From: Jiella endophytica
GTDB taxonomy: Bacteria; Pseudomonadota; Alphaproteobacteria; Rhizobiales; Rhizobiaceae
Direction: 5' to 3'
Length of the DNA stretch: 64,000 nucleotides
NCBI RefSeq assembly: GCF_004519335.1
Contig: NZ_SOZD01000003.1
Location: 62,001-126,000 of the forward strand
The position numbers were made by a program, and so were the translations under genes. Shown here piece by piece: positions 1-64,000 of this stretch. Within the stretch, counting starts at the first letter, position 1; each line of letters opens with the position of its first letter. The notes beneath the pieces were generated by a model, which did no database searches, was not told the DNA's origin, and worked only from the letters and a program-made list of their open reading frames with translations.

Positions 1-885
<885 letters not shown>

Positions 886-916
886 GGGGTGGAGTCTGCG
901 GCGGGCGGGTCCAATG

Positions 917-934
917 TGTCAAGTTAAATTGACG
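917..934. promoter_or_regulatory. PpsR/CrtJ-type operator shared by bchF and aerR
   Basis: The sequence reads TGT-N12-ACG with inner dyad TGTCAA/TTGACG, one base from the PpsR/CrtJ consensus TGT-N12-ACA. On the minus strand the left half is TTGACA, a -35 about 17-18 bp before a weak -10 and the bchF start. On the plus strand the right half is TTGACG, followed 17 bp later by TTTTAT (952-957), a plausible aerR promoter. One operator would thus cover both divergent -35 boxes. Binding has not been tested. Confidence 0.7.
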
Positions 935-1094
935 CTCTGGAATTTTTACACTTTTATCGTCACCCGCCGCATTGATTTGTCCGCCGGATTGGAGGAAGCT
1001 CCATGAATAACGATCGCCGAACATGGGCGAGTGCCGGGATGCCAGGGGTTTGGCGTCGCGGCAGATCGCGGCGACCTTCTGGGAGGGGCAATTT

Positions 1095-1958
1095 ATGCCG
1101 GGCATCCCCCACGTTTCTGAATTGTATGCCGATGAGTTTCGCGGACCTGCTCACGGCCCCACCCTGTCCAGCCGCGTTGACAGGTCCAGTCGCCGTGACT
1201 GGAAGGGCCGGCTCTCAGATGCGATCGTCAACAAGGTGATCCCGTCCCTTTATGCCGCCCATGGGGAGACGAAACCCGGCGGACGCACAGCCCAGGAATG
1301 TGCCGAGCTGCGCCGCAGGGTCGAGGCGGAACGCTTTCTCGGTCTCGTCCTCTCCAACAGTCCCGAAGCCCAGTGGCAGCATCTTCTCGGGCTGCGCGCC
1401 TCGGGCATGGGCCTCGAGACGCTGCTGATGGAGATCATGGCCCCCGCCGTGCGCGAGCTCGGCGAGATGTGGCTGAACGACCGGATGAGCTTCGTCGAGG
1501 TCACGACGAAATCGGCTCGCCTGCAGCACATGATCCGCTCCCTCGGCCGGTCCGATTCCGACTTCCTGCCGGACGGCTGCGGCAGCGTTCTGCTGGCGGC
1601 GGCGCCCGGCGAGCAGCACACATTCGGCCTGTTCGTCCTCGCCGAGATGTTCCTCGCCGCCGGCTGGAGCGTTTCGCTGGAAGCCAATTCCACCATGGAA
1701 ATGCTCTGCGAGCTGGTCGCGAGCCGCCGCTTCGATGCGGTCGGCCTCAGCGTCGGCAGCGAGCGCTTCCTTGCCCCCGTCGGCAGCCAGGTCGCGGCCC
1801 TCAGGCAGGCCTCCGAAGCCCATGCGAGCCGCATCTTTCTCGGCGGGTGGGCTTTCACGACGGCCGGACAGTCGTTAGATGACTATGGAGCCGACCTGGT
1901 TGCGGTGGATGGGCGCAGCGCCGTCGAGAAGGCAGAGACCCTGCTGATCGGGCGCTAG
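1095..1958 (+). CDS. aerR: B12-binding antirepressor AerR/PpaA
   Basis: This protein matches AerR/PpaA, the cobalamin-binding light sensor that antagonises the PpsR/CrtJ repressor. A helical domain (about 70-160) is followed by a B12-binding fold. EQHTFG (residues 173-178, His175) stands where the DxHxxG cobalamin loop is expected, and later GLSVGSE and LGGWAF follow the fold. The ATG at 1095 is chosen because GGGAGGGG at 1081-1088 gives ideal spacing; an in-frame ATG at 1023 has no ribosome site and would add 24 residues. Long and short AerR forms are known in Rhodobacter, so the upstream start may also be used. It is divergent from bchF and upstream of ppsR. Confidence 0.88.
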   Translation: MPGIPHVSELYADEFRGPAHGPTLSSRVDRSSRRDWKGRLSDAIVNKVIPSLYAAHGETKPGGRTAQECAELRRRVEAERFLGLVLSNSPEAQWQHLLGLRASGMGLETLLMEIMAPAVRELGEMWLNDRMSFVEVTTKSARLQHMIRSLGRSDSDFLPDGCGSVLLAAAPGEQHTFGLFVLAEMFLAAGWSVSLEANSTMEMLCELVASRRFDAVGLSVGSERFLAPVGSQVAALRQASEAHASRIFLGGWAFTTAGQSLDDYGADLVAVDGRSAVEKAETLLIGR

Positions 1959-2021
1959 GCATTCACGCATTCAGGGACGAGGCCGCACCGGGGGGACAGG
2001 CGAGAGATAGGCGCTCAGAGG

Positions 2022-3449
2022 ATGGAACATCCGAGAACTGGCCGGCAGTTTTCCGATCCGAGCCGTTCCTTTGCAAATCTCGAGGCTGCGTTGGTCGCGA
2101 CGATGGTCACGGCCGCGACGGATGTCGCATTGCTGCTGGATCGCGGCGGAACGATCGTCGACGTGGCGATCCGCGAGCCGGATCTCTTCGGCGAGGTCGA
2201 AAAAAGCTGGATCGGCCAGAAGTTTTCCGACGTCGTCACGGTCGAGAGCCGCCAGAAGGTGGTGCGCATGCTCTCCGAGGAGCCGGACGAGGAATCGCCG
2301 GCCCGCCGCGAGATCAACCACCCGATGCCGCACGGGATCGACCTGCCGGTCAGCTATTCGATGCTGCCGCTGACCAAGAACGGCACGCGGCTCGCCCTCG
2401 GCCGCGACCTCAGGACGATGGCCTCGCTGCAGCAGAACCTGATCGAGACCCAGCTTGCGCTGGAGACGGACTATGCCCGCCTGCGCAACACCGAGACGCA
2501 GTACCGGGTCCTCTTCGACACCGCGCTCGAGCCGATCGTTCTCGTCGACGCCTCCAACGGCCGCATCATCGACGCCAATCTCGCCGCCCGCCAGCGTTTC
2601 GAAAAGGACGGCCGGCGGCTTGCCGGCGCGCCCGTCAACGCGCTGTTCGGCACGGCGAGCCAGAGCGAGGCCGACGCGCTGATCGCCGCCGCCCGCAGCT
2701 CCGGCGAATCGGAGACGGCCAGCCTGCTTCCCTCCGGCGGCGAGCGGAAGGTGCCGGTCGCGGTGCGCTTCTACCGCCAGCACGGTTCGAGCCGCATCAT
2801 CCTGCGCTTTGCCGGCGACGAGGAGCCGCTGAAGAACACCATCGAGACCGACCTCGTCGCCAGATTGACCTCCACCTTGCCCGACGGCCTCGCCGTCGTC
2901 GGTCCCGACAGGCTGATCCAGGACGTCAACGAGAGCTTCCTCGACCTGTCCGAGATCGCCAGCCGCAACCAGATCGTTGGCCGGCCGCTCGACGAGATCC
3001 TCGGCCGCCGGGGTGTCGAGCTCGGCGTCCTGATGAAGGCGATCGACACCGACGGCTTCGTGCGCAATTTTTCCACCCATCTCAACACCCGCTATGGCGG
3101 CGTCGTCGAGGTGGAGGTCAGCGGCTCGGCGATCACCCGGGGCGACAAGCGCTTCTACGGCTTCTCGATCCGCGAGGGCGCCCGCACGCCGCCCCGCCCG
3201 GCCGCCTCGGAGCCGTTCCGTTCTGCCAACGACATGACCGGCCTCGTCGGCCGCGTGCCGCTGCGCGAGATCATCCGCGAGACCGCCGACATCATCGAGC
3301 AGCTCTGCATCGAGGCGGCGCTGGACCTCACCCGCAACAACCGCGCTTCGGCCGCCGAGATGCTCGGCCTCAGCCGCCAGAGCCTTTATTCCAAGCTTCG
3401 CCGGCACGGCATTTCGGGCAATTTTTCCGAGAGCGACGACACCCACTGA
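2022..3449 (+). CDS. ppsR: Photosynthesis gene transcriptional regulator PpsR/CrtJ
   Basis: PpsR is the aerobic repressor of bch, crt and puc genes; some rhizobial versions act as activators. The 475-residue protein shows an N-terminal PAS-like region (VALLLDRGGTIVDVAI, about 35-50), a glutamine/leucine-rich linker helix, two further PAS domains (about 160-270 and 280-390) and a C-terminal Fis-type helix-turn-helix (RASAAEMLGLSRQSLYSKLR, about 440-460). The only cysteine is Cys429, at the start of the HTH. The second, linker cysteine used for the Rhodobacter intramolecular disulfide is absent. It follows aerR by 63 bp and precedes bchG. The ATG lies directly after GAGG, so the ribosome-site spacing is poor. 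Confidence 0.93.
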   Translation: MEHPRTGRQFSDPSRSFANLEAALVATMVTAATDVALLLDRGGTIVDVAIREPDLFGEVEKSWIGQKFSDVVTVESRQKVVRMLSEEPDEESPARREINHPMPHGIDLPVSYSMLPLTKNGTRLALGRDLRTMASLQQNLIETQLALETDYARLRNTETQYRVLFDTALEPIVLVDASNGRIIDANLAARQRFEKDGRRLAGAPVNALFGTASQSEADALIAAARSSGESETASLLPSGGERKVPVAVRFYRQHGSSRIILRFAGDEEPLKNTIETDLVARLTSTLPDGLAVVGPDRLIQDVNESFLDLSEIASRNQIVGRPLDEILGRRGVELGVLMKAIDTDGFVRNFSTHLNTRYGGVVEVEVSGSAITRGDKRFYGFSIREGARTPPRPAASEPFRSANDMTGLVGRVPLREIIRETADIIEQLCIEAALDLTRNNRASAAEMLGLSRQSLYSKLRRHGISGNFSESDDTH

Positions 3450-3581
3450 GATCCCTGGTCGTTCGGCCGGAGCCTCGGCGGGATCCGCCGGGAGCTCTGT
3501 TTCGTGTGCCATCGTCAATCGGCGATGGCCTGCGCTGCCGGCTCGCCCGGGTCCTCGCGTCATCGTCACCTGACGACTGAC

Positions 3582-3622
3582 TGTCAATTTTGGTTGACAC
3601 TCTTCCGGGGCGCGCCTAGCCT
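3582..3622 (+). promoter_or_regulatory. bchG promoter with perfect PpsR palindrome
   Basis: TGT-N12-ACA is perfect at 3582-3599. Its right half ends in TTGACA (3594-3599), a consensus -35. A 17-bp spacer leads to TAGCCT (3617-3622) as -10. The predicted start point is about 3629, which coincides with the bchG ATG. A bound PpsR dimer would occlude the -35. Confidence 0.75.
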
Positions 3623-3628
3623 CGCCTC

Positions 3629-4546
3629 ATGAGCCGATCGATCGCAGAAACTCCGGCAGGATCGCGCCCCAGCTTTGCGGCCGGGATCGAGCTCTTGAAG
3701 CCGATCACCTGGTTCGCGCCGATGTGGGCCTTTGGCTGCGGGGCCATCTCCGCCCGCGGCATGGCGTCCCCTGACGGCCAGACCGTCTGGATCGTGCTTG
3801 CCGGCGTGGTGCTCGCAGGGCCCCTCCTCTGCGGCGCCAGTCAGGTCGTCAACGACTGGTTCGACCGCCATGTCGACGCCATCAACGAGCCGAACCGGCC
3901 GATCCCGTCCGGCCGCATGCCCGGCCGTTCGGCGCTTTGGCTGGCGATCTTCTGGACCGCCCTGTCGCTCGTCGTCGCGTTCGCTCTCGGCCCCTGGGTC
4001 GGCATTGCCTCCGCCCTCGGCTGTCTTCTGTCATGGGCCTACAGCGCCCCGCCGCTGCGGCTGAAGCGCAATGGCTGGTGGGGCAATGCCGCCGTCGCTT
4101 TCGCCTATGAGGGACTTGCCTGGTTCACCGGCGCAGCGGTGGTGGCGGGTGGCCTCCCGGACGGCAGGATCATCTTCCTTGCCTATCTCTACAGCGTCGG
4201 CGCCCACGGCATCATGACGCTCAACGACTTCAAGGCGATCGAGGGCGACGCCGCCCTCGGGGTGCGCAGCCTGCCGGTGCAGTACGGCGTCTCGGCCGCG
4301 GCGCTGATCGCCTGCTTCGTCATGGCGCTGCCGCAGATCCTCGTCGCCGGCCTGCTGTTGGCCTGGGGCACGCCGCTCCACGCGTTCGCGATCATCGCGC
4401 TGCTGGCGCTGCAACTCGTCCTGATGCGCCGCTTCCTGGCCGATCCACGCGGCAAGGCGCCCTGGTACAACGCCACCGGCACCAGCCTCTACGTTCTCGG
4501 CATGATGGTCGCGGCCTTCGCCCTCGGCGGCATCGTCGGAGGCTGA
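3629..4546 (+). CDS. bchG: Bacteriochlorophyll synthase (esterifying prenyltransferase) BchG
   Basis: BchG attaches geranylgeranyl or phytyl diphosphate to bacteriochlorophyllide a in the membrane. It is a UbiA-superfamily protein of 305 residues with about eight to nine membrane helices. LLKPITWFAPMWAFGCG (about 22-38) is typical of the N-terminus, and the first Asp-rich motif NDWFDRHVDAINEPNRP (75-91) holds N75, D76, D79 and D83. It is the first gene of bchG-carrier-bchP. No ribosome site precedes the ATG; the upstream promoter predicts a leaderless mRNA. Confidence 0.95.
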   Translation: MSRSIAETPAGSRPSFAAGIELLKPITWFAPMWAFGCGAISARGMASPDGQTVWIVLAGVVLAGPLLCGASQVVNDWFDRHVDAINEPNRPIPSGRMPGRSALWLAIFWTALSLVVAFALGPWVGIASALGCLLSWAYSAPPLRLKRNGWWGNAAVAFAYEGLAWFTGAAVVAGGLPDGRIIFLAYLYSVGAHGIMTLNDFKAIEGDAALGVRSLPVQYGVSAAALIACFVMALPQILVAGLLLAWGTPLHAFAIIALLALQLVLMRRFLADPRGKAPWYNATGTSLYVLGMMVAAFALGGIVGG

Positions 4547-4549
4547 CAG

Positions 4550-5896
4550 GTGGCGGCACGCGGACTGTCCTGGCTCGAAATCGTCCGGCTCGCCCTCGTC
4601 CAGACCGCGCTCGGGGCGATGGTCGTGCTGACCACCTCGACGATGAACCGGGTGATGGTCGTCGAACTCGCGCTCCCGGCGGTCCTTCCCGGTTTCCTCG
4701 TCGGCATCCACTACGGCCTGCAGATGCTGCGCCCGCTGTTCGGCCACGGCTCGGATGGCGGCCGCCGGCGCACCCCCTACATCGTCGCCGGCATGGCGGT
4801 GCTCGGCCTCGGCGCGGTCGGCGCCGCCGCCGCGACGGCACTGATGGGCAGCCACCCCGCCGCCGGCATCGCCGCAGCCACCCTCGCCTTCATGCTGATC
4901 GGCGCCGGCGTCGGCGCCGCGGGTACCAACCTCCTCACCCTCGTCGCGACCCATGTGGATGAGCGGCGGCGCGGACCCGCCGCGACGCTGATCTGGATCA
5001 TGATGATCGCCGGTTTCGCGGTGACCACCGGCCTTGCCGGCAGATTCCTCGACCCCTATTCGCCGCAGCGCCTCGTCGCCGTCACCGCCGTCGTCTGCGC
5101 CGTCGCCTTCGTCGTCAGCCTTGCCGCCGTCGCCGGCATCGAGTCCCGCGGTACCGCCAAGACTTCCGGGCCAGAGACTTCACCGCGTCCCGCCTTCCGC
5201 GCCGCCCTCGCCGAGGTCTGGCAGGAAGCGCAGACGCGGCGCTTCACCATCTTCATCTTCGTCTCGATGCTCGCCTACAGCGCGCAGGATCTGGTGCTGG
5301 AGCCCTTTGCCGGCCTGGTCTTCGCGATGACGCCCGGCGAGACCACCGAACTCTCCAGCGCCCAGCATGGCGGCACGGTCCTCGGAATGGTGCTGGTGGC
5401 AGTGCTCGGGCCGCTTCTGGCAAAGCGCCTGCCGGTCATCCTCACCGGTCTTTCCGTCGCCGGCTGCCTCGGCTCGGCCCTGTCGCTCGGCGCCCTCGCC
5501 ACCGCCGGCGTCATGCCGGAGATGTTCGCGCTGACGCCGCTGGTCTTCGCCCTCGGCCTTTGCAACGGCGTCTTCGCCGTCGCCGCGATCGCCCGGATGA
5601 TGGGCCTCGCGCGGGAAGGCGCCAAGGGCCGCGAGGGCGTTCGGATGGGCGTCTGGGGCGCATCGCAGGCGATCGCCTTCGGCCTCGGTGGCTTCCTCGG
5701 CACCGTCGCCGTCGACCTTGCCGGCCAGATCCTCGGCAAGGGCGGCCTCGCCTATGGGGTCGTCTTCGCCGCAGAGGCGGTGCTCTTCCTCGTTTCCGCC
5801 GGGCTGGCGAGACACGCCGTCACCGGACGGCAGGTGCGCGCCGTGAAGACCGGCGGCGCGACGCGACTTTCCTCGAGCGACGTGGTTGCGGCATGA
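4550..5896 (+). CDS. PucC/LhaA-family (BCH family) MFS protein
   Basis: This is a 448-residue, 12-helix member of the BCH/PucC branch of the major facilitator superfamily. Relatives assist light-harvesting complex assembly or bacteriochlorophyll delivery. Family blocks visible are LVVEL-like MVVELALPAVLPGFLVGIHY, the loop GHGSDGGRRRTPYIVAGM (D and RR signature) and VGAAGTNLLTLVATHVDERRR. It starts with GTG at 4550, 8 bp after GGAGG inside the end of bchG, and its stop overlaps the bchP ATG. The position between bchG and bchP is the usual one for the orf often called bch2 or orf428. Exact substrate is unknown. Confidence 0.88.
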   Translation: MAARGLSWLEIVRLALVQTALGAMVVLTTSTMNRVMVVELALPAVLPGFLVGIHYGLQMLRPLFGHGSDGGRRRTPYIVAGMAVLGLGAVGAAAATALMGSHPAAGIAAATLAFMLIGAGVGAAGTNLLTLVATHVDERRRGPAATLIWIMMIAGFAVTTGLAGRFLDPYSPQRLVAVTAVVCAVAFVVSLAAVAGIESRGTAKTSGPETSPRPAFRAALAEVWQEAQTRRFTIFIFVSMLAYSAQDLVLEPFAGLVFAMTPGETTELSSAQHGGTVLGMVLVAVLGPLLAKRLPVILTGLSVAGCLGSALSLGALATAGVMPEMFALTPLVFALGLCNGVFAVAAIARMMGLAREGAKGREGVRMGVWGASQAIAFGLGGFLGTVAVDLAGQILGKGGLAYGVVFAAEAVLFLVSAGLARHAVTGRQVRAVKTGGATRLSSSDVVAA

Positions 5897-7110
5897 GCGG
5901 GACGGCGAACGACACCCCCTTCTTCGACGTCGTCGTGGTCGGCGGCGGGCCCGCCGGCGCCACCGCCGCGGAAAGCCTCGCCCGTGCCGGCCACAGCGTG
6001 GCGCTGATCGACCGGGCCGGTCGCATCAAGCCCTGCGGCGGCGCCATTCCGCCGCGGCTGGTGCGCGACTTCCAGATCGCGCCGGAGCTGCTCGTCGCCC
6101 GCATCGCCAGCGCGCTGATGGTGGCGCCGTCGCAAAAGCGCGTGCCGATGCCGATCGACAACGGCTATGTCGGCATGGTCGATCGCGAGCATTTCGACGA
6201 ATGGCTGCGCGAGCGGGCCGCCGAGGCCGGCGCCACGCGCTTCACCGGCCGTTTCATTGCCCTCGAACGGACGGACGGACAGACGGGCGGCACGACGCTG
6301 GTCCGCTACCAGCCGGCTGGCGACGCTGCTCGCGAAGAGACGATCGCCACCCGCCTCGTCGTCGGGGCCGACGGCGCGCGCTCGGCGGTCGGGCGCCAGG
6401 CGATCCCCGGTGCCGACAAGGTTCCTTGCGTCTTTGCCTATCACGAGATCGTCCGGGCGAAACCTGAGGCGGCCGATGCCGACTACGATCCGGCGCGCTG
6501 TGACGTCTACTACCAGGGCCGGATCTCCCCGGATTTCTACGGCTGGGTGTTCCCCCATGGCGAGACCGCCTCGATCGGTACCGGCAGCGCGAGAAAGGGC
6601 TATGGCCTGCGCCCGGCGGTCGAGCGGCTGCGTGCCGCGGCGGGGCTCGCCGGCGCCGAGACGATCCGCCGCGAGGGTGCGCCGATCCCGCTGAAGCCGC
6701 TGAAGCGCTGGGACAACGGCCGCGACGTCATCTTGGCCGGCGACGCTGCGGGCGTCGTGGCGCCGGCGTCCGGCGAAGGCATCTATTATGCGATGGTCAG
6801 CGCGAAAATGGTGGCCGAGGCCGCCGGAAGCTTCCTTGCCACCGGCAATCCCAGGGAGCTCCGCAGGGCCCGCAAGGCCTTCATGGGTGAGCACGGCCGG
6901 GTGTTCTGGATCCTCGGCATCATGCAGGCGTTCTGGTATCGCTCCGACGCCCAGCGCGAGCGCTTCGTCGCCATCTGCCGCGACAAGGACGTGCAGCGGC
7001 TGACTTGGGAATCCTACATGAACAAGAAGCTGACCCGCCGCGATCCGGCGGCGCATCTGAAGATCTTCTTCAAGGATCTCGCCCATCTGTTCCGGCTGGT
7101 CTCGCCGTAA
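5893..7110 (+). CDS. bchP: Geranylgeranyl diphosphate/geranylgeranyl-bacteriochlorophyll reductase BchP
   Basis: BchP reduces three double bonds of the geranylgeranyl tail to give phytyl. The 405-residue FAD protein has the dinucleotide motif VVVVGGGPAGATAAESLA (13-30), the family block GRIKPCGGAIPPRLV (about 41-55), and the FAD-binding ILAGDAAGVVAPASGEGIYY block (about 277-296). The ATG at 5893 overlaps the previous stop (ATGA). The same frame is open further upstream but that part overlaps the carrier gene and has no homology. It is the last gene of the photosynthesis cluster in this window. Confidence 0.95.
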   Translation: MSGTANDTPFFDVVVVGGGPAGATAAESLARAGHSVALIDRAGRIKPCGGAIPPRLVRDFQIAPELLVARIASALMVAPSQKRVPMPIDNGYVGMVDREHFDEWLRERAAEAGATRFTGRFIALERTDGQTGGTTLVRYQPAGDAAREETIATRLVVGADGARSAVGRQAIPGADKVPCVFAYHEIVRAKPEAADADYDPARCDVYYQGRISPDFYGWVFPHGETASIGTGSARKGYGLRPAVERLRAAAGLAGAETIRREGAPIPLKPLKRWDNGRDVILAGDAAGVVAPASGEGIYYAMVSAKMVAEAAGSFLATGNPRELRRARKAFMGEHGRVFWILGIMQAFWYRSDAQRERFVAICRDKDVQRLTWESYMNKKLTRRDPAAHLKIFFKDLAHLFRLVSP

Positions 7111-7161
7111 CGGGACGACGCCCGGCCCGGCGGTCAGCCGAGGATAGTCACCGGTGCTTGA

Positions 7162-7806
7162 TCAGCCCGGAATGGTGACCCCGCGATAGGAGGCGATGGC
7201 GAGAAGGATCGCCGCGCCCAGCACGGCGCCGATCATCAGCCAGACGAGGGCGATGGCGAAATCGCTCATGCGGGAGCGCTTCGGCTTTGCTTCGACCTTC
7301 TTCGGCTCGTGGATGCGCAGCGGCGCCTCGTCGGCCATGGCCGCCTTGCCGTTTCCGGGCTGGCTCTCCGCCGTTGCGAGCGCATCGTCCGCGGCAAACG
7401 CCTTCTCGCGCTCGACGATCCGCTCGGCGACATAGTCGGTGACGTGATCGGCGATCGCCCGCGGCTCGGTGGATTCGGCCAGCGTCAGGCGGCCAAGGCG
7501 GGTCTCGCGCACGAAGCGGTAGGTGCGCCGGTCGCGCGCCATCATCACATTGGCCGTGCCGTCGATCCACAGCCGCGGATGGCTGCCGCCGGAAACGGTG
7601 AAGTCGAAATAGTCGTCGCCCGGCTCGAGCTCGCGGATGATCGGCTGCAGTTCCTCGGCGAGGATTTCCAGCCGCGCACGGTCGGCCTCGCGGATGTCGA
7701 CGACGACGTCGGACCGCTGGGCAGCCGCGATCTTGGCCTGGCGAACGGCATCGGCCAGACGCTTCGTCCCCATCAGCTGGGAGATGTTCTCGTTGGTCTC
7801 GCCCAT
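7162..7806 (-). CDS. Conserved rhizobial protein with C-terminal membrane anchor
   Basis: Function is not known. The 214-residue protein has a soluble N-terminal domain (1-120) containing the well-packed block DYFDFTVSGGSHPRLWIDG, a charged linker (EKAFAADDAL to EPKKVEAKPKRS), and a single C-terminal transmembrane helix (about 186-207) followed by a short tail. That layout predicts a tail-anchored cytoplasmic protein. It is convergent with bchP (51 bp apart) and is not obviously part of the photosynthesis regulon. Codon use matches the neighbours, so it is a real gene. Confidence 0.75.
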   Translation of the reverse strand: MGETNENISQLMGTKRLADAVRQAKIAAAQRSDVVVDIREADRARLEILAEELQPIIRELEPGDDYFDFTVSGGSHPRLWIDGTANVMMARDRRTYRFVRETRLGRLTLAESTEPRAIADHVTDYVAERIVEREKAFAADDALATAESQPGNGKAAMADEAPLRIHEPKKVEAKPKRSRMSDFAIALVWLMIGAVLGAAILLAIASYRGVTIPG

Positions 7807-7978
7807 GCCTGCCTCGAATCGACCCGCTTTACGATTTGTTTACCGTAATGGCGTTGCCGCGCGAAGGAAACTGTCGCGGGGGGTCGGCAGGGCAACAGGT
7901 GCCGGCCAAAGCGAGGCGCCGCAGTGCCAGCCCCGATTCGCCTGCCCCGTTTCGCCCGCCCCGGTCAGCCCGCCTTTG

Positions 7979-8746
7979 TCAGCCGGCGCGGGCGATCGCC
8001 CGGCGGATCGCCGCCGAGACGGCCTCCGGCGCCTCGAGCATCAGCATGTGGCCGACGCCCGGAAGCCGCGTCACTGCAAAGGCCGGCGGCAGGTTTTCGC
8101 TCTCAGAGACCGGCGTCACCGGATCGGCCTCCCCCCAGAGAAGCTCGATCGGACGATCTGAGGCGGCGACCGCGTCGAGTGGCAGGACGCCCTGGCGGCC
8201 GGAGCCGAACATCGGACCGAAGATCTGGCGGATCTCGTCCCGGCCGCCCGGACCGTTGTTGCCCCTCGTCGCATGGGGCGGCAGCGTGAAGTCCGGTGCC
8301 GTCATGGTGCGAAGCGCCGCGGCGAGGCTCGTCTCGTCCCTTGCGGCCATCACCGCACGGATCGGCTCAAGGCCGATCTCCGGGCCGAAGCCGCCCGGGG
8401 CAAGCAGCGTCAGGGAAAGGACAAGCCGAGGCTCGAACAGCGCGATCAGGCAGGCGACCGCCCCGCCCATCGAATGGCCGACGACATGCGCCGCCTCGAT
8501 CCCGCGCGCCGCAAGCTCGCCGATCACGGCGCGGGCGGCGACCTTCGGCGGGCCGAAGCCCGGAAAGTCGCGCGAGCCGCCATGGCCCGGCAGGTCGAAG
8601 GCGAGGCACCGCCGCCCCTCCGCCGCAAAGCCCGCGGCAATGCCGTCAAAGGCCTCCGCGCGGCCGTCGAAACCGTGCAGGAGGACGAGCGGCGGCCCTT
8701 CGCCGCCACCCGTCTCGATCGCGCGAAGGCGCGGGCCCTGGCTCAT
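7979..8746 (-). CDS. Alpha/beta hydrolase
   Basis: This is a 255-residue alpha/beta-hydrolase fold enzyme. The oxyanion-hole HG is in LVLLHGFDG (about 20-28), the nucleophile elbow is GHSMGG (Ser about 94), a candidate acid is in LLWGEADPVTP, and the catalytic His is in PGVGHMLMLEAPE near the C-terminus. The cap and size resemble the AcoC/MhpC-like group, but the substrate cannot be read from sequence. It starts 7 bp after the leuA stop, so it is the second gene of a leuA operon and should share Leu attenuation. The link to leucine metabolism is inference only. Confidence 0.85.
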   Translation of the reverse strand: MSQGPRLRAIETGGGEGPPLVLLHGFDGRAEAFDGIAAGFAAEGRRCLAFDLPGHGGSRDFPGFGPPKVAARAVIGELAARGIEAAHVVGHSMGGAVACLIALFEPRLVLSLTLLAPGGFGPEIGLEPIRAVMAARDETSLAAALRTMTAPDFTLPPHATRGNNGPGGRDEIRQIFGPMFGSGRQGVLPLDAVAASDRPIELLWGEADPVTPVSESENLPPAFAVTRLPGVGHMLMLEAPEAVSAAIRRAIARAG

Positions 8747-8753
8747 CGCCCCG

Positions 8754-10502
8754 TCATGCGGCGACGATGCGGTTCACCGCCGAGACGATGGCCTCGAGCG
8801 AGGCCGAGACGATATTCTTGTTGATCGCCGCGCCGAACAGCCGGCCGCCAGGATGGGCGATCTCCATGTAGCAGATCGCCCGGGCGTCGGAGCCTGCCCC
8901 GAGCGAGTGCTCGGAATAGTCGTAAACCGAGAACTCGATGCCGAGATGGCGCTTCAGCGCGTCGACGAAGCCGTCGATCGGGCCGGTCCCGAGCCCCTCG
9001 ATCACCACTTCCCGGCCGTCGTCGAGAATGTGGCCCTCGACGATGCGCTCGCCCTTCACGTTGGGATTGGGCCTGGTGAAGTGATCGACGAATTTCAGCC
9101 GTCCGGCAGGCTGGTCGACATAGCGCTCGATGAAGCGCTCGTAGATCGCCTTTGCCGGCAGTTCGACGCCGGTCTCGTCGGTGATCCGCTGGATGTCCTC
9201 GCGGAACTCGATCTGCAGGTTGCGCGGCAGGTTGATGCCGTAGTCGGCCTGCAGGATGTAGGCGATGCCGCCCTTGCCGGACTGCGAGTTGATGCGGATG
9301 ATCGCCTCGTAGCTGCGGCCGACATCCTTCGGATCGATCGGCAGATACGGCACTTCCCAGATCTCGCTGTTCGCCGCCCGCCGGGCCTTCATGCCCTTGT
9401 TGATGGCGTCCTGATGCGAACCGGAAAAGGCGGTGTAGACGAGTTCGCCGACATAGGGGTGGCGCTCCGGGATCGCCAGCTTGTTGCAGTATTCGTAGAC
9501 GTCCTTGATCTTGTTGATGTCGGAGACGTCGAGGCCGGGATCGATCCCCTGCGTGAACATGTTGAGCGCCAGCGTCACCAGATCGACATTGCCGGTGCGC
9601 TCGCCATTGCCGAACAGCGTGCCTTCCACCCGGTCGGCGCCGGCCAGGAGGCCGAGCTCCGTCGCCGCGATGGCCGTGCCGCGGTCGTTGTGGGGATGCA
9701 GCGAGACGATCAGGCTGTCGCGATTGTCGAGGTTGCGGCACATCCACTCGATCTGGTCGGCATGGACGTTCGGCGTCGACATCTCCACCGTCGCCGGCAG
9801 GTTGAAGATCAGCTTGTTCTCAGGCGTCGGCTGGACGATTTCGGCGACCGCGTTGCAGATCTCGGCGGCAAATTCCAGCTCGGTGCCGGTGAAGCTTTCC
9901 GGCGAATATTCGAAGCGGTAGCCACCGCCGGCCTTGGCCGCCATGTCGGTGATCATCTTCGCCGCATCGACGGCGATCTGCCTGATGCCGGCGCGGTCCT
10001 TCTGGAACACCACGCGGCGCTGCAGCTCACTGGTGGAGTTGTAGAAGTGGACGATCGGCCTGACCGATCCTTCCAGAGACTCGAAGGTCTTCTCGATCAG
10101 CTCGGGGCGGCACTGCACCAGGACCTGCAGCGAGACGTCGTCGGGCGCGCCGCCCTGTTCGATGCACCAGCGGGCGAAATCGAAATCGGTCTGCGAGGCG
10201 GACGGAAACCCGATCTCGATTTCCTTGAAGTTCATGGCGAGGAGCAGCGCGAAGAAGCGGGCCTTGCGGTCCTGCCCCATCGGGTCGACCAGCGCCTGGT
10301 TGCCGTCCCTCAGATCGACCGAGCACCAGATCGGCGGTTCGGTGATCGCCTTAGCCGGCCAGGTGCGGTCGGGCAGATCGATCTGCCCATAGGGGCGATA
10401 TTTTCGCGGCGCGTCGACCATCGTCTTCGGACTGGACGCGGTGGCGGGACTTTGTTCGCTCGCGGCGGATGCGGGCGATTGAGCCCTGGAAACGGCGGAC
10501 AT
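8754..10502 (-). CDS. leuA: 2-isopropylmalate synthase (class 2, LeuA type 2)
   Basis: This enzyme condenses 2-ketoisovalerate with acetyl-CoA, the first committed step of leucine synthesis. The 582-residue length and the blocks DLPDRTWPAKAITEPPIWCS, VDLRDGNQALVDPM (metal-binding DGNQ) and IEIGFPSASQTDFDFAR assign it to the actinobacterial-type TIGR00970 family, not the shorter E. coli type. The C-terminal LeuA allosteric domain (about 440-582) is intact. The start MSAVSRAQ at 10502 is chosen because the stretch further upstream is the leader region. It is preceded by a Leu-codon leader and alternative hairpins and is cotranscribed with the hydrolase gene. Confidence 0.93.
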   Translation of the reverse strand: MSAVSRAQSPASAASEQSPATASSPKTMVDAPRKYRPYGQIDLPDRTWPAKAITEPPIWCSVDLRDGNQALVDPMGQDRKARFFALLLAMNFKEIEIGFPSASQTDFDFARWCIEQGGAPDDVSLQVLVQCRPELIEKTFESLEGSVRPIVHFYNSTSELQRRVVFQKDRAGIRQIAVDAAKMITDMAAKAGGGYRFEYSPESFTGTELEFAAEICNAVAEIVQPTPENKLIFNLPATVEMSTPNVHADQIEWMCRNLDNRDSLIVSLHPHNDRGTAIAATELGLLAGADRVEGTLFGNGERTGNVDLVTLALNMFTQGIDPGLDVSDINKIKDVYEYCNKLAIPERHPYVGELVYTAFSGSHQDAINKGMKARRAANSEIWEVPYLPIDPKDVGRSYEAIIRINSQSGKGGIAYILQADYGINLPRNLQIEFREDIQRITDETGVELPAKAIYERFIERYVDQPAGRLKFVDHFTRPNPNVKGERIVEGHILDDGREVVIEGLGTGPIDGFVDALKRHLGIEFSVYDYSEHSLGAGSDARAICYMEIAHPGGRLFGAAINKNIVSASLEAIVSAVNRIVAA

Positions 10503-10604
10503 GGATTTCTCAACCTCTCGGTCTCGCGGATGGCCGCGACGCATTGCGCAACAGGCGGCGTCAGTGTGCGGACGCATCCGATATTCTGGTGGATTTGTGA
10601 AGAC

Positions 10605-10660
10605 CAAGGGACGGTGGTCCGGCAACGCGCCGCACCAGCTCGACCGCCGGACGCCCCTTG
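10605..10660 (-). promoter_or_regulatory. leuA leader: mutually exclusive hairpins (candidate attenuator)
   Basis: Between the leader peptide stop and leuA, the 3' arm GCCGGAC (10623-10617) can pair with GTCCGGC (10652-10646), extended by CAAGGG/CCCTTG (10660-10655 with 10610-10605). Alternatively GCCGGACCA (10623-10615) can pair with TGGTGCGGC (10637-10629) around a 5-nt loop. Competing stems directly after a Leu-rich reading frame are the layout of a transcription attenuator. A clear U-run after the hairpin is missing, so the termination step is uncertain. Confidence 0.55.
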
Positions 10661-10780
10661 TTACCGGGCCCGACGGTCGCCGCTAAGGCTAAGAAGGAGA
10701 AGCTGCGAGGACGCGCAGGAGATCGCCCCGCCGCCAAGCGGCAGTCGATCGTGGCGCGAAAGGGTCCTCGTCTGGTCCAT
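10661..10780 (-). CDS. Putative leuA leader peptide with Leu-codon run
   Basis: A short frame ends in SQLLLLSLSGDRRAR and a TAA stop, 159 bp upstream of leuA. The run CTT CTC CTT CTT, then AGC CTT, gives five Leu codons in six, as expected for ribosome stalling at low Leu-tRNA. The ATG at 10780 is one of three possible starts, and none has a strong ribosome site, so the N-terminus is uncertain. Leu attenuators before leuA are described for alphaproteobacteria. Confidence 0.55.
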   Translation of the reverse strand: MDQTRTLSRHDRLPLGGGAISCASSQLLLLSLSGDRRAR

Positions 10781-10937
10781 GCGGAGCAAGATAGCCATCG
10801 CCGGCCGCTTTGCAAGCATTTTGCGCGACGCTTCGCTGTGGAAAACGGCACCGCACTGCGGCAAATTTACCGGACCTTTACCTTACGGGACTCATGATTG
10901 GTCACGCCCCCGAACGATTGCCGAGACTGAGGTTCGC

Positions 10938-13013
10938 ATGGCGATTTCCCGCGCGACCCCGCCGGCCCGATCAAGACTGTCCGCGATCGCCGATCCGATC
11001 GCCATCACGGCCGGAGTTGCCGGCCTGCAGTTCGTTGCCGCGCTGGCGACGGGTATCTTCATCTATTTCATGCCGACGGAGAACAGCTGGGACTGGTGGG
11101 TGCCGCTGTGGTTTCCCTCCGGAACAGCCATCGCCCTCGTCATCGCCTTCGGCACCCGCGTTCTGCCGGGCATCTGGATCGCCTCTCTGACGGCAGAAAT
11201 CTATTTCGGCTCCGCGCTCCCCGCGACGATCGGCGTGCCCATCGTCAACACCGCGACACCCCTCCTCGTCGCGACGATCCTGAAGAGCAACCGGATCGGC
11301 CTCGCCGAGCTTTTCAACACGGTCCAGAACGCCGCGACCTTTCTCGCCGTCACCGCGGTCGTCGAATTGTTCTTCAGCGCGACGCTCGGCACCGTCTTCC
11401 TGCTGCCGCAGGATATTCTGAACGGTCACGCGCTGTTTCAGCAGATCGGCACCTGGGCCCTCGGCAATCTCAGCGCCGACCTGATCGTCGGCGTGCCGCT
11501 GCTGATCTTCTTCGCGCTCGCAGGCTCGCGCGAGGAGAGGCCGCAGGCAAAGTCCGTCGGCATCACCGTCCTTGCCGTCCTCGTCACCTGCCTCGTCTTC
11601 TCCGATCTGCCGCTCGGTCTCGGCTATACCTACATGCCGGCCGGCTTCGTCGTCTTCCCGCTGATCATCTGGTCGGGTCTGAGGCAGCGACGCACCGAGA
11701 CGGCGCTGATGGTGATGGGCATCGCCATCACCGCCACTCTGTTGACGGCGATGGGGCACGGGCCGCTGGCCGCCTCCGCCGCGCCGAAGCTGAATGCCAT
11801 CCTGCTGCAGGTGTTTCTCGTCTCGATGAGCCTCAGCGGCCTTCTCCTCTCGACGGCCAATGCCGAGCGGCTCGCCTCCCGCAACGAGGTCGAACGCACC
11901 CTTACCGCCCTCGACCTTCTCATCGAGGACCGGACCATCGAGCTGAACCGGACGAATCGACGGCTGAAATCCGAGCTTGCCGAGGGCCAGCGCCGCAGCA
12001 CGATCATGCGCGGTCAGGCCAAGGTGATGGAAATGCTGACCTCCGGCGAGGATCTGTCACCGGTTCTGACGACGCTGCTCGCCGAGTTCCGCCGGACCCA
12101 GCCGGACTGCGAGGCCGCCATCCTGGTCAAGGACGAGGCCGGCGCCTGGGAGGTGGCCGCGATCGACGGCGATCCGGCCGTGTTCGATCTCTTCGCCCGC
12201 CGTCTGCCGCCAGAGGGAGCGGAGAGGATCGACGGCCGGAAGGGCGGCGAGACGGCCGTGGCGCTGCTGCGCAAACGCCTCGACCACGCCTTCGTCGTGA
12301 TGCCGCGGGAGGAGGAGGCAAGGCTTGCCGGCCTCATTGCCGAGCCGATCGCGATGCACGACGTCGGCCGGGAGGGCCTGTTCTGCATCCGCGAGACGGC
12401 GGCCGGCCCTTGCGACCGGGAGTTCCTCGCCGACATGGTGCGGCTTGCCGGCGTCGTCCTCAGCCACAAGAGCTCGATCGACAGCCTCCACCACGTCGCC
12501 TCCCACGACGCGCTCACCGGAGTCTTCAACCGCTACGGCCTGTTCCAGCATCTGGGAGCGCTGGTCTCGGCCCCCGCCGGACCGGCGCCCTTCCGCGCGG
12601 CGATCCTGTTCATCGACCTCGACGGTTTCAAGGCGGTCAACGATGCGCTCGGCCACGAACTCGGCGACCGCCTGCTGGTGGAATTCGCCCACCGCATCCG
12701 CGATGTCGTCGGGCCGGAGGCGATCGTCTGCCGCCTCGGCGGCGACGAGTTCGTCGTCGCGCTTCTCGACGTTGCAGCCCCCGCTCTCGCCCGTGCCGCC
12801 GCCGGCCGGCTGATCGACGGCTGCCAGGGCCTCAGATGCCTCTCAGGCACCGAACTCGCCATCTCGCCGAGCATCGGCGTCACCCTGTGGGACGGGCGGT
12901 CCGCCTCGCTCAACACCGTCATCGACCAGGCCGACGGCGCGATGTATGCGGCCAAGCGCAGTGGCGGCGGCCGGGTCATGTTCCATCAGGATCAGGTCGC
13001 GGAAACCGGCTGA
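10938..13013 (+). CDS. MASE1-GGDEF diguanylate cyclase
   Basis: This predicted membrane sensor makes cyclic di-GMP. Residues 1 to about 290 form a MASE1-type domain with eight or so hydrophobic helices. A coiled-coil linker (about 295-360) and a GAF-like region (about 365-505) follow. The C-terminal cyclase domain has an intact active site RLGGDEF (GGDEF at 601-605) and DGFKAVNDALGH upstream. The RxxD inhibitory site that should sit five residues before GGDEF reads GPEA, so product inhibition by that site is not expected. TGAGG five bases before ATG 10938 supports the start. The frame is open far upstream, but only as antisense of leuA. Confidence 0.9.
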   Translation: MAISRATPPARSRLSAIADPIAITAGVAGLQFVAALATGIFIYFMPTENSWDWWVPLWFPSGTAIALVIAFGTRVLPGIWIASLTAEIYFGSALPATIGVPIVNTATPLLVATILKSNRIGLAELFNTVQNAATFLAVTAVVELFFSATLGTVFLLPQDILNGHALFQQIGTWALGNLSADLIVGVPLLIFFALAGSREERPQAKSVGITVLAVLVTCLVFSDLPLGLGYTYMPAGFVVFPLIIWSGLRQRRTETALMVMGIAITATLLTAMGHGPLAASAAPKLNAILLQVFLVSMSLSGLLLSTANAERLASRNEVERTLTALDLLIEDRTIELNRTNRRLKSELAEGQRRSTIMRGQAKVMEMLTSGEDLSPVLTTLLAEFRRTQPDCEAAILVKDEAGAWEVAAIDGDPAVFDLFARRLPPEGAERIDGRKGGETAVALLRKRLDHAFVVMPREEEARLAGLIAEPIAMHDVGREGLFCIRETAAGPCDREFLADMVRLAGVVLSHKSSIDSLHHVASHDALTGVFNRYGLFQHLGALVSAPAGPAPFRAAILFIDLDGFKAVNDALGHELGDRLLVEFAHRIRDVVGPEAIVCRLGGDEFVVALLDVAAPALARAAAGRLIDGCQGLRCLSGTELAISPSIGVTLWDGRSASLNTVIDQADGAMYAAKRSGGGRVMFHQDQVAETG

Positions 13014-13084
13014 ACGGTCCGCAGAAGTCTTTGACCACGGCGCAATGCTTGCCCCAACGTCCGGTCGATCCTGCCAGGAAAGCT

Positions 13085-13987
13085 TCAGAGCACCGGCACG
13101 CCGGTCTGCTTGGCCTCGTCCTCCGGCTCGACATGGATGAGCACCCGCGCGCCGGCGAAGATGTCCTGCAGCGCGTCCTCGATCCGGTCGCAGATCTTGT
13201 GGGACTCCGCGACCGTCATCTTGCCCGGCACCACCAGGTGGAACTCGATGAACATCGCCCGGCCGGCAAGCCTTGTCCTGAGGTCGTGCACCTCGATCGC
13301 GCCCTCGGCATTGCAGGAGATCGTCTCGCGCACCCGGGCCTCGGAATCGGCGTCGATCGCCTCGTCCATCAGGCCGGAGAGCGAGGTGGTGACGACCCGC
13401 GCGCCTTCCCAGAGAATGTTGACGGCAACGAGCGCCGCGAGCAGCGGATCGAGGATCGTCCATCCCGTCACCGCCGCGACGATCAGGCCGAGGACGACGC
13501 CGGTTGAGGTGACGACGTCGGCCATGATGTGCCGGCCGTCGGCGGCGATCGCCGGCGAGCGGTGCTGGCGTCCGAAGCGGATCAGGAAGATCGCCCAGCC
13601 GACATTGATCAGCGTCGCAAAGCCGTTGAGCAGCAGCCCCTCGACCGGCGCCTTGAAGGCCCGCGGCTCGAGATAGGCGCCCCAGGCCTCGCGCAGGATC
13701 AACAGCGCCGCACCGACGATCAGCGCCCCCTCGACGACGGCGGAGAAATACTCCGCCTTGGTATGACCGAAGGGATGGTCGTTGTCGGCCGGCTTGTAGC
13801 TGACGGTCACCGCCCAGAGGGCGATCAGCCCGGCGACGACGTTGACGATCGATTCCAGCGCGTCGGAAAACAGCGCCACCGACCCGGTCAGCACATAGGC
13901 GACGTATTTGATCGCGAGGACCACCAGCGCGACGACGACGCTCGCAGCCGCCACGCGCTTGGCGATCGGGGCGTTGGTTTCCGGCAT
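13085..13987 (-). CDS. Cation diffusion facilitator (FieF-like metal efflux)
   Basis: This is a 300-residue CDF antiporter with six membrane helices and a cytoplasmic ferredoxin-like C-terminal domain. It exports divalent metals in exchange for protons. Site A helix V has H153 and D157 (HIMAD) at the same positions as E. coli FieF, while helix II carries E45 and N49 where FieF has Asp (DALESIVN, 42-49). Site B residues D68, H71 and H75 (DNDHPFGH) are kept. The altered helix II suggests a specificity other than Zn/Cd, possibly Fe or Mn, but this is inference. It stands alone, convergent with the cyclase gene and 20 bp downstream of trpE(G). Confidence 0.9.
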   Translation of the reverse strand: MPETNAPIAKRVAAASVVVALVVLAIKYVAYVLTGSVALFSDALESIVNVVAGLIALWAVTVSYKPADNDHPFGHTKAEYFSAVVEGALIVGAALLILREAWGAYLEPRAFKAPVEGLLLNGFATLINVGWAIFLIRFGRQHRSPAIAADGRHIMADVVTSTGVVLGLIVAAVTGWTILDPLLAALVAVNILWEGARVVTTSLSGLMDEAIDADSEARVRETISCNAEGAIEVHDLRTRLAGRAMFIEFHLVVPGKMTVAESHKICDRIEDALQDIFAGARVLIHVEPEDEAKQTGVPVL

Positions 13988-14007
13988 CGATTGTCCCGGC
14001 CGCCTTG

Positions 14008-16197
14008 CTAGGCAGCCTTTTCTCTGGCGCGTCGGGGAAGATGGGCGACGATGTTCTCGATCATCCGCATACCGGCATCGCCCCCGAGAGTCATGATGCT
14101 TTCGGGGTGGAACTGCACGGCCGCCACCGGCTCCGAGCGGTGCTCGAAGGCCATGACGATGCCGTCGTCGGTCTCGGCGGTCACCTCGAAGTCGCGCGGC
14201 AGGCGGACAGGATCGGCAAAGATCGAGTGATAGCGACCGACGGTGATCTCCGAGGGAAGCCCCGAGAAGATGATGCCCGGCTTGTCGACCCGGATGCGCG
14301 AGGGCTTGCCGTGCATCGGCAGATGCAGCGTCCTCAGCGCGCCGCCATAGGCCTCGGCCAGCGCCTGCAGGCCGAGGCAGACGCCGAAGATCGCCGCGCC
14401 GCGTTCCCGCGCCGCCGCGATCGTGCCCTTGCAGTCGAAGTCCGAGGGCATGCCGGGGCCAGGCGACAGCACCACGAGGTCGGGATCGATCCGCTCGAAG
14501 ATTTCCGCCGCCACCGGGGTGCGCACCGTCGAAACCTTTGCGCCGGTCTGGCGGAAATAGTTCGCCAGGGTGTGGACGAAGGAATCCTCGTGGTCGACGA
14601 GGAGGATCGACAGCCCCTCGCCCACCTTGGCCGCCTCGCGGGTGCCGGTCGCGGCGTTGGTGGCGCCGGCCTCGCGGATCGCCCCGAGCAGCGCCGAGGC
14701 CTTGAGTTCGGTCTCGGCTTCCTCGTCCTCGGGGTTGGAATCATAGAGCAGCGTCGCACCGGCCCGGACCTCGGCGATGCCGTCCTTCAGGCGGATGGTC
14801 CGCAGCGTCAGGCCGGTGTTCATGTCGCCGTTGAAATGCACCATGCCGACGGCGCCGCCATACCAGGCACGCGGGCTTTTCTCGTTCTTCTCGATGAAGC
14901 GCATCGCCCAGAGTTTTGGCGCGCCGGTGACGGTGACCGCCCAGGCGTGAGAGAGGAAGGCGTCGAAGGCGTCCATGCCGTCGCGAAGCCGCCCCTCGAT
15001 GTGATCCACCGTGTGGATCAGCCGCGAATACATCTCGATCTGGCGCCGGCCGATGACCTTCACCGAGCCCGGGTCGCAGACCCGGCTCTTGTCGTTGCGG
15101 TCGACGTCGGAACACATCGTCAGCTCCGACTCATCCTTCTTGGAGTTCAGAAGCTTCAGGATCTGCTCGGAATCCGAGATCGCATCCTCGCCGCGCTTGA
15201 TCGTGCCGGAGATCGGGCAGGTCTCGACCCGCCGCCCGTTGACCCGGACGAACATCTCCGGCGAGGCGCCGATCAGGAACTCGTTCTCGCCGAGATTGAT
15301 GAAGAAGGAATAGGGCGACGGGTTCACCGCCTTCAGCCGGCGGGAGATCTCCGAGGGCCGGTGCTCGGCGCGCTGGTAGAACACCTGGCCGGGAACGACT
15401 TCGAACAGATTGCCGCAGCGAAACTCCTCCTTGGCCTTGCGCACCAGTTCGGCATATTCGCCGGGCTGGTGGTCGCCGCGTGACGGGATCGCGTCGGAGG
15501 CCGCAAACGGCGCCGCCGCCCCGCCGCCTTCGAGCCCCTCGGTGGAGGCGTCGCCCATCGCAAAGTCGTAGCGGGTGAGAAAGGCCGAGGCCGAATAGTG
15601 ATCGACTTCGAGAAGCTGGTCCGGAAGGTAGAGGACGAGGTCGCGGCGTTCCGGATCGCGGCTCTGCACCTCGTCCACCGGGTCGAACTGGAAGGCGAGA
15701 TCGTAGCCGAAGGCGCCGTAGAGGCCGATCGCCGGATCCTCCGGCGAGCGGAACAGCGAGACGATGGTGCGAAGCACCGAAAACACCGTCGGGATGCGCG
15801 AGCGCTCCTCCTCCGTGACGGCCCGCTTCGGCTCGGCAATCCTGACGTCGAGGCGCATCTCGCCGGCCGTCAGCTCCGCGACGTCGTCACAGGCCTGGAG
15901 CGCCCTGGCGATGAAGCCGGCGAGCACCTTGCCGCGGGGGTTCAGCGCCTCGACCCAGAGCTCCCGCCCGCGCGAGGCGATCACCAGCGGCGGATCGACG
16001 AAGGCGACGTCCTGGCGGGTGTAGCGGCCGGGATATTCGTAGTTGGAAAAGAGGATCGCCCCGCGATGGGTATCCAGCCGGTCGAAATAGGGATCGATCG
16101 CGCCGTTATACTCGACGCCCTCGCGGTGCCGTTTCACCGTGACGCCGCCGGCGGTCACGTATCGCTCGCCGCCGTCCTGAAGAAGCTCGCTCACCAT
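14008..16197 (-). CDS. trpE(G): Anthranilate synthase, fused TrpE-TrpG
   Basis: This 729-residue protein converts chorismate and glutamine to anthranilate. Residues 1 to about 520 are the chorismate-binding TrpE part ([30 protein letters not shown]). Residues about 535-725 are a class I glutamine amidotransferase with [11 protein letters not shown], the nucleophile in GVCLGLQ and the His-Glu pair in VQFHPESIM. The single-chain E-G fusion is typical of rhizobia and related alphaproteobacteria. The ATG at 16197 is chosen for GAGGGAA six bases upstream. The frame continues upstream into the attenuator hairpin, which is not coding. Expression should be controlled by the leader peptide and terminator just upstream. 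Confidence 0.97.
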
Positions 16198-16241
16198 CCC
16201 AATTCCCTCGGGTTCTGCCCTTCGGTCCAGGCGCCACAAGC

Positions 16242-16272
16242 AAAAAGGCCGCCCGGACTTCGAGGCGGCCTT
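16242..16272 (-). terminator. trp attenuator terminator
   Basis: The two 9-bp arms at 16264-16272 and 16245-16253 pair perfectly (AAGGCCGCC with GGCGGCCTT), with a 10-nt loop, and on the minus strand the hairpin runs straight into TTTTT. It lies between the Trp leader peptide and trpE(G), as expected for transcription attenuation. Confidence 0.92.
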
Positions 16273-16310
16273 CATTCGAGATCACGACGCGTGTCGGCTC
16301 GGCCGCTCCG

Positions 16311-16358
16311 TTAGAGCGCCCACCACCAGTTCATCACCGTGACGATCGTGTTGTTCAT
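16311..16358 (-). CDS. trpL: trp leader peptide
   Basis: This is a 15-codon frame reading MNNTIVTVMNWWWAL and ending in TAA, 113 bp upstream of trpE(G). Three consecutive Trp codons make ribosome position report Trp-tRNA charging. Rhizobial trpE(G) leaders are known to carry a Trp-Trp-Trp run, so the assignment is firm. It is followed by the perfect terminator at 16242-16272. No strong ribosome site is visible before the ATG. Confidence 0.93.
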   Translation of the reverse strand: MNNTIVTVMNWWWAL

Positions 16359-16428
16359 GGCCGATCGATAGCCTTTGGCGCGAAAAAGGGCAATGGGCGG
16401 CCGCCGGCTTTCCTCCGCCGGCCGCCGA

Positions 16429-17886
16429 TCAGCGCCTCAGCTCCCATGTCGTCACCCGCTCGCCGGTCGCAGGATCCTTGCCGTCCTTCAGCTGGATGCC
16501 TTGTTCCGCCAACGCGTCGCGGATGCGGTCGGCCTCGGCGAAGTTCTTCGCCTTGAGCAGCGCCAACCGCTCGGCAATCGCCGCCTCGACGGAAGCCTCG
16601 TCGAGGCCTGCCTGGCCCTTTGCCGCCGCCTCGGACAGACGCTTGGCGAAGCCGGCAAGGTCGACGCCGACGAGGTCGAGCGATGCGACGAGCGCCGCCG
16701 GATCGCTGCGGCGAAGCTGATGAAGTTCGGCGATCGCGGCCGCACTGGCGAGATCGTCGGACAGCGCCTCGACGAAGCGCTGGCTCGGCGCGCTCGCCGC
16801 GGCGCCCTCGCTTGCCCGAGCAAATCCGTCGAGCAGTTCCTCGGCCTCCTCCAGCCGCTTGACCGAAAAATCGATCGGCTCGCGATAGTGCGTCATCAGC
16901 ATGGCGAGCCGCAGCACCTCGCCCGGCCAGGCCCGACCGCCGAAGTTCTCTGTCTCCAGGAGCTCGCGGATGGTGAAGAAGTTGCCGTCGGACTTCGACA
17001 TCTTCTTCCCCTCCACCTGGAGGAAGCCGTTGTGCATCCAGACCTCCGCCATGGTGGCGCCGCCATGGGCGCAGCGCGACTGGGCGATCTCGTTCTCGTG
17101 GTGCGGGAAGATCAGGTCGAGACCGCCGCCATGGATGTCGAAGGTCTCGCCGAGGAGGGCTTCCGACATCACCGAGCATTCCAGGTGCCAGCCCGGCCGG
17201 CCGCGGCCCCAGGGGCTCTCCCAGCCGGGCTCCTCGGGCGAGGAGAGTTTCCACAGGACGAAATCGCCGGGGTTCTTCTTGTGGCTGTCGACGGCGATCC
17301 GCGCGCCGGCCTTCTGGTCCTCGAGCTTGCGGTTCGAAAGCTTGCCGTAATCGGCCATCGAGGTGACGTCGAACAGCACCTCGCCGCCCGCCTCATAGGC
17401 GTGGCCCTTGGCGATCAGCGTCTCGATCATCGCGATCATGTCGTGCCCGTCGCCGCGCTGGACATAGGCGGTGGCGCGCGGCTCGAAGCTCGGCTCGAGG
17501 CAGCCGAGCGCCGCGACGTCGGCATGGTACTGGTCGGCCGTCGTCGACGTCACCCTGGCGATCGCCTCGTTCAGCGGCAGGCCGGGGAAATCCCTCGCGG
17601 CACGCGCGTTGATCTTGTCGTCGACGTCGGTGATGTTGCGGACATAGGTGACATGCTCGGCGCCATAGAGATGGCGCAGCAGCCGGTAGAGGACGTCGAA
17701 GACGATCGCCGGCCGCGCGTTGCCGATATGGGCATAGTCGTAGACCGTCGGGCCGCAGACATACATGCGCACCCGCCGCTCGGCCTCGGAGGGCCCGCCG
17801 TCCCGCCAGTCGAGCGGACGGAATTCCTCCTTCGTCCGGGTCAGAGTGTTGTGGAGCCGCAAGCCGCGGAAGCCGTCGTCGGTCAT
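16429..17886 (-). CDS. cysS: Cysteinyl-tRNA synthetase
   Basis: Class I aminoacyl-tRNA synthetase that charges tRNA-Cys. The catalytic domain shows the zinc-ligand block [18 protein letters not shown] with the HIGH-type motif HIGN, the WHLECSVM zinc block, and KMSKSDGN in the KMSKS loop. The 485-residue length is normal. ATG 17886 is preferred over ATG 17892 because AGAAGGG then has the better spacing of about eight to nine bases. It lies upstream of trpL on the same strand, with a 70-bp gap. Confidence 0.96.
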
Positions 17887-18359
17887 GTCCATGTCCCTTC
17901 TGCGGTCGCTCGGCCGCCGCAGCCGGTTCGTCGTTCCAGTTCACGCGTCGCATTACAGGATGTCGCAGGCGATGGCGATTCGCTGCCGGCATGCGGCTTG
18001 GTCGACCGTGACGGGCACTCCATGAGGCGCCACCTTGCAACCGATGACCGGCGTCGTCGCGCGGCGATGTCCGGCGCGTCATCCAATCGTCATCGTCGGC
18101 GCTCTGGGCACTGACGGATCGTATCGCTCCGACACACAATTTGTCCTGAAAACCGGGCTCGGAACGATATCCCTCGAAGCCTGCGATTTGGCGAAATTCT
18201 TGCTCGTTTTCAGCCACTTCCCTGTCGCATGGAGGACACGCCCGCGTGCTCGCCCGACAATTTGCGACTTTCGCGCAAGGAAGCTTTAGCCATTGTCTTC
18301 AAACTGGCGCAATCGAGCCGCTGAAGTCGGCCATCCACATGCAGATGCGAGCACATGAC
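17887..18359. other. Intergenic region between cysS and a small protein gene
   Basis: About 470 bp without a convincing gene. It must hold divergent promoters for cysS and for the small gene at 18360. Open frames on both strands here have no recognisable domains or ribosome sites. No strong hairpin or riboswitch was seen. Confidence 0.5.
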
Positions 18360-18548
18360 ATGACCACCAAGGACAACCTGCAATTCCGCTCCAAGCGCGA
18401 ACGCGAGAGCGAGATCGACCTCGTGCGCAACTACCGCGACATCGCGATTCCGGCGATCGCCGCTGCCAGCCAGGCCGGCCGCAAGGCGGTCGCGAATGCC
18501 GGCAAGGCACGCCGCTCGGACGAGCCGCAGCTGATCGCCGCCGAGTGA
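18360..18548 (+). CDS. Small conserved protein (62 aa), function unknown
   Basis: I do not recognise a named family. The peptide starts MTTKDNLQFRSKRERESE and continues with VRNYRDIAIPAIAAASQAGRK. It has a strongly charged N-terminal half and an alanine-rich helical middle, with no membrane segment or signal peptide. Proteins of this size and the RNYRDIAIPAIAA-type core recur in rhizobial genomes as hypothetical proteins, from memory. ATG 18360 is chosen; upstream in-frame ATGs exist at 18246, 18339 and 18345 but the extension looks non-coding. Confidence 0.6.
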   Translation: MTTKDNLQFRSKRERESEIDLVRNYRDIAIPAIAAASQAGRKAVANAGKARRSDEPQLIAAE

Positions 18549-18768
18549 TCCGCATTGCCGCTGCGCCGATGAGCGGCGCGGCGGCGGGTGGCATCGCGGC
18601 CTTCGCCGCCTGCCTGACAAGGCGCGGGCGGCCTGCCATGACGGCAGGCTGCCCGCTTACCGGCCGTCTGTCGCCGTCGGGGGACTGGGCCGGAAGAACG
18701 CACCGCGGATCGCCGAAGGCCGTAGCCAGCGTCTTGGTCGCTCAATCGCTGCGAACATTTCCGGCAGA

Positions 18769-19413
18769 TCAGTCCGCCGCGCCGATCTCGAGCGCTTCGG
18801 TGCGCGGCGCGACCAACAAGTCACCGACATCTCCCGGCCCGAAGTTACGGCAGTCGAGCCAGCGGCCGAAATCCTCCCTTGCGATCACCACCGGCAACCG
18901 CTCGGGCAGGCCGCGATCCTCGGGGCTCGTCGGCGCGGTCAGGATCGCCGCCGTGTCGATCTCGCTGCCGTCCGGCGCCATGTAGCCTTCCATCAGCCCG
19001 GCGATGGCGAAGATCGGCTCGCCGGCGATGGCGAGACGGCGGGTCGTCGCCGGCCCGTCACGATCTCTCCCGTCCATTCGGCGAAAGAAGGCGCTCGCCG
19101 GCACGAGGCAGCGGCGATGACGCATCGCGCCGCGGAAGGCGGCGTTCTCGGCGGCCGTCTCGGCCTTCGCGTTGAACATCGCCGGCAATTGCTCTTCGCC
19201 CCGGAACCAGCCCGGGATCAGCCCCCAGCGCACCAGTTGCGCAAAGCGGCCGGCGCGATAGGTGTCCACCCTCCCCTCGCTGCCGGCAAGGACGATGAGG
19301 ATCGGCTGCGTCGGCAGGATGCGCGGGCGCGGCGGAAAGTCGTCGATGCCGGCAAGGTCGAAATGGGCGGCGACGGCCCGGGGCGATGCCGTCAGGGAGA
19401 AGCGGCCTGCCAT
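18769..19413 (-). CDS. SRAP-domain (YedK/HMCES-like) protein lacking catalytic residues
   Basis: SRAP proteins cross-link to abasic sites in single-stranded DNA through Cys2 and shield them. This 214-residue homologue keeps the fold signatures: AGRFSLT at the N-terminus, RWGLIPGWF (62-70), NAKAET (81-86) and [10 protein letters not shown] (100-109). The key residues are changed. Cys2, exposed after Met removal, is Ala2. The Glu of GFYEW is Arg111 (AFFRRM). The His of HxRMP is Pro170 (PERLP). It should not form the normal thiazolidine DNA link. Whether it still binds DNA is unknown. It is divergent from the Nudix gene. Confidence 0.85.
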
Positions 19414-19478
19414 CTCTCAGATCTCCCGCTCGTCTTGCCGACCGGCGGAGCCTGACAGGAGGGCAACGCCAGGCAGCC

Positions 19479-19913
19479 ATGGAGTACGCCAGGATGCGCG
19501 AAGCAAGGCCACGTCTCGGAGTCTCCGTCTGTCTTTCGAACAGCAAGGGTATCCTTCTCGTGCGCCGGGGCAAGGCGCCCTATCGCGGCCTCTGGAGCCT
19601 TCCCGGCGGCGGCGTTCGCTTCGGCGAGCGGCTGCTCGACGCAGCGCGGCGCGAACTCATCGAAGAGACCGGGCTTGCGGCCGGTGATCTCGCCTTCGCA
19701 ACCTTTCACGAGGCGATCTCCGACGAGGGCCATGCGGTCATCGCGGTCTTTGCCGGCCATCTCGGCGCGGGCGCGGCGCCAAAGGCGCAGGACGACGCCG
19801 AAGCGGTTGAGATCGTCCACCCCGACGAGGTCTTCGCCCGCGAATCGGCAAGCGGGACGACGCCCGGCCTTCATGGTGTCGTGATGCAGTGCCTCGCTCT
19901 GTTCGATCGCTGA
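19479..19913 (+). CDS. Nudix hydrolase (ADP-ribose pyrophosphatase-like)
   Basis: This is a 144-residue Nudix protein that hydrolyses a nucleoside diphosphate linked to another group. The Nudix box GX5EX7REUXEEXGU is intact: [17 protein letters not shown] followed by IEETGL (about 46-68 from this start). The surrounding [11 protein letters not shown] and short length resemble ADP-ribose or NADH pyrophosphatase-type Nudix enzymes, and the substrate is uncertain. ATG 19479 is used; ATG 19494 is an alternative. Divergent neighbour is the SRAP-like gene 65 bp away, so both may answer to nucleic acid damage, which is only a guess. Confidence 0.88.
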
Positions 19914-20044
19914 TCCGACCGGCGGCTCGCCCGCCGCTGACGCAACGGACATTAACTGCATCCGGCAGCGGTTGTTGCGGCGAGGCCGCAGAACGGCAAA
20001 TAAAGCCCGTCGCCGGCCCTCGCGGCTTGCGGCAGGCTTAACGA

Positions 20045-20482
20045 ATGATGAATTCTGTCAACATGATCGTCAGACGACTCATACTCGCGGCCGTGTTGGC
20101 AACCGCCGGGCTCGCTCCGGCCGGCGGCGCCTTCGCGCAGGGTGAGGCACCGGAGGCCGCACAGCCCGAGCGCCAGGGCGATGCGGCCTACATGCAGCCG
20201 CTCGGCCGGTTGGCGATGATCCTCGGATCGATGCATTTCCTGCGCAAGCTCTGCGACGATCCGGAGGCGGAAGTCTGGCGCGACAAGATGCGCGAACTGA
20301 TCGACGCACAGGCGCCGACGGAGACCGAGAAGCAGCAGCTGATCGCGAATTTCAACAATGGTTACCGTACCTTCGCAGCGACCTATCGCAGCTGTACGAG
20401 CGCCGCGCGGATCGCCGTCAACCGCTACCAGAAAGAGGGAGCCGCTCTGGCACGGGAGATCGGCTCAAGGTACGGGAGTTAA
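20045..20482 (+). CDS. TIGR02301-family exported protein
   Basis: This is a 145-residue exported protein of a family found mainly in Hyphomicrobiales, function unknown. The N-terminus is a signal peptide (MIVRRLILAAVLATAGLAP, with a likely cut after AFA, about residue 31). The mature part has family blocks LGRLAMILGSMHFLRKLC and NNGYRTFAATYRSC, and two cysteines (about 70 and 117) that could pair in the periplasm. The stop codon TAA lies inside a CtrA-like box for the next gene. Confidence 0.82.
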   Translation: MMNSVNMIVRRLILAAVLATAGLAPAGGAFAQGEAPEAAQPERQGDAAYMQPLGRLAMILGSMHFLRKLCDDPEAEVWRDKMRELIDAQAPTETEKQQLIANFNNGYRTFAATYRSCTSAARIAVNRYQKEGAALAREIGSRYGS

Positions 20483-20493
20483 CGCTTGATTAA
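20479..20493. promoter_or_regulatory. CtrA box, TTAA-N7-TTAA
   Basis: TTAACGCTTGATTAA is an exact match to the full CtrA binding motif TTAA-N7-TTAA. It overlaps the stop of the TIGR02301 gene and lies 93 bp before the start of the gene at 20586, in the only AT-rich gap of this stretch. CtrA is the alphaproteobacterial cell-cycle regulator. Binding is inferred from sequence only. Confidence 0.6.
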
Positions 20494-20585
20494 CGATCGG
20501 TGGGGATTCGCGCAGTCGAGCGCCCGACACCATGATAGGTCTTAACGACTGGTGAAATCGGGGACGCAATTTTTAAGGGGGTCAT

Positions 20586-20846
20586 ATGATCGATCTACAG
20601 AGCGCTGAACTGGACGAGATGATCCAGGCCGAAAAGAAGCAGGTGGCCCTCGAATATCACAACGAGGCTTGGGCTGACGGCATCTCCGACGGCATCGAGA
20701 CGGAAATCCTCGCCGAGACGGCGATCACCACCGCGCTGACCGAACTCGTGCGGCTGCATGGCGAGGACGACGTCCTGTCGCTGATGGAAGGGCTGAGGAA
20801 GCGCCTCGAATACGGCGAGTTCCGCGCCGACCGGACGATCCAGTAG
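20586..20846 (+). CDS. Small acidic conserved protein (86 aa), function unknown
   Basis: No named domain is recognised. The 86-residue protein is acidic and mostly helical, starting MIDLQSAELDEMIQAEKKQV, with no signal peptide or membrane helix and no cysteine. AAGGGGG just before the ATG is a strong ribosome site. Two acidic central segments (ADGISDGIETEIL and HGEDDVLSLMEGLRKRLEYG) suggest a compact helical cytoplasmic protein. A CtrA-like box sits 93 bp upstream, so cell-cycle control is possible. It is followed by another conserved unknown gene. Confidence 0.72.
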   Translation: MIDLQSAELDEMIQAEKKQVALEYHNEAWADGISDGIETEILAETAITTALTELVRLHGEDDVLSLMEGLRKRLEYGEFRADRTIQ

Positions 20847-21023
20847 TCCCGCACGAGAGACCCCGCACCGGCGATTGCGGCCGGTCGATCGACGCCAGTC
20901 CATCCGAGCCAGTCGCGAAGGGCCATTAAACACGGTCGCGTCGTCCCCCATATGGAACATGCAGGGCGAAGGGGCGCGTCCTGCAGAACCGATCCGTTTG
21001 CAGCAGCAAAGGCAGCCGCACCG

Positions 21024-22016
21024 ATGCGCCGTTCAACGAGCCTCCTTCCCCGATTCGCCACGGCCGGCCTGTCGCTGTTCGTCGCCGGCGAGGCCATGGC
21101 ATTCTCGCAGTTCGAAGGCGAGAACGGCAGCTTCAGCGGCAGCAAGGACGGCATCATCGCGGTTCCCCTGCCGCCTTTGCCCGGCTCGGACTCCGAGCGG
21201 GCCGGCCCCAATCCGCCGGCGGGCTTCCTCGACAAGAAAAATTCGGCCGACCCGAAGGAGCGCCACCGCAACGACGCGGTGCCGGCGGACAACTCCGGCG
21301 ACGACGACCAGGAAATGGAAGGCACCGACCAGGGCGAGGTGCCGATCGCCCCGGAAGACGAGAGCGCCCCGGCGGTCACCAGGCCGGGCGACGGCCTGCC
21401 CGCCCGGCTGCCGCGCGGCGATGACAAGACCTCCACCCCGGCGCAGTACCAGGCCGAGCCGGGCAAGCAGCCGACGGAAGAGACTGGCCCGCGGGTCGGT
21501 CGGCCTTTCGGCAATGGCGATCAGCAGACGGATCCTGCCGTCCCCCTCGCCGCCGAGATCGGCTATGGCACCGAAAAGCTGCCGGCGCCCGTCCGCGAGC
21601 TGCGCGAAAAGCTGATGGAGGCAGCGAAGACCGGCGACATCGAGAAGCTCCGGCCGATGATCGCCACCGGCGAGGACGGCACGGTGGTGAGCTTCGGCGA
21701 GACCCCCAAGGACCCGATCGATTTCCTCAAGACCGCCTCCGGCGACGGCGAGGGCATCGAAATCCTGGCGATCCTCGTCGACATCCTGCAGTCGGGCTAT
21801 GCAAGGGTCGAGCCGAACAGCGACGACGAGATCTATGTCTGGCCCTATTTCACCCAGGTCGACCCGTCGCGGCTGACCAAGCCGCAGCTCGTCGAGCTGT
21901 TCGAGATCGTCACCGCCGGCGACTACCAGTCGATGATCGATTTCGGCGCATATAATTTCTACCGCGTCGGCATCACTCCCGACGGCAAGCTGCAGTTCTT
22001 CGTCGCCGGCGACTGA
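21024..22016 (+). CDS. Conserved exported protein with acidic Pro-rich linker
   Basis: Function is unknown. From ATG 21024 the protein has 330 residues. It begins with a signal peptide (MRRSTSLLPRFATAGLSLFV, cut near EAMA/FSQ). A low-complexity acidic and proline-rich region (about 40-180) follows. The C-terminal domain (about 185-330) is well packed, with VRELREKLMEAAKTGDIEKL, and ends PDGKLQFFVAGD. The pattern suggests a periplasmic or surface protein whose folded domain is held off by a flexible stalk. An in-frame ATG at 20952 would bury the signal peptide and is rejected. Confidence 0.75.
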   Translation: MRRSTSLLPRFATAGLSLFVAGEAMAFSQFEGENGSFSGSKDGIIAVPLPPLPGSDSERAGPNPPAGFLDKKNSADPKERHRNDAVPADNSGDDDQEMEGTDQGEVPIAPEDESAPAVTRPGDGLPARLPRGDDKTSTPAQYQAEPGKQPTEETGPRVGRPFGNGDQQTDPAVPLAAEIGYGTEKLPAPVRELREKLMEAAKTGDIEKLRPMIATGEDGTVVSFGETPKDPIDFLKTASGDGEGIEILAILVDILQSGYARVEPNSDDEIYVWPYFTQVDPSRLTKPQLVELFEIVTAGDYQSMIDFGAYNFYRVGITPDGKLQFFVAGD

Positions 22017-22057
22017 CGCTGGCCCGCAGGCGTTGGCGTCCGTCGACGGAATGAGCG

Positions 22058-23446
22058 TCAGCGGAAGCGCAGCGATGCCCTGCCGTGCGCTTCCCGCAGC
22101 GCCGCGACGTCGACGCCCGACGGCATGCCGTCCTCCACCCGCCACCTGCCGGCGACCATCACCCGGTCTGCGCCCTGCGCGCCGCAAAGGACGAGCGCGG
22201 CGATCTTGTCGTGCGCACCGGAGAAGCGCAATTCGTCGAGAGTGAAGAGCGCAAGGTCCGCCTGCGCCCCGACGGCGATGCGGCCGAGCTCCGGCCGGCC
22301 GAGACAGGCGGCCGAGCCCGTCGTTGCCAACTGGATCGCGTCGCGGGCGGTGAAGGCCGCAGCCGATCGCGTCCGCAGCCGCTGGACCATCAGCGCATTG
22401 CGCAGCTCGGCGATCATGTTCGAGCCGTCGTTGGAGGCCGAGCCGTCGACCCCGAGGCCCACCGGCGCGCCGGCCGCCTGGAGATCGCTCACCTGGCAAA
22501 AGCCGGAGGCGAGCACCGCGTTCGAGGCCGGGCAGTGGCAGACGCCGACCTTGTGGTGGCCGAGCTTGGCGCATTCCTCGGTGGTGAAATGGATGCCATG
22601 GGCGAGCCAAGTCCTCGGGCCGAGCCAGCCGACATCCTCCAGGTAGTCGAGCGGACGACAGCCGAAGGTCTCCTCGCAGAAGCGGTTCTCGTCCTCGGTC
22701 TCGCCGAGATGGGTATGCAGCCGGCAGTCGTGCCGTTCCGCCAGTGACGCCGTCTCGCGCATCAGCGCCTTCGTCGAGGAGAAGGGCGAGCATGGCGCGA
22801 GGGCGATCTGCACCATCGCGTCTTCCGACCGGTCGTGATGCCGATGCAGCAGCCGCTCCGAATCGGCCAGGATCGTGTCGGCATCCTGGACGACATGGTC
22901 GGGAGGCAGGCCGCCATCCTTCTCGGACAGATCCATCGAGCCGCGGGTCAGCGTCACCCGGATGCCGAGAGCCCTCGCCTCCTCCACCTCGATGTCGATG
23001 GCGTCGTCCAGCCCTTCGGGAAAGAGATAGTGATGATCGGCCGCCGTGGTGCAGCCGGACATCAGGAGTTCCGTCAAGGCGAGCCGCGCGGCGAGCCGCA
23101 GGCTCTCTGGATCGAGCCGCCCCCAGATCGGGTAGAGGCTCGTCAGCCAGGGGAAGAGCTCCTTGTCGATCGCGGCGGGATGCGCGCGGGTCAGCGTCTG
23201 GTAGAAGTGGTGATGCGTGTTGATCAGCCCCGGCAGCACCACGTGGCGGCTGGCGTCGAAGGTCGCGTCGACGGGCTGTGCGGGCGTCGCACCGGCAGGC
23301 ACCAGTTCGGCGATGCGGCCGCCCTCGACGACGATGCCGCCCTCGGCGCCCTCGGCAAGGATCGCCAGCGGCTGCTTCAGCCAGAGCCGCCGGGCGCCGC
23401 CTGTCGCCGCACCGTCCCCTGCCTGCCCGTTCGATTGCGACGCCAT
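22058..23446 (-). CDS. 8-oxoguanine deaminase (amidohydrolase)
   Basis: This 462-residue amidohydrolase deaminates 8-oxoguanine to urate, salvaging an oxidised purine. Metal ligands and active-site blocks are present: NTHHHFYQTLTR (about 78-89), HTHLGETEDE, AHGIHF and GLGVDGSASNDGS. The close relatives are hydroxydechloroatrazine ethylaminohydrolases, but the HHFYQT and GSASNDGS forms fit the 8-oxoguanine group. GAGGTGA six bases before ATG 23446 decides the start over GTG 23455. It is 10 bp downstream of the creatininase-family gene, forming an operon under the divergent MarR regulator. Confidence 0.85.
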   Translation of the reverse strand: MASQSNGQAGDGAATGGARRLWLKQPLAILAEGAEGGIVVEGGRIAELVPAGATPAQPVDATFDASRHVVLPGLINTHHHFYQTLTRAHPAAIDKELFPWLTSLYPIWGRLDPESLRLAARLALTELLMSGCTTAADHHYLFPEGLDDAIDIEVEEARALGIRVTLTRGSMDLSEKDGGLPPDHVVQDADTILADSERLLHRHHDRSEDAMVQIALAPCSPFSSTKALMRETASLAERHDCRLHTHLGETEDENRFCEETFGCRPLDYLEDVGWLGPRTWLAHGIHFTTEECAKLGHHKVGVCHCPASNAVLASGFCQVSDLQAAGAPVGLGVDGSASNDGSNMIAELRNALMVQRLRTRSAAAFTARDAIQLATTGSAACLGRPELGRIAVGAQADLALFTLDELRFSGAHDKIAALVLCGAQGADRVMVAGRWRVEDGMPSGVDVAALREAHGRASLRFR

Positions 23447-23456
23447 CGCCGTCACC

Positions 23457-24248
23457 TCATGTCAGATCATCGAGATCGAATGCCAGAACATCGCCGAGGA
23501 ACGCAATGAAGGCGTCGGACTGATGGTCGGCGATCGCCCGGCCGATCTCGGGGGTGGCAAGGCTCGCGTCGCCGACGACGCCGGCCTCATTCAGGTCGCC
23601 GGCCATCCAGCCGAAGCCGAGCCGTCCGTGAGCACGTAGATGGGTGTGGCGTGCGGCAAGCTTCGCTTGCAGCGTCGCAAAGCGGCCGATCTTCTGGCTC
23701 CTGACGAGATCCGGCCGGAAATGCAGCATCAGCGCCGTTTCCACCGCGCCGCCATGGATGCCCTGCGCGATCTCCTCGGCGGGCAGCAGGCCTTCCGGAT
23801 ATCCGAAGCGCAGCCAGGAACAGGTCGCAACCAGCATCTGACGCTCGCGGCGGAGCTCCAGCGCCGCGGTGTCCATCACCGGCGTGTTGCCGCCATGGGC
23901 ATTGACGATGACGAGGCGGCGGAAACCGGCGTCGGCAAGACCCTCGCCGATCTCGATGATCGCCGAGGTCACGGTGCGCCAGTCGAGGCTGAGCGTTCCG
24001 GGAAACTGCGTGTGTTCGGCCGACTTGCCAAGCCGGAAGGTCGGAAGGAACGTCGCCCTCGTCTCCTCGCCGAGCCGGGGGAGAACGGCCTCGACCATTG
24101 CGTCGGCGAGGATCGCGTCGGTGCCAAGCGGCAGATGCGGCCCATGCTGTTCGATCGCCGCGATCGGCAGCACCACGACCGCACCGGCAAGCTCCTCGCG
24201 ACAGGCCGCGAGCTCTTCGCTGGTCATCTCCTCGAAGCGTCGCTTCAT
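23457..24248 (-). CDS. Creatininase-family amidohydrolase
   Basis: This is a 263-residue creatininase superfamily enzyme. The metal ligands are recognisable in AAIEQHGPHLPLGTDAILAD (Glu, His, Asp), VNAHGGN and GIHGGAVETA (His and Glu). Family members open cyclic amides such as creatinine or cut related C-N bonds in purine or pterin degradation and peptide cofactors. The partnership with 8-oxoguanine deaminase suggests a role in purine breakdown, perhaps on a urate-derived ring, which is inference. ATG 24248 is chosen. The operon reads away from a MarR regulator. Confidence 0.83.
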   Translation of the reverse strand: MKRRFEEMTSEELAACREELAGAVVVLPIAAIEQHGPHLPLGTDAILADAMVEAVLPRLGEETRATFLPTFRLGKSAEHTQFPGTLSLDWRTVTSAIIEIGEGLADAGFRRLVIVNAHGGNTPVMDTAALELRRERQMLVATCSWLRFGYPEGLLPAEEIAQGIHGGAVETALMLHFRPDLVRSQKIGRFATLQAKLAARHTHLRAHGRLGFGWMAGDLNEAGVVGDASLATPEIGRAIADHQSDAFIAFLGDVLAFDLDDLT

Positions 24249-24441
24249 CGTCCCGCCATGTCCGATTGATCGATTCCTGCGCAAACGCCTAAGCTGCAGG
24301 TTGCCATCCTGCCGCCTTTGCCATAACGCGGTGAAGCGCTCGCTGATATTGTAAGCCGAACTTTCTGAAAACACTCATTGAACATTTTATATGATCGCCG
24401 CACGACGATTCTGCCGGCGATCTTTGCAACCGAGAGACAAG

Positions 24442-24906
24442 ATGGCGAGGAAAAAGAAGAAAGGATCGGTCACAGGCCAGTTAGTCCTTGCGGCAAGGAG
24501 CGCGAGGACAGCGTTATTGCATAATCTTGGTACGACGGAAATCTATCCCGGCCAGGACAACGTCCTCATAACTATAGGGAAGAGCGACGGGATTACGCTG
24601 CGCGATCTCGCCGAAAAGCTCGCCGTGCGGCCGCCAACGGTCACGAAGACGATCGCCCGTCTGGTCGCGCAGGGGCTCGTCGAAAAGCGCCTCTCCGACA
24701 CCGACGCCCGCCAGAGCCGGGCCTTTCTGACAGCGGAGGGCGCTGCCCTGGTCGAGCGGGTCCAGCAGGCGCAGAAATCCCTCGAGCGCCGCGCCCTGTC
24801 GGGTTTCACGGAGCGTGAGCGCAAGGCGTTCCGCCGCTATCTCATCCGCGTCCAGAAAAACCTCGCCGAGACCGACGAGGAGACGGGCGGCGACGGCGAG
24901 CTCTGA
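24442..24906 (+). CDS. MarR-family transcriptional regulator
   Basis: This is a 154-residue MarR-type winged-helix regulator. The recognition region ITLRDLAEKLAVRPPTVTKT (about 53-72) is followed by the wing DTDARQSRAFLT. The C-terminal dimer helix is charged. The start at 24442 follows GAGAGACAAG and begins MARKKKKGS, a basic arm that may add DNA contact. It is divergent from the creatininase/8-oxoguanine deaminase operon with an AT-rich 193-bp gap between, the usual position for a local regulator, so it probably controls that operon and itself. Confidence 0.87.
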   Translation: MARKKKKGSVTGQLVLAARSARTALLHNLGTTEIYPGQDNVLITIGKSDGITLRDLAEKLAVRPPTVTKTIARLVAQGLVEKRLSDTDARQSRAFLTAEGAALVERVQQAQKSLERRALSGFTERERKAFRRYLIRVQKNLAETDEETGGDGEL

Positions 24907-24931
24907 GCCCCGCCGTCCCCGGAAGGCTTCG

Positions 24932-26380
24932 TCAGCCGATCTGCGACTTCACGAAATCCTTGACGATCGAAACGATGCCGCGGCCGAGCAGGCTGTCGAG
25001 CGCGTCGCAGAACTGGTCGACATGCTCCTCGCCGCAGATCAGCGGCGGCTCGAGGCGGATGACATTGCGATTGTACTCGGTGAAGGCGACGAGAACGTCG
25101 TAGTCGCGCAAGAGCAGCGCCCCGATGAAGCCGGAGAGCGAGCCCTTCAGCTTGTCGTCGAGGATCGCCACCATCGGACGGAGGGCGAGCGGCAGGGTCC
25201 GCGAGAAGTCCTGGAACTCCAGCCCGACGAACAGGCCCTGGCCGCGCACGTCCTTGATGATCTGCGGATATTTCGCCTGGATCGTCTTCAGCCGCGAGAG
25301 CAGATAGGCGCCGGTGTCGGCGGAATTGCCGATCAGGTCCTCGTCATAGAGGACGTTGAGCCCCTCGATCGCCGTGACGCAGGCTTCGCCGATGCCGCCG
25401 AAGGTCGCCTGGGCGTGGATCATCGCCGTCTTCGGAGTGCCGTAGGCCTTCATGTAGACGCTGCGCTTGGCGATCATCGCGCCGACCGCCGCCTTGCCGC
25501 CGCCGAGTGACTTGGCGAGGGCGGTGACGTCGGGGACGACGCCGTGATGTTCGAAGGCGTAGAACTTGCCGGTGCGCCCGTAGCCGCACTGCACCTCGTC
25601 GGCGACCCAGAGGACGTCGTGCCGGTCGCAGAGGGCGCGCACGCCCTGCCAGTATTCGGTCGGCGCGCCGATGATGCCGCCACCGCCCTGCACGGTCTCG
25701 AGCACGACGACGCCGATGTCCTTGTCGTTCTCGATCGCCCGCTTCAGGGCCTCGAGATCGCCGAACGGCACCTTCACCCGGTTGTCGACCAGCTTGAACT
25801 CGCCCTGATAGAGGTTCGAGTCGGTGATCGACAGAACGCCCTTCGACTTGCCGTGGAAGGAATTCTCGGCATGGACGATCTTGCAGTTCTTGCGACCGGA
25901 CGCCCGCTCGGCGACCTTGATCGCCGCTTCCATGGCCTCCGACCCCGTGGAGCCGAGGAAGACCATGTCGAGTTCGCCCGGCGAGCATTCGGCAAGGTTC
26001 TTGGCGAGCGCCGCGGCATATTGCGACAGGAAGGCGATGGCGATCTCGTGGCGCTTCTCTTCCTGGAAGCGCTCGCGCGCCGCCAGCACCCGCGGATGGT
26101 TGTGGCCATGGGCGAGCGAGCCGAAGCCGCCGAAGAAGTCGAGGATCTTCCGGCCGTTCTGGTCGGTGTAGTACATCCCCTCGGCCCGCTCGATCTTCAC
26201 CTTGTGGAAGCCGAGCAGCTTCATGAAGTGGAACTGGCCGGGATTGATGTGGTCCTTGAAGAGGTCCGCCATCGTCTCGACGGGCATCGCCTTGGCGTCC
26301 TCGACGGAGAGCAGCCGGGGCTTGGCCGGGCCGCGCCGCGAGGCGACGTCGAGGGTGGTGGTCACGGGACGGTCGAGCAT
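24932..26380 (-). CDS. Class III PLP aminotransferase of the polyprenyl-pentose-like operon
   Basis: This 482-residue fold-type I aminotransferase belongs to the acetylornithine/4-aminobutyrate group. The blocks are FFGGFGSLAHGHNHPRV, STGSEAMEAAIKVA, VADEVQCGYGRTGKF (Asp for the pyridine N) and TALAKSLGGGKAAVGA (PLP Lys). It is the last gene of a five-gene operon and its GAGGGGA ribosome site overlaps the stop of the SDR gene. Known reactions of the group are amino transfer to aldehydes or ketones. Here the context suggests amination of a keto sugar or of a lipid aldehyde. HpnO-type hopanoid aminotransferase is an alternative. Confidence 0.8.
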   Translation of the reverse strand: MLDRPVTTTLDVASRRGPAKPRLLSVEDAKAMPVETMADLFKDHINPGQFHFMKLLGFHKVKIERAEGMYYTDQNGRKILDFFGGFGSLAHGHNHPRVLAARERFQEEKRHEIAIAFLSQYAAALAKNLAECSPGELDMVFLGSTGSEAMEAAIKVAERASGRKNCKIVHAENSFHGKSKGVLSITDSNLYQGEFKLVDNRVKVPFGDLEALKRAIENDKDIGVVVLETVQGGGGIIGAPTEYWQGVRALCDRHDVLWVADEVQCGYGRTGKFYAFEHHGVVPDVTALAKSLGGGKAAVGAMIAKRSVYMKAYGTPKTAMIHAQATFGGIGEACVTAIEGLNVLYDEDLIGNSADTGAYLLSRLKTIQAKYPQIIKDVRGQGLFVGLEFQDFSRTLPLALRPMVAILDDKLKGSLSGFIGALLLRDYDVLVAFTEYNRNVIRLEPPLICGEEHVDQFCDALDSLLGRGIVSIVKDFVKSQIG

Positions 26381-26391
26381 GATGTATCCCC

Positions 26392-27405
26392 TCACTCCGC
26401 CGGCTGCGCGTGCTGCGAGACCGTGCCGGCCTTGCCTGCGAGCTTGTTGCGATATTCGCTGTAGGCGGCGATCAGCATGTCCTCGTCGCGATACTGCGGC
26501 ACCCAGCCGAGCTGGCGCTCGCCCTTTTTGACATCGAGGACGCATTCCTCGTCGGCGATGAGATACTGCTCGGGATCCATCAGCGGCATGTTGAGCATGT
26601 CGAGGAAATCGAGCGTGCGCTTGACCGCCCAGCCGGGCGTCGGGACGAGGATCGACTTCGAGCCGGCGTGGCGGATGAGGTCGCCGAGCAGCTTCCTGAC
26701 CGGCGGCGGGTTGATCGAGCCGAGATTGTAGGCCTCGTTCGGAACGCCGGCCTTCCAGGCAAGACGCGCGGCCTCGGCGCAGTCGAACACCGAGATGAAC
26801 TGGTAGGGGTTCTTGCCCGAACCGATCATCGGCACCGGCAGGTTGTGGTCGATCAGCTTGAACAGCTTCTCCAGGATGCCGAGCCGGCCCGGGCCGATGA
26901 TCAGGCGCGGGCGGAACAGCGAGATGTTCATGCCCTTCTCGCGCCACTTCGCCGCGAGGATCTCGGTGTCGAGCTTCGACTGGCCGTATTCGCCGAGCGG
27001 CGCGACCGGATGCTCCTCGGTCATCGGATAGGTGACCGTGTGGCCGTAGATCATGTCGGTGGTGAAGTGCACCAGCTTCGGCGAGCCGGCGTCGGCCATC
27101 GCGTGGATGATGTTCTCGGTGCCGAAATAGTTCACCGGGTAGAAGAAGTCGTGACGCTTCGCCTTGACCTGGATCGGCGAGAGCATCTTGGCCGACAGAT
27201 TGTAGACCATGTCCTCGGGCGCCAGCGGCACGCGGGCGACGGCGGCCTTGTCGGTGACGTCGCAATGGAGGAAACGCGCGGCGCCGTAATGCGGCAGGTC
27301 GCTCTTGACGATGTCGGCGACGATCACCTCCTCGCCGTCGGCAGTCAGTTTCTTGGCGAGATGGCGGCCAACGAAGCCGTCACCGCCGAAAATCACGTGT
27401 TTCAT
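26392..27405 (-). CDS. NAD(P)-dependent extended SDR (sugar epimerase/dehydratase family)
   Basis: This 337-residue extended short-chain dehydrogenase has the Rossmann motif HVIFGGDGFVGRHL (GGDGFVG about 7-13), a TTDMIYG active-site strand and the catalytic pair Tyr-Lys in YGQSK. The family epimerises, reduces or dehydrates nucleotide or lipid-linked sugars. It starts at ATG 27405 after GAGGGC. In the operon it follows a DprE1-like oxidase, so reduction of the 2-keto intermediate would be the matching step. M. tuberculosis DprE2 does that with a different, classical SDR, so this is inference. Confidence 0.82.
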   Translation of the reverse strand: MKHVIFGGDGFVGRHLAKKLTADGEEVIVADIVKSDLPHYGAARFLHCDVTDKAAVARVPLAPEDMVYNLSAKMLSPIQVKAKRHDFFYPVNYFGTENIIHAMADAGSPKLVHFTTDMIYGHTVTYPMTEEHPVAPLGEYGQSKLDTEILAAKWREKGMNISLFRPRLIIGPGRLGILEKLFKLIDHNLPVPMIGSGKNPYQFISVFDCAEAARLAWKAGVPNEAYNLGSINPPPVRKLLGDLIRHAGSKSILVPTPGWAVKRTLDFLDMLNMPLMDPEQYLIADEECVLDVKKGERQLGWVPQYRDEDMLIAAYSEYRNKLAGKAGTVSQHAQPAE

Positions 27406-27431
27406 GGCGAAGCCCTCGGACTGGGAAGTTG

Positions 27432-27932
27432 TCAGGATTGGTGGCTGGCGGTGTCGCTGGCGACCGCCTCGACGGCATCCACCGCCGGATCGGCATGGCC
27501 AGTGCCGCCGCTCTGGGCGATGAAGAAGGTGCCGCCGCAAATCAGCGCGATGCCGACGATGCGCATGGCGTTCACCTCTTCGTGGAAGACGAAATAGGCA
27601 AACACCGCGACCGCCACATAAGCGAGCGACAGGAACGGATAGGCGAAGGAGAGGTCGACCTTCGACAGGACGAAGAGGTGCGACGCCATCGAGATCACGA
27701 AGGTGCAGAGGCCGAGGAAGACCCACGGGCTGAACACGATCTGCAGGATCTTCAGGACCGGGTTGGCGCCGGCGAAACTCAGCGTCCCGAGCTGCATCAT
27801 GCCGTATTTCAGCATCACCTGCGCCGCGGCGTTGGTGAAGACGGTGAAGAGGATGAAGGGAATGTATTTCGTCATCGGCCTGATCTTTCCGTCGAGCCAT
27901 CGGCAGTGGCGCCTGATCTGACGGAAGGTCAT
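27432..27932 (-). CDS. ArnE-like four-helix SMR/EamA transporter
   Basis: This is a 166-residue membrane protein with four helices: IPFILFTVFTNAAAQ, VFLGLCTFVISMASHLFVL, LSFAYPFLSLAYVAVAVFAY and RIVGIALICGGTFFIAQ. The SFAYPFLSLAYV segment and the terminal GIALICGG are the signature of ArnE/ArnF, the undecaprenyl-phosphate-aminoarabinose flippase subunits. Only one such subunit is encoded, so a homodimer is likely. It probably flips a polyprenyl-phosphate sugar made by its operon. ATG 27932 has AAGG nearby; ATG 27875 begins right before helix 1 and is the alternative start. Confidence 0.75.
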   Translation of the reverse strand: MTFRQIRRHCRWLDGKIRPMTKYIPFILFTVFTNAAAQVMLKYGMMQLGTLSFAGANPVLKILQIVFSPWVFLGLCTFVISMASHLFVLSKVDLSFAYPFLSLAYVAVAVFAYFVFHEEVNAMRIVGIALICGGTFFIAQSGGTGHADPAVDAVEAVASDTASHQS

Positions 27933-27971
27933 AGCGCCTTAAGTTCAGTGATGCGTTAAGGGGCCGGCCGC

Positions 27972-29402
27972 TCAGGCGCCTGCGAGAAGTATTCTGCCGG
28001 CCGTGGTAAAGGAATTGCCGACCGGATCCATCGAATGCGAAGCATCCGCTCCGCCCACCTCGGCGGCTTCGCCGAGCCGCAGGGCCGTGCGCCGCCAAAA
28101 GTCCGACAGCATTGCCGGGTCGCGCTCGGCTTCCAGCTGCCGCCAGCCCGGAAACCCGGCAGCGAAGGTCGCGGCCGACATTCGGGCGTCCTTGTAGGGG
28201 TTCACCGCGCCGCCTGCCTCGATGGTCAGCCGGTCGAGCTCGGCGAGAAGCTTGAGGGTCCTGTCACCGCGATGGGGAAAATCGAGGGTCAGCGTGTAGC
28301 CGGGGCGCGGAAAGCTGGTGAGGCCGGGGCTTTTCAGGTCGCCGAAACGCTTCAGCACCGTCAGGAAGGAGCCGTGGCCGTGGTGCCTCGCGCATTCGAT
28401 CAGCGATCGAACAACCGTCTCGGCCCCGGCGAAAGGCACGACGCTCTGATGCTGGAACAGCCCGCGAGGACCGTAGAGCCGGTTCCAGGCACCGATCCTG
28501 TCGAGCGGATAGAAGAAACCCGCGAAAGGCACCGTGCGGACGCTGGTGCCGGCTTTGGCCTTGCGGAAATAGGCCTCGTTGAAGGCCTTGAGGAACGGCC
28601 CGGCGAGCGGGCTCACCGGCGGCGTGAACGGCACGCTGGCCAGCCGCCCTCCCGCTTCTCCGCTCATGTCGCCGGTCTCGGCATGGTCGCCGCAGATCAG
28701 ATGGCCGCGGCCGAGGCTCTGTCCGCCGGCGAGCGAATCGATCCACGCGACAGCATATTCGTGGCGCTCGTCCGCCGCCTCGGCGAGGTCGAAATAGTCG
28801 GCGAGGCGGTCGAAGCGCGTCGTCGTCTCGACGATCGACAGCGACGGCACCTTCATCAGCCGGATCGTCGCCCGGCGGATCAGCCCCGTCAGTCCCATGC
28901 CGGAGATCGTCGCGGCAAAGAGCCCGGCGTTCTCGTCGGGCGTCAGCGTGAGCTGCCCGCGATCGGAGCGCTCCAGTTCGATCGCCTCGACCCAGCGTCC
29001 GAAAGTGCCCCGCCGGTGGTGGTTCTTGCCGTGAATATCGTTGGCGATCGCCCCGCCGAGGGTGACGAACTGCGTCCCCGGCGTGACGGGCAGAAACCAG
29101 CCATGCGGCGCAGCGTGGCGGGTGATCTCGGAAAACAGAACGCCGGCATCCGCGGTGAGGTGGCCCGTCACGGGATCGAAGGCGGTGATCTTCGGCTCGG
29201 CGCCCTGCCTTGCGTCGAGGAGCGTGCCGCGATCGTTGTGGCAGCTGTCGCCATAGGACCGGCCGTTGCCGAAGGGCAGCAATCCGCCCTCGCCCGTCGC
29301 CGCGGGAGACGAGCGCCACTCGCCCGCCGCCGGCATGGCAGCGCGCGGGCCTTTTTTCAGGCGGCCCCAACTGTCATGGGCGAAACGCGAGATGTCAGGC
29401 AT
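27972..29402 (-). CDS. DprE1-like FAD-dependent oxidoreductase
   Basis: This 476-residue protein belongs to the vanillyl-alcohol oxidase FAD fold close to DprE1, decaprenylphosphoryl-ribose 2'-oxidase. Family signatures are LLPFGNGRSYGDSC, TLGGAIANDIHGKNHHRRG (the DprE1 HGKNHH motif, about 115-133) and VNPYKDARM, which holds the Lys equivalent to DprE1 Lys418. The start overlaps the UbiA gene stop by 8 bases. The likely reaction is oxidation of the C2 hydroxyl of a polyprenyl-phosphoryl pentose. Such proteins outside actinobacteria are rarely studied, so the substrate is inferred from context. Confidence 0.85.
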   Translation of the reverse strand: MPDISRFAHDSWGRLKKGPRAAMPAAGEWRSSPAATGEGGLLPFGNGRSYGDSCHNDRGTLLDARQGAEPKITAFDPVTGHLTADAGVLFSEITRHAAPHGWFLPVTPGTQFVTLGGAIANDIHGKNHHRRGTFGRWVEAIELERSDRGQLTLTPDENAGLFAATISGMGLTGLIRRATIRLMKVPSLSIVETTTRFDRLADYFDLAEAADERHEYAVAWIDSLAGGQSLGRGHLICGDHAETGDMSGEAGGRLASVPFTPPVSPLAGPFLKAFNEAYFRKAKAGTSVRTVPFAGFFYPLDRIGAWNRLYGPRGLFQHQSVVPFAGAETVVRSLIECARHHGHGSFLTVLKRFGDLKSPGLTSFPRPGYTLTLDFPHRGDRTLKLLAELDRLTIEAGGAVNPYKDARMSAATFAAGFPGWRQLEAERDPAMLSDFWRRTALRLGEAAEVGGADASHSMDPVGNSFTTAGRILLAGA

Positions 29403-30831
29403 AGGCGGCCAGGAGGAACATGACGCCGCCGATGGCGATCATCATCTGGCTGCGCCAGTCCTGAAGGATGAACACCACCGGATCGTCATGCATCTGGTTG
29501 CGGCGGGCGAGCACCCAGATCCGCACGATGATGTAGAGGAGGATCGGGCAGAGCGGCCAGACGAGTGCCGGGACCTCGTAGTGGGTCAGCACCTCGGGGC
29601 TGTTGATGTAGAGCGCCAGCACCATCACCGCGGCAAAGCCCGACGACATGCCGGCCTGCGCCAGCGTCTCGAGATCGGCGTCGACATAGCCGCGCCCGGT
29701 CTTGGAGCGCTCGGCGCCGGTGCCGAAGTCCATCAGCTCGGTGTAGCGCTTCACCAGCGCCAGCGACAGGAAGAAGAACAGCGAGAAGGCGAGGAGCCAG
29801 AACGACACCGAGACGTCGGTGGCGGCGACGCCGGCCATGATCCGCGTCGTGTAGAGCCCGGCAAGGGTCAACACGTCGATCAGGAGCATCCGCTTGATGA
29901 ACATCGAATAGGCGGTGGTCGCGACGAGATAGGCCGCAAGGACGCCGAGGAAGGCGATCGGCAGGAACAGCCCCAGCACCAACGATGTCGCAAAGAGGCC
30001 GCCGGCGAGCTTCAGCCCGTCCGGGATCTGCAGCGTGCCGCTGGCGAAGGGGCGGTTGCGCTTGGTCTTGTGCTTGCGGTCGGCGGTGAGGTCGACGAGG
30101 TCGTTGAGGATGTAGACCGAGGATGCCGCGAAGGAGAAGGCGATGAAGGCGAGGAGCGCCTCGACCAGCATGCCGAGATTGAAGAATTCGTGGGTCAGCA
30201 CCAGCGGCACGAAGACGAGGACGTTCTTCGCCCACTGATGCGGGCGCATCGCCTTCAGCGCGGCACGCGCGGGGCTGCCGCCGCTCTCGATGAGGTCGGC
30301 GCCGGTGCGCTGCTGCCAGTTCCGTGCCGCACGATCGGGAGCGACGACGGTCGCCCCGGTCGCCGCGTCGAGCAGGCAGAGATCCTCGTGGGAATTGCCG
30401 AAATAGTCGAAGCCCTCGTCGCCGCAGCTGGCGGTGATCCGATCGAGCTTCCGGCGCGAGGTGAGATTGACCGCCTCGCAGGAGGCCATCACCTCGTCGA
30501 ACAGGCCGAGATGGTCGGCGACGGCATGGGCGAGACGTTCGTTGGCGCCGGTGGCGAGCACGATGCGCCGGCCGCTCCGCTTCGCCGCGCGCAGCGCCTC
30601 GACGACGTCCTCGCGATAGGGCAGCAGCGCCGGGTCGAAATCGACGTTCCGCGCGAGTTCTGCCTTCAGCCGCGCCTTGCCGCCCGAGAGCCAGCCGGGA
30701 AGCTGCAGCAGCCGCGCCGGCGATTGCCGGGCGTTCAGGAACAGCGTCTCCCACAAGAGGTCGCTCTTGATCAGCGTCCCGTCGAGGTCGACGAAGATCG
30801 GGCGGTCGGTCTGGCCTACGCACGCGTCCAA
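29395..30831 (-). CDS. HAD phosphatase-UbiA prenyltransferase fusion (DPPR synthase-like)
   Basis: This 478-residue protein has an N-terminal HAD phosphatase with DLDGTLIKSD (motif I, Asp15 and Asp17), ATGANE and FGNSHED, residues 1 to about 190. A UbiA membrane domain (about 205-478) carries NDLVDLTADRKHKTKRNRP with the Asp-rich site and nine or so helices. UbiA proteins of this kind transfer phosphoribose from PRPP to a polyprenyl phosphate, and a separate phosphatase (M. tuberculosis Rv3807c) removes the 5-phosphate. The fusion would do both steps. It starts with TTG at 30831 after GGGAG and opens the operon. Confidence 0.85.
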   Translation of the reverse strand: MDACVGQTDRPIFVDLDGTLIKSDLLWETLFLNARQSPARLLQLPGWLSGGKARLKAELARNVDFDPALLPYREDVVEALRAAKRSGRRIVLATGANERLAHAVADHLGLFDEVMASCEAVNLTSRRKLDRITASCGDEGFDYFGNSHEDLCLLDAATGATVVAPDRAARNWQQRTGADLIESGGSPARAALKAMRPHQWAKNVLVFVPLVLTHEFFNLGMLVEALLAFIAFSFAASSVYILNDLVDLTADRKHKTKRNRPFASGTLQIPDGLKLAGGLFATSLVLGLFLPIAFLGVLAAYLVATTAYSMFIKRMLLIDVLTLAGLYTTRIMAGVAATDVSVSFWLLAFSLFFFLSLALVKRYTELMDFGTGAERSKTGRGYVDADLETLAQAGMSSGFAAVMVLALYINSPEVLTHYEVPALVWPLCPILLYIIVRIWVLARRNQMHDDPVVFILQDWRSQMMIAIGGVMFLLAAYA

Positions 30832-31047
30832 GAAACTGTCTCCCGTTCGGGACCGCAGTCCCGGTCCCCCTACTTCAGTCGATCTTGGACACTTACGGTT
30901 TCCATCGGGTTGAAGAGCCGGCCCCTTACGGAAATTCGCGATGACCTAACATCGGAATTGGCAAACGAAGGGTGAAATTTCGCCGTTCAAGTTGAGCGAG
31001 TTGGGCATTTCCCTACGGCAGAAGCGACGCCGCAAAAGTCCGGCCGG

Positions 31048-31524
31048 TCAGAGCGGCGGCTGGCCGCCCGCGCCGTCGTCCCGTCGCCGCGACGCCCTGC
31101 GCGCCTGCCACCACCGGGTGCTGCGCACCTCTGTGCGCCGACGCCAGCGACGCACCAGCGGCGAATCGACGGAAAGGACGGCGAGGCCGACCGGGATCAT
31201 CCAGAAGCCGAGAATCGGCAGGAAGCCGAGCATGCCGCCGCCGACCAGCGCCAGGCCGAGGGCGATGCGCGATCGCCGCGACCCGGGCAGCGGGAACTCC
31301 CGGCCGAAGAGTTTGAGCGTCCTGCGCCGCTTCTCGTCCGGCGCATCTACAGCAGATTGGGCCTTGCCGTCGCCGGCCGTGTGGGGTTCCGGTCCCGCCG
31401 CGAGATCGTCGGCAGCCGCTTCTTCCGGCCCGCCGCCGGCCGTTCTCGGCGCCTGCGTCGCGTCTTCCCCGCCGCTGCCGCCCGCCGTCCGAGCGGGGCT
31501 GCGCTCACTGACACTCGTACCCAT
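31048..31524 (-). CDS. PGPGW-like small membrane protein
   Basis: This is a 158-residue protein. A disordered N-terminal half rich in Ala, Gly and Glu (1-80) is followed by two short membrane helices (RIALGLALVGGGMLGFLPIL and FWMIPVGLAVLSV) and a Lys/Arg-rich tail. The ILGFWMIPVGLAVLSVDSPL pattern resembles the TMEM_PGPGW family of unknown function. ATG 31524 (MGTSVSERSP) has GGAG upstream and is preferred to the ATG at 31587. It is on the opposite strand to, and 199 bp before, tRNA-Asn. Confidence 0.6.
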   Translation of the reverse strand: MGTSVSERSPARTAGGSGGEDATQAPRTAGGGPEEAAADDLAAGPEPHTAGDGKAQSAVDAPDEKRRRTLKLFGREFPLPGSRRSRIALGLALVGGGMLGFLPILGFWMIPVGLAVLSVDSPLVRRWRRRTEVRSTRWWQARRASRRRDDGAGGQPPL

Positions 31525-31723
31525 CCGTCGTCTCCAGCGGCCCGCGAGCCTTCGGCTTGAGATGGGAGAGCGGCTCGCCGAGCGCAAATGCCAGCCGGCC
31601 GTCCCTGCCCAAAACTGCCTTGCGCGCAGGCGGTTTGGCGCCGCAAGCGGCTTTTTTCCGCCGAAGCGCTTGGCAAACCGGGAATGGCTTTGCTATAGGC
31701 CTCGCCAACGCTCAGATGCGTAT

Positions 31724-31798
31724 TCCCCGGTAGCTCAGTGGTAGAGCACTCGACTGTTAATCGATCGGTCGCTGGTTCGAATCCGGCCCGGGGAGCCA
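31724..31798 (+). tRNA. tRNA-Asn (anticodon GTT)
   Basis: A 75-nt cloverleaf is present, with acceptor arms TCCCCGG (31724-31730) and CCGGGGA (31788-31794), D-arm AGCTCAGTGGTAGAGC, anticodon GTT (31756-31758) in loop CTGTTAA and T-loop GTTCGAATC. The 3' CCA (31796-31798) is encoded. Anticodon GTT reads the Asn codons AAC and AAU. Confidence 0.97.
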
Positions 31799-32093
31799 CT
31801 CTCATGACGGAATTGACCGGACAAGCCCTGGAAGCCGCCTCGTTTCCGGGTCTGGTCATTGTGCGCCCAGCGCCCGGAAATCGGCTGACAAACCAGCTTG
31901 CAGGACCTGATGGAAGGTGAACGCTGACGCGAAGCCCCTCGCAAAGCATTCCTGACGGCTGCAGAGAGCCCCGGAACGAGGACAAGACCGCGCCGATCAT
32001 GGCGGCATGACCGCCTCTGGACATTTCGGGCCGATGGCCCGACATTGAAGGCGTCGGATAGGGCAATGAAGCCCGTCGATTATCGAGATCGAT
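31799..32093. other. Gap after tRNA-Asn
   Basis: About 295 bp with no supported gene. Two short open frames overlap or adjoin the tRNA but have no ribosome site or domain. No attachment-site duplication of the tRNA 3' end was seen in the window, so there is no sign of an integrated element. Confidence 0.5.
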
Positions 32094-32306
32094 ATGAGCG
32101 ATGCCGCCAGCGACAGCCCCGAACTTCGCAGGACGCTTGCAGAAATCGACAAGCTGCTCGCCGAAAACCGGAAGCTGCTCGCCGAGTCCGATAAGCTTTA
32201 CGCCGAGTCGCGGAAAATGACGCTCGAGACCACGCTTTATCCGGTCATCGCGACGGCGACGGTGATCGGCGCGACGGCCGCGTTCATCAAATTGTTTCTC
32301 GGCTGA
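32094..32306 (+). CDS. Small heptad-repeat membrane protein (70 aa)
   Basis: This is a 70-residue protein with a strict seven-residue repeat, KLLAENR, KLLAESD, KLYAESR (about 19-39), that predicts a parallel coiled coil. It is followed by a single C-terminal membrane helix (VIATATVIGATAAFIKLFL). Related short coiled-coil, tail-anchored proteins occur in many proteobacteria without assigned function. The repeat length suggests oligomerisation at the membrane. ATG 32094 is the only sensible start; no strong ribosome site is visible. Confidence 0.65.
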   Translation: MSDAASDSPELRRTLAEIDKLLAENRKLLAESDKLYAESRKMTLETTLYPVIATATVIGATAAFIKLFLG

Positions 32307-32539
32307 TATCCAAGGAAATCTGCGGGGCCCGGCGCAAGCAGGGCCTTTTCAGGTTCGACGCCGGTCTCGACCCTCCCATCACTCTCCGACGGGAGGCCGC
32401 TCCTGCAGTGGCCGGCTCCAGGCACCACGCTGCCGACCCATGACCTGTTGCACCCTCCGCGAAAATTTGCTCCGCGGCGGCTTCGCGCCACCTGTTGCCC
32501 GGTGACGCATCGCCTTTGCGTCCCAGCGATGGAGTGAGC

Positions 32540-33022
32540 ATGAGCGAAACACCCGCCGTCCTGTTCGTCTGCCTCGGCAATATCTGCCGTTCGCCGCTCG
32601 CCGAAGCGGCGTTCCGCGCCGCTGCCGAACGTGCGGGCCTTGCCGTCCATGTCGAATCGGCCGGGCTCGGTCACTGGCATCTCGGCTATCCGCCGGACCC
32701 GCGGGCCGAGGCCGTCGCCCGGCGCCACGGCATCGAGATGGGCGACAAGCGCGCCCGGCTGGTGACGCCCGAGGATTTCGACCGGTTCGATTTCGTCATT
32801 GGCCTCGACCGGGACAATCTCGCCGGGCTGCGCCGCATCGCGCCCGCAGGCTCGCGCGCCGAGGTCAGCCTGCTGCTCGACCACGTGCCGGGGCGCAAGG
32901 GCCAGTCGGTCACCGACCCCTATTACGAAGAAGACTCGGCCTTCGACGACGCCTGGCAGGACGCCTGCGAGGGCGCCGAGGCGCTGGTCGAGCGGCTCAA
33001 GGCTAAAGCCGCGAAACGATGA
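32540..33022 (+). CDS. Low-molecular-weight phosphotyrosine phosphatase-type protein
   Basis: This is a 160-residue LMW-PTP fold protein. The P-loop CLGNICRS (CX5R, Cys11 and Arg17) and the general-acid loop DPYYEE are intact, so it is expected to be active. The ATGA overlap with the fructosamine kinase gene is significant. LMW-PTP homologues neighbouring ketosamine 3-kinases have been shown to remove the 5-phosphate from protein-bound ribulosamine 5-phosphates, a deglycation step. That role is favoured over Tyr-kinase signalling. ATG 32540 follows GGAGTGAGC. Confidence 0.9.
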   Translation: MSETPAVLFVCLGNICRSPLAEAAFRAAAERAGLAVHVESAGLGHWHLGYPPDPRAEAVARRHGIEMGDKRARLVTPEDFDRFDFVIGLDRDNLAGLRRIAPAGSRAEVSLLLDHVPGRKGQSVTDPYYEEDSAFDDAWQDACEGAEALVERLKAKAAKR

Positions 33023-33822
33023 GCGATCTTGCCGATCGCGCCGCACGTCTTCTCGGCAGCGAGGTTGCCGAGACCCGGCATTTCGCCGGCGGATCGCTGT
33101 CGAGCATCGTCTTCATGCGGCTTTCCGACGGCCGCGAGATGCTGGTGAAGAGCGGCCCGTCACCCGAGACCGAAGCCCGCATGCTCGGCGCGATCCGCGA
33201 TGCGGGCGTTTCCGCCCCGAAGGTCTATGCCGCCGACGACAGCGTGCTCGCCATCGAGCGGCTTCCCGACGACGGCGGCCTTTCGGCGGCCTGGGGCGAT
33301 CTCGGCTCTGAGCTGCGCCGGCTGCACGAGACGACAGGCGAATTCTACGGCTGGGAGGACGACTATGCCTTCGCCCGCCTGCCGATCCGCAACGCCTTTT
33401 CCGACGACTGGCCGGCCTTCTTCGCCGAGCACCGGCTGCTGGCGGCCGCCCGCGGCACGGGTGCGGCGGTGGAGCGACGGGTCGCGGCTCTGGCCGCGCG
33501 GCTCGGCGACATCCTGCCGCAGCGACCGAAACCCTCGCTCGTCCATGGCGATCTCTGGAGCGGCAACGTCCTGACCTTTTCAGGCAGGGTCTCCGGCCTG
33601 ATCGACCCCGCCTGCTACTTCGGCGACGGCGAGGTCGACGTCGCCATGCTCGGCCTGTTCGCCCGGCCGTCGGGGGAGTTCTACGAGGCCTATGGCCCGC
33701 TGCCCGGACACCGCGAGCGCCGTCCCGTCTACGCGCTGTGGCCGGCGCTGGTGCATCTCGCTCTGTTCGGCTCGGGATACCGGAGCATGGTCGAAGGCTA
33801 CCTTGCCGAAGCCGGCTTCTGA
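33019..33822 (+). CDS. Fructosamine/ketosamine 3-kinase-family protein
   Basis: This 267-residue kinase phosphorylates sugar adducts on protein amines so that the adduct falls off. Signatures are HFAGGSLSSIVFM and VKSGPSPETEARML (ATP-binding Lys), LVHGDLWSGNVL (catalytic HGD) and LIDPACYFGDGEVDVAML (metal-binding DP). Bacterial members act mainly on ribulosamines and erythrulosamines. It is translationally coupled to the phosphatase upstream, which could first remove the 5-phosphate. The two make a protein-repair pair. Confidence 0.92.
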   Translation: MSDLADRAARLLGSEVAETRHFAGGSLSSIVFMRLSDGREMLVKSGPSPETEARMLGAIRDAGVSAPKVYAADDSVLAIERLPDDGGLSAAWGDLGSELRRLHETTGEFYGWEDDYAFARLPIRNAFSDDWPAFFAEHRLLAAARGTGAAVERRVAALAARLGDILPQRPKPSLVHGDLWSGNVLTFSGRVSGLIDPACYFGDGEVDVAMLGLFARPSGEFYEAYGPLPGHRERRPVYALWPALVHLALFGSGYRSMVEGYLAEAGF

Positions 33823-33921
33823 CGGAGCCTTTCCGACGATTCCCCGGCAGCTCTGCCCTCGCCCGCCGCTCTCCCGGCAAGGCCCTTTATCTTCGGCGTT
33901 CACTGGCCAGATAATGATCCC

Positions 33922-34755
33922 ATGAGCGAGCCCACCATCATCACCGTCGCGATCACCGGATCGCTGCCGAAGAAGGCCAACAATCCGGCCGTGCCGATCA
34001 CCGTCACCGAACAGGTCGAATCGACCCATGAGGCCTTCGAGGCGGGCGCCAGCCTTGCCCATTGCCATGTCCGCAACGACGACGAGAGCCCCTCGTCCGA
34101 TCCGGAGAAGTTCGCGCGGCTGCTCGAGGGCCTTCGCAAGCACTGCCCGGGCATGATCGTGCAGTTCTCGACCGGCGGCCGTTCCGGCTCCGGCCGCGAG
34201 CGCGGCGGCATGCTGTCGCTGAAGCCTGACATGGCCTCGCTCTCCACCGGCTCGGTGAACTTCCCGACGCGGGTCTACGAGAACTATCCCGACCTCGTCG
34301 ACTGGCTCGCCGAGGAGATGCTGCGCTACGGCGTCAAGCCGGAGATCGAGGCCTTCGACCTGTCGATGATCTTCAAGGCGGCCGAGATGGCCAAGGACGG
34401 CCGGATCGCCGGGCCGCTGCACGTGCAGTTCGTCATGGGCGTCAAGAATGCCATGCCGGTCGACCGCGAGAGCTTCGACTTCTTCGTCAGGACGCTGAAG
34501 CGCCTCGCCCCGGACGCGACCTTCACCGGCGCCGGCATCGGCCGCCATCAGGCGACGCTCGTCGAATGGAGCCTCGCCGCCGGCGGCCATTGCCGTACCG
34601 GGTTGGAAGACAATGTCCGGCTCAGCCGCGAGGAGCTTGCGCCCTCCAATGCCGCGCTGGTGCGCCTCGCGGTTGAAGCCTGCGCAAGGCATGGCCGCCG
34701 CCCGGCAACGCCTGCCGAGGCCCGCCGCATCCTCTCGCTGCCAGCGGCAGCGTGA
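33922..34755 (+). CDS. BKACE family protein (beta-keto acid cleavage enzyme, DUF849)
   Basis: This is a 277-residue TIM-barrel zinc enzyme of the BKACE family, which splits a beta-keto acid with acetyl-CoA into acetoacetate and an acyl-CoA. The zinc ligands are visible in SLAHCHVRND (His-x-His, about 45-52). STGGRSGSGRERGGM and FTGAGIGRHQATLVEW are typical active-site blocks. The founding member cleaves 3-keto-5-aminohexanoate, and others use different keto acids, so the substrate is not assigned. It stands alone between the deglycation pair and a PAP2 gene. Confidence 0.87.
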   Translation: MSEPTIITVAITGSLPKKANNPAVPITVTEQVESTHEAFEAGASLAHCHVRNDDESPSSDPEKFARLLEGLRKHCPGMIVQFSTGGRSGSGRERGGMLSLKPDMASLSTGSVNFPTRVYENYPDLVDWLAEEMLRYGVKPEIEAFDLSMIFKAAEMAKDGRIAGPLHVQFVMGVKNAMPVDRESFDFFVRTLKRLAPDATFTGAGIGRHQATLVEWSLAAGGHCRTGLEDNVRLSREELAPSNAALVRLAVEACARHGRRPATPAEARRILSLPAAA

Positions 34756-34783
34756 GGACAGGCGCGACGACGACCGACCGGCA

Positions 34784-35644
34784 ATGGCGACACTGATGAT
34801 TAATTCCCGCAAGACCGCCCGCCGGCTCGGCCGGCTTTCCCTGTGGCTCTGGCAGAAGGTGGAGATCTGGACGCTTCTCGGCGCGCTGATCGTCGCCGGG
34901 GCGATCTGGGCCTTCGTCTCGATCGCCGGCGAGGTGGTCGAGGGCGATACCCAGGGGCTCGACCGGACGATCCTTCTGGCCCTTCGCTCCAGCACCGATC
35001 CGTCCGACCCGATCGGCCCGCGCTGGCTGGAGGAGTTCGGCCGCGACGTCACCGCGCTCGGCGGCACCGGCATCCTGATCATGATCACCACCTTCGTGGC
35101 GCTCTATCTCTGGATCTCCGCCAAGCGCCGGTCGATGGTGATGGTCGTCGCGGCGATCGCCAGCGGCTTTCTGGTCAGCCAGATCCTCAAGCGCGGCTTC
35201 GACCGGCCCCGCCCCGATCTCGTGCCCCATGGCGACTACGTCTACACGGCAAGCTTCCCGAGCGGCCATGCGATGATGTCGGCGGTCACCTATCTGACCC
35301 TCGGCATCCTGCTCGCCCGCGTGGAGCCGCGGCGGCGGGTGCGGGCGTTCCTGCTCGGCCTCGCCGTCTTCCTGACGGTGATCATCGGCATCAGCCGGGT
35401 CTATCTCGGCGTCCACTGGCCGTCGGATGTCCTCGCCGGCTGGACGGCGGGCGCCGCCTGGGCGCTGATGTGGTGGCTGCTGGCGACCTGGCTGGAGCGC
35501 CGCGGCGCCGTCGAGCCGAGCCCGCAGAACGTTGCCTCGCCGGATCGAATCGGCCGGGCGCCGACCGGCGAGCGCGCCGCCATGAACAGCGATCTCGCCA
35601 GCAACGAGCCGGCTGGCCGTGACCGGCCGTCGCTTCAGGGCTGA
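34784..35644 (+). CDS. PAP2-family membrane phosphatase
   Basis: This is a 286-residue type 2 phosphatidic acid phosphatase with six membrane helices. All three active-site motifs are present: KRGFDRPRP (KX6RP), PSGH in SFPSGHAMMS, and SRVYLGVHWPSD (SRX5HX3D). Substrates of the family are phosphatidate, undecaprenyl diphosphate or other lipid phosphates. The N-terminus is basic and the C-terminal tail is disordered. ATG 34784 is chosen; ATG 34796 is possible, and neither has a clear ribosome site. Confidence 0.87.
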   Translation: MATLMINSRKTARRLGRLSLWLWQKVEIWTLLGALIVAGAIWAFVSIAGEVVEGDTQGLDRTILLALRSSTDPSDPIGPRWLEEFGRDVTALGGTGILIMITTFVALYLWISAKRRSMVMVVAAIASGFLVSQILKRGFDRPRPDLVPHGDYVYTASFPSGHAMMSAVTYLTLGILLARVEPRRRVRAFLLGLAVFLTVIIGISRVYLGVHWPSDVLAGWTAGAAWALMWWLLATWLERRGAVEPSPQNVASPDRIGRAPTGERAAMNSDLASNEPAGRDRPSLQG

Positions 35645-35977
35645 CGCGGCCCGCCAACCCGGTCGTCAAGGCGCTGCGATGGTATTCATCGCCCCTGCGA
35701 CTTTCGTCGCAGCCCATCGCTCCAACGCAACGCCGTTCCGCAACCCATCGGGGCTCTGCGGAAAGCCTGCCGGCCCCGCGCGGCCCGGGGATGCGGTCGC
35801 TCCCGCCCGCCACCCGGCCCCGCTCCGTCGCCGGCCGTCGCGCCGGACTTTTTTCGTCCCGAGGCTTGCCACGGCCATCCCTGCTATGGAATTCATCATG
35901 CACACGGACGCGGCGTTCCTGACAATAAGCTGCGCCGGCACGTCCTGACCAAGAAGAACCGGCAAAAAAGGCGGTCG
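35645..35977. other. Gap before livH with a hairpin
   Basis: About 330 bp without a supported gene. A 7-bp stem CTGCGAC/GTCGCAG with a 4-base loop at 35695-35712 could end the PAP2 transcript. The livH promoter should lie in the last 120 bp, but no consensus pair is convincing. Confidence 0.5.
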
Positions 35978-36895
35978 ATGGAATATTTTCTGCAGCAATT
36001 GATCAACGGGGTAACCCTCGGTTCGATCTACGGGCTGATCGCCATCGGTTACACGATGGTCTACGGCATCATCGGCATGATCAATTTCGCCCATGGCGAG
36101 ATTTTCATGATCGGCTCGTTCATCGCGCTCGCGGTCTTCCTCGCGCTGGCGGCGATCGGTATCACCTTCCTGCCGCTCGTCATCCTTCTGATGATCATCG
36201 TCGCCATGCTGTGCACCGCGGCCTGGGGCTGGACCATCGAGCGGGTCGCCTACCGGCCGCTCAGGGGCTCCTTCCGGCTCGCCCCGCTGATTACCGCGAT
36301 CGGCATGTCGATCTTCCTGCAGAACTTCGTCCAGGTCACCCAGGGCGCCCGCGTCAAGCCGCTGCCGCCGCAGATCCAGGGTGGCCTCACCCTGATGGAT
36401 TCGCCGAGCGGCATCGTCGTCCAGATCTCGTGGATCCAGATCATCATCATCGCCATGACCGTGGTGCTGATGACCGCCTTCTCGCTGATCATCTCGCGCA
36501 CTTCCCTCGGCCGCCAGCAGCGCGCCTGCGAGCAGGACCGCAAGATGGCCTCGCTCCTCGGCGTCAATGTCGACCGGACGATCTCGCTGACCTTCGTCAT
36601 GGGCGCCGCGCTCGCCGCCGTCGCCGGCATGATGTTCCTGCTCTATTACGGCGTCATCGACTTCTACATCGGCTTCATCGCCGGCGTGAAAGCCTTCACC
36701 GCGGCGGTCCTCGGCGGCATCGGCTCGCTGCCCGGCGCGATGCTCGGCGGCCTCGCCATCGGCCTGATCGAGACCTTCTGGTCGGGCTACTTCTCGGTCG
36801 AGTACAAGGACGTCGCCGCCTTCTCGATCCTCGCGATCGTCCTGATCTTCATGCCGTCCGGCCTGCTTGGCCGCCCGGAAGTCGAGAAGGTCTGA
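35978..36895 (+). CDS. livH: Branched-chain amino acid ABC permease LivH
   Basis: This 305-residue inner-membrane permease forms the transport channel with LivM. It has eight or more hydrophobic helices and the LivH start QQLINGVTLGSIYGLIAIGY, with NFAHGEIFMIGS soon after. The coupling-helix region includes ACEQDRKMASLLGVNVDRT, which docks to the ATPase. AAGGCGG precedes the ATG. It is the first gene of livHMGF. Confidence 0.95.
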   Translation: MEYFLQQLINGVTLGSIYGLIAIGYTMVYGIIGMINFAHGEIFMIGSFIALAVFLALAAIGITFLPLVILLMIIVAMLCTAAWGWTIERVAYRPLRGSFRLAPLITAIGMSIFLQNFVQVTQGARVKPLPPQIQGGLTLMDSPSGIVVQISWIQIIIIAMTVVLMTAFSLIISRTSLGRQQRACEQDRKMASLLGVNVDRTISLTFVMGAALAAVAGMMFLLYYGVIDFYIGFIAGVKAFTAAVLGGIGSLPGAMLGGLAIGLIETFWSGYFSVEYKDVAAFSILAIVLIFMPSGLLGRPEVEKV

Positions 36896-36901
36896 AGACT
36901 G

Positions 36902-38359
36902 ATGAGCGACATGACTTCGCCTTCCGCCGCCGACCATCCGGAGGGCGCGGAGCGCCTGTCCGAGGAACGCCGCGAGGCCATGCGGGGCGAGCCGCCCTTC
37001 GTCGAGGCGCCGACGACGGATTCCCGCCTCGTCCGATCGCTGAAGGAAGCCGGCATCACCGCCGGGCTGGTGGCGCTGCTGACGCTGTTCTTCTTCCTGT
37101 TCAGGACCGACATCGCCGTCGGAGGCCTCGCCCTCAGCCTCGATCCGGTGACCTGGATCGTCGCCATCGCCATCGCCTTCGTCGGCCGCTTCCTGCTCTC
37201 CTTCTTCGTCTTCGCCGGCGAAAGGCCGTCGGTCGGCGGCTGGAAGAAGGTGGCGGCGGCGACCGCCCGCTGGCCGATCGGCAAGGCGCTCGGGGCGATC
37301 CTGCTCCTCGTCGCCCTCACCCTGCCGTTCCTGCTCTCGACCTTCCTGCCGAGCCAGAACCGCTATCTCCTCGACCTGGCGATTCTGATCCTCACCTATG
37401 TGATGCTCGGCTGGGGCCTCAACATCGTCGTCGGCCTCGCCGGCCTGCTCGATCTCGGCTACGTCGCCTTCTACGCCGTCGGCGCCTATTCCTTCGCGCT
37501 GCTCGCCACCAATTTCGATCTCGGCTTCTGGGTCTGCCTGCCGATGGCCGGGCTGTTCGCGGCGCTCTGGGGCATCGTCCTCGGATTCCCGGTGCTGCGG
37601 CTCAGGGGCGACTATCTCGCCATCGTCACGCTCGCCTTCGGCGAGATCATCCGCGTCGTGCTTCTCAACTGGTACGACTTCACCGGCGGCCCGAACGGCG
37701 TCCTCGGCATTCCGAAGCCGACGCTCTTCGGTCTCGAATTCTCCCGCGGCGAAGGCTCGTTCTCGGACTTCTTCGGCATCTCCTACAGCCCGGTGCAGCG
37801 TTTCGTCTTTCTCTACTACATCATCCTCGCCCTGGCGCTTCTGACCAACTTCGTCACCATGCGGATGCGCAAGCTGCCGGTCGGCCGGGCCTGGGAGGCG
37901 CTGCGTGAAGACGAGATCGCCTGCCGCTCGCTCGGCATCAACACCGTCAACGTCAAGCTGACGGCATTTGCCACCGGCGCGATGTTCGGCGGCTTCGCCG
38001 GATCGTTCTTCGCCACCCGCCAGGGCTTCATCTCGCCGGAAAGCTTCACCTTCATCGAATCGGCGATCATCCTCGCCATCGTCGTCCTCGGCGGCCTCGG
38101 CTCGCAGCTCGGTGTCGTCATCGCCTCGGTGGTGATGATCGGCGGCATCGAGCTGTTGCGAAACCTCACGGGCCTCCAGGCGATCTTCGGCGCCGGCTTC
38201 GATCCCACCCAGTACCGCATGCTGATCTTCGGCCTCGCCATGGTGCTGATCATGGTCTGGAAGCCCCGCGGCCTCGTTTCGACACGCTCGCCATCGGCCG
38301 TCTACAAGGAAAAGAAGACCATCGGCGCCGATCTCGTGGCTCAGGGCGAGGGTCACTGA
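36902..38359 (+). CDS. livM: Branched-chain amino acid ABC permease LivM (long form)
   Basis: This is a 485-residue permease partner of LivH. The core (about 150-470) has [20 protein letters not shown] and [20 protein letters not shown], the ATPase coupling loop. About 140 residues precede the core: a charged cytoplasmic start, then two extra hydrophobic segments and a linker, as in many alphaproteobacterial LivM proteins with a DUF3382-like extension. The last base of its stop is the first base of the livG start (TGATG). Confidence 0.94.
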
Positions 38360-39314
38360 TGCTGAAACAGACCCGCAACTGGTCGGCCGATCCGGTCCTG
38401 TCGGTGGAGCATCTGACGATGCGCTTCGGCGGCCTCGTCGCTGTCGACGACCTTTCCTTCAATGTCGGCCGCGGCGACATCACCGCGCTGATCGGCCCGA
38501 ACGGCGCCGGCAAGACCACCGTCTTCAACTGCGTCACCGGCTTCTACAAGCCGACCGAGGGGCGCATCGCGCTTCGCCGCGAGGGCGCGGTCGAGGACGA
38601 GAAGATCGCCGAGCTCACCCGCAGCGGCCGCCAGTACAGCGACGGCGAGACGAGCCCGGTCTTCCTGCTCGAGCGCATGACCGACTTTCGCATCACCGAG
38701 GTCGCCGGCGTCGCCCGTACCTTCCAGAACATCCGCCTGTTCGGCGGCATGACGGTACTCGAGAACCTGCTGGTCGCCCAGCACAACAAGCTGATGCGCG
38801 CCTCGGGCTATTCGGTCGCCGGGCTGCTCGGCCTGCCGGGCTATCGCCGCGCCGCGGCGGCCGCCAAGGAAACCGCCGTCGAGTGGCTGCGCCGGGTCGA
38901 TCTGCTCGACCGGGCGGACGATCCCGCGGCCGACCTTCCCTATGGCGCCCAGCGCCGGCTGGAGATCGCAAGGGCGCTCTGCACCAACCCGGTGCTCTTG
39001 TGCCTCGACGAGCCGGCAGCGGGCCTCAACCCGCGCGAATCCGCCGAGCTCAACACGCTGCTGAAATATATCCGCGACGAGCACGGCGTGTCGGTGCTGC
39101 TGATCGAGCACGACATGGGCGTCGTCATGGAGATCTCCGACCACATCGTCGTCCTCGACTACGGCAAGAAGATCTCCGACGGCACCGCCGCCGAGGTCCG
39201 CAGCGACCCGAAGGTCATCGCCGCCTATCTCGGCGTCGACGACGAGGAGGTCGAGGAAGTCGAACGCGACCTCGACGTGAAGACCGGCCCCAAGGCCGCC
39301 GAAGGAGGCGCCCT

Positions 39315-39318
<4 letters not shown>
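38359..39318 (+). CDS. livG: Branched-chain amino acid ABC ATPase LivG
   Basis: This 319-residue ATPase carries Walker A GPNGAGKTT (about 49-57), a C-loop reading LPYGAQRRLEIARAL in place of the usual LSGGQ form, Walker B LLCLDEPAAGLNP and the H-loop IEHDMGVV. The atypical YGAQ C-loop is normal for LivG. An insertion (about 75-110, REGAVEDEKIAELTRSGR) and a charged C-terminal tail are longer than in E. coli. GTGA overlap with livF. Confidence 0.95.
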
Positions 39319-40073
<755 letters not shown>

Positions 40074-40074
40074 C

Positions 40075-40428
40075 ATGACACCTGAGATGGGCATCCTCTG
40101 GGAGGTCTCCTTCTGGGAGTTCTTCTTCGTCACGGTGATCCTCGGCGGTGGCGGCGCCTGGATGATCGGCCGCTCGACGGCGCTGAGATGGAGCGGCTGG
40201 GGCCTCCTCGCCTTCTATGTCTTCCTGCTTTCGATCGCCGTCCGCTTCATCCATTTCAGCTTGTTCAACGGCACGTTCCTCTTGCCGCTGTCGCACTTTG
40301 GGACCGGCCTATACTACGGCGTCGTCGACTACGTGGTGCTGTTTGCAATCGCCTCCGCCGCCCGTGTCTTCGTGAGGAATCGCCAGATGGCGCGGCAATA
40401 CGGCTTCCTCGACCGGGCAACCGTTTGA
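40075..40428 (+). CDS. DUF6867-type membrane protein after livF
   Basis: This is a 117-residue protein with three predicted membrane helices (EFFFVTVILGGGGAWMI, WGLLAFYVFLLSIAVRFIHF and YYGVVDYVVLFAIASAARVF). Rhizobial genomes carry this family between livF and livK. The block SLFNGTFLLPLSHFGTGLYY between helices 2 and 3 is well packed. Its fixed place in the transporter operon suggests an accessory subunit, but no function is established. ATG 40075 lies one base after the livF stop; GGGGGAG is upstream. Confidence 0.78.
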   Translation: MTPEMGILWEVSFWEFFFVTVILGGGGAWMIGRSTALRWSGWGLLAFYVFLLSIAVRFIHFSLFNGTFLLPLSHFGTGLYYGVVDYVVLFAIASAARVFVRNRQMARQYGFLDRATV

Positions 40429-40571
40429 GCGGGGCGGAAAGCTTGCGATATTTTTCCCCGTTACGCTTCCATGGCGAAACGTTCCGGGCTTTAATCCCCG
40501 GCAGGTAGGGGGAGGTCGCTACCTGATGCGGCGGCACGCCGCAGAATTTGTTCAACACAGGGAAGGTTCGT

Positions 40572-41669
<1,098 letters not shown>

Positions 41670-41761
41670 GGCCTGCGATGGCCGCGGCGGTGGGGATCGC
41701 AAGCCGGTCCCCGCCGTGCGGCTTCGCGAGCCGGTTCGTTCCGGCCGAGCCACAGTGAAAC

Positions 41762-41800
41762 GAAAGCGCCGCGGATCCGCACCGGATCCGCGGCGCTTTC
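41762..41800. terminator. Perfect 17-bp terminator hairpin after livK
   Basis: Arms at 41762-41778 and 41784-41800 are exact reverse complements (17 bp each) around the 5-nt loop GCACC, and the stem ends in GAAAGC/GCTTTC. A weaker G-rich dyad lies just before it at about 41683-41718. The hairpin follows livK by 92 bp and has short U-rich flanks both ways, so it can stop transcripts from either side. Confidence 0.85.
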
Positions 41801-41901
41801 ATTCGTGTCGCGCGGCGCATCCGAATGCATCGATGAAATTGCCCGAACCAGAGGCGCCAGTGCGCGTGTCCGTCGGGCGTGCCAGTCCGGTGCTGCCAGC
41901 G

Positions 41902-41960
41902 CGCCGCGCGTCCGATAGGACGCACAAAGGCCGCGCCAACTCTTTGAGTCCACGGCATCG
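41902..41960. repeat. Interspersed repeat, copy A (GCGTCC-N4-GGACGC core)
   Basis: Copy A contains GCGTCCGATAGGACGCACAA, a 6-bp-arm palindrome followed by AGG. It matches copy B at 58330-58388 over about 50 bp, and both are followed by CGGGCCGATGCTG some tens of bases on. Rhizobial genomes contain families of short intergenic elements of this kind. Confidence 0.7.
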
Positions 41961-42103
41961 TGCTTGCCGACAGTCGTTTCCGATGTTCGGGCCGATGCTG
42001 CCAAGCCGCGCGATCAGGGCCGGCTTGATCCGAAGCGGAATGCCCCGAAGTGCCGCCGCAGAATTTCACGGCAGTCGCGACGACCGGCGCCCTGCCTGTC
42101 TCG

Positions 42104-42550
42104 TCAGTGGCTGATCGCCCGGTCGAGGCCCTTGAGGCCCGCCTCGAGGCCGCGACGCTCGTCTTCCGAGAGGTTCTTCAGGACGGCCAGCTCGGCCTCG
42201 CAGATCTTCGGCAGAAGCCGTGTCAGCGCCGCCGTCCCGTCTTCGGTCAGAGCGAGATATTCGAACCGCCGGTCGGAGGTCGCCCTTTCCCGGGAAACCC
42301 AGCCGCGCTGGTCGAGCGAGGCGACGGCCCGGCTGACCTTGGTCTTGTCCATCGCGGTGAGTTCGACGATGTGCGACGAGGTCAGCTTCGAGCGTTCGCT
42401 GCCGAGCGCCAGAAGCACGGCGAATTCGGGCGACGTCAGCCCCTGCTCGCGCTTGTGGACCCGCGATGTCACGCGCCCGAGGGCGGTGGCGGCGCGGATC
42501 AGCCGATTGGAAACGAGAAGGTGCTGGTTCTGTTCAATCATGCCTCCCAT
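42104..42550 (-). CDS. MarR-family transcriptional regulator
   Basis: This is a 148-residue MarR regulator with the HTH LTSSHIVELTAMDKTKVSRA (about 56-75) and the wing ATSDRRFEYLALTEDG. GAGGGGTG six bases before ATG 42550 supports the start. It is divergent from acpXL, with a perfect 9-bp palindrome 71 bp upstream of its own start that looks like its operator. The gap also carries the acpXL promoter region, so it may influence lipid A genes. Ligand is unknown. Confidence 0.88.
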   Translation of the reverse strand: MGGMIEQNQHLLVSNRLIRAATALGRVTSRVHKREQGLTSPEFAVLLALGSERSKLTSSHIVELTAMDKTKVSRAVASLDQRGWVSRERATSDRRFEYLALTEDGTAALTRLLPKICEAELAVLKNLSEDERRGLEAGLKGLDRAISH

Positions 42551-42953
42551 GATTTCACCCCTCGGCTGAAGAAGTTGTTGTTTTACCGAAGACTCAGGCG
42601 TTCACCAAAGACCTTCTCTATCGGTGAGGCAACCTCACCGAAGCGATTTGGTTGAGTTTCTTTGCTATTCCCGAAAAGCCATGTGGCTTGACTGAAAGCG
42701 CAACCTAGCTTCAACTTTGCGCGGTTTCCGTCATCTTGCAAGTCGTGACGGTTGAAAAAAGTGTGCATGTAGCGACTGCAGGTCTCTTGCGGAATGTCGA
42801 GCGGAAACCTATGGCTGCATGCTGCACTGCACTGCCGGAGTTCGCGCGCCGCGCTCGGACGCGGCGCCGGAAACGAACATGCTTTGCTTTTCGCGCGACG
42901 ATTCCCTATAGCATCGCGCCAATCCAAACAGACCAGTGCATAAGGGTAGGTCA
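42551..42953. other. AT-richer divergent control region, marR/acpXL
   Basis: About 400 bp, clearly more AT-rich than the neighbouring genes. Features seen: the palindrome at 42621-42641, a short hairpin AAGCC/GGCTT at about 42676-42689, and A/T runs near 42750. No ORF with a family match was found. Confidence 0.55.
42621..42641. promoter_or_regulatory. Palindrome TCGGTGAGG-N3-CCTCACCGA, probable MarR operator
   Basis: The two 9-bp arms are exact reverse complements with a 3-bp centre, a size and symmetry typical for MarR dimers. It lies 71 bp before the marR start in the divergent region to acpXL. Binding is inferred. Confidence 0.6.
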
Positions 42954-43238
42954 TTGTCCTCAACTTTCGACCGGGTCGCCGACATCATTGCCGAAACGAG
43001 CGAGATCGACCGCGACGAGATCACGCCGGAGAGCCACACCATCGAGGATCTCGGGATCGATTCTCTCGATTTCCTCGACATCGTCTTTGCGATCGACAAG
43101 GAGTTCGGGATCAAGATCCCGCTCGAGAAGTGGACGCAGGAGGTCAATGAGGGCCAGGCTCCGACCGAGGAATATTTCGTCCTCAAGAATCTCTGCGCCA
43201 AGATCGACGAGCTGCGGGCGGCCAAGGCCGCCGGCTGA
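42954..43238 (+). CDS. acpXL: Acyl carrier protein AcpXL
   Basis: AcpXL carries the 27-hydroxyoctacosanoyl (very-long-chain) group that is put on rhizobial lipid A. The 94-residue protein matches AcpXL from [20 protein letters not shown] through [20 protein letters not shown], with the phosphopantetheine Ser37, to [20 protein letters not shown]. The TTG at 42954, 5 bp after TAAGGGTAGG, gives the usual length; the ATG at 42936 would add six residues. It opens the very-long-chain cluster, but fabZ, which normally follows, is missing. Confidence 0.95.
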
Positions 43239-43482
43239 GCCGCGTCGCGCGGATCAACGCTTCGGCCGCGCGAAAAATCCGCTCTTTCGAATCCTCCCGG
43301 TCGGCACCTATATGCGTCTGCGCGGCCGTCTTCTGGCGAGCGGGCGAATGAGCGGCGTCGCCTGACGGCGGGCTGCGCGACGCGCCCCGGCTTTTGAGCG
43401 CCGCGCGGCCGCCGTCACGGGACGCTGGCGGCAGGATGCTTCGGCGGCGGATGGCGGATATCGGGACCAATGGAATGATCGC

Positions 43483-44691
43483 ATGACTGAGCCAAGGGAC
43501 GTACTGATCACCGGGATCGGCCTGGTCTCCTCCCTCGGCGAGGGCATCGGCGCCCATCTCGACGCCTTCGCCCGCGGCCCGGGCCTGCAGCCGAACATCA
43601 AGACGGAAGGCTTTGAGCCTTATTTCGTCCACGGCCTGCCGGCGATCGACTGGTCGAAGCAGATCGCCAAGAAGGGCGACCTTCGCCAGATGGAGACCTG
43701 GCAGAAGCTCGGCACCTATTCGGCGGGCCTGGCGCTGGAAGACGCCGGCATTCCGATGGACGAGGCGGTACGCGCCGAGATCGACATGATCGTCGCGGCG
43801 GGCGGCGGCGAGCGCGACGCCTCCGTCGACGCCATGGTCATGGACAGGGCCAGGGGACCGAACGATCCCGAAAAAGTCATCAACGAGACGCTTTCCACCG
43901 AACTTCGGCCGACCCTGTTCCTCGCCCAGCTCTCCAACCTCCTCGCCGGCAACATCTCGATCGTCCATAAGGTCACCGGCTCCTCGCGCACCTTCATGGG
44001 CGAAGAGGCGGCGGGCATCTCGGCGCTCTATTCCGCCCGGGCCCGCATCGCGTCCGGCCAGAGCGAGATCTGCCTCGTCGGCAGCGCCTTTTCGGCCGAG
44101 CGCAAGGATCTCATCCTCAATTTCGATCTGGCCGAGCTGATGCTGAAGGACGAGTGGCGGCCGGTCTTCGCCCGCACCGGCGACCGGCAGGGCATCGCCG
44201 TCGGCAGCGTCGGCGCCTTCCTGGTGCTGGAATCGCCCGAACACGCCGCGGCGCGCTCGGCGAAAGCCTATGCCCGCCTCGTCTCGGCGCTCGGCGACCG
44301 CGGCCGCCGCGATCTCGAAAAGACCGCCGGCCGCTTTGCCGATCTCCTGCCGAAGCCGACGGCGTCGATGGACGAGGTGCTGGTGCTTTCCGGCGCCACC
44401 GGCCTTTCCGAAATCACCGGCGTCGAGCGCAAGGTCCTCGCCGAGCTCCTCGCCGGCGCCCCGGTCCGGGCCTATGGCAGCGTTCTTGGCCATTCCTTCG
44501 AGGCGCAGATGCCGGCGGGCGTCGCGCTTGCCGCGGGCGCTCTCTCCCGAGGCATGGCGATCCCGCCCTTCGACACCGGCGAGGAGCGCCCGTCCGAGGC
44601 CGCGCCGCGGCAGGCGGTGGTCACCAGCATCGGCCATCTCCACGGCGAAGGCGTCTGCCTCGTCGAGACGATCGAGGGAGGCCGGCCATGA
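43483..44691 (+). CDS. fabF2XL: FabF2XL ketosynthase-like protein without active-site Cys (KS-beta type)
   Basis: This is a 402-residue thiolase-fold ketosynthase of the very-long-chain cluster. The nucleophile block that should read TACASG is HKVTGSSRTFMGE (about 162-174), so the catalytic Cys is absent. The NAHGT histidine is replaced by GATGLSE, although GHSFEAQ keeps one His. It therefore resembles the chain-length-factor subunit of type II polyketide synthases and probably works as a heterodimer with FabF1XL. SD is weak. It comes 244 bp after acpXL. Confidence 0.88.
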   Translation: MTEPRDVLITGIGLVSSLGEGIGAHLDAFARGPGLQPNIKTEGFEPYFVHGLPAIDWSKQIAKKGDLRQMETWQKLGTYSAGLALEDAGIPMDEAVRAEIDMIVAAGGGERDASVDAMVMDRARGPNDPEKVINETLSTELRPTLFLAQLSNLLAGNISIVHKVTGSSRTFMGEEAAGISALYSARARIASGQSEICLVGSAFSAERKDLILNFDLAELMLKDEWRPVFARTGDRQGIAVGSVGAFLVLESPEHAAARSAKAYARLVSALGDRGRRDLEKTAGRFADLLPKPTASMDEVLVLSGATGLSEITGVERKVLAELLAGAPVRAYGSVLGHSFEAQMPAGVALAAGALSRGMAIPPFDTGEERPSEAAPRQAVVTSIGHLHGEGVCLVETIEGGRP

Positions 44692-44725
44692 TCCCGGCAA
44701 GCGCCGACAACAGGGGTATGTCACG

Positions 44726-46012
44726 ATGAGCGCCAGCGACACCGATTTCCTCGGCCGCCCGGTCATCGCCGTCACCGGCCTCGGCATCGTCTCCTCCCTC
44801 GGCCGCGGCGTCGAGGAGAACTGGGAGGCGCTGACTGCCGGTCGTTCGGGGATCCACCGGATCGACCGCTTCTCGACCGAGGGGCTGCGCACGACGATCT
44901 CCGGCAGCGTCGACTTCATGGGCGAAATGGGCGAGACCTCGACCGGTCTCTCCTATGCGATGGCCGAGGCCGCCGGCTCGGAGGCGATCCGCATGGCCGG
45001 GCTGAAGGACGACGATTTCGGCGGCCCGCTGTTCCTCGCCGCACCGCCCGTCGAGATGGAGTGGCAGCACCGGCTGCTGCTCGACAGGCTCGACGGCGCC
45101 GCCATCGAGGAGGCCGGCTACGACCGGCTGCTTCAGGTCGCGCGCAAGCATCCCGACCCGTCGATCTACCACCTCACCCAGTGCAGCCGGATCTCCGAGC
45201 TCCTCGCCGACCGTCTCGGCACCCGCGGCCTGCCGATCACCCTCTCCACCGCCTGCGCCTCCGGTGCCAGCGCCATCCAGCTCGGCGTCGAGGCGATCCG
45301 CCGGGGCGAGACGAGCCGGGCGATCACCATCGGCACCGACGGCTCGATCACCCAGGAATCGCTGATCCGCTTCTCGCTGCTCTCGGCGCTTTCGACCCAG
45401 AACGAGGTCCCCGAAAAGGCGTCGAAGCCGTTCTCCAAGGACCGCGACGGCTTCGTCATGGCCGAGGGCGCCGGCGCTCTGGTGCTGGAATCCTATGCCG
45501 AGGCGAAGGCCCGCGGCGCGAGGATCTACGGCCTCATCCTCGGCTGCGGCGAGCGCGCCGACGACTTCCACCGCACCCGCTCCAAGCCCGACGGCTCGCC
45601 GATCATCGCGGCGATCAAGGCGGGGCTTGCCGATGCCGGGCTCGGGCCGGAGGGAATCGACTACATCAATGCCCACGGCACATCGACGCCGGAGAACGAC
45701 CGCATGGAGGCGACCGGCCTTGCCGCCGTCTTCGGCGACGAGCTGAAGTCGACGCCGATCTCCTCCAACAAGTCGATGATCGGCCACACGCTGACCGCAG
45801 CCGGCGCCATCGAGGCCGCCTTCTCGATCCTGTCTTTGAAGGACGGCATCCTGCCGCCGACGATCAACCACGCCAATCCCGATCCCGCCATCGAGCTCGA
45901 CGTCGTGCCGAACGAGGCGCGGCGCCAGGAGATCGGCGCGGTCCTCTCCAGTTCCTTCGGCTTCGGCGGGCAGAACGCCTGCCTCGTTCTCGGCCGCGCT
46001 CCCGACGCCTGA
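44726..46012 (+). CDS. fabF1XL: FabF1XL beta-ketoacyl-ACP synthase (active partner)
   Basis: This 428-residue ketosynthase condenses malonyl-ACP with the growing acyl chain on AcpXL. The active-site triad is present: Cys177 in STACASG, His in INAHGTSTPEND and His in MIGHTLTAAG. It follows FabF2XL by 34 bp and is probably the catalytic half of the pair. ATG 44726 is chosen; the frame is open upstream only as overlap with fabF2XL. Confidence 0.93.
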   Translation: MSASDTDFLGRPVIAVTGLGIVSSLGRGVEENWEALTAGRSGIHRIDRFSTEGLRTTISGSVDFMGEMGETSTGLSYAMAEAAGSEAIRMAGLKDDDFGGPLFLAAPPVEMEWQHRLLLDRLDGAAIEEAGYDRLLQVARKHPDPSIYHLTQCSRISELLADRLGTRGLPITLSTACASGASAIQLGVEAIRRGETSRAITIGTDGSITQESLIRFSLLSALSTQNEVPEKASKPFSKDRDGFVMAEGAGALVLESYAEAKARGARIYGLILGCGERADDFHRTRSKPDGSPIIAAIKAGLADAGLGPEGIDYINAHGTSTPENDRMEATGLAAVFGDELKSTPISSNKSMIGHTLTAAGAIEAAFSILSLKDGILPPTINHANPDPAIELDVVPNEARRQEIGAVLSSSFGFGGQNACLVLGRAPDA

Positions 46013-46143
46013 GCGCCGGCTGCCACCCATCGCATGGTCCAGGACGGCGCGACGTTGCGCTTCGACAGGATCATGCCAAAGAAAAGACCCCGAGCGGCGA
46101 GGCGAGCGATCGCCCGCCGCCATGAAACGTCAGGGCCATTTCG

Positions 46144-47214
46144 ATGCGCGCATTGCAGCTGATCGGCGACCGCGACCTCCAGGCGGTCGACATCCCCCCG
46201 CCCCCGGCCCCCGAGGCCGGCGAGGTGACCCTCCGGATCGCCGCCGTGGCGCTCAACCACATCGACGTCTGGGGCTGGCGCGGCATGGCCTTCGCCAAGC
46301 GCAAGCTGCCGCTCACCGTCGGGGCGGAAGCCTCCGGCGTCGTCGAGGCGATCGGCCCGGGCGTCTCCTCGGTGCTGCCCGGCCAGCTTGTCTCGATCTA
46401 TGGCGCCAGGACCTGCGGCCTCTGCCACCACTGCCGCGCCGGCCGCGACAATCTCTGCGAAAATGTCGGCGGCGTGCACGGCTTTCATCTCGACGGCTTC
46501 GCCCAGGAAAAGATCAACCTGCCGGCCCGCCTGCTGGTCCCCGCCCCTCCCGGCTGCGATGCCGTCGGCGCGGCGCTGGCGCCGGTCACCTTCGGCACGG
46601 TCGAGCACATGCTGTTCGACAATGCGAGGCTCCAGTCGGGCGAGACGATCCTCGTTCACGCAGGAGGGTCTGGCATCGGCTCGGCGGCGATCCAGCTCGC
46701 CAAGCGCATGGGCTGCACGGTGATCACCACCGTCGGCTCCGACGACAAGGCGGCGCGGGCGAAGGAACTCGGCGCCGACCATGTCATCAACTACCGCGCC
46801 GACCGCTTCGAGGGTGTCACCCGCAAATTGACCAGGAAGAAGGGCGTCGACGTCGTCTTCGAGCATGTCGGCGCCGATACCTGGGCCGGCTCGATGCTCT
46901 GCCTGAAGCGCGGCGGCCGCCTCGTCACCTGCGGCTCGACCTCGGGCGTCTCGACCCAAATCAACCTGATGCAGCTCTTCCAGCAGCAGCTGAAGCTCCT
47001 CGGCTCCTTCGGTTGCCGGATGGAGAACATGGCGAATGCCATGGAGAAGATGGCCCGTGGTCTGGTCCATCCGGTGATCGACACCGAGATCGGCTTCGAC
47101 GGGATCGACCTTGCGCTGAAGCGCATGGAAGCGCGCGAAGTCTTCGGCAAGATCATCCTCAAGGTCGGCGGCGACGCGGCCGGCACCGGAGACCGCGGCG
47201 CCAGCGCCGCATGA
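46144..47214 (+). CDS. adh2XL: Zinc-type alcohol dehydrogenase/enoyl reductase-like protein (Adh2XL)
   Basis: This is a 356-residue medium-chain dehydrogenase/reductase. It keeps the structural-zinc cysteines (CGLCHHCRAGRDNLC) and the NAD(P) motif HAGGSGIGSAAIQLAK. In rhizobial acpXL clusters an adh gene stands at this place, and enoyl reduction or hydroxy/keto steps of the long acyl chain have been proposed. Its activity is not settled. The stop TGA overlaps the lpxXL ATG (ATGA). Confidence 0.88.
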   Translation: MRALQLIGDRDLQAVDIPPPPAPEAGEVTLRIAAVALNHIDVWGWRGMAFAKRKLPLTVGAEASGVVEAIGPGVSSVLPGQLVSIYGARTCGLCHHCRAGRDNLCENVGGVHGFHLDGFAQEKINLPARLLVPAPPGCDAVGAALAPVTFGTVEHMLFDNARLQSGETILVHAGGSGIGSAAIQLAKRMGCTVITTVGSDDKAARAKELGADHVINYRADRFEGVTRKLTRKKGVDVVFEHVGADTWAGSMLCLKRGGRLVTCGSTSGVSTQINLMQLFQQQLKLLGSFGCRMENMANAMEKMARGLVHPVIDTEIGFDGIDLALKRMEAREVFGKIILKVGGDAAGTGDRGASAA

Positions 47215-48146
47215 ACCCACGTCTTCTGAAATTCGCACTGCGGGCCAAGCGCGCCGGCGACTATGTCACCGCCAAGGCGCTGTTCGGCGTGTTGCGCGTG
47301 CTGCGGCTGCTGCCGGCCGATACCGGCCTTGCCATCGCCGACCGGGCGGCGCGGCTGATCGGCCCGCTTTCCTCCCGCCACAAGCTGGCGAAGACCAATC
47401 TCGCCCGCGCCTTTCCCGGCAAGGACGAGGCCTGGGTGCAGGCGACCGCCCTCGCCAATTGGGGCCAGATGGGGCGGATCGCCGCCGAATTCGTCTATCT
47501 CGACGATCTCTTCGACTACGATCCCGCAAGGCCGGATGAGGGCCGCATCGAGGTCGTCGGCGTCGAGAGGTTCGTCGAGCTGCGCGAGCGCAAGGGCCCG
47601 TTCATCTTCTTCACCGGCCATCTCGGCTGCTTCGAGCTGCTGCCGATCGGCGCCGCCGCCTTCGGCCTCGAATTCACCGCCCTCTTCCGCCAGCCGAACA
47701 ACGCCTATGTCGCGAGGCGCGTCCAGGCCGCGCGGCGCACCGCCGGCGGCCATCTGATCCCGTCCAAGGCCGGCGCCGTCTGGTCGCTCGCCGGCATCCT
47801 GAAGGGCGGCAGCTCGGTTGGCGTCCTCGTCGACCAGAAATTTCGCAAAGGCGTGAAGACGACCTTTTTCGGCCTGCCGGTGAAGACCAACCCGCTCCTG
47901 CCGAAGCTCGCCCGCCAGTACGACGCCGAGGTCTATCCCGCCCGCTGCGTCCGGCTGCCGGGCGGGCGCTACCGGCTGGAGCTCCAGCCCCGCCTCGAGC
48001 TGCCGCGCGACGATGCCGGAGCGATCGACGTCGAGGCGAGCTGCCAGGCCCTCAACGACGTCGTCGAGGGCTGGGTGCGCGAGCATCCCGACCAGTGGAT
48101 GTGGTTCCACGACCGCTGGCAGGTTATGGGCCGTCGCAAGAAGTGA
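47211..48146 (+). CDS. lpxXL: Lipid A very-long-chain acyltransferase LpxXL
   Basis: This is a 311-residue LpxL/HtrB-superfamily acyltransferase that takes the long hydroxyacyl chain from AcpXL and adds it to lipid A as a secondary acyl group. The catalytic HX4E is His137-Glu142 (GHLGCFE). The QPNNAYV block and the C-terminal HPDQWMWFHDRW are characteristic. It is the last gene of the cluster, followed by a hairpin. Confidence 0.93.
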   Translation: MNPRLLKFALRAKRAGDYVTAKALFGVLRVLRLLPADTGLAIADRAARLIGPLSSRHKLAKTNLARAFPGKDEAWVQATALANWGQMGRIAAEFVYLDDLFDYDPARPDEGRIEVVGVERFVELRERKGPFIFFTGHLGCFELLPIGAAAFGLEFTALFRQPNNAYVARRVQAARRTAGGHLIPSKAGAVWSLAGILKGGSSVGVLVDQKFRKGVKTTFFGLPVKTNPLLPKLARQYDAEVYPARCVRLPGGRYRLELQPRLELPRDDAGAIDVEASCQALNDVVEGWVREHPDQWMWFHDRWQVMGRRKK

Positions 48147-48206
48147 TCCCGGGTGGGCCCACGAGCTGACACCGACCGTCTCTGACCGCCCATGGCGGGA
48201 CGTTCC

Positions 48207-48228
48207 CGACGGCCATTACAGGCCGTCG
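48207..48228. terminator. Hairpin between lpxXL and L,D-transpeptidase
   Basis: CGACGGCC (48207-48214) and GGCCGTCG (48221-48228) are exact reverse complements around ATTACA. The dyad sits in the 101-bp convergent gap and could stop transcripts from both genes. No U-run follows. Confidence 0.55.
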
Positions 48229-48247
48229 CGAGCGTCGGCGGGGTGGC

Positions 48248-48676
48248 TCAGCGCTGGACGACGATCCGCGTGTTGCTCATGCCGTTCTGCTTGACCAGCG
48301 AATAGAACACCTTGGCATTGGCGGGGTGCAGACGCACGCAGCCATGCGAGGCGGGACGGCCGAGCCGGCTGATCGCGCCGGTGCCGTGGATGGCGTAGCC
48401 GCCGGTGAAGAACACGGAATAGGGCATCGGCGACATGTCGTATTTGCGCGAATACCACATGCGATGCAGGCGCTTGGGGCTCCAGCTGCCGGTCGGCGTG
48501 CGATAGCCGCGCCGCGCCGTCGAGACCGGCCAGCGATACATGACCTTGCCGTCATTGATGACGGTCAGCGTCTGGGACGAGAGATCGATCCGCGCCAGGA
48601 GGCCGGCATCGGCGCTCGTGACCATGGCGAAACCGGATGCGATCGCCAATGCGATCGCCAGAGCAAATTTTCTCAA
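48248..48676 (-). CDS. L,D-transpeptidase (YkuD domain)
   Basis: This 142-residue exported protein has a signal peptide (about 1-24, cut at ADA/GLL). The YkuD core has IHGTG and the catalytic SHGCVRLHP (Cys about 113, His-Gly before it). It would form 3-3 peptidoglycan cross-links or attach proteins to the wall. The TTG start at 48676 is preceded by AGGAG eight bases upstream. It has no LysM or other extra domain. Confidence 0.9.
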   Translation of the reverse strand: MRKFALAIALAIASGFAMVTSADAGLLARIDLSSQTLTVINDGKVMYRWPVSTARRGYRTPTGSWSPKRLHRMWYSRKYDMSPMPYSVFFTGGYAIHGTGAISRLGRPASHGCVRLHPANAKVFYSLVKQNGMSNTRIVVQR

Positions 48677-49015
48677 GGCACCACTCCTGCCAAACAGTCG
48701 TCTTTGTTTTGCCCCGAAAAAACCCTAATTCGCCAAGCTTCCTGAATCAATTGCCAAAGTCGTGATCGCACTCGCTTTGAAATTTATGGTTACGGAGCAA
48801 GGCGAATACACGAGACGACATGTTTCGATTTGGCGCGATCCTGAGAATGGACGGGTAATCGATCACTTGCCCCAGCGACAGATGGGTGCGCGAGAGGCGA
48901 GGTGACGTCGAGGCGGACGGCAACGGCTATCCGAACGTTTGGGATAGTCCGGTGGAGGACCATGACACGGCGGCCGGTAACGCGGCGGCCCGTCCCATCA
49001 TGGCGGGCCCCGCCG
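48677..49015. other. Gap between L,D-transpeptidase and pseudophosphatase genes
   Basis: About 340 bp. The AT-rich right flank of the L,D-transpeptidase (48700-48860) should hold its promoter. The rest has no convincing ORF, hairpin or repeat. Confidence 0.5.
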
Positions 49016-49561
49016 TCAACCCTGGCGGACGCGGTCTTCCTCGATCGCCAGCATCTCGAAATCGAAGTCGGAGCAGTCGTCCTGGCCGCGGCGGCGCAGG
49101 GTGGCGCCGCTGGTGACGAATCGGGCCTCGCAGGCACCGGTCAGCTTGCCGTTCAGCTCCAGCGCCTCGTCGAACAGCCTGACGACGAGAAGGTTCGGAT
49201 CGGGGGCGTGCCGGCAGAAGGGCGCCAGCGCAGCCGCCGCGTCGTTCGGCGCAAGCGCGCCCGCCAGGATGCCGAGGCCGATGGCCGGCGCCCGCCGCAC
49301 GCCCTGCAGGCCGTGGACGCAGAGCCTCGCCGCCTCGGGCAGCGCCGCCACGAAAGCAGCGACGGCATCGATGATCTCCGGCGTCGGCGCGCCCGGACGG
49401 CCGGGCTCCTCGACGTCGTCGAACTCCAGCTTCAGATGACAGTCCGGCGCCACGTCCTTCGGTCCGAGATAGCTGCGGCCGGGGGTGACGATCGAGACGA
49501 CATGGGTCGGAGCGAGGTCGGCATAGAAACGCCGTGCCTCCGACTGGCCGCAGATCAGCAT
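49016..49561 (-). CDS. Protein-tyrosine phosphatase-like protein without catalytic Cys (pseudophosphatase)
   Basis: This is a 181-residue protein of the rhizobial tyrosine phosphatase-like group. The fold markers YADLAPTHVVSIVTPGRSY and CHLKLEFDDVEEP are recognisable. The active-site P-loop that should read HCxxGxxRS reads HGLQGVRRAP (83-92), so the Cys is Gly84 while the Arg (Arg90) is kept. It is predicted to be inactive as a phosphatase and may bind phospho-ligands. ATG 49561 is chosen; an in-frame extension to 49666 is less likely. Confidence 0.8.
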   Translation of the reverse strand: MLICGQSEARRFYADLAPTHVVSIVTPGRSYLGPKDVAPDCHLKLEFDDVEEPGRPGAPTPEIIDAVAAFVAALPEAARLCVHGLQGVRRAPAIGLGILAGALAPNDAAAALAPFCRHAPDPNLLVVRLFDEALELNGKLTGACEARFVTSGATLRRRGQDDCSDFDFEMLAIEEDRVRQG

Positions 49562-50156
49562 GCGACAGGGCCATCCGTGAGGATGTGCATCCGCTTTCGC
49601 AAGGGAATGGTACGTCGCGACCAAAACACCCTCCAGAGGCTCCGCCGGACGATTGCGTCGCAGCAACTATGCACCCCGGAGGACGGCCGCGCCAAGACCG
49701 AAAAGCCTCGCTCGGTTAAAATCGGTTCTTGGGACCCGATCGCGACAACGCGTCAGGCTGCCCGCCTCGCCATCATCCACCTGCCGCGGCGATCCCGTCA
49801 GAGCGCCACGGCGCCGTGGAAGGAGGCTCCCGGGCCAGCTCGAAAATTTTCTGAAAAAAAATGTTGTGCCCACGGAACCGCTTCTTCGCCGGCGCATTAT
49901 TCAGGCACCCCCAAGCGATCATCCCCCCTCGATCGCGACATGCAGACGAAAAAGGGCAGCTCCCCCTCGCTGCCCTTTTTCGTGTCTGGGCTCCGGAACG
50001 ACATCCTCTCTCCCCTGCAGCTCGGACAGCCGGCCGCAATTCCACCGATCGTCTCCGGCGACGGATGGTCGCCGATCGCGCTTCCTTGTTGCATCGGCGG
50101 AGCGGCTGGCCTATCGGGCTGCTTTCGCCCCTCTCCGGACATCGTCGAACATCGTC
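49562..50156. other. Long non-coding gap with possible sRNA
   Basis: About 595 bp between divergent genes without a supported ORF. It includes a poly-A tract near 49850-49862 and a bidirectional terminator at 49943-49988. A terminator between two divergent promoters has no annotated gene to end, so a small RNA transcript is a candidate. The rest holds the EamA promoter. Confidence 0.5.
49943..49988. terminator. Bidirectional A/T-flanked terminator
   Basis: GAAAAAGGGCAGC and GCTGCCCTTTTTC form a 13-bp stem (about 49948-49960 and 49969-49981), with CAGAC/GTCTG continuing outwards after a two-base bulge. A-run on one side and T-run on the other make it effective in both directions. Confidence 0.85.
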
Positions 50157-51041
50157 ATGCAGGCCGGCATCATCCTGGCGTTCGCCGCCTATTTTTCCTA
50201 TGCCCTCGGCGACTCGGTGCTGAAGGCGCTGGGGCCCCATCTCGGCATCTTCGAGATCGGCTTCTTCGTCTCGATCTTCGCCTTCATTCCGGTGCTCTTC
50301 ACCAAGCGGCCGGAGGACAATTGGGGGAATATCGCCCGGCCGACCCGGCCGGGACTGATCGCCCTTCACATGGCGACCGGCGCCGCCTGTTCGATCACTG
50401 CCGTCGTCGCCTTCACCAGCCTGCCTCTGACCGAGGCCTATGCGCTGATCTTCCTGCTGCCGCTGATCGTCACCGTCCTGTCCGCCGTCTTCCTCAAGGA
50501 GCCGATCGGAAAGAAGCGATGGTGCGCCGTGGTTCTCGGCTTCATCGGCGTCCTGCTGGTGGTTCGCCCGGGTTTCCGCGAGCTGCAGTTCGGCCATCTC
50601 GCGGCGGTGGCGACGGCGGTCTTCGGCGCCAGCCAGGTGCTGATCCTGCGTGCGATCGGCCGCAGCGAGCGGCGCATCACCATCCTCGGCGCACTTCTCG
50701 TCGCGACGATCTCGGCCAATGCCGTGCTGATGCTGGGCAGCTTCGCCATGCCCGAGGGCTCGATCTGGTGGCTCCTCGTCGGCGGCGGCATCCTGATGGG
50801 CCTCGGCCATGTCGGCCTTGTCTTCGCCACCCGCCTTGCCTCGGGCGCCACCGTCGCCCCCACCCATTACAGCCAGATCGCCTGGGCGGTGATCCTTGGC
50901 TATCTGTTCTTCGACGAGGCCCCGGATCTTTTCACCATCCTCGGCATGATCGTCGTCGGCGCGTCCGGGCTTTTCACCTTCCTGCGCGAGAAGGAAAAGA
51001 CCGTCTGGCCGCAGAAGACACCGCTGGTGCGCAACCGCTAG
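50157..51041 (+). CDS. EamA/DMT-family transporter
   Basis: This is a 294-residue drug/metabolite exporter with ten hydrophobic helices in two EamA repeats (IILAFAAYFSYALGDSVLKA and HLAAVATAVFGASQVLILRA). The direction and substrate cannot be told from the sequence. The frame is open far upstream but has no domain there. ATG 50157 starts directly at helix 1. The 300-bp downstream gap leads to pyc. Confidence 0.83.
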   Translation: MQAGIILAFAAYFSYALGDSVLKALGPHLGIFEIGFFVSIFAFIPVLFTKRPEDNWGNIARPTRPGLIALHMATGAACSITAVVAFTSLPLTEAYALIFLLPLIVTVLSAVFLKEPIGKKRWCAVVLGFIGVLLVVRPGFRELQFGHLAAVATAVFGASQVLILRAIGRSERRITILGALLVATISANAVLMLGSFAMPEGSIWWLLVGGGILMGLGHVGLVFATRLASGATVAPTHYSQIAWAVILGYLFFDEAPDLFTILGMIVVGASGLFTFLREKEKTVWPQKTPLVRNR

Positions 51042-51339
51042 CGGTTCGATCCCGCCATTTGCGTCCGTCCTCATCAGCTTCGCGGCGAATGTCGGAATCA
51101 AAGAACCACTCGGTAAAACTCTGTTTCGAACGGAGCTTTCGAATTCGACATCTGTTGCGAAGCCCAAATCGACCGGGACTCGAATGTCGAATTCGCTCCA
51201 CTGGACTTCAACGACCTCGCCGCATCGCGGAAGTCTCGCTTCGCACTTGCGAAAATAGTCGAACAGCCGCAATCTTGTGCGTCCGTGCCGACGATCTGGT
51301 CATCGGCCGCGCTTATTGACCTGCAGGGAGGAACGCTCC
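51042..51339. other. pyc upstream region
   Basis: About 300 bp, more AT-rich than its flanks. It carries the repeats annotated at 51086-51195. The pyc promoter and its control are expected here. No ORF is supported. Confidence 0.55.
51086..51195. repeat. Three copies of a 12-14 bp motif upstream of pyc
   Basis: CGAATTCGACAT (51140-51151) and ATGTCGAATTCG (51184-51195) are exact inverted repeats. A near-direct copy CGAATGTCGGAATC lies at 51086-51099 and matches 51181-51194 at 12 of 14 bases. Three copies in 110 bp, just before a major metabolic gene, look like regulator sites. Confidence 0.6.
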
Positions 51340-54300
51340 GTGGCCATCCGCAAGATTCTCGTCGCCAACCGCTCGGAAATCGCCATTCGCGTCTTCCGGG
51401 CCGCCAACGAGCTGGGCCTTCGGACCGTGGCGATCTGGGCGGAAGAGGACAAGCTGGCGCTGCACCGCTTCAAGGCGGACGAGAGCTATCAGGTCGGTCG
51501 CGGAGCGCATCTCGAAAAGGATCTCGGGCCGATCGAGAGCTATCTGTCGATCGACGAGGTGATGCGCGTCGCCAAGCTCTCCGGCGCCGACGCCATCCAT
51601 CCGGGCTACGGGCTTCTTTCAGAGAGCCCGGAATTCGTCGAGGCCTGCGTCGCCAACGGCCTGACCTTCATCGGCCCGTCGGCCGAGACGATGCGCCGGC
51701 TCGGCAACAAGGTCGCCGCCCGCAACCTCGCCGTCGAGGTCGGCGTGCCCGTCGTCCCGGCCACCGAACCGCTGCCGGAGGACATGGCACGGGTCCGCGA
51801 GATGGCCGCAGAGGTCGGCTTCCCGGTGATGCTGAAGGCTTCCTGGGGCGGCGGCGGCCGGGGCATGCGGGTCATCCGCGCCGAAAAGGACCTCGAGCGC
51901 GAGGTCACCGAGGCCAAGCGCGAGGCGAAGGCCGCCTTCGGCAAGGACGAAGTGTATCTCGAAAAGCTGGTCGAGCGGGCCCGCCATGTCGAGGTGCAGA
52001 TCCTCGGCGACACCCACGGCACCGTCGTCGACCTCTTCGAGCGCGACTGCTCGATCCAGCGGCGCAATCAGAAGGTCGTCGAGCGCGCCCCTGCCCCGTA
52101 TCTCTCCCACGAGCAGCGCCGCGAACTCGCCGCCTATGCCCGCAAGCTCGCCGACGCGACGAATTATGTCGGCGCCGGCACGGTCGAGTTCCTGATGGAC
52201 GCCGATACCGGCGCCTTCTACTTCATCGAGGTCAATCCGCGCATCCAGGTCGAGCACACCGTCACCGAGGAGGTGACCGGCATCGACATCGTCAAGGCGC
52301 AGATCCACATCCTCGACGGCGCGGCGATCGGCACGCCGGAATCCGGCGTTCCCGCCCAGGCCGACATCAAGCTCAACGGCCATGCCCTGCAGTGCCGGAT
52401 CACCACCGAGGATCCCGAGCACAACTTTATTCCCGATTACGGCCGCATCACCGCCTATCGCGGCGCCACCGGCTTCGGCATCCGCCTCGACGGTGGCACC
52501 GCCTATTCCGGCGCGGTGATCACCCGCTACTACGATCCGCTGCTCGAAAAGGTCACCGCCTGGGCGCCGACGCCGCAGGAGGCGATCGCCCGCATGGACC
52601 GGGCGCTGCGCGAGTTCCGCATCCGCGGCGTCGCCACCAACCTCACCTTTCTCGAAGCGATCATCGGCCATCCGAAATTTCGCGACAATTCCTACACCAC
52701 CAAGTTCATCGACGAGACGCCGGAGCTGTTCCAGCAGGTCAAGCGCCGCGACCGGGCGACGAAGCTCCTGACCTATCTCGCCGACGTCACGGTGAACGGC
52801 CATCCCGAGACCAAGAGCCGCCCCCGCCCGCCGGAGGACCATGCGGCGCCGGTGCCGCCGCTGTTCTCCGCGCCGATCGAGGCAGGCACCCGTCAGAAGC
52901 TCGACGAGCTCGGGCCGAAGGGCTTTGCCGACTGGCTGCTCGTCAAGCCCGAGGTGATGATCACCGATACGACGATGCGCGACGGCCACCAGTCGCTGCT
53001 GGCGACCCGCGTGCGCACCCACGACATCGCGGCGATCGCCGAGGCCTATGGGCGCGGCCTGCCTCAGCTGCTTTCGCTCGAATGCTGGGGCGGCGCGACC
53101 TTCGACGTCTCCATGCGCTTCCTCACCGAAGATCCCTGGGAACGGCTCGCTCTGGTGCGGGAAAAGGCGCCGAACATCCTGTTGCAAATGCTGCTCCGGG
53201 GCTCGAACGGCGTCGGCTACACCAACTATCCCGACAATGTCGTGAAATATTTCGTCTCCGAGGCAGCCAAGGGCGGCGTCGACCTCTTCCGGGTGTTCGA
53301 CTGCCTGAACTGGGTGGAGAACATGCGCGTCGCGATGGATGCGGTGCTGGAGACCGGCAAGCTCTGCGAGGGCGCGATCTGCTATACCGGCGACCTGTTC
53401 GATCCGGACCGGGCGAAATACGACCTCAAATACTACGTCGCCATCGCCAAAGAGATGGAGGCCGCCGGCGCCCACATCCTGTGCCTCAAGGACATGGCGG
53501 GGCTTCTGAAGCCCGCCGCCGCGCGGGTCCTCTTCAAGACGCTGAAGGAGGAGATCGGCCTGCCGATCCACTTCCACACCCACGACACCTCGGGCGTTTC
53601 GGCGGCGACCGTGCTTGCCGCGGTCGAGGCCGGCGTCGATGCCGTCGACGCGGCGATGGATGCCTTTTCCGGCAACACCTCGCAGCCCTGCCTCGGCTCG
53701 ATCGTCGAGGCGCTGAAGGGCTCGGAGCGCGCGCCGCAGCTCGCCTCCGACGCGATCCGGCGGATTTCCTTCTACTGGGAGTCGGTGCGCACCCAGTACG
53801 CCGCCTTCGAGAGCGACCTCAAGGGTCCGGCCTCGGAGGTCTATCTCCACGAGATGCCCGGCGGCCAGTTCACCAACCTCAAGGAACAGGCCCGGTCGCT
53901 CGGCCTCGAGACCCGCTGGCACCAGGTCGCCCAGACCTATGCCGACGTCAACAAGATGTTCGGCGACATCGTCAAGGTCACCCCCTCCTCCAAGGTGGTC
54001 GGCGACATGGCGCTGATGATGGTCAGCCAGGACCTCACCGTCGCCGACGTCATGGACCCGAAGAAGGACATCGCCTTCCCCGAGAGCGTCTTTGCCATGC
54101 TGCATGGCGATCTCGGCCAGCCGCCCTCGGGCTGGCCTGCCGACATCCAGAAGAAGATCCTGAAGGACAAGGAGCCGATCACCGTCCGGCCCGGCTCGCT
54201 GATCCCCGAGGCGGATCTTTCCAGGGAGCGCGAGACCATCGAGACGAAGATCGACCGCAAGGTCAGCGACGCGGAATTCGCCTCCTATCTGATGTATCCG

Positions 54301-54801
54301 AAGGTCTTCACCGACTTCGCCCTCGCCGCCGATCTCTACGGCCCGGTCTCCATGCTGCCGACGCCGAACTATTTCTACGGCATCGAGCAGGACGACGAGG
54401 TGCTGGTCGACATCGAGCGGGGCAAGACCCTCGTCATCCGCTGCCTCGGCTTCGGCGAGACCGACGAGAAGGGCATGCGCACGGTGTTCTTCGAATTGAA
54501 CGGCCAGCCGCGCCGGGTGAAGGTGCCGGATCGTGCCCACGGCGCCGCCGGCAGCGGCGTCAAGGCCAAGGCCGATCCGGCCAACCCCAACCATGTCGGT
54601 GCGCCGATGCCGGGCGTCGTCTCGACCCTCGCCGTCGCCGCAGGCCAGGAGGTGAAGGCCGGCGACGTGCTCCTTTCGATCGAGGCGATGAAGATGGAAA
54701 CCGCGATCCACGCCGAGCGCGACGGTAAGATCGAGGCGGTGCATGTCTCGGCCGGTTCGCAGATCGACGCCAAGGACCTGCTGGTCACCTATGCGGGGTG
54801 A
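51340..54801 (+). CDS. pyc: Pyruvate carboxylase
   Basis: This 1153-residue single-chain enzyme makes oxaloacetate from pyruvate, bicarbonate and ATP. Domains in order: biotin carboxylase (about 1-450, with SWGGGGRGMR and EVNPRIQVEHT), carboxyltransferase (about 530-800, with TTMRDGHQSLLATR and the metal-binding HFHTHDTSG), the PC tetramerisation domain and C-terminal biotinyl domain (EAMKMET, lysine near 1117). It starts with GTG at 51340 after AGGGAGGA, and the length matches the family. The large frames on the other strand are antisense shadows. Confidence 0.97.
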   Translation: MAIRKILVANRSEIAIRVFRAANELGLRTVAIWAEEDKLALHRFKADESYQVGRGAHLEKDLGPIESYLSIDEVMRVAKLSGADAIHPGYGLLSESPEFVEACVANGLTFIGPSAETMRRLGNKVAARNLAVEVGVPVVPATEPLPEDMARVREMAAEVGFPVMLKASWGGGGRGMRVIRAEKDLEREVTEAKREAKAAFGKDEVYLEKLVERARHVEVQILGDTHGTVVDLFERDCSIQRRNQKVVERAPAPYLSHEQRRELAAYARKLADATNYVGAGTVEFLMDADTGAFYFIEVNPRIQVEHTVTEEVTGIDIVKAQIHILDGAAIGTPESGVPAQADIKLNGHALQCRITTEDPEHNFIPDYGRITAYRGATGFGIRLDGGTAYSGAVITRYYDPLLEKVTAWAPTPQEAIARMDRALREFRIRGVATNLTFLEAIIGHPKFRDNSYTTKFIDETPELFQQVKRRDRATKLLTYLADVTVNGHPETKSRPRPPEDHAAPVPPLFSAPIEAGTRQKLDELGPKGFADWLLVKPEVMITDTTMRDGHQSLLATRVRTHDIAAIAEAYGRGLPQLLSLECWGGATFDVSMRFLTEDPWERLALVREKAPNILLQMLLRGSNGVGYTNYPDNVVKYFVSEAAKGGVDLFRVFDCLNWVENMRVAMDAVLETGKLCEGAICYTGDLFDPDRAKYDLKYYVAIAKEMEAAGAHILCLKDMAGLLKPAAARVLFKTLKEEIGLPIHFHTHDTSGVSAATVLAAVEAGVDAVDAAMDAFSGNTSQPCLGSIVEALKGSERAPQLASDAIRRISFYWESVRTQYAAFESDLKGPASEVYLHEMPGGQFTNLKEQARSLGLETRWHQVAQTYADVNKMFGDIVKVTPSSKVVGDMALMMVSQDLTVADVMDPKKDIAFPESVFAMLHGDLGQPPSGWPADIQKKILKDKEPITVRPGSLIPEADLSRERETIETKIDRKVSDAEFASYLMYPKVFTDFALAADLYGPVSMLPTPNYFYGIEQDDEVLVDIERGKTLVIRCLGFGETDEKGMRTVFFELNGQPRRVKVPDRAHGAAGSGVKAKADPANPNHVGAPMPGVVSTLAVAAGQEVKAGDVLLSIEAMKMETAIHAERDGKIEAVHVSAGSQIDAKDLLVTYAG

Positions 54802-55070
54802 TCCGACGACCGGAATGCCGATCCTTTCAATCTGAGGGGCACCCTGGCGGTGCCACCTTGGCCGGGCCATCGGGAAGAAGCGATTTTCGGAAAGCACGCT
54901 TCGTAGAAGCTATGACTCCGGGCGTCGTTCGCTTGTCCCATTGGACGATCCGCGCGCCGAGCGCGGAGGATTTCGCGAACCGCCGCCGATGCTCGACATC
55001 AGCGATTTGCATTGGTCGCGGCCCTCGCCGCCGGCTACGCTTATCCCGTCACCGACCCGGGAGAAGCGCC

Positions 55071-55571
55071 GTGGCCATCAAGCCCATCGTCAGACCGACC
55101 GAACTTCCGCTCTCACTCCAGACCCATGGCGAAACCTTCGAGGCGCGCTTTGCCGCCGTCGCCGCACCGCTCGGGTCAAAACGGCTCGGGTCGCGCTATG
55201 TCGAGATCCCGGCCGGCAAGAAGGGCTGGCCGCTGCATTGCCACCATGCCAATGACGAACTCTTCGTCATCCTCTCCGGCCGCGGCACGCTGCGCTTCGG
55301 CGACGAGACCTATTCCGTCACAGCCGGCGACGTCGTCGTCTGCCCCGCCGGCGGGCCGGAGACAGCGCATCAGCTGATCGCGGCGGACGACGCGCCCCTC
55401 GCCTATCTCGCCGTCTCGACGATGAACGAGCCCGACGTCATGGAATATCCCGACAGCGGCAAGCTCACCATCTTCGCCGGCGCGGCCCCCGGCGGCGACA
55501 AGGCCGCCCGCCGGGTGGCGATCACCGTCAAGGCGGACAGCGGCGTCGACTATTGGGACGGCGAGGACTGA
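55071..55571 (+). CDS. Cupin-domain protein
   Basis: This is a 166-residue small-molecule-binding cupin. Motif 1 reads WPLHCHHANDELFVILSG, with two His and a Glu as metal ligands, and motif 2 continues through AGDVVVCPAG. A metal-dependent dioxygenase, isomerase or regulator could be built on this fold, and the substrate cannot be told. GTG 55071 is preceded by GGGAGA. It stands alone downstream of pyc. Confidence 0.77.
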   Translation: MAIKPIVRPTELPLSLQTHGETFEARFAAVAAPLGSKRLGSRYVEIPAGKKGWPLHCHHANDELFVILSGRGTLRFGDETYSVTAGDVVVCPAGGPETAHQLIAADDAPLAYLAVSTMNEPDVMEYPDSGKLTIFAGAAPGGDKAARRVAITVKADSGVDYWDGED

Positions 55572-55816
55572 CGAGGCGGTGAGGATGCGACGTCAATGCG
55601 AGGACGTCGGCACTCTGAAACAAAATATGGTCAAACTATCAAGACGATGATGATTCCGCTTAACGCCGTCTCGAATCGCAACAATAGCATGAACAACATA
55701 TGCAATTTTAGCCTTCCATCACGATCGCGTGCAATTCGAAAACTATGTTTCCCCTACGTTAGATTGGATTTATTCTACCCTTCATTGACGAATATCGATC
55801 GATGAAAGGTGGGATC

Positions 55817-57274
55817 ATGCGCGCTCTTCACGGAATGTCACGCTTCGACCGGTTCATGAAGGAATGCGTCGAGGGCAAGGCGGTCAATGCGCAGGATGTC
55901 CTGCCGCAGATCTTCGGATATCTGTTCGAGGAAAACCCGATCACCGGCAATCTCAGCCAGAAGACCATCATCGACGGCTTCGCGGCGCTGGTCGACTCGA
56001 TGAAAAAGGACGACAACGCCGACGGCCCGGCCGAGGCCGGCATGACCTTTCTCGGCCAGTTCATCGACCACGACATCACCCATGATGCGACCAGCGTGAC
56101 GGGAACCCGCATCGATCCGCGGTCGATCCGCAACGTCCGCACCCCCAATCTCGATCTCGACTGCGTCTATGGCGACGGGCCGGACGCGACGCCTCACCTC
56201 TACTCCCAGAAGCACGAGGGCTACATGCTCTTCGGGCGGCAGGACAATCCGCTCGACCTGCCGCGCAACAGCGATGGCCGCGCGCTGATCGGCGATCCGC
56301 GCAACGACGAGAACATCATCGTCAGCCAGATCCAGGGCGCCTTCATCTGCCTCCACAACATCCTGATGTCGAAGTCGAAGAGCGACAAATCGATCGGCCA
56401 GGCCGTCGCCGACTGTGCCTCGATGGGCATCCGCAAGAAGGCCTGGGACGAGGTCCCGACGGACAAGATGCGTTTCGAACAGGTCCGCCGCTTCATCCGC
56501 CTGCACTATCAGTGGCTGGTGCTGAACCACTTCCTGCCGGCCTTCGTCGACGATAAGATCGTCGGAAAGACCCTCGAGACCGACCCTTTCCACGACAAGG
56601 GACCGGTCATGCCGGTGGAATTTTCCGTCGCTGCCTATCGCTTCGGCCACGCGACGGTGCAGTCCACCTACACGCTCTACGAGGACAAGACGGTCAAGCT
56701 CTTCGACATGCTCGGCTTTCAGCGGCGCGGGCCGGAGGCGACGGTCGAGATGGCGCGCTTCTTCGGCCATGGCGGCCAGAAGGCCCGCCCCGTCGGCACG
56801 ACGATGGCCTCGACGCTGTTCGAACTGCCCGACAATGTCGCCAAGGGCACCATTCGCTGGGACGACTTCGAGATCCCGGAGGCGCTCGCCAAGCGGCTCG
56901 CCTTGCGCAACATCCTGCGCGACAGGCTGTCTCTGCATCTCGTTTCCGGGCAGGACGCGGCGCGTCGTCTCGGTTTCGAGGTGATCCCCGCGCCAAAAGC
57001 GCTGACCGACCATCACATCACCAAGACGCCCTTGTGGTTCTACTGCCTGCAGGAAGCCCAGGAGAGCGGCAAGAAAAAGCTGACCGGCGTCGGCGGATCG
57101 ATCGTCGCATCGGTGATCATCCGCCTCCTCAGGCTCGATCCCGCCAGCGTGCTCAACACCCACAGCTTCACCCCCTGGGAAGGCTTCGGCGGCGATTTCA
57201 ACATGGCGGCTATGATGGCCTATGTCGAAAAGGAGCGCGGCAATGTCGAGAACAAGGAAGATCTCTACTGCTGA
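55817..57274 (+). CDS. Animal-type haem peroxidase
   Basis: This 485-residue protein belongs to the animal (peroxidase-cyclooxygenase) haem peroxidase superfamily, which has scattered bacterial members. Distal-site residues lie in LGQFIDHDITHD: Asp84 (haem ester), His85 (distal) and Asp86 (calcium). GDPRNDENI marks the next block, and the proximal His278 is in YRFGHATVQS. There is no signal peptide. The AAAGGTGGG ribosome site supports ATG 55817 over ATG 55802. The AT-rich upstream region and patchy distribution suggest acquisition. Confidence 0.88.
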   Translation: MRALHGMSRFDRFMKECVEGKAVNAQDVLPQIFGYLFEENPITGNLSQKTIIDGFAALVDSMKKDDNADGPAEAGMTFLGQFIDHDITHDATSVTGTRIDPRSIRNVRTPNLDLDCVYGDGPDATPHLYSQKHEGYMLFGRQDNPLDLPRNSDGRALIGDPRNDENIIVSQIQGAFICLHNILMSKSKSDKSIGQAVADCASMGIRKKAWDEVPTDKMRFEQVRRFIRLHYQWLVLNHFLPAFVDDKIVGKTLETDPFHDKGPVMPVEFSVAAYRFGHATVQSTYTLYEDKTVKLFDMLGFQRRGPEATVEMARFFGHGGQKARPVGTTMASTLFELPDNVAKGTIRWDDFEIPEALAKRLALRNILRDRLSLHLVSGQDAARRLGFEVIPAPKALTDHHITKTPLWFYCLQEAQESGKKKLTGVGGSIVASVIIRLLRLDPASVLNTHSFTPWEGFGGDFNMAAMMAYVEKERGNVENKEDLYC

Positions 57275-57418
57275 GTTCGGACGGCTTCTCCGGGGCAACA
57301 CCAGTAGACGCCATTGAGACGGCACCTCGTCATGCAATGTCGACCCGGCAATACCATTTTGAGTTGACGCGGCGAGTGATTTCCGCCTCTCTAAAGTTCT
57401 GCACGCTAGAGGGGAACG

Positions 57419-58315
57419 ATGTCAGCCAGGATCCCAGAGTTATTTCTGATCGCCGGGGCGCAGAAGGCCGGCACCAGCTGGCTTTACAATCGCCTTTCCC
57501 ATCATCCTGAAATCGTGACCGCGCACCGAAAGGAAATGCACTATTTCAATGCCGTTCACTCGTCAGGTCGTCTGGGCACATTGTTCAAGGCAGAAGCCAT
57601 CAAGGCTCTTGCCAATCAGCGATTGAATGATGTGGCCGCATACTTCCAGGCGCAGGTGCAGGGTCACAAGAGCCACGGTCCGGTTCATCAGGCCCTCCGG
57701 CCAATGGATGACGGGTGGTATATCGATGCTTTTCGAGGCCATGGCCGATGGGCGATCGATGCGACGCCGGAATATGCCAGTTTGCCAGACGCCGGCCACG
57801 AACACATCAAGCGCATCTCGCGAAGGCAAAAGATCTTGTTCGTCATGAGGGAGCCGACAGACCGTGCACTGTCGGCGGTCCGGTACCATTTCAAGACGCG
57901 CAATCAGGATATTCGCACTGCTGACGAAGCAAGCATTGCAGAGGTCGCACGCAATTCATTCATCGTCGGAATGTCCCGCTACCTGCCGACCATAGCGATG
58001 CTTCGCAAACATTACGAGCCAGACGATGTGATGATTCTCGTATATGAGAAAATCATGTCACAGCCTCGACGTTCGCTGGCGCAGATTTGCCGCTTTCTGG
58101 AGATTCCAAGGCGCTATATCGACGAAATTCCGGACGACGTGGTGGAACGCCGCGACAATGCTACCGATCGCTTCGACATGCCCGCCGCAGTGGTGAAGAT
58201 GATTGCCGACGCTTTGGAAGCCGATACGGCAGTTCTCGTTGACCGGTACCCGGATGCCCGAGCTTTCTGGCAAAGGAGCGCCGACCAAGCCAACGAACAT
58301 CCGGTCCGGATGTGA
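57419..58315 (+). CDS. PAPS-dependent sulfotransferase
   Basis: This is a 298-residue sulfotransferase. The 5'-phosphosulfate loop LIAGAQKAGTSWLYNRL (about 10-26) and the 3'-phosphate motif REPTDRALSAVRYHF are both present, so it should bind PAPS. The acceptor is probably a carbohydrate, lipid or small molecule; no membrane anchor is seen. Codon use includes more A/T third positions than most neighbours. It follows the haem peroxidase gene by 144 bp and is followed by repeat copy B. Confidence 0.9.
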   Translation: MSARIPELFLIAGAQKAGTSWLYNRLSHHPEIVTAHRKEMHYFNAVHSSGRLGTLFKAEAIKALANQRLNDVAAYFQAQVQGHKSHGPVHQALRPMDDGWYIDAFRGHGRWAIDATPEYASLPDAGHEHIKRISRRQKILFVMREPTDRALSAVRYHFKTRNQDIRTADEASIAEVARNSFIVGMSRYLPTIAMLRKHYEPDDVMILVYEKIMSQPRRSLAQICRFLEIPRRYIDEIPDDVVERRDNATDRFDMPAAVVKMIADALEADTAVLVDRYPDARAFWQRSADQANEHPVRM

Positions 58316-58329
58316 TGACCGGGGTCAGA

Positions 58330-58388
58330 GCGCCGTGCGTCCGAATGGACGCACAAAGGTCGCTCCAATTTATTGAATCACCGCATCA
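58330..58388. repeat. Interspersed repeat, copy B (GCGTCC-N4-GGACGC core)
   Basis: Copy B reads GCGTCCGAATGGACGCACAA with AGG and then tCGCtCCAA, almost identical to copy A at 41902-41960, 16.4 kb away. It begins 15 bp after the sulfotransferase stop. See copy A. Confidence 0.7.
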
Positions 58389-58483
58389 CTCGGGCCGATG
58401 CTGTGGAATTCAAAGGCAATTGCTGCAAGTTCGGTGATCGCCAAAAGCGATGGCCCTTCTTGGGAGGCCCTTGCAGACGTATC

Positions 58484-60166
58484 TCATCCCAAAAGCTGCA
58501 TGAGATTGCGCTTGCGACCGTGGCGCGCCTTCAACGCCTCCAGATAGGCCGCATGCTCGGTTGCCTTGCGCAGCGGACGCATCCGCGCGATCAGCGCCGC
58601 AGCCTCCTCATAGGCCGGATTGCCGCCCGCCTGGGCAAGTTGTTCGACGCCCTCCTCGAACACCTCGAGCGCTTCTCGCGGATGGCTCGTTTCGCTCGCC
58701 GGCGCAAGAGTTTCCTGCGCGCCGCGAGAGGCGCCATGGTCGCGAATAACCTTCCACGCCTCGTCGAACATCCGTTCCGCGACCATCACGCGGACGACGA
58801 GGTCGGCGGGAAAATGCCATCGCGTCGACCGGGCACCCTCGAGCCTCGTCATAAGATGATCGACGGCTCTCAGCCCGGCATCTTTACCGCCGAGCTCGCG
58901 CAGCCGATCATAGAGGGCAACGCTCGGGTCTTTCTCGAAGGCGCGCCACAGATGGGCCTTTGCTGGCTCCTTGCGGCCGAGGCTCAGCGACAGATCGACG
59001 GTGAAGAACACCAGACGCTCGTCCGGACGATCGTCCTCGAACAGCCAGAGGCCCTCCTCGGCATAGCCGAGCGCCCGTTCGTCAAGGCCGTTGTCTCGGC
59101 AGAACTCTGCCAGTTGCAGATAGTGCCATTGCGATTTCCCGTCCTTGGCGCGCAGAGCGATGCGTTGTTCCAGATCGCCGTCGCGCTCGGCGAAGAAATC
59201 GAGGATCGAGGTCAGACGCCATGCCTCGACACTGAAGCTCGGCCGCTCGCCACTCCGCCCGCGGCGCGGCGGCAGTGCATCGAAAGCCTCGTTTGCCAGT
59301 CGACGATATTCGGCGAGACCCTCCTCCCCCAATACGTCTTCATAGATCGCCGCCGCGCCGGTGAACGGATCATATTCGCCCTCGGTCTCGCGCAAGAACA
59401 GAAGCCGGGCGAGCGCTTTCGGTTCAGGCCGGGCAGCCTTGCAGGCTTGCAGATGGATCTCCTGCGCATGGGCAAGAAGTGCGGAACCATGACCGTCGGA
59501 ATCGTCGATCATCGCGATCGCCGCTTCGATCGTCTCGATCGCATGATCCGCAAGCTCGATGACGGCGGCGGCGTGCGGGCCGGAAGCAGCGTCCGCAAGC
59601 CCATCCAGGGCCGCATTCACGCCGGCCGCCCAGCCGCGCACCCGCCGATACTCGACGAAGTCGCGCGTTTGCGTGGCGGCGTCGATCGCCTGACGCATCC
59701 GTTTGACGAAGGTCTTCGGGTCGTCGCCCGACGCTGCGGCCGCGACCTCCAGCTTGCGCATGAGAGCGGCATCGCTTTCCGCCAGATCGACGATCATCTC
59801 GACCAGCGCCCCGACGGATTTCTTCGCGAGATAAGAACGGATCTCGGCGAGCGGCCCTGCGACCACGCCCTTTCCTGACACGAGCGCGGCGTTCGCAGCC
59901 AGCGCGACTGCCACCATGTGTTTGCAGACAGCGTCCCGTTCGAAGGCCGGACAGGAACACTCGCCGCCGATCGCCTCGTCTTCGCCGCAAACGACCGTGC
60001 GATAGTCTTGCGTGCCCGCAACCCGCGCCACCACGCGCGTCTTCTCGGTGGCGATGATTTCGACCGCTCCGGCAAGAAAATAGTCCATTCCGCGGGCAAC
60101 GACCTTGTCGCCTGCCGTTGCCATCAAGGCGTCGGGATCGAACTGTGGCGAGGATTTTTTCTTCAT
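58484..60166 (-). CDS. SWIM zinc-finger protein (DUF6880-like)
   Basis: This 560-residue protein carries an N-terminal SWIM zinc finger, CxCxnCxH (ECSCPAFERDAVCKH, with Cys70, Cys72, Cys81 and His83). A long helical repeat region follows (about 95-560), possibly TPR-like, with patterns like HYLQLAEFCRDNGLDERALG. SWIM domains bind DNA or proteins. Bacterial members of this layout are mostly uncharacterised. ATG 60166 or 60169 are both possible. It is 11-14 bp downstream of the gene at 60181, so they are likely a pair. Confidence 0.8.
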   Translation of the reverse strand: MKKKSSPQFDPDALMATAGDKVVARGMDYFLAGAVEIIATEKTRVVARVAGTQDYRTVVCGEDEAIGGECSCPAFERDAVCKHMVAVALAANAALVSGKGVVAGPLAEIRSYLAKKSVGALVEMIVDLAESDAALMRKLEVAAAASGDDPKTFVKRMRQAIDAATQTRDFVEYRRVRGWAAGVNAALDGLADAASGPHAAAVIELADHAIETIEAAIAMIDDSDGHGSALLAHAQEIHLQACKAARPEPKALARLLFLRETEGEYDPFTGAAAIYEDVLGEEGLAEYRRLANEAFDALPPRRGRSGERPSFSVEAWRLTSILDFFAERDGDLEQRIALRAKDGKSQWHYLQLAEFCRDNGLDERALGYAEEGLWLFEDDRPDERLVFFTVDLSLSLGRKEPAKAHLWRAFEKDPSVALYDRLRELGGKDAGLRAVDHLMTRLEGARSTRWHFPADLVVRVMVAERMFDEAWKVIRDHGASRGAQETLAPASETSHPREALEVFEEGVEQLAQAGGNPAYEEAAALIARMRPLRKATEHAAYLEALKARHGRKRNLMQLLG

Positions 60167-60180
60167 CATGCCGCTCGACT

Positions 60181-60591
60181 TCAGATCACCGGCTGCAGCA
60201 ACTCTTCGGTGGCCATGAGCTGCAGCGCCTCATCCAGCGTGACATTGGAATGTAGCCGCCACCACTGGCCGGTGTGGCGGTGCCACATGACGTCGAAGCG
60301 TGTCTCGTCGAAGCATTCCTCGAGGTGATCGAGCCGCGTGAAGGCCATATCGAATTCTTCGCCGCGGTTTTCGGCAAAGCCGGACCGATAACGGGTGATG
60401 AAGCTGTATTTCGAGCCACGCCATTTGCCGAAGATGTCGACGGGATAGTTGAACGGCGTCTCGCGGATCGCGGGGAGGAACCGCGGCTTCAGCGCCTCTG
60501 CGACGAAAGTCTCGCAGAGCGTGGCGATATCCGCCTTCTCCTCTTTGGTCAGCGGCTTGACCCTGACCCAGCGATACTCCCGCTTCGCCAT
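60181..60591 (-). CDS. Conserved protein paired with SWIM gene
   Basis: I do not recognise a named domain. This is a 136-residue protein with a basic N-terminus (MAKREYRWVRVKPLTKEEKA), the blocks YPVDIFGKWRGSKYSFITRY and TRFDVMWHRHTGQWWRL, and many Trp/Arg residues. No signal peptide or membrane helix is present. It lies just upstream of the SWIM gene and is likely cotranscribed. ATG 60591 is preferred over the longer frame to 60663. Confidence 0.65.
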   Translation of the reverse strand: MAKREYRWVRVKPLTKEEKADIATLCETFVAEALKPRFLPAIRETPFNYPVDIFGKWRGSKYSFITRYRSGFAENRGEEFDMAFTRLDHLEECFDETRFDVMWHRHTGQWWRLHSNVTLDEALQLMATEELLQPVI

Positions 60592-60825
60592 GCTCCGCCC
60601 GTGCCTTTTCGAAGAACCGATGACCGGCGAAGCATCATAGGCGCCGCGCCATGGCGGGTCCATGGGCCTGCCGGCGCTGTCACGGGCGCTGATCGCCCCT
60701 TTGCGCCACCGGCTTCAGCGCATTCGGCCAACCCAAAGGAACACGCGTCCTTGCGTCGCTGCGCTCGGCGGCGATCGATTGCCGCCCGCGTTGCAATCAG
60801 TATGCGACGCAAGCCGCCGCCCCGG

Positions 60826-62382
60826 TCACTCCCACTCGATCGTGCCCGGCGGCTTCGACGTGACGTCGTAGACGACGCGGTTGATGCCCTTGACCTCGTT
60901 GATGATGCGCGTCGCGGCCTGGCCGAGGAAGTCCATGTCGAAGGGATAGAAATCCGCCGTCATGCCGTCGACCGACGTGACGGCGCGGAGCGCGCAGACG
61001 AATTCGTAGGTGCGCCCGTCGCCCATCACGCCGACGGTCTGGACCGGCAGGAGCACGGCAAAGGCCTGCCAGATCGCGTCGTAGAGCCCGGCCTTGCGGA
61101 TCTCGTCGAGATAGATGGCATCCGCCTCGCGCAGGATGCGCAGCTTGTCCCGCGTCACGCCGCCCGGGCAGCGGATGGCAAGGCCCGGCCCCGGAAAGGG
61201 CTGGCGGCCGATGAAATGCTCCGGCAGGCCGAGTTCCTTGCCGAGCAGGCGGACCTCGTCCTTGAAAAGCTCGCGCAGCGGCTCGACGAGCTTCATGTTC
61301 ATCCGCTCGGGCAGCCCGCCGACATTGTGGTGCGACTTGATCGTCACCGAGGGACCGCCGGAAAAGGAGACGCTCTCGATGACGTCGGGATAGAGCGTCC
61401 CCTGGGCGAGGAAATCTGCCCCGCCGAGCTTCTTCGCCTCGGCCTCGAAGGTCTCGACGAACAGCCTGCCGATGGTCTTGCGCTTGACCTCGGGATCGTT
61501 CTCGCCCTCGAGCGCGTCGAGGAAGGTGTCCTGCGCCTGAACGTGAACGAGCGGGATGTTGTAGTGGTCGCGGAACATCGTGACCACCTCCTCGGCCTCG
61601 TTCATCCGCAACAGGCCGTGGTCGACGAAGATGCAGGTGAGTTGGTCACCGATCGCCTCGTGGATCAGCACCGCCGCGACCGAGGAATCGACGCCGCCCG
61701 ACAGGCCGCAGATCACCTTGCCGTCGCCGACCTTGGCGCGGATCTCGGCGATCGCCTGTTCGCGGAAGGCGGCCATCGTCCAGTCGCCCGAAAGCCCGGC
61801 GACGCGGTGGACGAAGTTGGAGAGGAGCCGCGCGCCGTCCGGCGTGTGGACCACCTCGGGATGGAACATGATGCCGTACATGCGCCTCGTCTCGTCGCCG
61901 AAGACGGCATAGGGGGCGCCGGGCGAGCGGGCGAAGATCTCGAAGCCCTCGGGCATGTCGATGACCCGGTCGCCATGGCTCATCCAGACCTGGTGGCGGG
62001 TCCCCTCCGGCCAGATGCCGTCGAACAGCGCGCAGTTCTTCTCGATCTCGAGGAAGGCACGGCCATATTCGCGATGGGTCGAGGGTTCGGCCTTGCCGCC
62101 GAGCTGGACGCACATGGTCATCTGGCCGTAGCAGATGCCGAGCACCGGGATGCCGGCCTCGAAGATCGCCTGGGGCGCCCGCGGCGCGCCGATGTCGCCG
62201 GTGGAGGCGGGCGAGCCGGACAGGATCACCGCCTTCGGCTTTAGACGATGAAAGCCCTCTTCCGCCGACTGGAACGGCACGATTTCGGAATAGACGCCGG
62301 CCTCGCGCACGCGCCTGGCAATCAGCTGCGTGACCTGGGAGCCGAAGTCGATGATGAGGACGGTGTCGGGGTGCGCTGTCAT
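60826..62382 (-). CDS. guaA: GMP synthase (glutamine-hydrolysing)
   Basis: This 518-residue enzyme amidates XMP to GMP with Gln and ATP. The class I amidotransferase half (1-200) has the nucleophile in LGICYGQ and the His-Glu in MFHPEVVH. The ATP pyrophosphatase half has the PP-loop [12 protein letters not shown] and the C-terminal dimer domain ending KPPGTIEWE. Length and domain order are as expected. It is divergent from the DUF892 gene. Confidence 0.97.
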
Positions 62383-62545
62383 GGCGAGGCTTTAGGCAAG
62401 GTGCGGGCGATTGTCCAGAACGCCGGCGCGGCTATTTTCGCCCATCGCTAGCCAACTGGTAATTCTCACTGACTGCAACCTGGAACGAGGCGGTGCGCAT
62501 CTCATTGAAGCGGAACGGCAAGCCCGCCGTTACGGAGCAACGACC

Positions 62546-63034
62546 ATGAGCGTCACCAGCCTCGAAGACCTGTTCCTGCATACCCTCAAAGACATCTATT
62601 ACGCCGAAAAGCAGATCGTCAAAGCCCTCCCCAAGATGGCCAAGAAGGCTGGCTCGGCCGAGCTGAAGGCCGCCTTCGAATCGCATCTGGAAGAAACCAG
62701 GGGTCACGTCACCAATCTCGAGAACGTCTTTTCGGCGATCGGCAAGAAGCCCTCTGCCGTCAAATGCGACGCTATCGTCGGCATCCTGCACGAGGCGACG
62801 GAGTTGATGGACGAGGTCGAGGACGAGGCGACCCTCGATGCGGCGATGCTCGCCGCCGCCCAGGCCGTCGAGCACTACGAGATCGCCCGCTACGGCTCGC
62901 TGATCGCCTGGGCCGGCGTTCTTGGCCACAAGGATGCGGTCAAGCCGCTGCAGGACACGCTGGCCGAGGAAAAGGCCGCTGATGCGAAGCTCTCCAAGCT
63001 CGGCAAGAGCGCGGTCAACAAAGAGGCAGCCTGA
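62546..63034 (+). CDS. DUF892 ferritin-like protein (YciE/YciF family)
   Basis: This is a 162-residue four-helix protein of the YciF/YciE family, induced by stress in several bacteria. Metal-binding carboxylates and His are spread over the helices: EDLFLHTLKDIYYAEKQ, ESHLEETRGHV and HYEIARYG. GGAGC is eight bases before ATG 62546. Convergent with mtnN across a strong hairpin. Confidence 0.9.
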   Translation: MSVTSLEDLFLHTLKDIYYAEKQIVKALPKMAKKAGSAELKAAFESHLEETRGHVTNLENVFSAIGKKPSAVKCDAIVGILHEATELMDEVEDEATLDAAMLAAAQAVEHYEIARYGSLIAWAGVLGHKDAVKPLQDTLAEEKAADAKLSKLGKSAVNKEAA

Positions 63035-63081
63035 GCCGCACCTGCTCTGCGGATCGGTCCCGCTTTGGTCCGCCCCCTCAC

Positions 63082-63108
63082 CCGGGCGGGGTCAGCCACC
63101 CCGCCCGG
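63082..63108. terminator. GC-rich terminator between DUF892 gene and mtnN
   Basis: CCGGGCGGGGT (63082-63092) and ACCCCGCCCGG (63098-63108) are exact reverse complements around CAGCC. It lies in the 130-bp convergent gap and can serve both genes. A U-run is missing on both sides. Confidence 0.75.
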
Positions 63109-63164
63109 TATGCGGCGGCGGCGACATCGTGGTCTTTCCGCGCCGACCCGCTCCGGGCGCCGCC

Positions 63165-63812
63165 TCAGCGGCGTTCGGCTTCGAAAAGCCCTGCAGACAT
63201 CGCCGCCTCCAGACCGTCGATCGCCGCCGCGAGCCTTTCGTCGACGACATGGAGCAGTGTCGTCCAGTCGTCATAGTGGTGAAGGTCCGCCGCTCCGTCG
63301 GAAATGCCGCGAAGGCCGATCAGCGGCAGGCCGAAGCGCTGGCAGGCGCGCAGCACGGCGAAGGTCTCCATGTCGACCATGTCGGCGTCGATAGCATCAT
63401 AGGCAAGCCCGGTGACGATGTCGGAGCCGGTTGAAAGCCTTGCCGCCGGCACGCCGTCGATCGGCGCCGGCAGCGGCGTTTCGACCGGATGGTCGAGAAA
63501 CGGCGTGACGCCCTTGACGAAGCCCAGCGGCGACGCGTCGATGTCGCGCCAAGACACCGAGGCGACCTGATAGACCTCGCCCTGTTCCAGCGTCCGCGAG
63601 CCCGCCGAGCCGAGCGACACGACGAGGTCCGGCAGCGCGCCGGCGGCCTTCAGTTCGCCGAGCGCGACGCCGGTGTGGAGCGCCGCCTCGATCGGCCCGA
63701 CGCCGGTCATCAGCGGGCGGATGCGGGCCTTCAGCCCGTCGCCATATTCGGCATGGGCCGCCATGACGAAGAGGATGCGCCTGCCGCCGAGGCTTTCGAT
63801 GGCGTGGTCCAT
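63165..63812 (-). CDS. mtnN: 5'-methylthioadenosine/S-adenosylhomocysteine nucleosidase-type phosphorylase
   Basis: This 215-residue PNP-family nucleosidase releases adenine from methylthioadenosine or SAH. Signatures are GVGPIEAALHTGVAL, LVVSLGSAG, the Glu-containing MVDMETFAV (catalytic MET) and GISDGAADL (Asp as general acid). It starts 12 bp after the tspO stop, probably in one transcript. The fine split between MTA/SAH and related substrates is not certain. Confidence 0.87.
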   Translation of the reverse strand: MDHAIESLGGRRILFVMAAHAEYGDGLKARIRPLMTGVGPIEAALHTGVALGELKAAGALPDLVVSLGSAGSRTLEQGEVYQVASVSWRDIDASPLGFVKGVTPFLDHPVETPLPAPIDGVPAARLSTGSDIVTGLAYDAIDADMVDMETFAVLRACQRFGLPLIGLRGISDGAADLHHYDDWTTLLHVVDERLAAAIDGLEAAMSAGLFEAERR

Positions 63813-63824
63813 GCTCGCTTTCCC

Positions 63825-64000
63825 CTAATTCAGCTGCCAGAGCGCGGCGTTGAGCAGCGTCGCATAGGCGATCCAGGCGAGATAGGGCAGGAACAGCAGC
63901 GCGGAGACCCGTTCGATGCGCCAAGCCGCGACGACGAAGGCCGCGACCGCAAAATCGAGGACCAGAATGACGCCGAGAGCCGCGCCCAGCATATGCGCGG
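63825..64000 (-). CDS. tspO: TspO/MBR family protein (3' part, cut by window edge)
   Basis: The last 57 residues of a TspO (CrtK) tryptophan-rich sensor are visible: the last two helices AALGVILVLDFAVAAFVVAA and LLFLPYLAWIAYATLLNAAL, ending WQLN. The PYLAWIAYATLLNAALW block is the family signature. TspO in phototrophic alphaproteobacteria binds porphyrins and helps to tune photosynthesis gene expression. The 5' part is outside the window. Confidence 0.88.
   Translation of the reverse strand, partial: AHMLGAALGVILVLDFAVAAFVVAAWRIERVSALLFLPYLAWIAYATLLNAALWQLN

Follow-up and report, generated by a model that had tools for sequence, protein, structure and literature searches.

The gene studied here, on the minus strand of a 64,000-nucleotide stretch of Jiella endophytica DNA (the window), is genuine: it encodes a conserved SRAP orthologue stripped of its catalytic residues, and it is not unique among bacteria. 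Our preferred explanation, to which we give a probability of about 55%, is that a Rhizobiaceae SRAP lost cross-linking in the ancestor of the genus and has since been retained to bind DNA non-covalently. The window protein matches the SRAP profile PF02586 over residues 1-209 at 128.9 bits (cut-off 27.1), and the fold signatures RWGLIPGWF and RRCLVP named in the initial annotation are both found in it. The positions of the gene, its altered codons and its neighbours are collected in Table 1.

Table 1. The Cys2-less SRAP gene, its altered codons and associated features. Coordinates are those of the window, except in the last row.
Feature	Position	Strand	Basis or genus residues (n = 10)
Cys2-less SRAP-fold gene, 214 aa plus stop, ATG start	18769..19413	minus	ORF and Pfam match
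Ala2 codon, YedK Cys2 column	19408..19410	minus	Pro 4, Ala 3, Val 3
Arg111 codon, YedK Glu105 column	19081..19083	minus	Arg 10
Arg112 codon, YedK Trp106 column	19078..19080	minus	Arg 6, Lys 4
Pro170 codon, YedK His160 column	18904..18906	minus	Val 5, Ile 2, Pro 1, Leu 1, Gly 1
Arg31-Ile32-Leu33, replacing Asn-Ile-Ala of YNIAP	19315..19323	minus	alignment columns
cysS (cysteinyl-tRNA synthetase), neighbour marking the ancestral locus	16429..17892	minus	profile match and synteny
Small ORF separating cysS from the SRAP gene, 100 aa	18246..18548	plus	
NUDIX-domain gene, divergent neighbour, probable start near 19479	19386..19913	plus	
DUF2385 gene, conserved neighbour	20045..20482	plus	profile match and synteny
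Head-to-head SRAP-like pairs in other genomes	G300 contig 11; G545 contig 1; G061 contigs 1826 and 1382		

In an alignment with the YedK encoded by E. coli K-12, Cys2 is replaced by Ala in the window protein, each of Asn37, Glu105 and Trp106 by Arg, and His160 by Pro; the numbering of the column tables follows L089, a YedK of viral-contig origin and approximately 90% identical to that of E. coli. The initial annotation had described a SRAP protein with its catalytic residues replaced, and Ala2, Arg111 and Pro170 do sit in the Cys2, Glu105 and His160 columns. The loss of the YNIAP Asn (YedK Asn37), the change of Trp106 to Arg or Lys, the loss of the C-terminal tail and the fixation of the changes throughout the genus go beyond that description. 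An alternative start giving Met-Cys was also checked. Upstream of the ATG the frame holds a single further codon (Glu) and then a stop. This leaves no room for a Met-Cys N-terminus, and a wrong start codon is ruled out.

None of the ten sequences of the genus (Jiella/Aurantimonas-like) has Cys at residue 2 or His in the His160 column, and the replacements of Glu105 and Trp106 are basic in all ten (Table 1). The Ala39 column is Leu throughout. Arg4, Pro40, Trp67, Glu79, Thr149 and Arg162 are kept in all ten; the Asn75 column (window Asn81) holds Asn in nine and Ala in one, and the Arg77 column Arg in five, Pro in three and Lys in two. We take Arg4, Pro40, Trp67, Glu79 and Thr149 to be DNA-contact positions in YedK numbering. 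Net charge ranges from -5 to +5, and the genus protein is thus not strongly basic overall. Among sister-genus orthologues, read as the 40 best-scoring matches and hence a non-random sample, Cys2, Asn37, Glu105 and Trp106 are present in 40/40 and His160 in 38/40, with Arg in two. Duplicates (L070, L080, L085), the copies from named records (L033-L038) and L041, which is distant, are excluded from this canonical set. Chance or sequencing error is rejected, as all ten genus sequences lack the Cys, Glu and His whereas all 40 sisters have Cys2 and the Glu.

The C-terminal part conserved in the sisters, a VN motif followed by a QxxLF-like end, is missing from all ten genus sequences, and inspection by eye of the three frames downstream revealed no remnant of it. 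Canonical Rhizobiaceae tails (L013-L032, L039, L040, L068-L088) carry a QLSLF-, QMSLF- or QLKLF-like motif at or near the end; Q..[LM][FILM] is present in 38 of the 40 canonical C-termini and the remaining two end in QLSFF. This ending resembles a beta-clamp-binding motif, much as HMCES carries a PCNA-binding box.

A protein search of 61 genomes gave matches in 56, and the copies in the other nine genus genomes are 62-68% identical to the window protein. Named records with loci matching the genus copies belong to Jiella, an Aurantimonas sp. and a Fulvimarina MAG. When a profile of the clade was run over 394 family genomes, the eight genus genomes sampled scored E <= 1.4e-108 and the best match outside the genus 6.3e-78. 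Synteny was read on flanks of 1.5 to 4 kb. The NUDIX gene, the DUF2385 gene and the small ORF adjoin the SRAP gene in 10/10 genus loci and cysS in 9/10, the exception (L004) being a shorter stretch. The 40 canonical rows have the NUDIX gene in 36, DUF2385 in 35, cysS in 28 and the small ORF in 27, with all four in 18 and at least one in every row. Because the genus and its sisters share these neighbours, the window SRAP is the ancestral orthologue altered in place. The neighbours are uninformative on function, being the same as the ancestral ones, and no polymerase gene is among those immediately adjoining the window SRAP gene. SOS control was considered as well: GTTCN7GTTC with at most one mismatch occurs 32 times in the window against 46.55 expected, with no match between 12186 and 19900. 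The 5' region of the SRAP gene thus contains no SOS-box-like match and SOS control was rejected.

The genus clade is monophyletic with 100/100 support. Its stem measures 1.29 changes per column in a tree of 53 rows, for which the bootstrap had nearly but not fully converged, and 0.76 in one of 66 rows. By synteny and tree, the window SRAP is the orthologue of the chromosomal Rhizobiaceae SRAP at the cysS-SRAP-NUDIX locus, and the acquisition of an odd paralogue is disfavoured by the same evidence. The frame is open in all ten genus genomes and 74 columns are invariant, including the new Arg. Pairwise dN/dS within the clade was 0.21-0.50 (median 0.348, 45 pairs). Neutral simulation under nine settings of 150 runs each gave medians of 0.96-1.17, with in-frame stops in 83-147 of 150 runs, at a synonymous divergence (median pS 0.15-0.36) below the median of 0.51 among the real pairs; the smallest individual simulated value, 0.49, reaches the top of the observed range, 0.50. 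With dN/dS of 0.21-0.50 against approximately 1 in neutral simulation, the gene is maintained. In six sequences of one canonical genus the median was 0.270 (maximum 0.331, 15 pairs), and by this comparison constraint on the window gene is perhaps slightly relaxed. The retention throughout the genus of a SRAP stripped of its cross-linking residues suggests that the fold has been reused for another role.

It had been proposed that the genome should be searched for a second SRAP with Cys2. One was found, L002, on a different contig of the window genome (G000 contig 3). Each of the ten genus genomes has two PF02586 matches, the window orthologue and one more; G008 additionally holds a 97-residue piece of a further SRAP copy. 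The full-length second SRAPs (10/10) start MCNLYSV, keep the Glu and His motifs and are 73-92% identical to L002. No relative of the second SRAP was found in the nearest sister, G031; G035 has one, 79% identical and approximately 2.7 kb from its first SRAP. G030 and G040 each have several MCNLYSV-type matches, some of them pieces or with an internal stop codon, and these multiple copies may reflect a mobile or plasmid-borne lineage. The Cys2 paralogue presumably took over the covalent job.

An AlphaFold2 model of the window protein, built on a 44-row alignment, had pLDDT 90.8 and pTM 0.90. VIA-align was used to re-align 992 chains preselected by Foldseek; 21 of these scored Z >= 2, and the same 21 scored Z >= 8. 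YedK, HMCES and structural-genomics SRAP entries make up the 15 that were listed. The best match to the model was 2f20 (Z 25.2, rmsd 1.9 over 198 residues), HMCES scored Z 23.4-23.8 and YedK Z 20.9-21.7, and the lowest of the listed entries was 2aeg at Z 19.9. The predicted fold of the window protein is thus the SRAP fold.

One paper calls Cys2 absolutely conserved in SRAP (PMC3765255). We surveyed 150 Pseudomonadota genomes of at least 90% completeness, 64 of which had PF02586 matches, giving 122 rows; 110 were read (30 loci and 80 stretches), the remaining 12 being the pair from the window genome and ten pieces, most of them short. Automatic alignment placed Cys at residue 2 in 86 rows, Thr in 6, Pro in 4, Ser in 3, Ala in 2 and Arg in 1 and left it unaligned in 8, with the Arg row (L325, 32 bits), one Pro row (L280, start ambiguous) and four Cys rows (L315, L318, L328, L330; fragments or weak) being doubtful and L304 counted as unaligned though its frame reads MCNLY. 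Four short SRAP-like proteins (L318, L319, L323, L324) have His at the Glu105 position, and each lies head-to-head with an opposite-strand PF02586 match approximately 0.1-0.5 kb away (Table 1). Viral SRAPs retrieved with the canonical profile have Cys2 in 51 of 52, residue 2 of the other (L219) being unreadable.

Three families contain classes in which Cys2 is wholly or partly replaced. Families f37, f49 and f56 may be Rhodobacteraceae, Pseudomonadaceae and Halomonadaceae, respectively. In f37 a search at E 1e-30 gave matches in 26 of 198 genomes, and 26 of the 27 rows read have Pro2 (L269, L279, L281, L334-L356). The other, L357, is an ordinary Cys2 SRAP with 41% identity, so the Pro2 class is present in 25 of the 198. 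Glu105, His160, Asn75, Arg77, Arg4, Pro40, Trp106, Thr149 and Arg162 are kept in all 27 rows, whilst the Trp67 segment is replaced by VGR.NARGRP, where the alignment is unsure. A class-wide search with a Pro2 protein (E <= 1e-30) found it in 3 of 289 genomes, all of family f37, and its 310 matches in plasmid records were all below 60% identity. In f56 a stripped class matched in 98 of 101 genomes. We read 52 of the 98 rows, 32 of them mostly top-scoring and 20 mostly lower-scoring (L272, L274, L277, L359-L387, L418-L437): residue 2 is Ala in 42, Ser in 5, Thr in 4, Pro in 1 and Cys in none. Glu105 is kept in 3/52 and His160 in 1/52 (L425), all within the lower-scoring set of 20, the Asn75 column is mostly Cys, and Arg4, Pro40, Trp106 and Arg162 are kept in 52/52 and Thr149 in 43/52. 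The f49 class matched in 91 of 99 genomes. Its 53 rows (33 plus 20; L268, L270, L271, L388-L417, L438-L457) have Ser2 in 32, with the start of L438 ambiguous, Thr2 in 10 and Cys2 in 11, and 49 keep Glu105.

The 66-row tree, which was built without the 40 later-read f49 and f56 rows and with 28 of the 41 eligible Cys2 survey rows, requires the Cys2 label to change five times, and at least four of these changes are forced by well-supported branches. Cys2 was thus lost at least four times in Pseudomonadota. The clear replacements are Ala, Val, Pro, Ser and Thr, and for four of these five no single base change leads there from a Cys codon. The set is consistent with preservation of a free amine, or just with a small N-terminus that is buried.

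The chemistry of such changes has been studied in YedK mutants, and the following points are from that paper (PMC9436759). Ring opening depends on Glu105, with help from His160, and Glu105 also drives formation of the imine. The C2A mutant makes no stable cross-link but forms an imine and cleaves the strand as an AP lyase. C2A E105Q is a 25-fold slower lyase with approximately 10-fold lower Schiff-base trapping, and C2A H160Q is 2.5-fold slower with trapping unchanged. One conformer of Glu105 touches the phosphate 3' to the AP site. By analogy, efficient cross-linking or strand cleavage is not expected of a protein in which residue 2 is Ala and Arg occupies the Glu position. The loss of cross-linking in the window protein is well supported by its residues together with these mutants. 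The initial annotation called the protein a likely pseudo-enzyme, a view now well supported by fixation throughout the genus, purifying selection, the intact predicted fold and the published C2A and E105Q mutants.

Under our preferred explanation, thiazolidine formation would be impossible without the thiol and the Glu, whilst the retained pocket (Arg4, Pro40, Trp67, Glu79, Thr149, Arg162, and Asn75 in 9/10) would still bind single-stranded or junction DNA. The invariant Arg in the Glu105 column, followed by Arg or Lys, suggests a standing phosphate contact: Arg111 and Arg/Lys112 may assume the contact made by Glu105 in the one YedK conformer, which would give reversible binding at abasic sites or 3' ends, with the covalent AP-site job carried by the Cys2 paralogue. 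A DNA-structure binder is plausible because most pocket positions are kept. Convergence in the f56 class, where Cys2 and nearly every Glu105 and His160 are gone while Arg4, Pro40 and Arg162 stay in 52/52, is a further point in favour of our explanation. Against it, Arg77, which probably contacts DNA, is Pro in 3/10 and Lys in 2/10, Trp106 is lost, and the protein is not strongly basic overall. According to PMC3765255, two conserved arginines of 1zn6, Arg86 and Arg180, could contact DNA; in our own reading these equate with YedK Arg77 and Arg162.

The SRAP fold of the clade could equally bind protein, and the changes at Arg77 and Trp106, the near-neutral net charge and the lost tail would fit a loss of DNA binding and reuse of the fold for protein-protein or structural work. 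We nevertheless consider this unlikely given the invariance of Arg4, Pro40, Trp67, Glu79, Thr149 and Arg162 and the near-invariance of Asn75 (9/10). Similarly improbable is a role in regulating or antagonising the Cys2 paralogue, whether by competition for DNA or by direct contact. All ten genus genomes do hold one full-length copy of each SRAP, but this is co-occurrence, the paralogue lies on another contig, and the f56-class Cys2-less SRAP is the sole PF02586 match in G464 and G468, so antagonism is unnecessary for that class. A slowly decaying pseudogene covered by the second SRAP might explain the long stem branch and a dN/dS slightly above that of one canonical genus. It is strongly disfavoured, and the least credible of these readings, as the frame is open in 10/10, dN/dS is well under the neutral medians and the 74 invariant columns include the new Arg.

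The protein might instead form an imine without a thiol, the alpha-amine of Ala, Val or Pro2, freed by loss of the Met, reacting with the abasic aldehyde to give a Schiff base and strand cleavage. Fpg and Nei form a Schiff base via an N-terminal Pro, and the initiator Met is removed when residue 2 is Ala, Val, Pro, Ser or Thr. Residue 2 is Ala, Val or Pro in all ten genus sequences, and family f37 contains a Pro2 class in which Glu105 and His160 are retained. YedK C2A is indeed a lyase with a trapped imine (PMC9436759), but the 25-fold slowing of C2A E105Q counts against such activity in the genus, where Glu105, the driver of imine formation, is Arg in 10/10. His160 and Asn37 are lost as well, and the small residue 2 may merely reflect a buried N-terminus. 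Imine formation by the window protein is thus unlikely, whilst the Pro2 class of f37 is predicted by analogy to be a natural N-terminal-proline AP lyase.

More broadly, and only tentatively, SRAP may be seen not as a single enzyme family in which Cys2 never varies, but as a DNA-lesion pocket whose covalent warhead has repeatedly been swapped or removed, in the clear cases leaving a free N-terminal amine. The window clade would then be an extreme case, its invariant Arg acting as a reversible reader of phosphates or DNA ends beside the Cys2 paralogue, and the Pro2 class a natural Fpg-like AP lyase. HMCES and YedK biochemistry rests on Cys2. Natural thiol-free proteins with a kept pocket separate binding from cross-linking and can therefore be used to test a non-covalent SRAP role. 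If the prediction for the Pro2 class is true, nature has turned an AP-site protector into an AP-site cutter. Among the open-licence papers searched we recognised none on natural Cys2-less SRAP or on clamp motifs in bacterial SRAP.

Some known systems are close to the window protein in fold or in locus. In PMC12926913, SRAP-like proteins are linked to UmuC-like polymerases and proposed as regulatory subunits; these are SRAP-related, whereas the window SRAP has no polymerase gene as an immediate neighbour. YedK and HMCES share with the window protein the fold (Z 20.9-23.8), the Pfam profile and the GRF N-terminus, and with its clade the Pro40, Trp67, Thr149 and Arg162 columns and, in 9/10, Asn75. 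Unlike them, the window protein lacks Cys2, Glu105, His160 and Trp106 and has a shorter C-terminus. The YedK C2A mutant (PDB 8d2m; PMC9436759) resembles it in having Ala2 and the same fold (Z 21.3), but is an AP lyase in which Glu105 and His160 remain; at these two positions the window protein has Arg and Pro. The f56 class (M[AST]GRL) has likewise lost Cys2, Glu105 and His160. It differs in that its Glu is replaced mostly by Val, Ile or Leu and never by Arg, its Asn75 is mostly Cys, and it forms a separate branch of the tree. The canonical Rhizobiaceae SRAP of the cysS locus is the orthologue and shares the locus of the window gene, but has Cys2 in 40/40, Glu in 40/40, His in 38/40, and a conserved tail with a terminal QxxLF-like motif.
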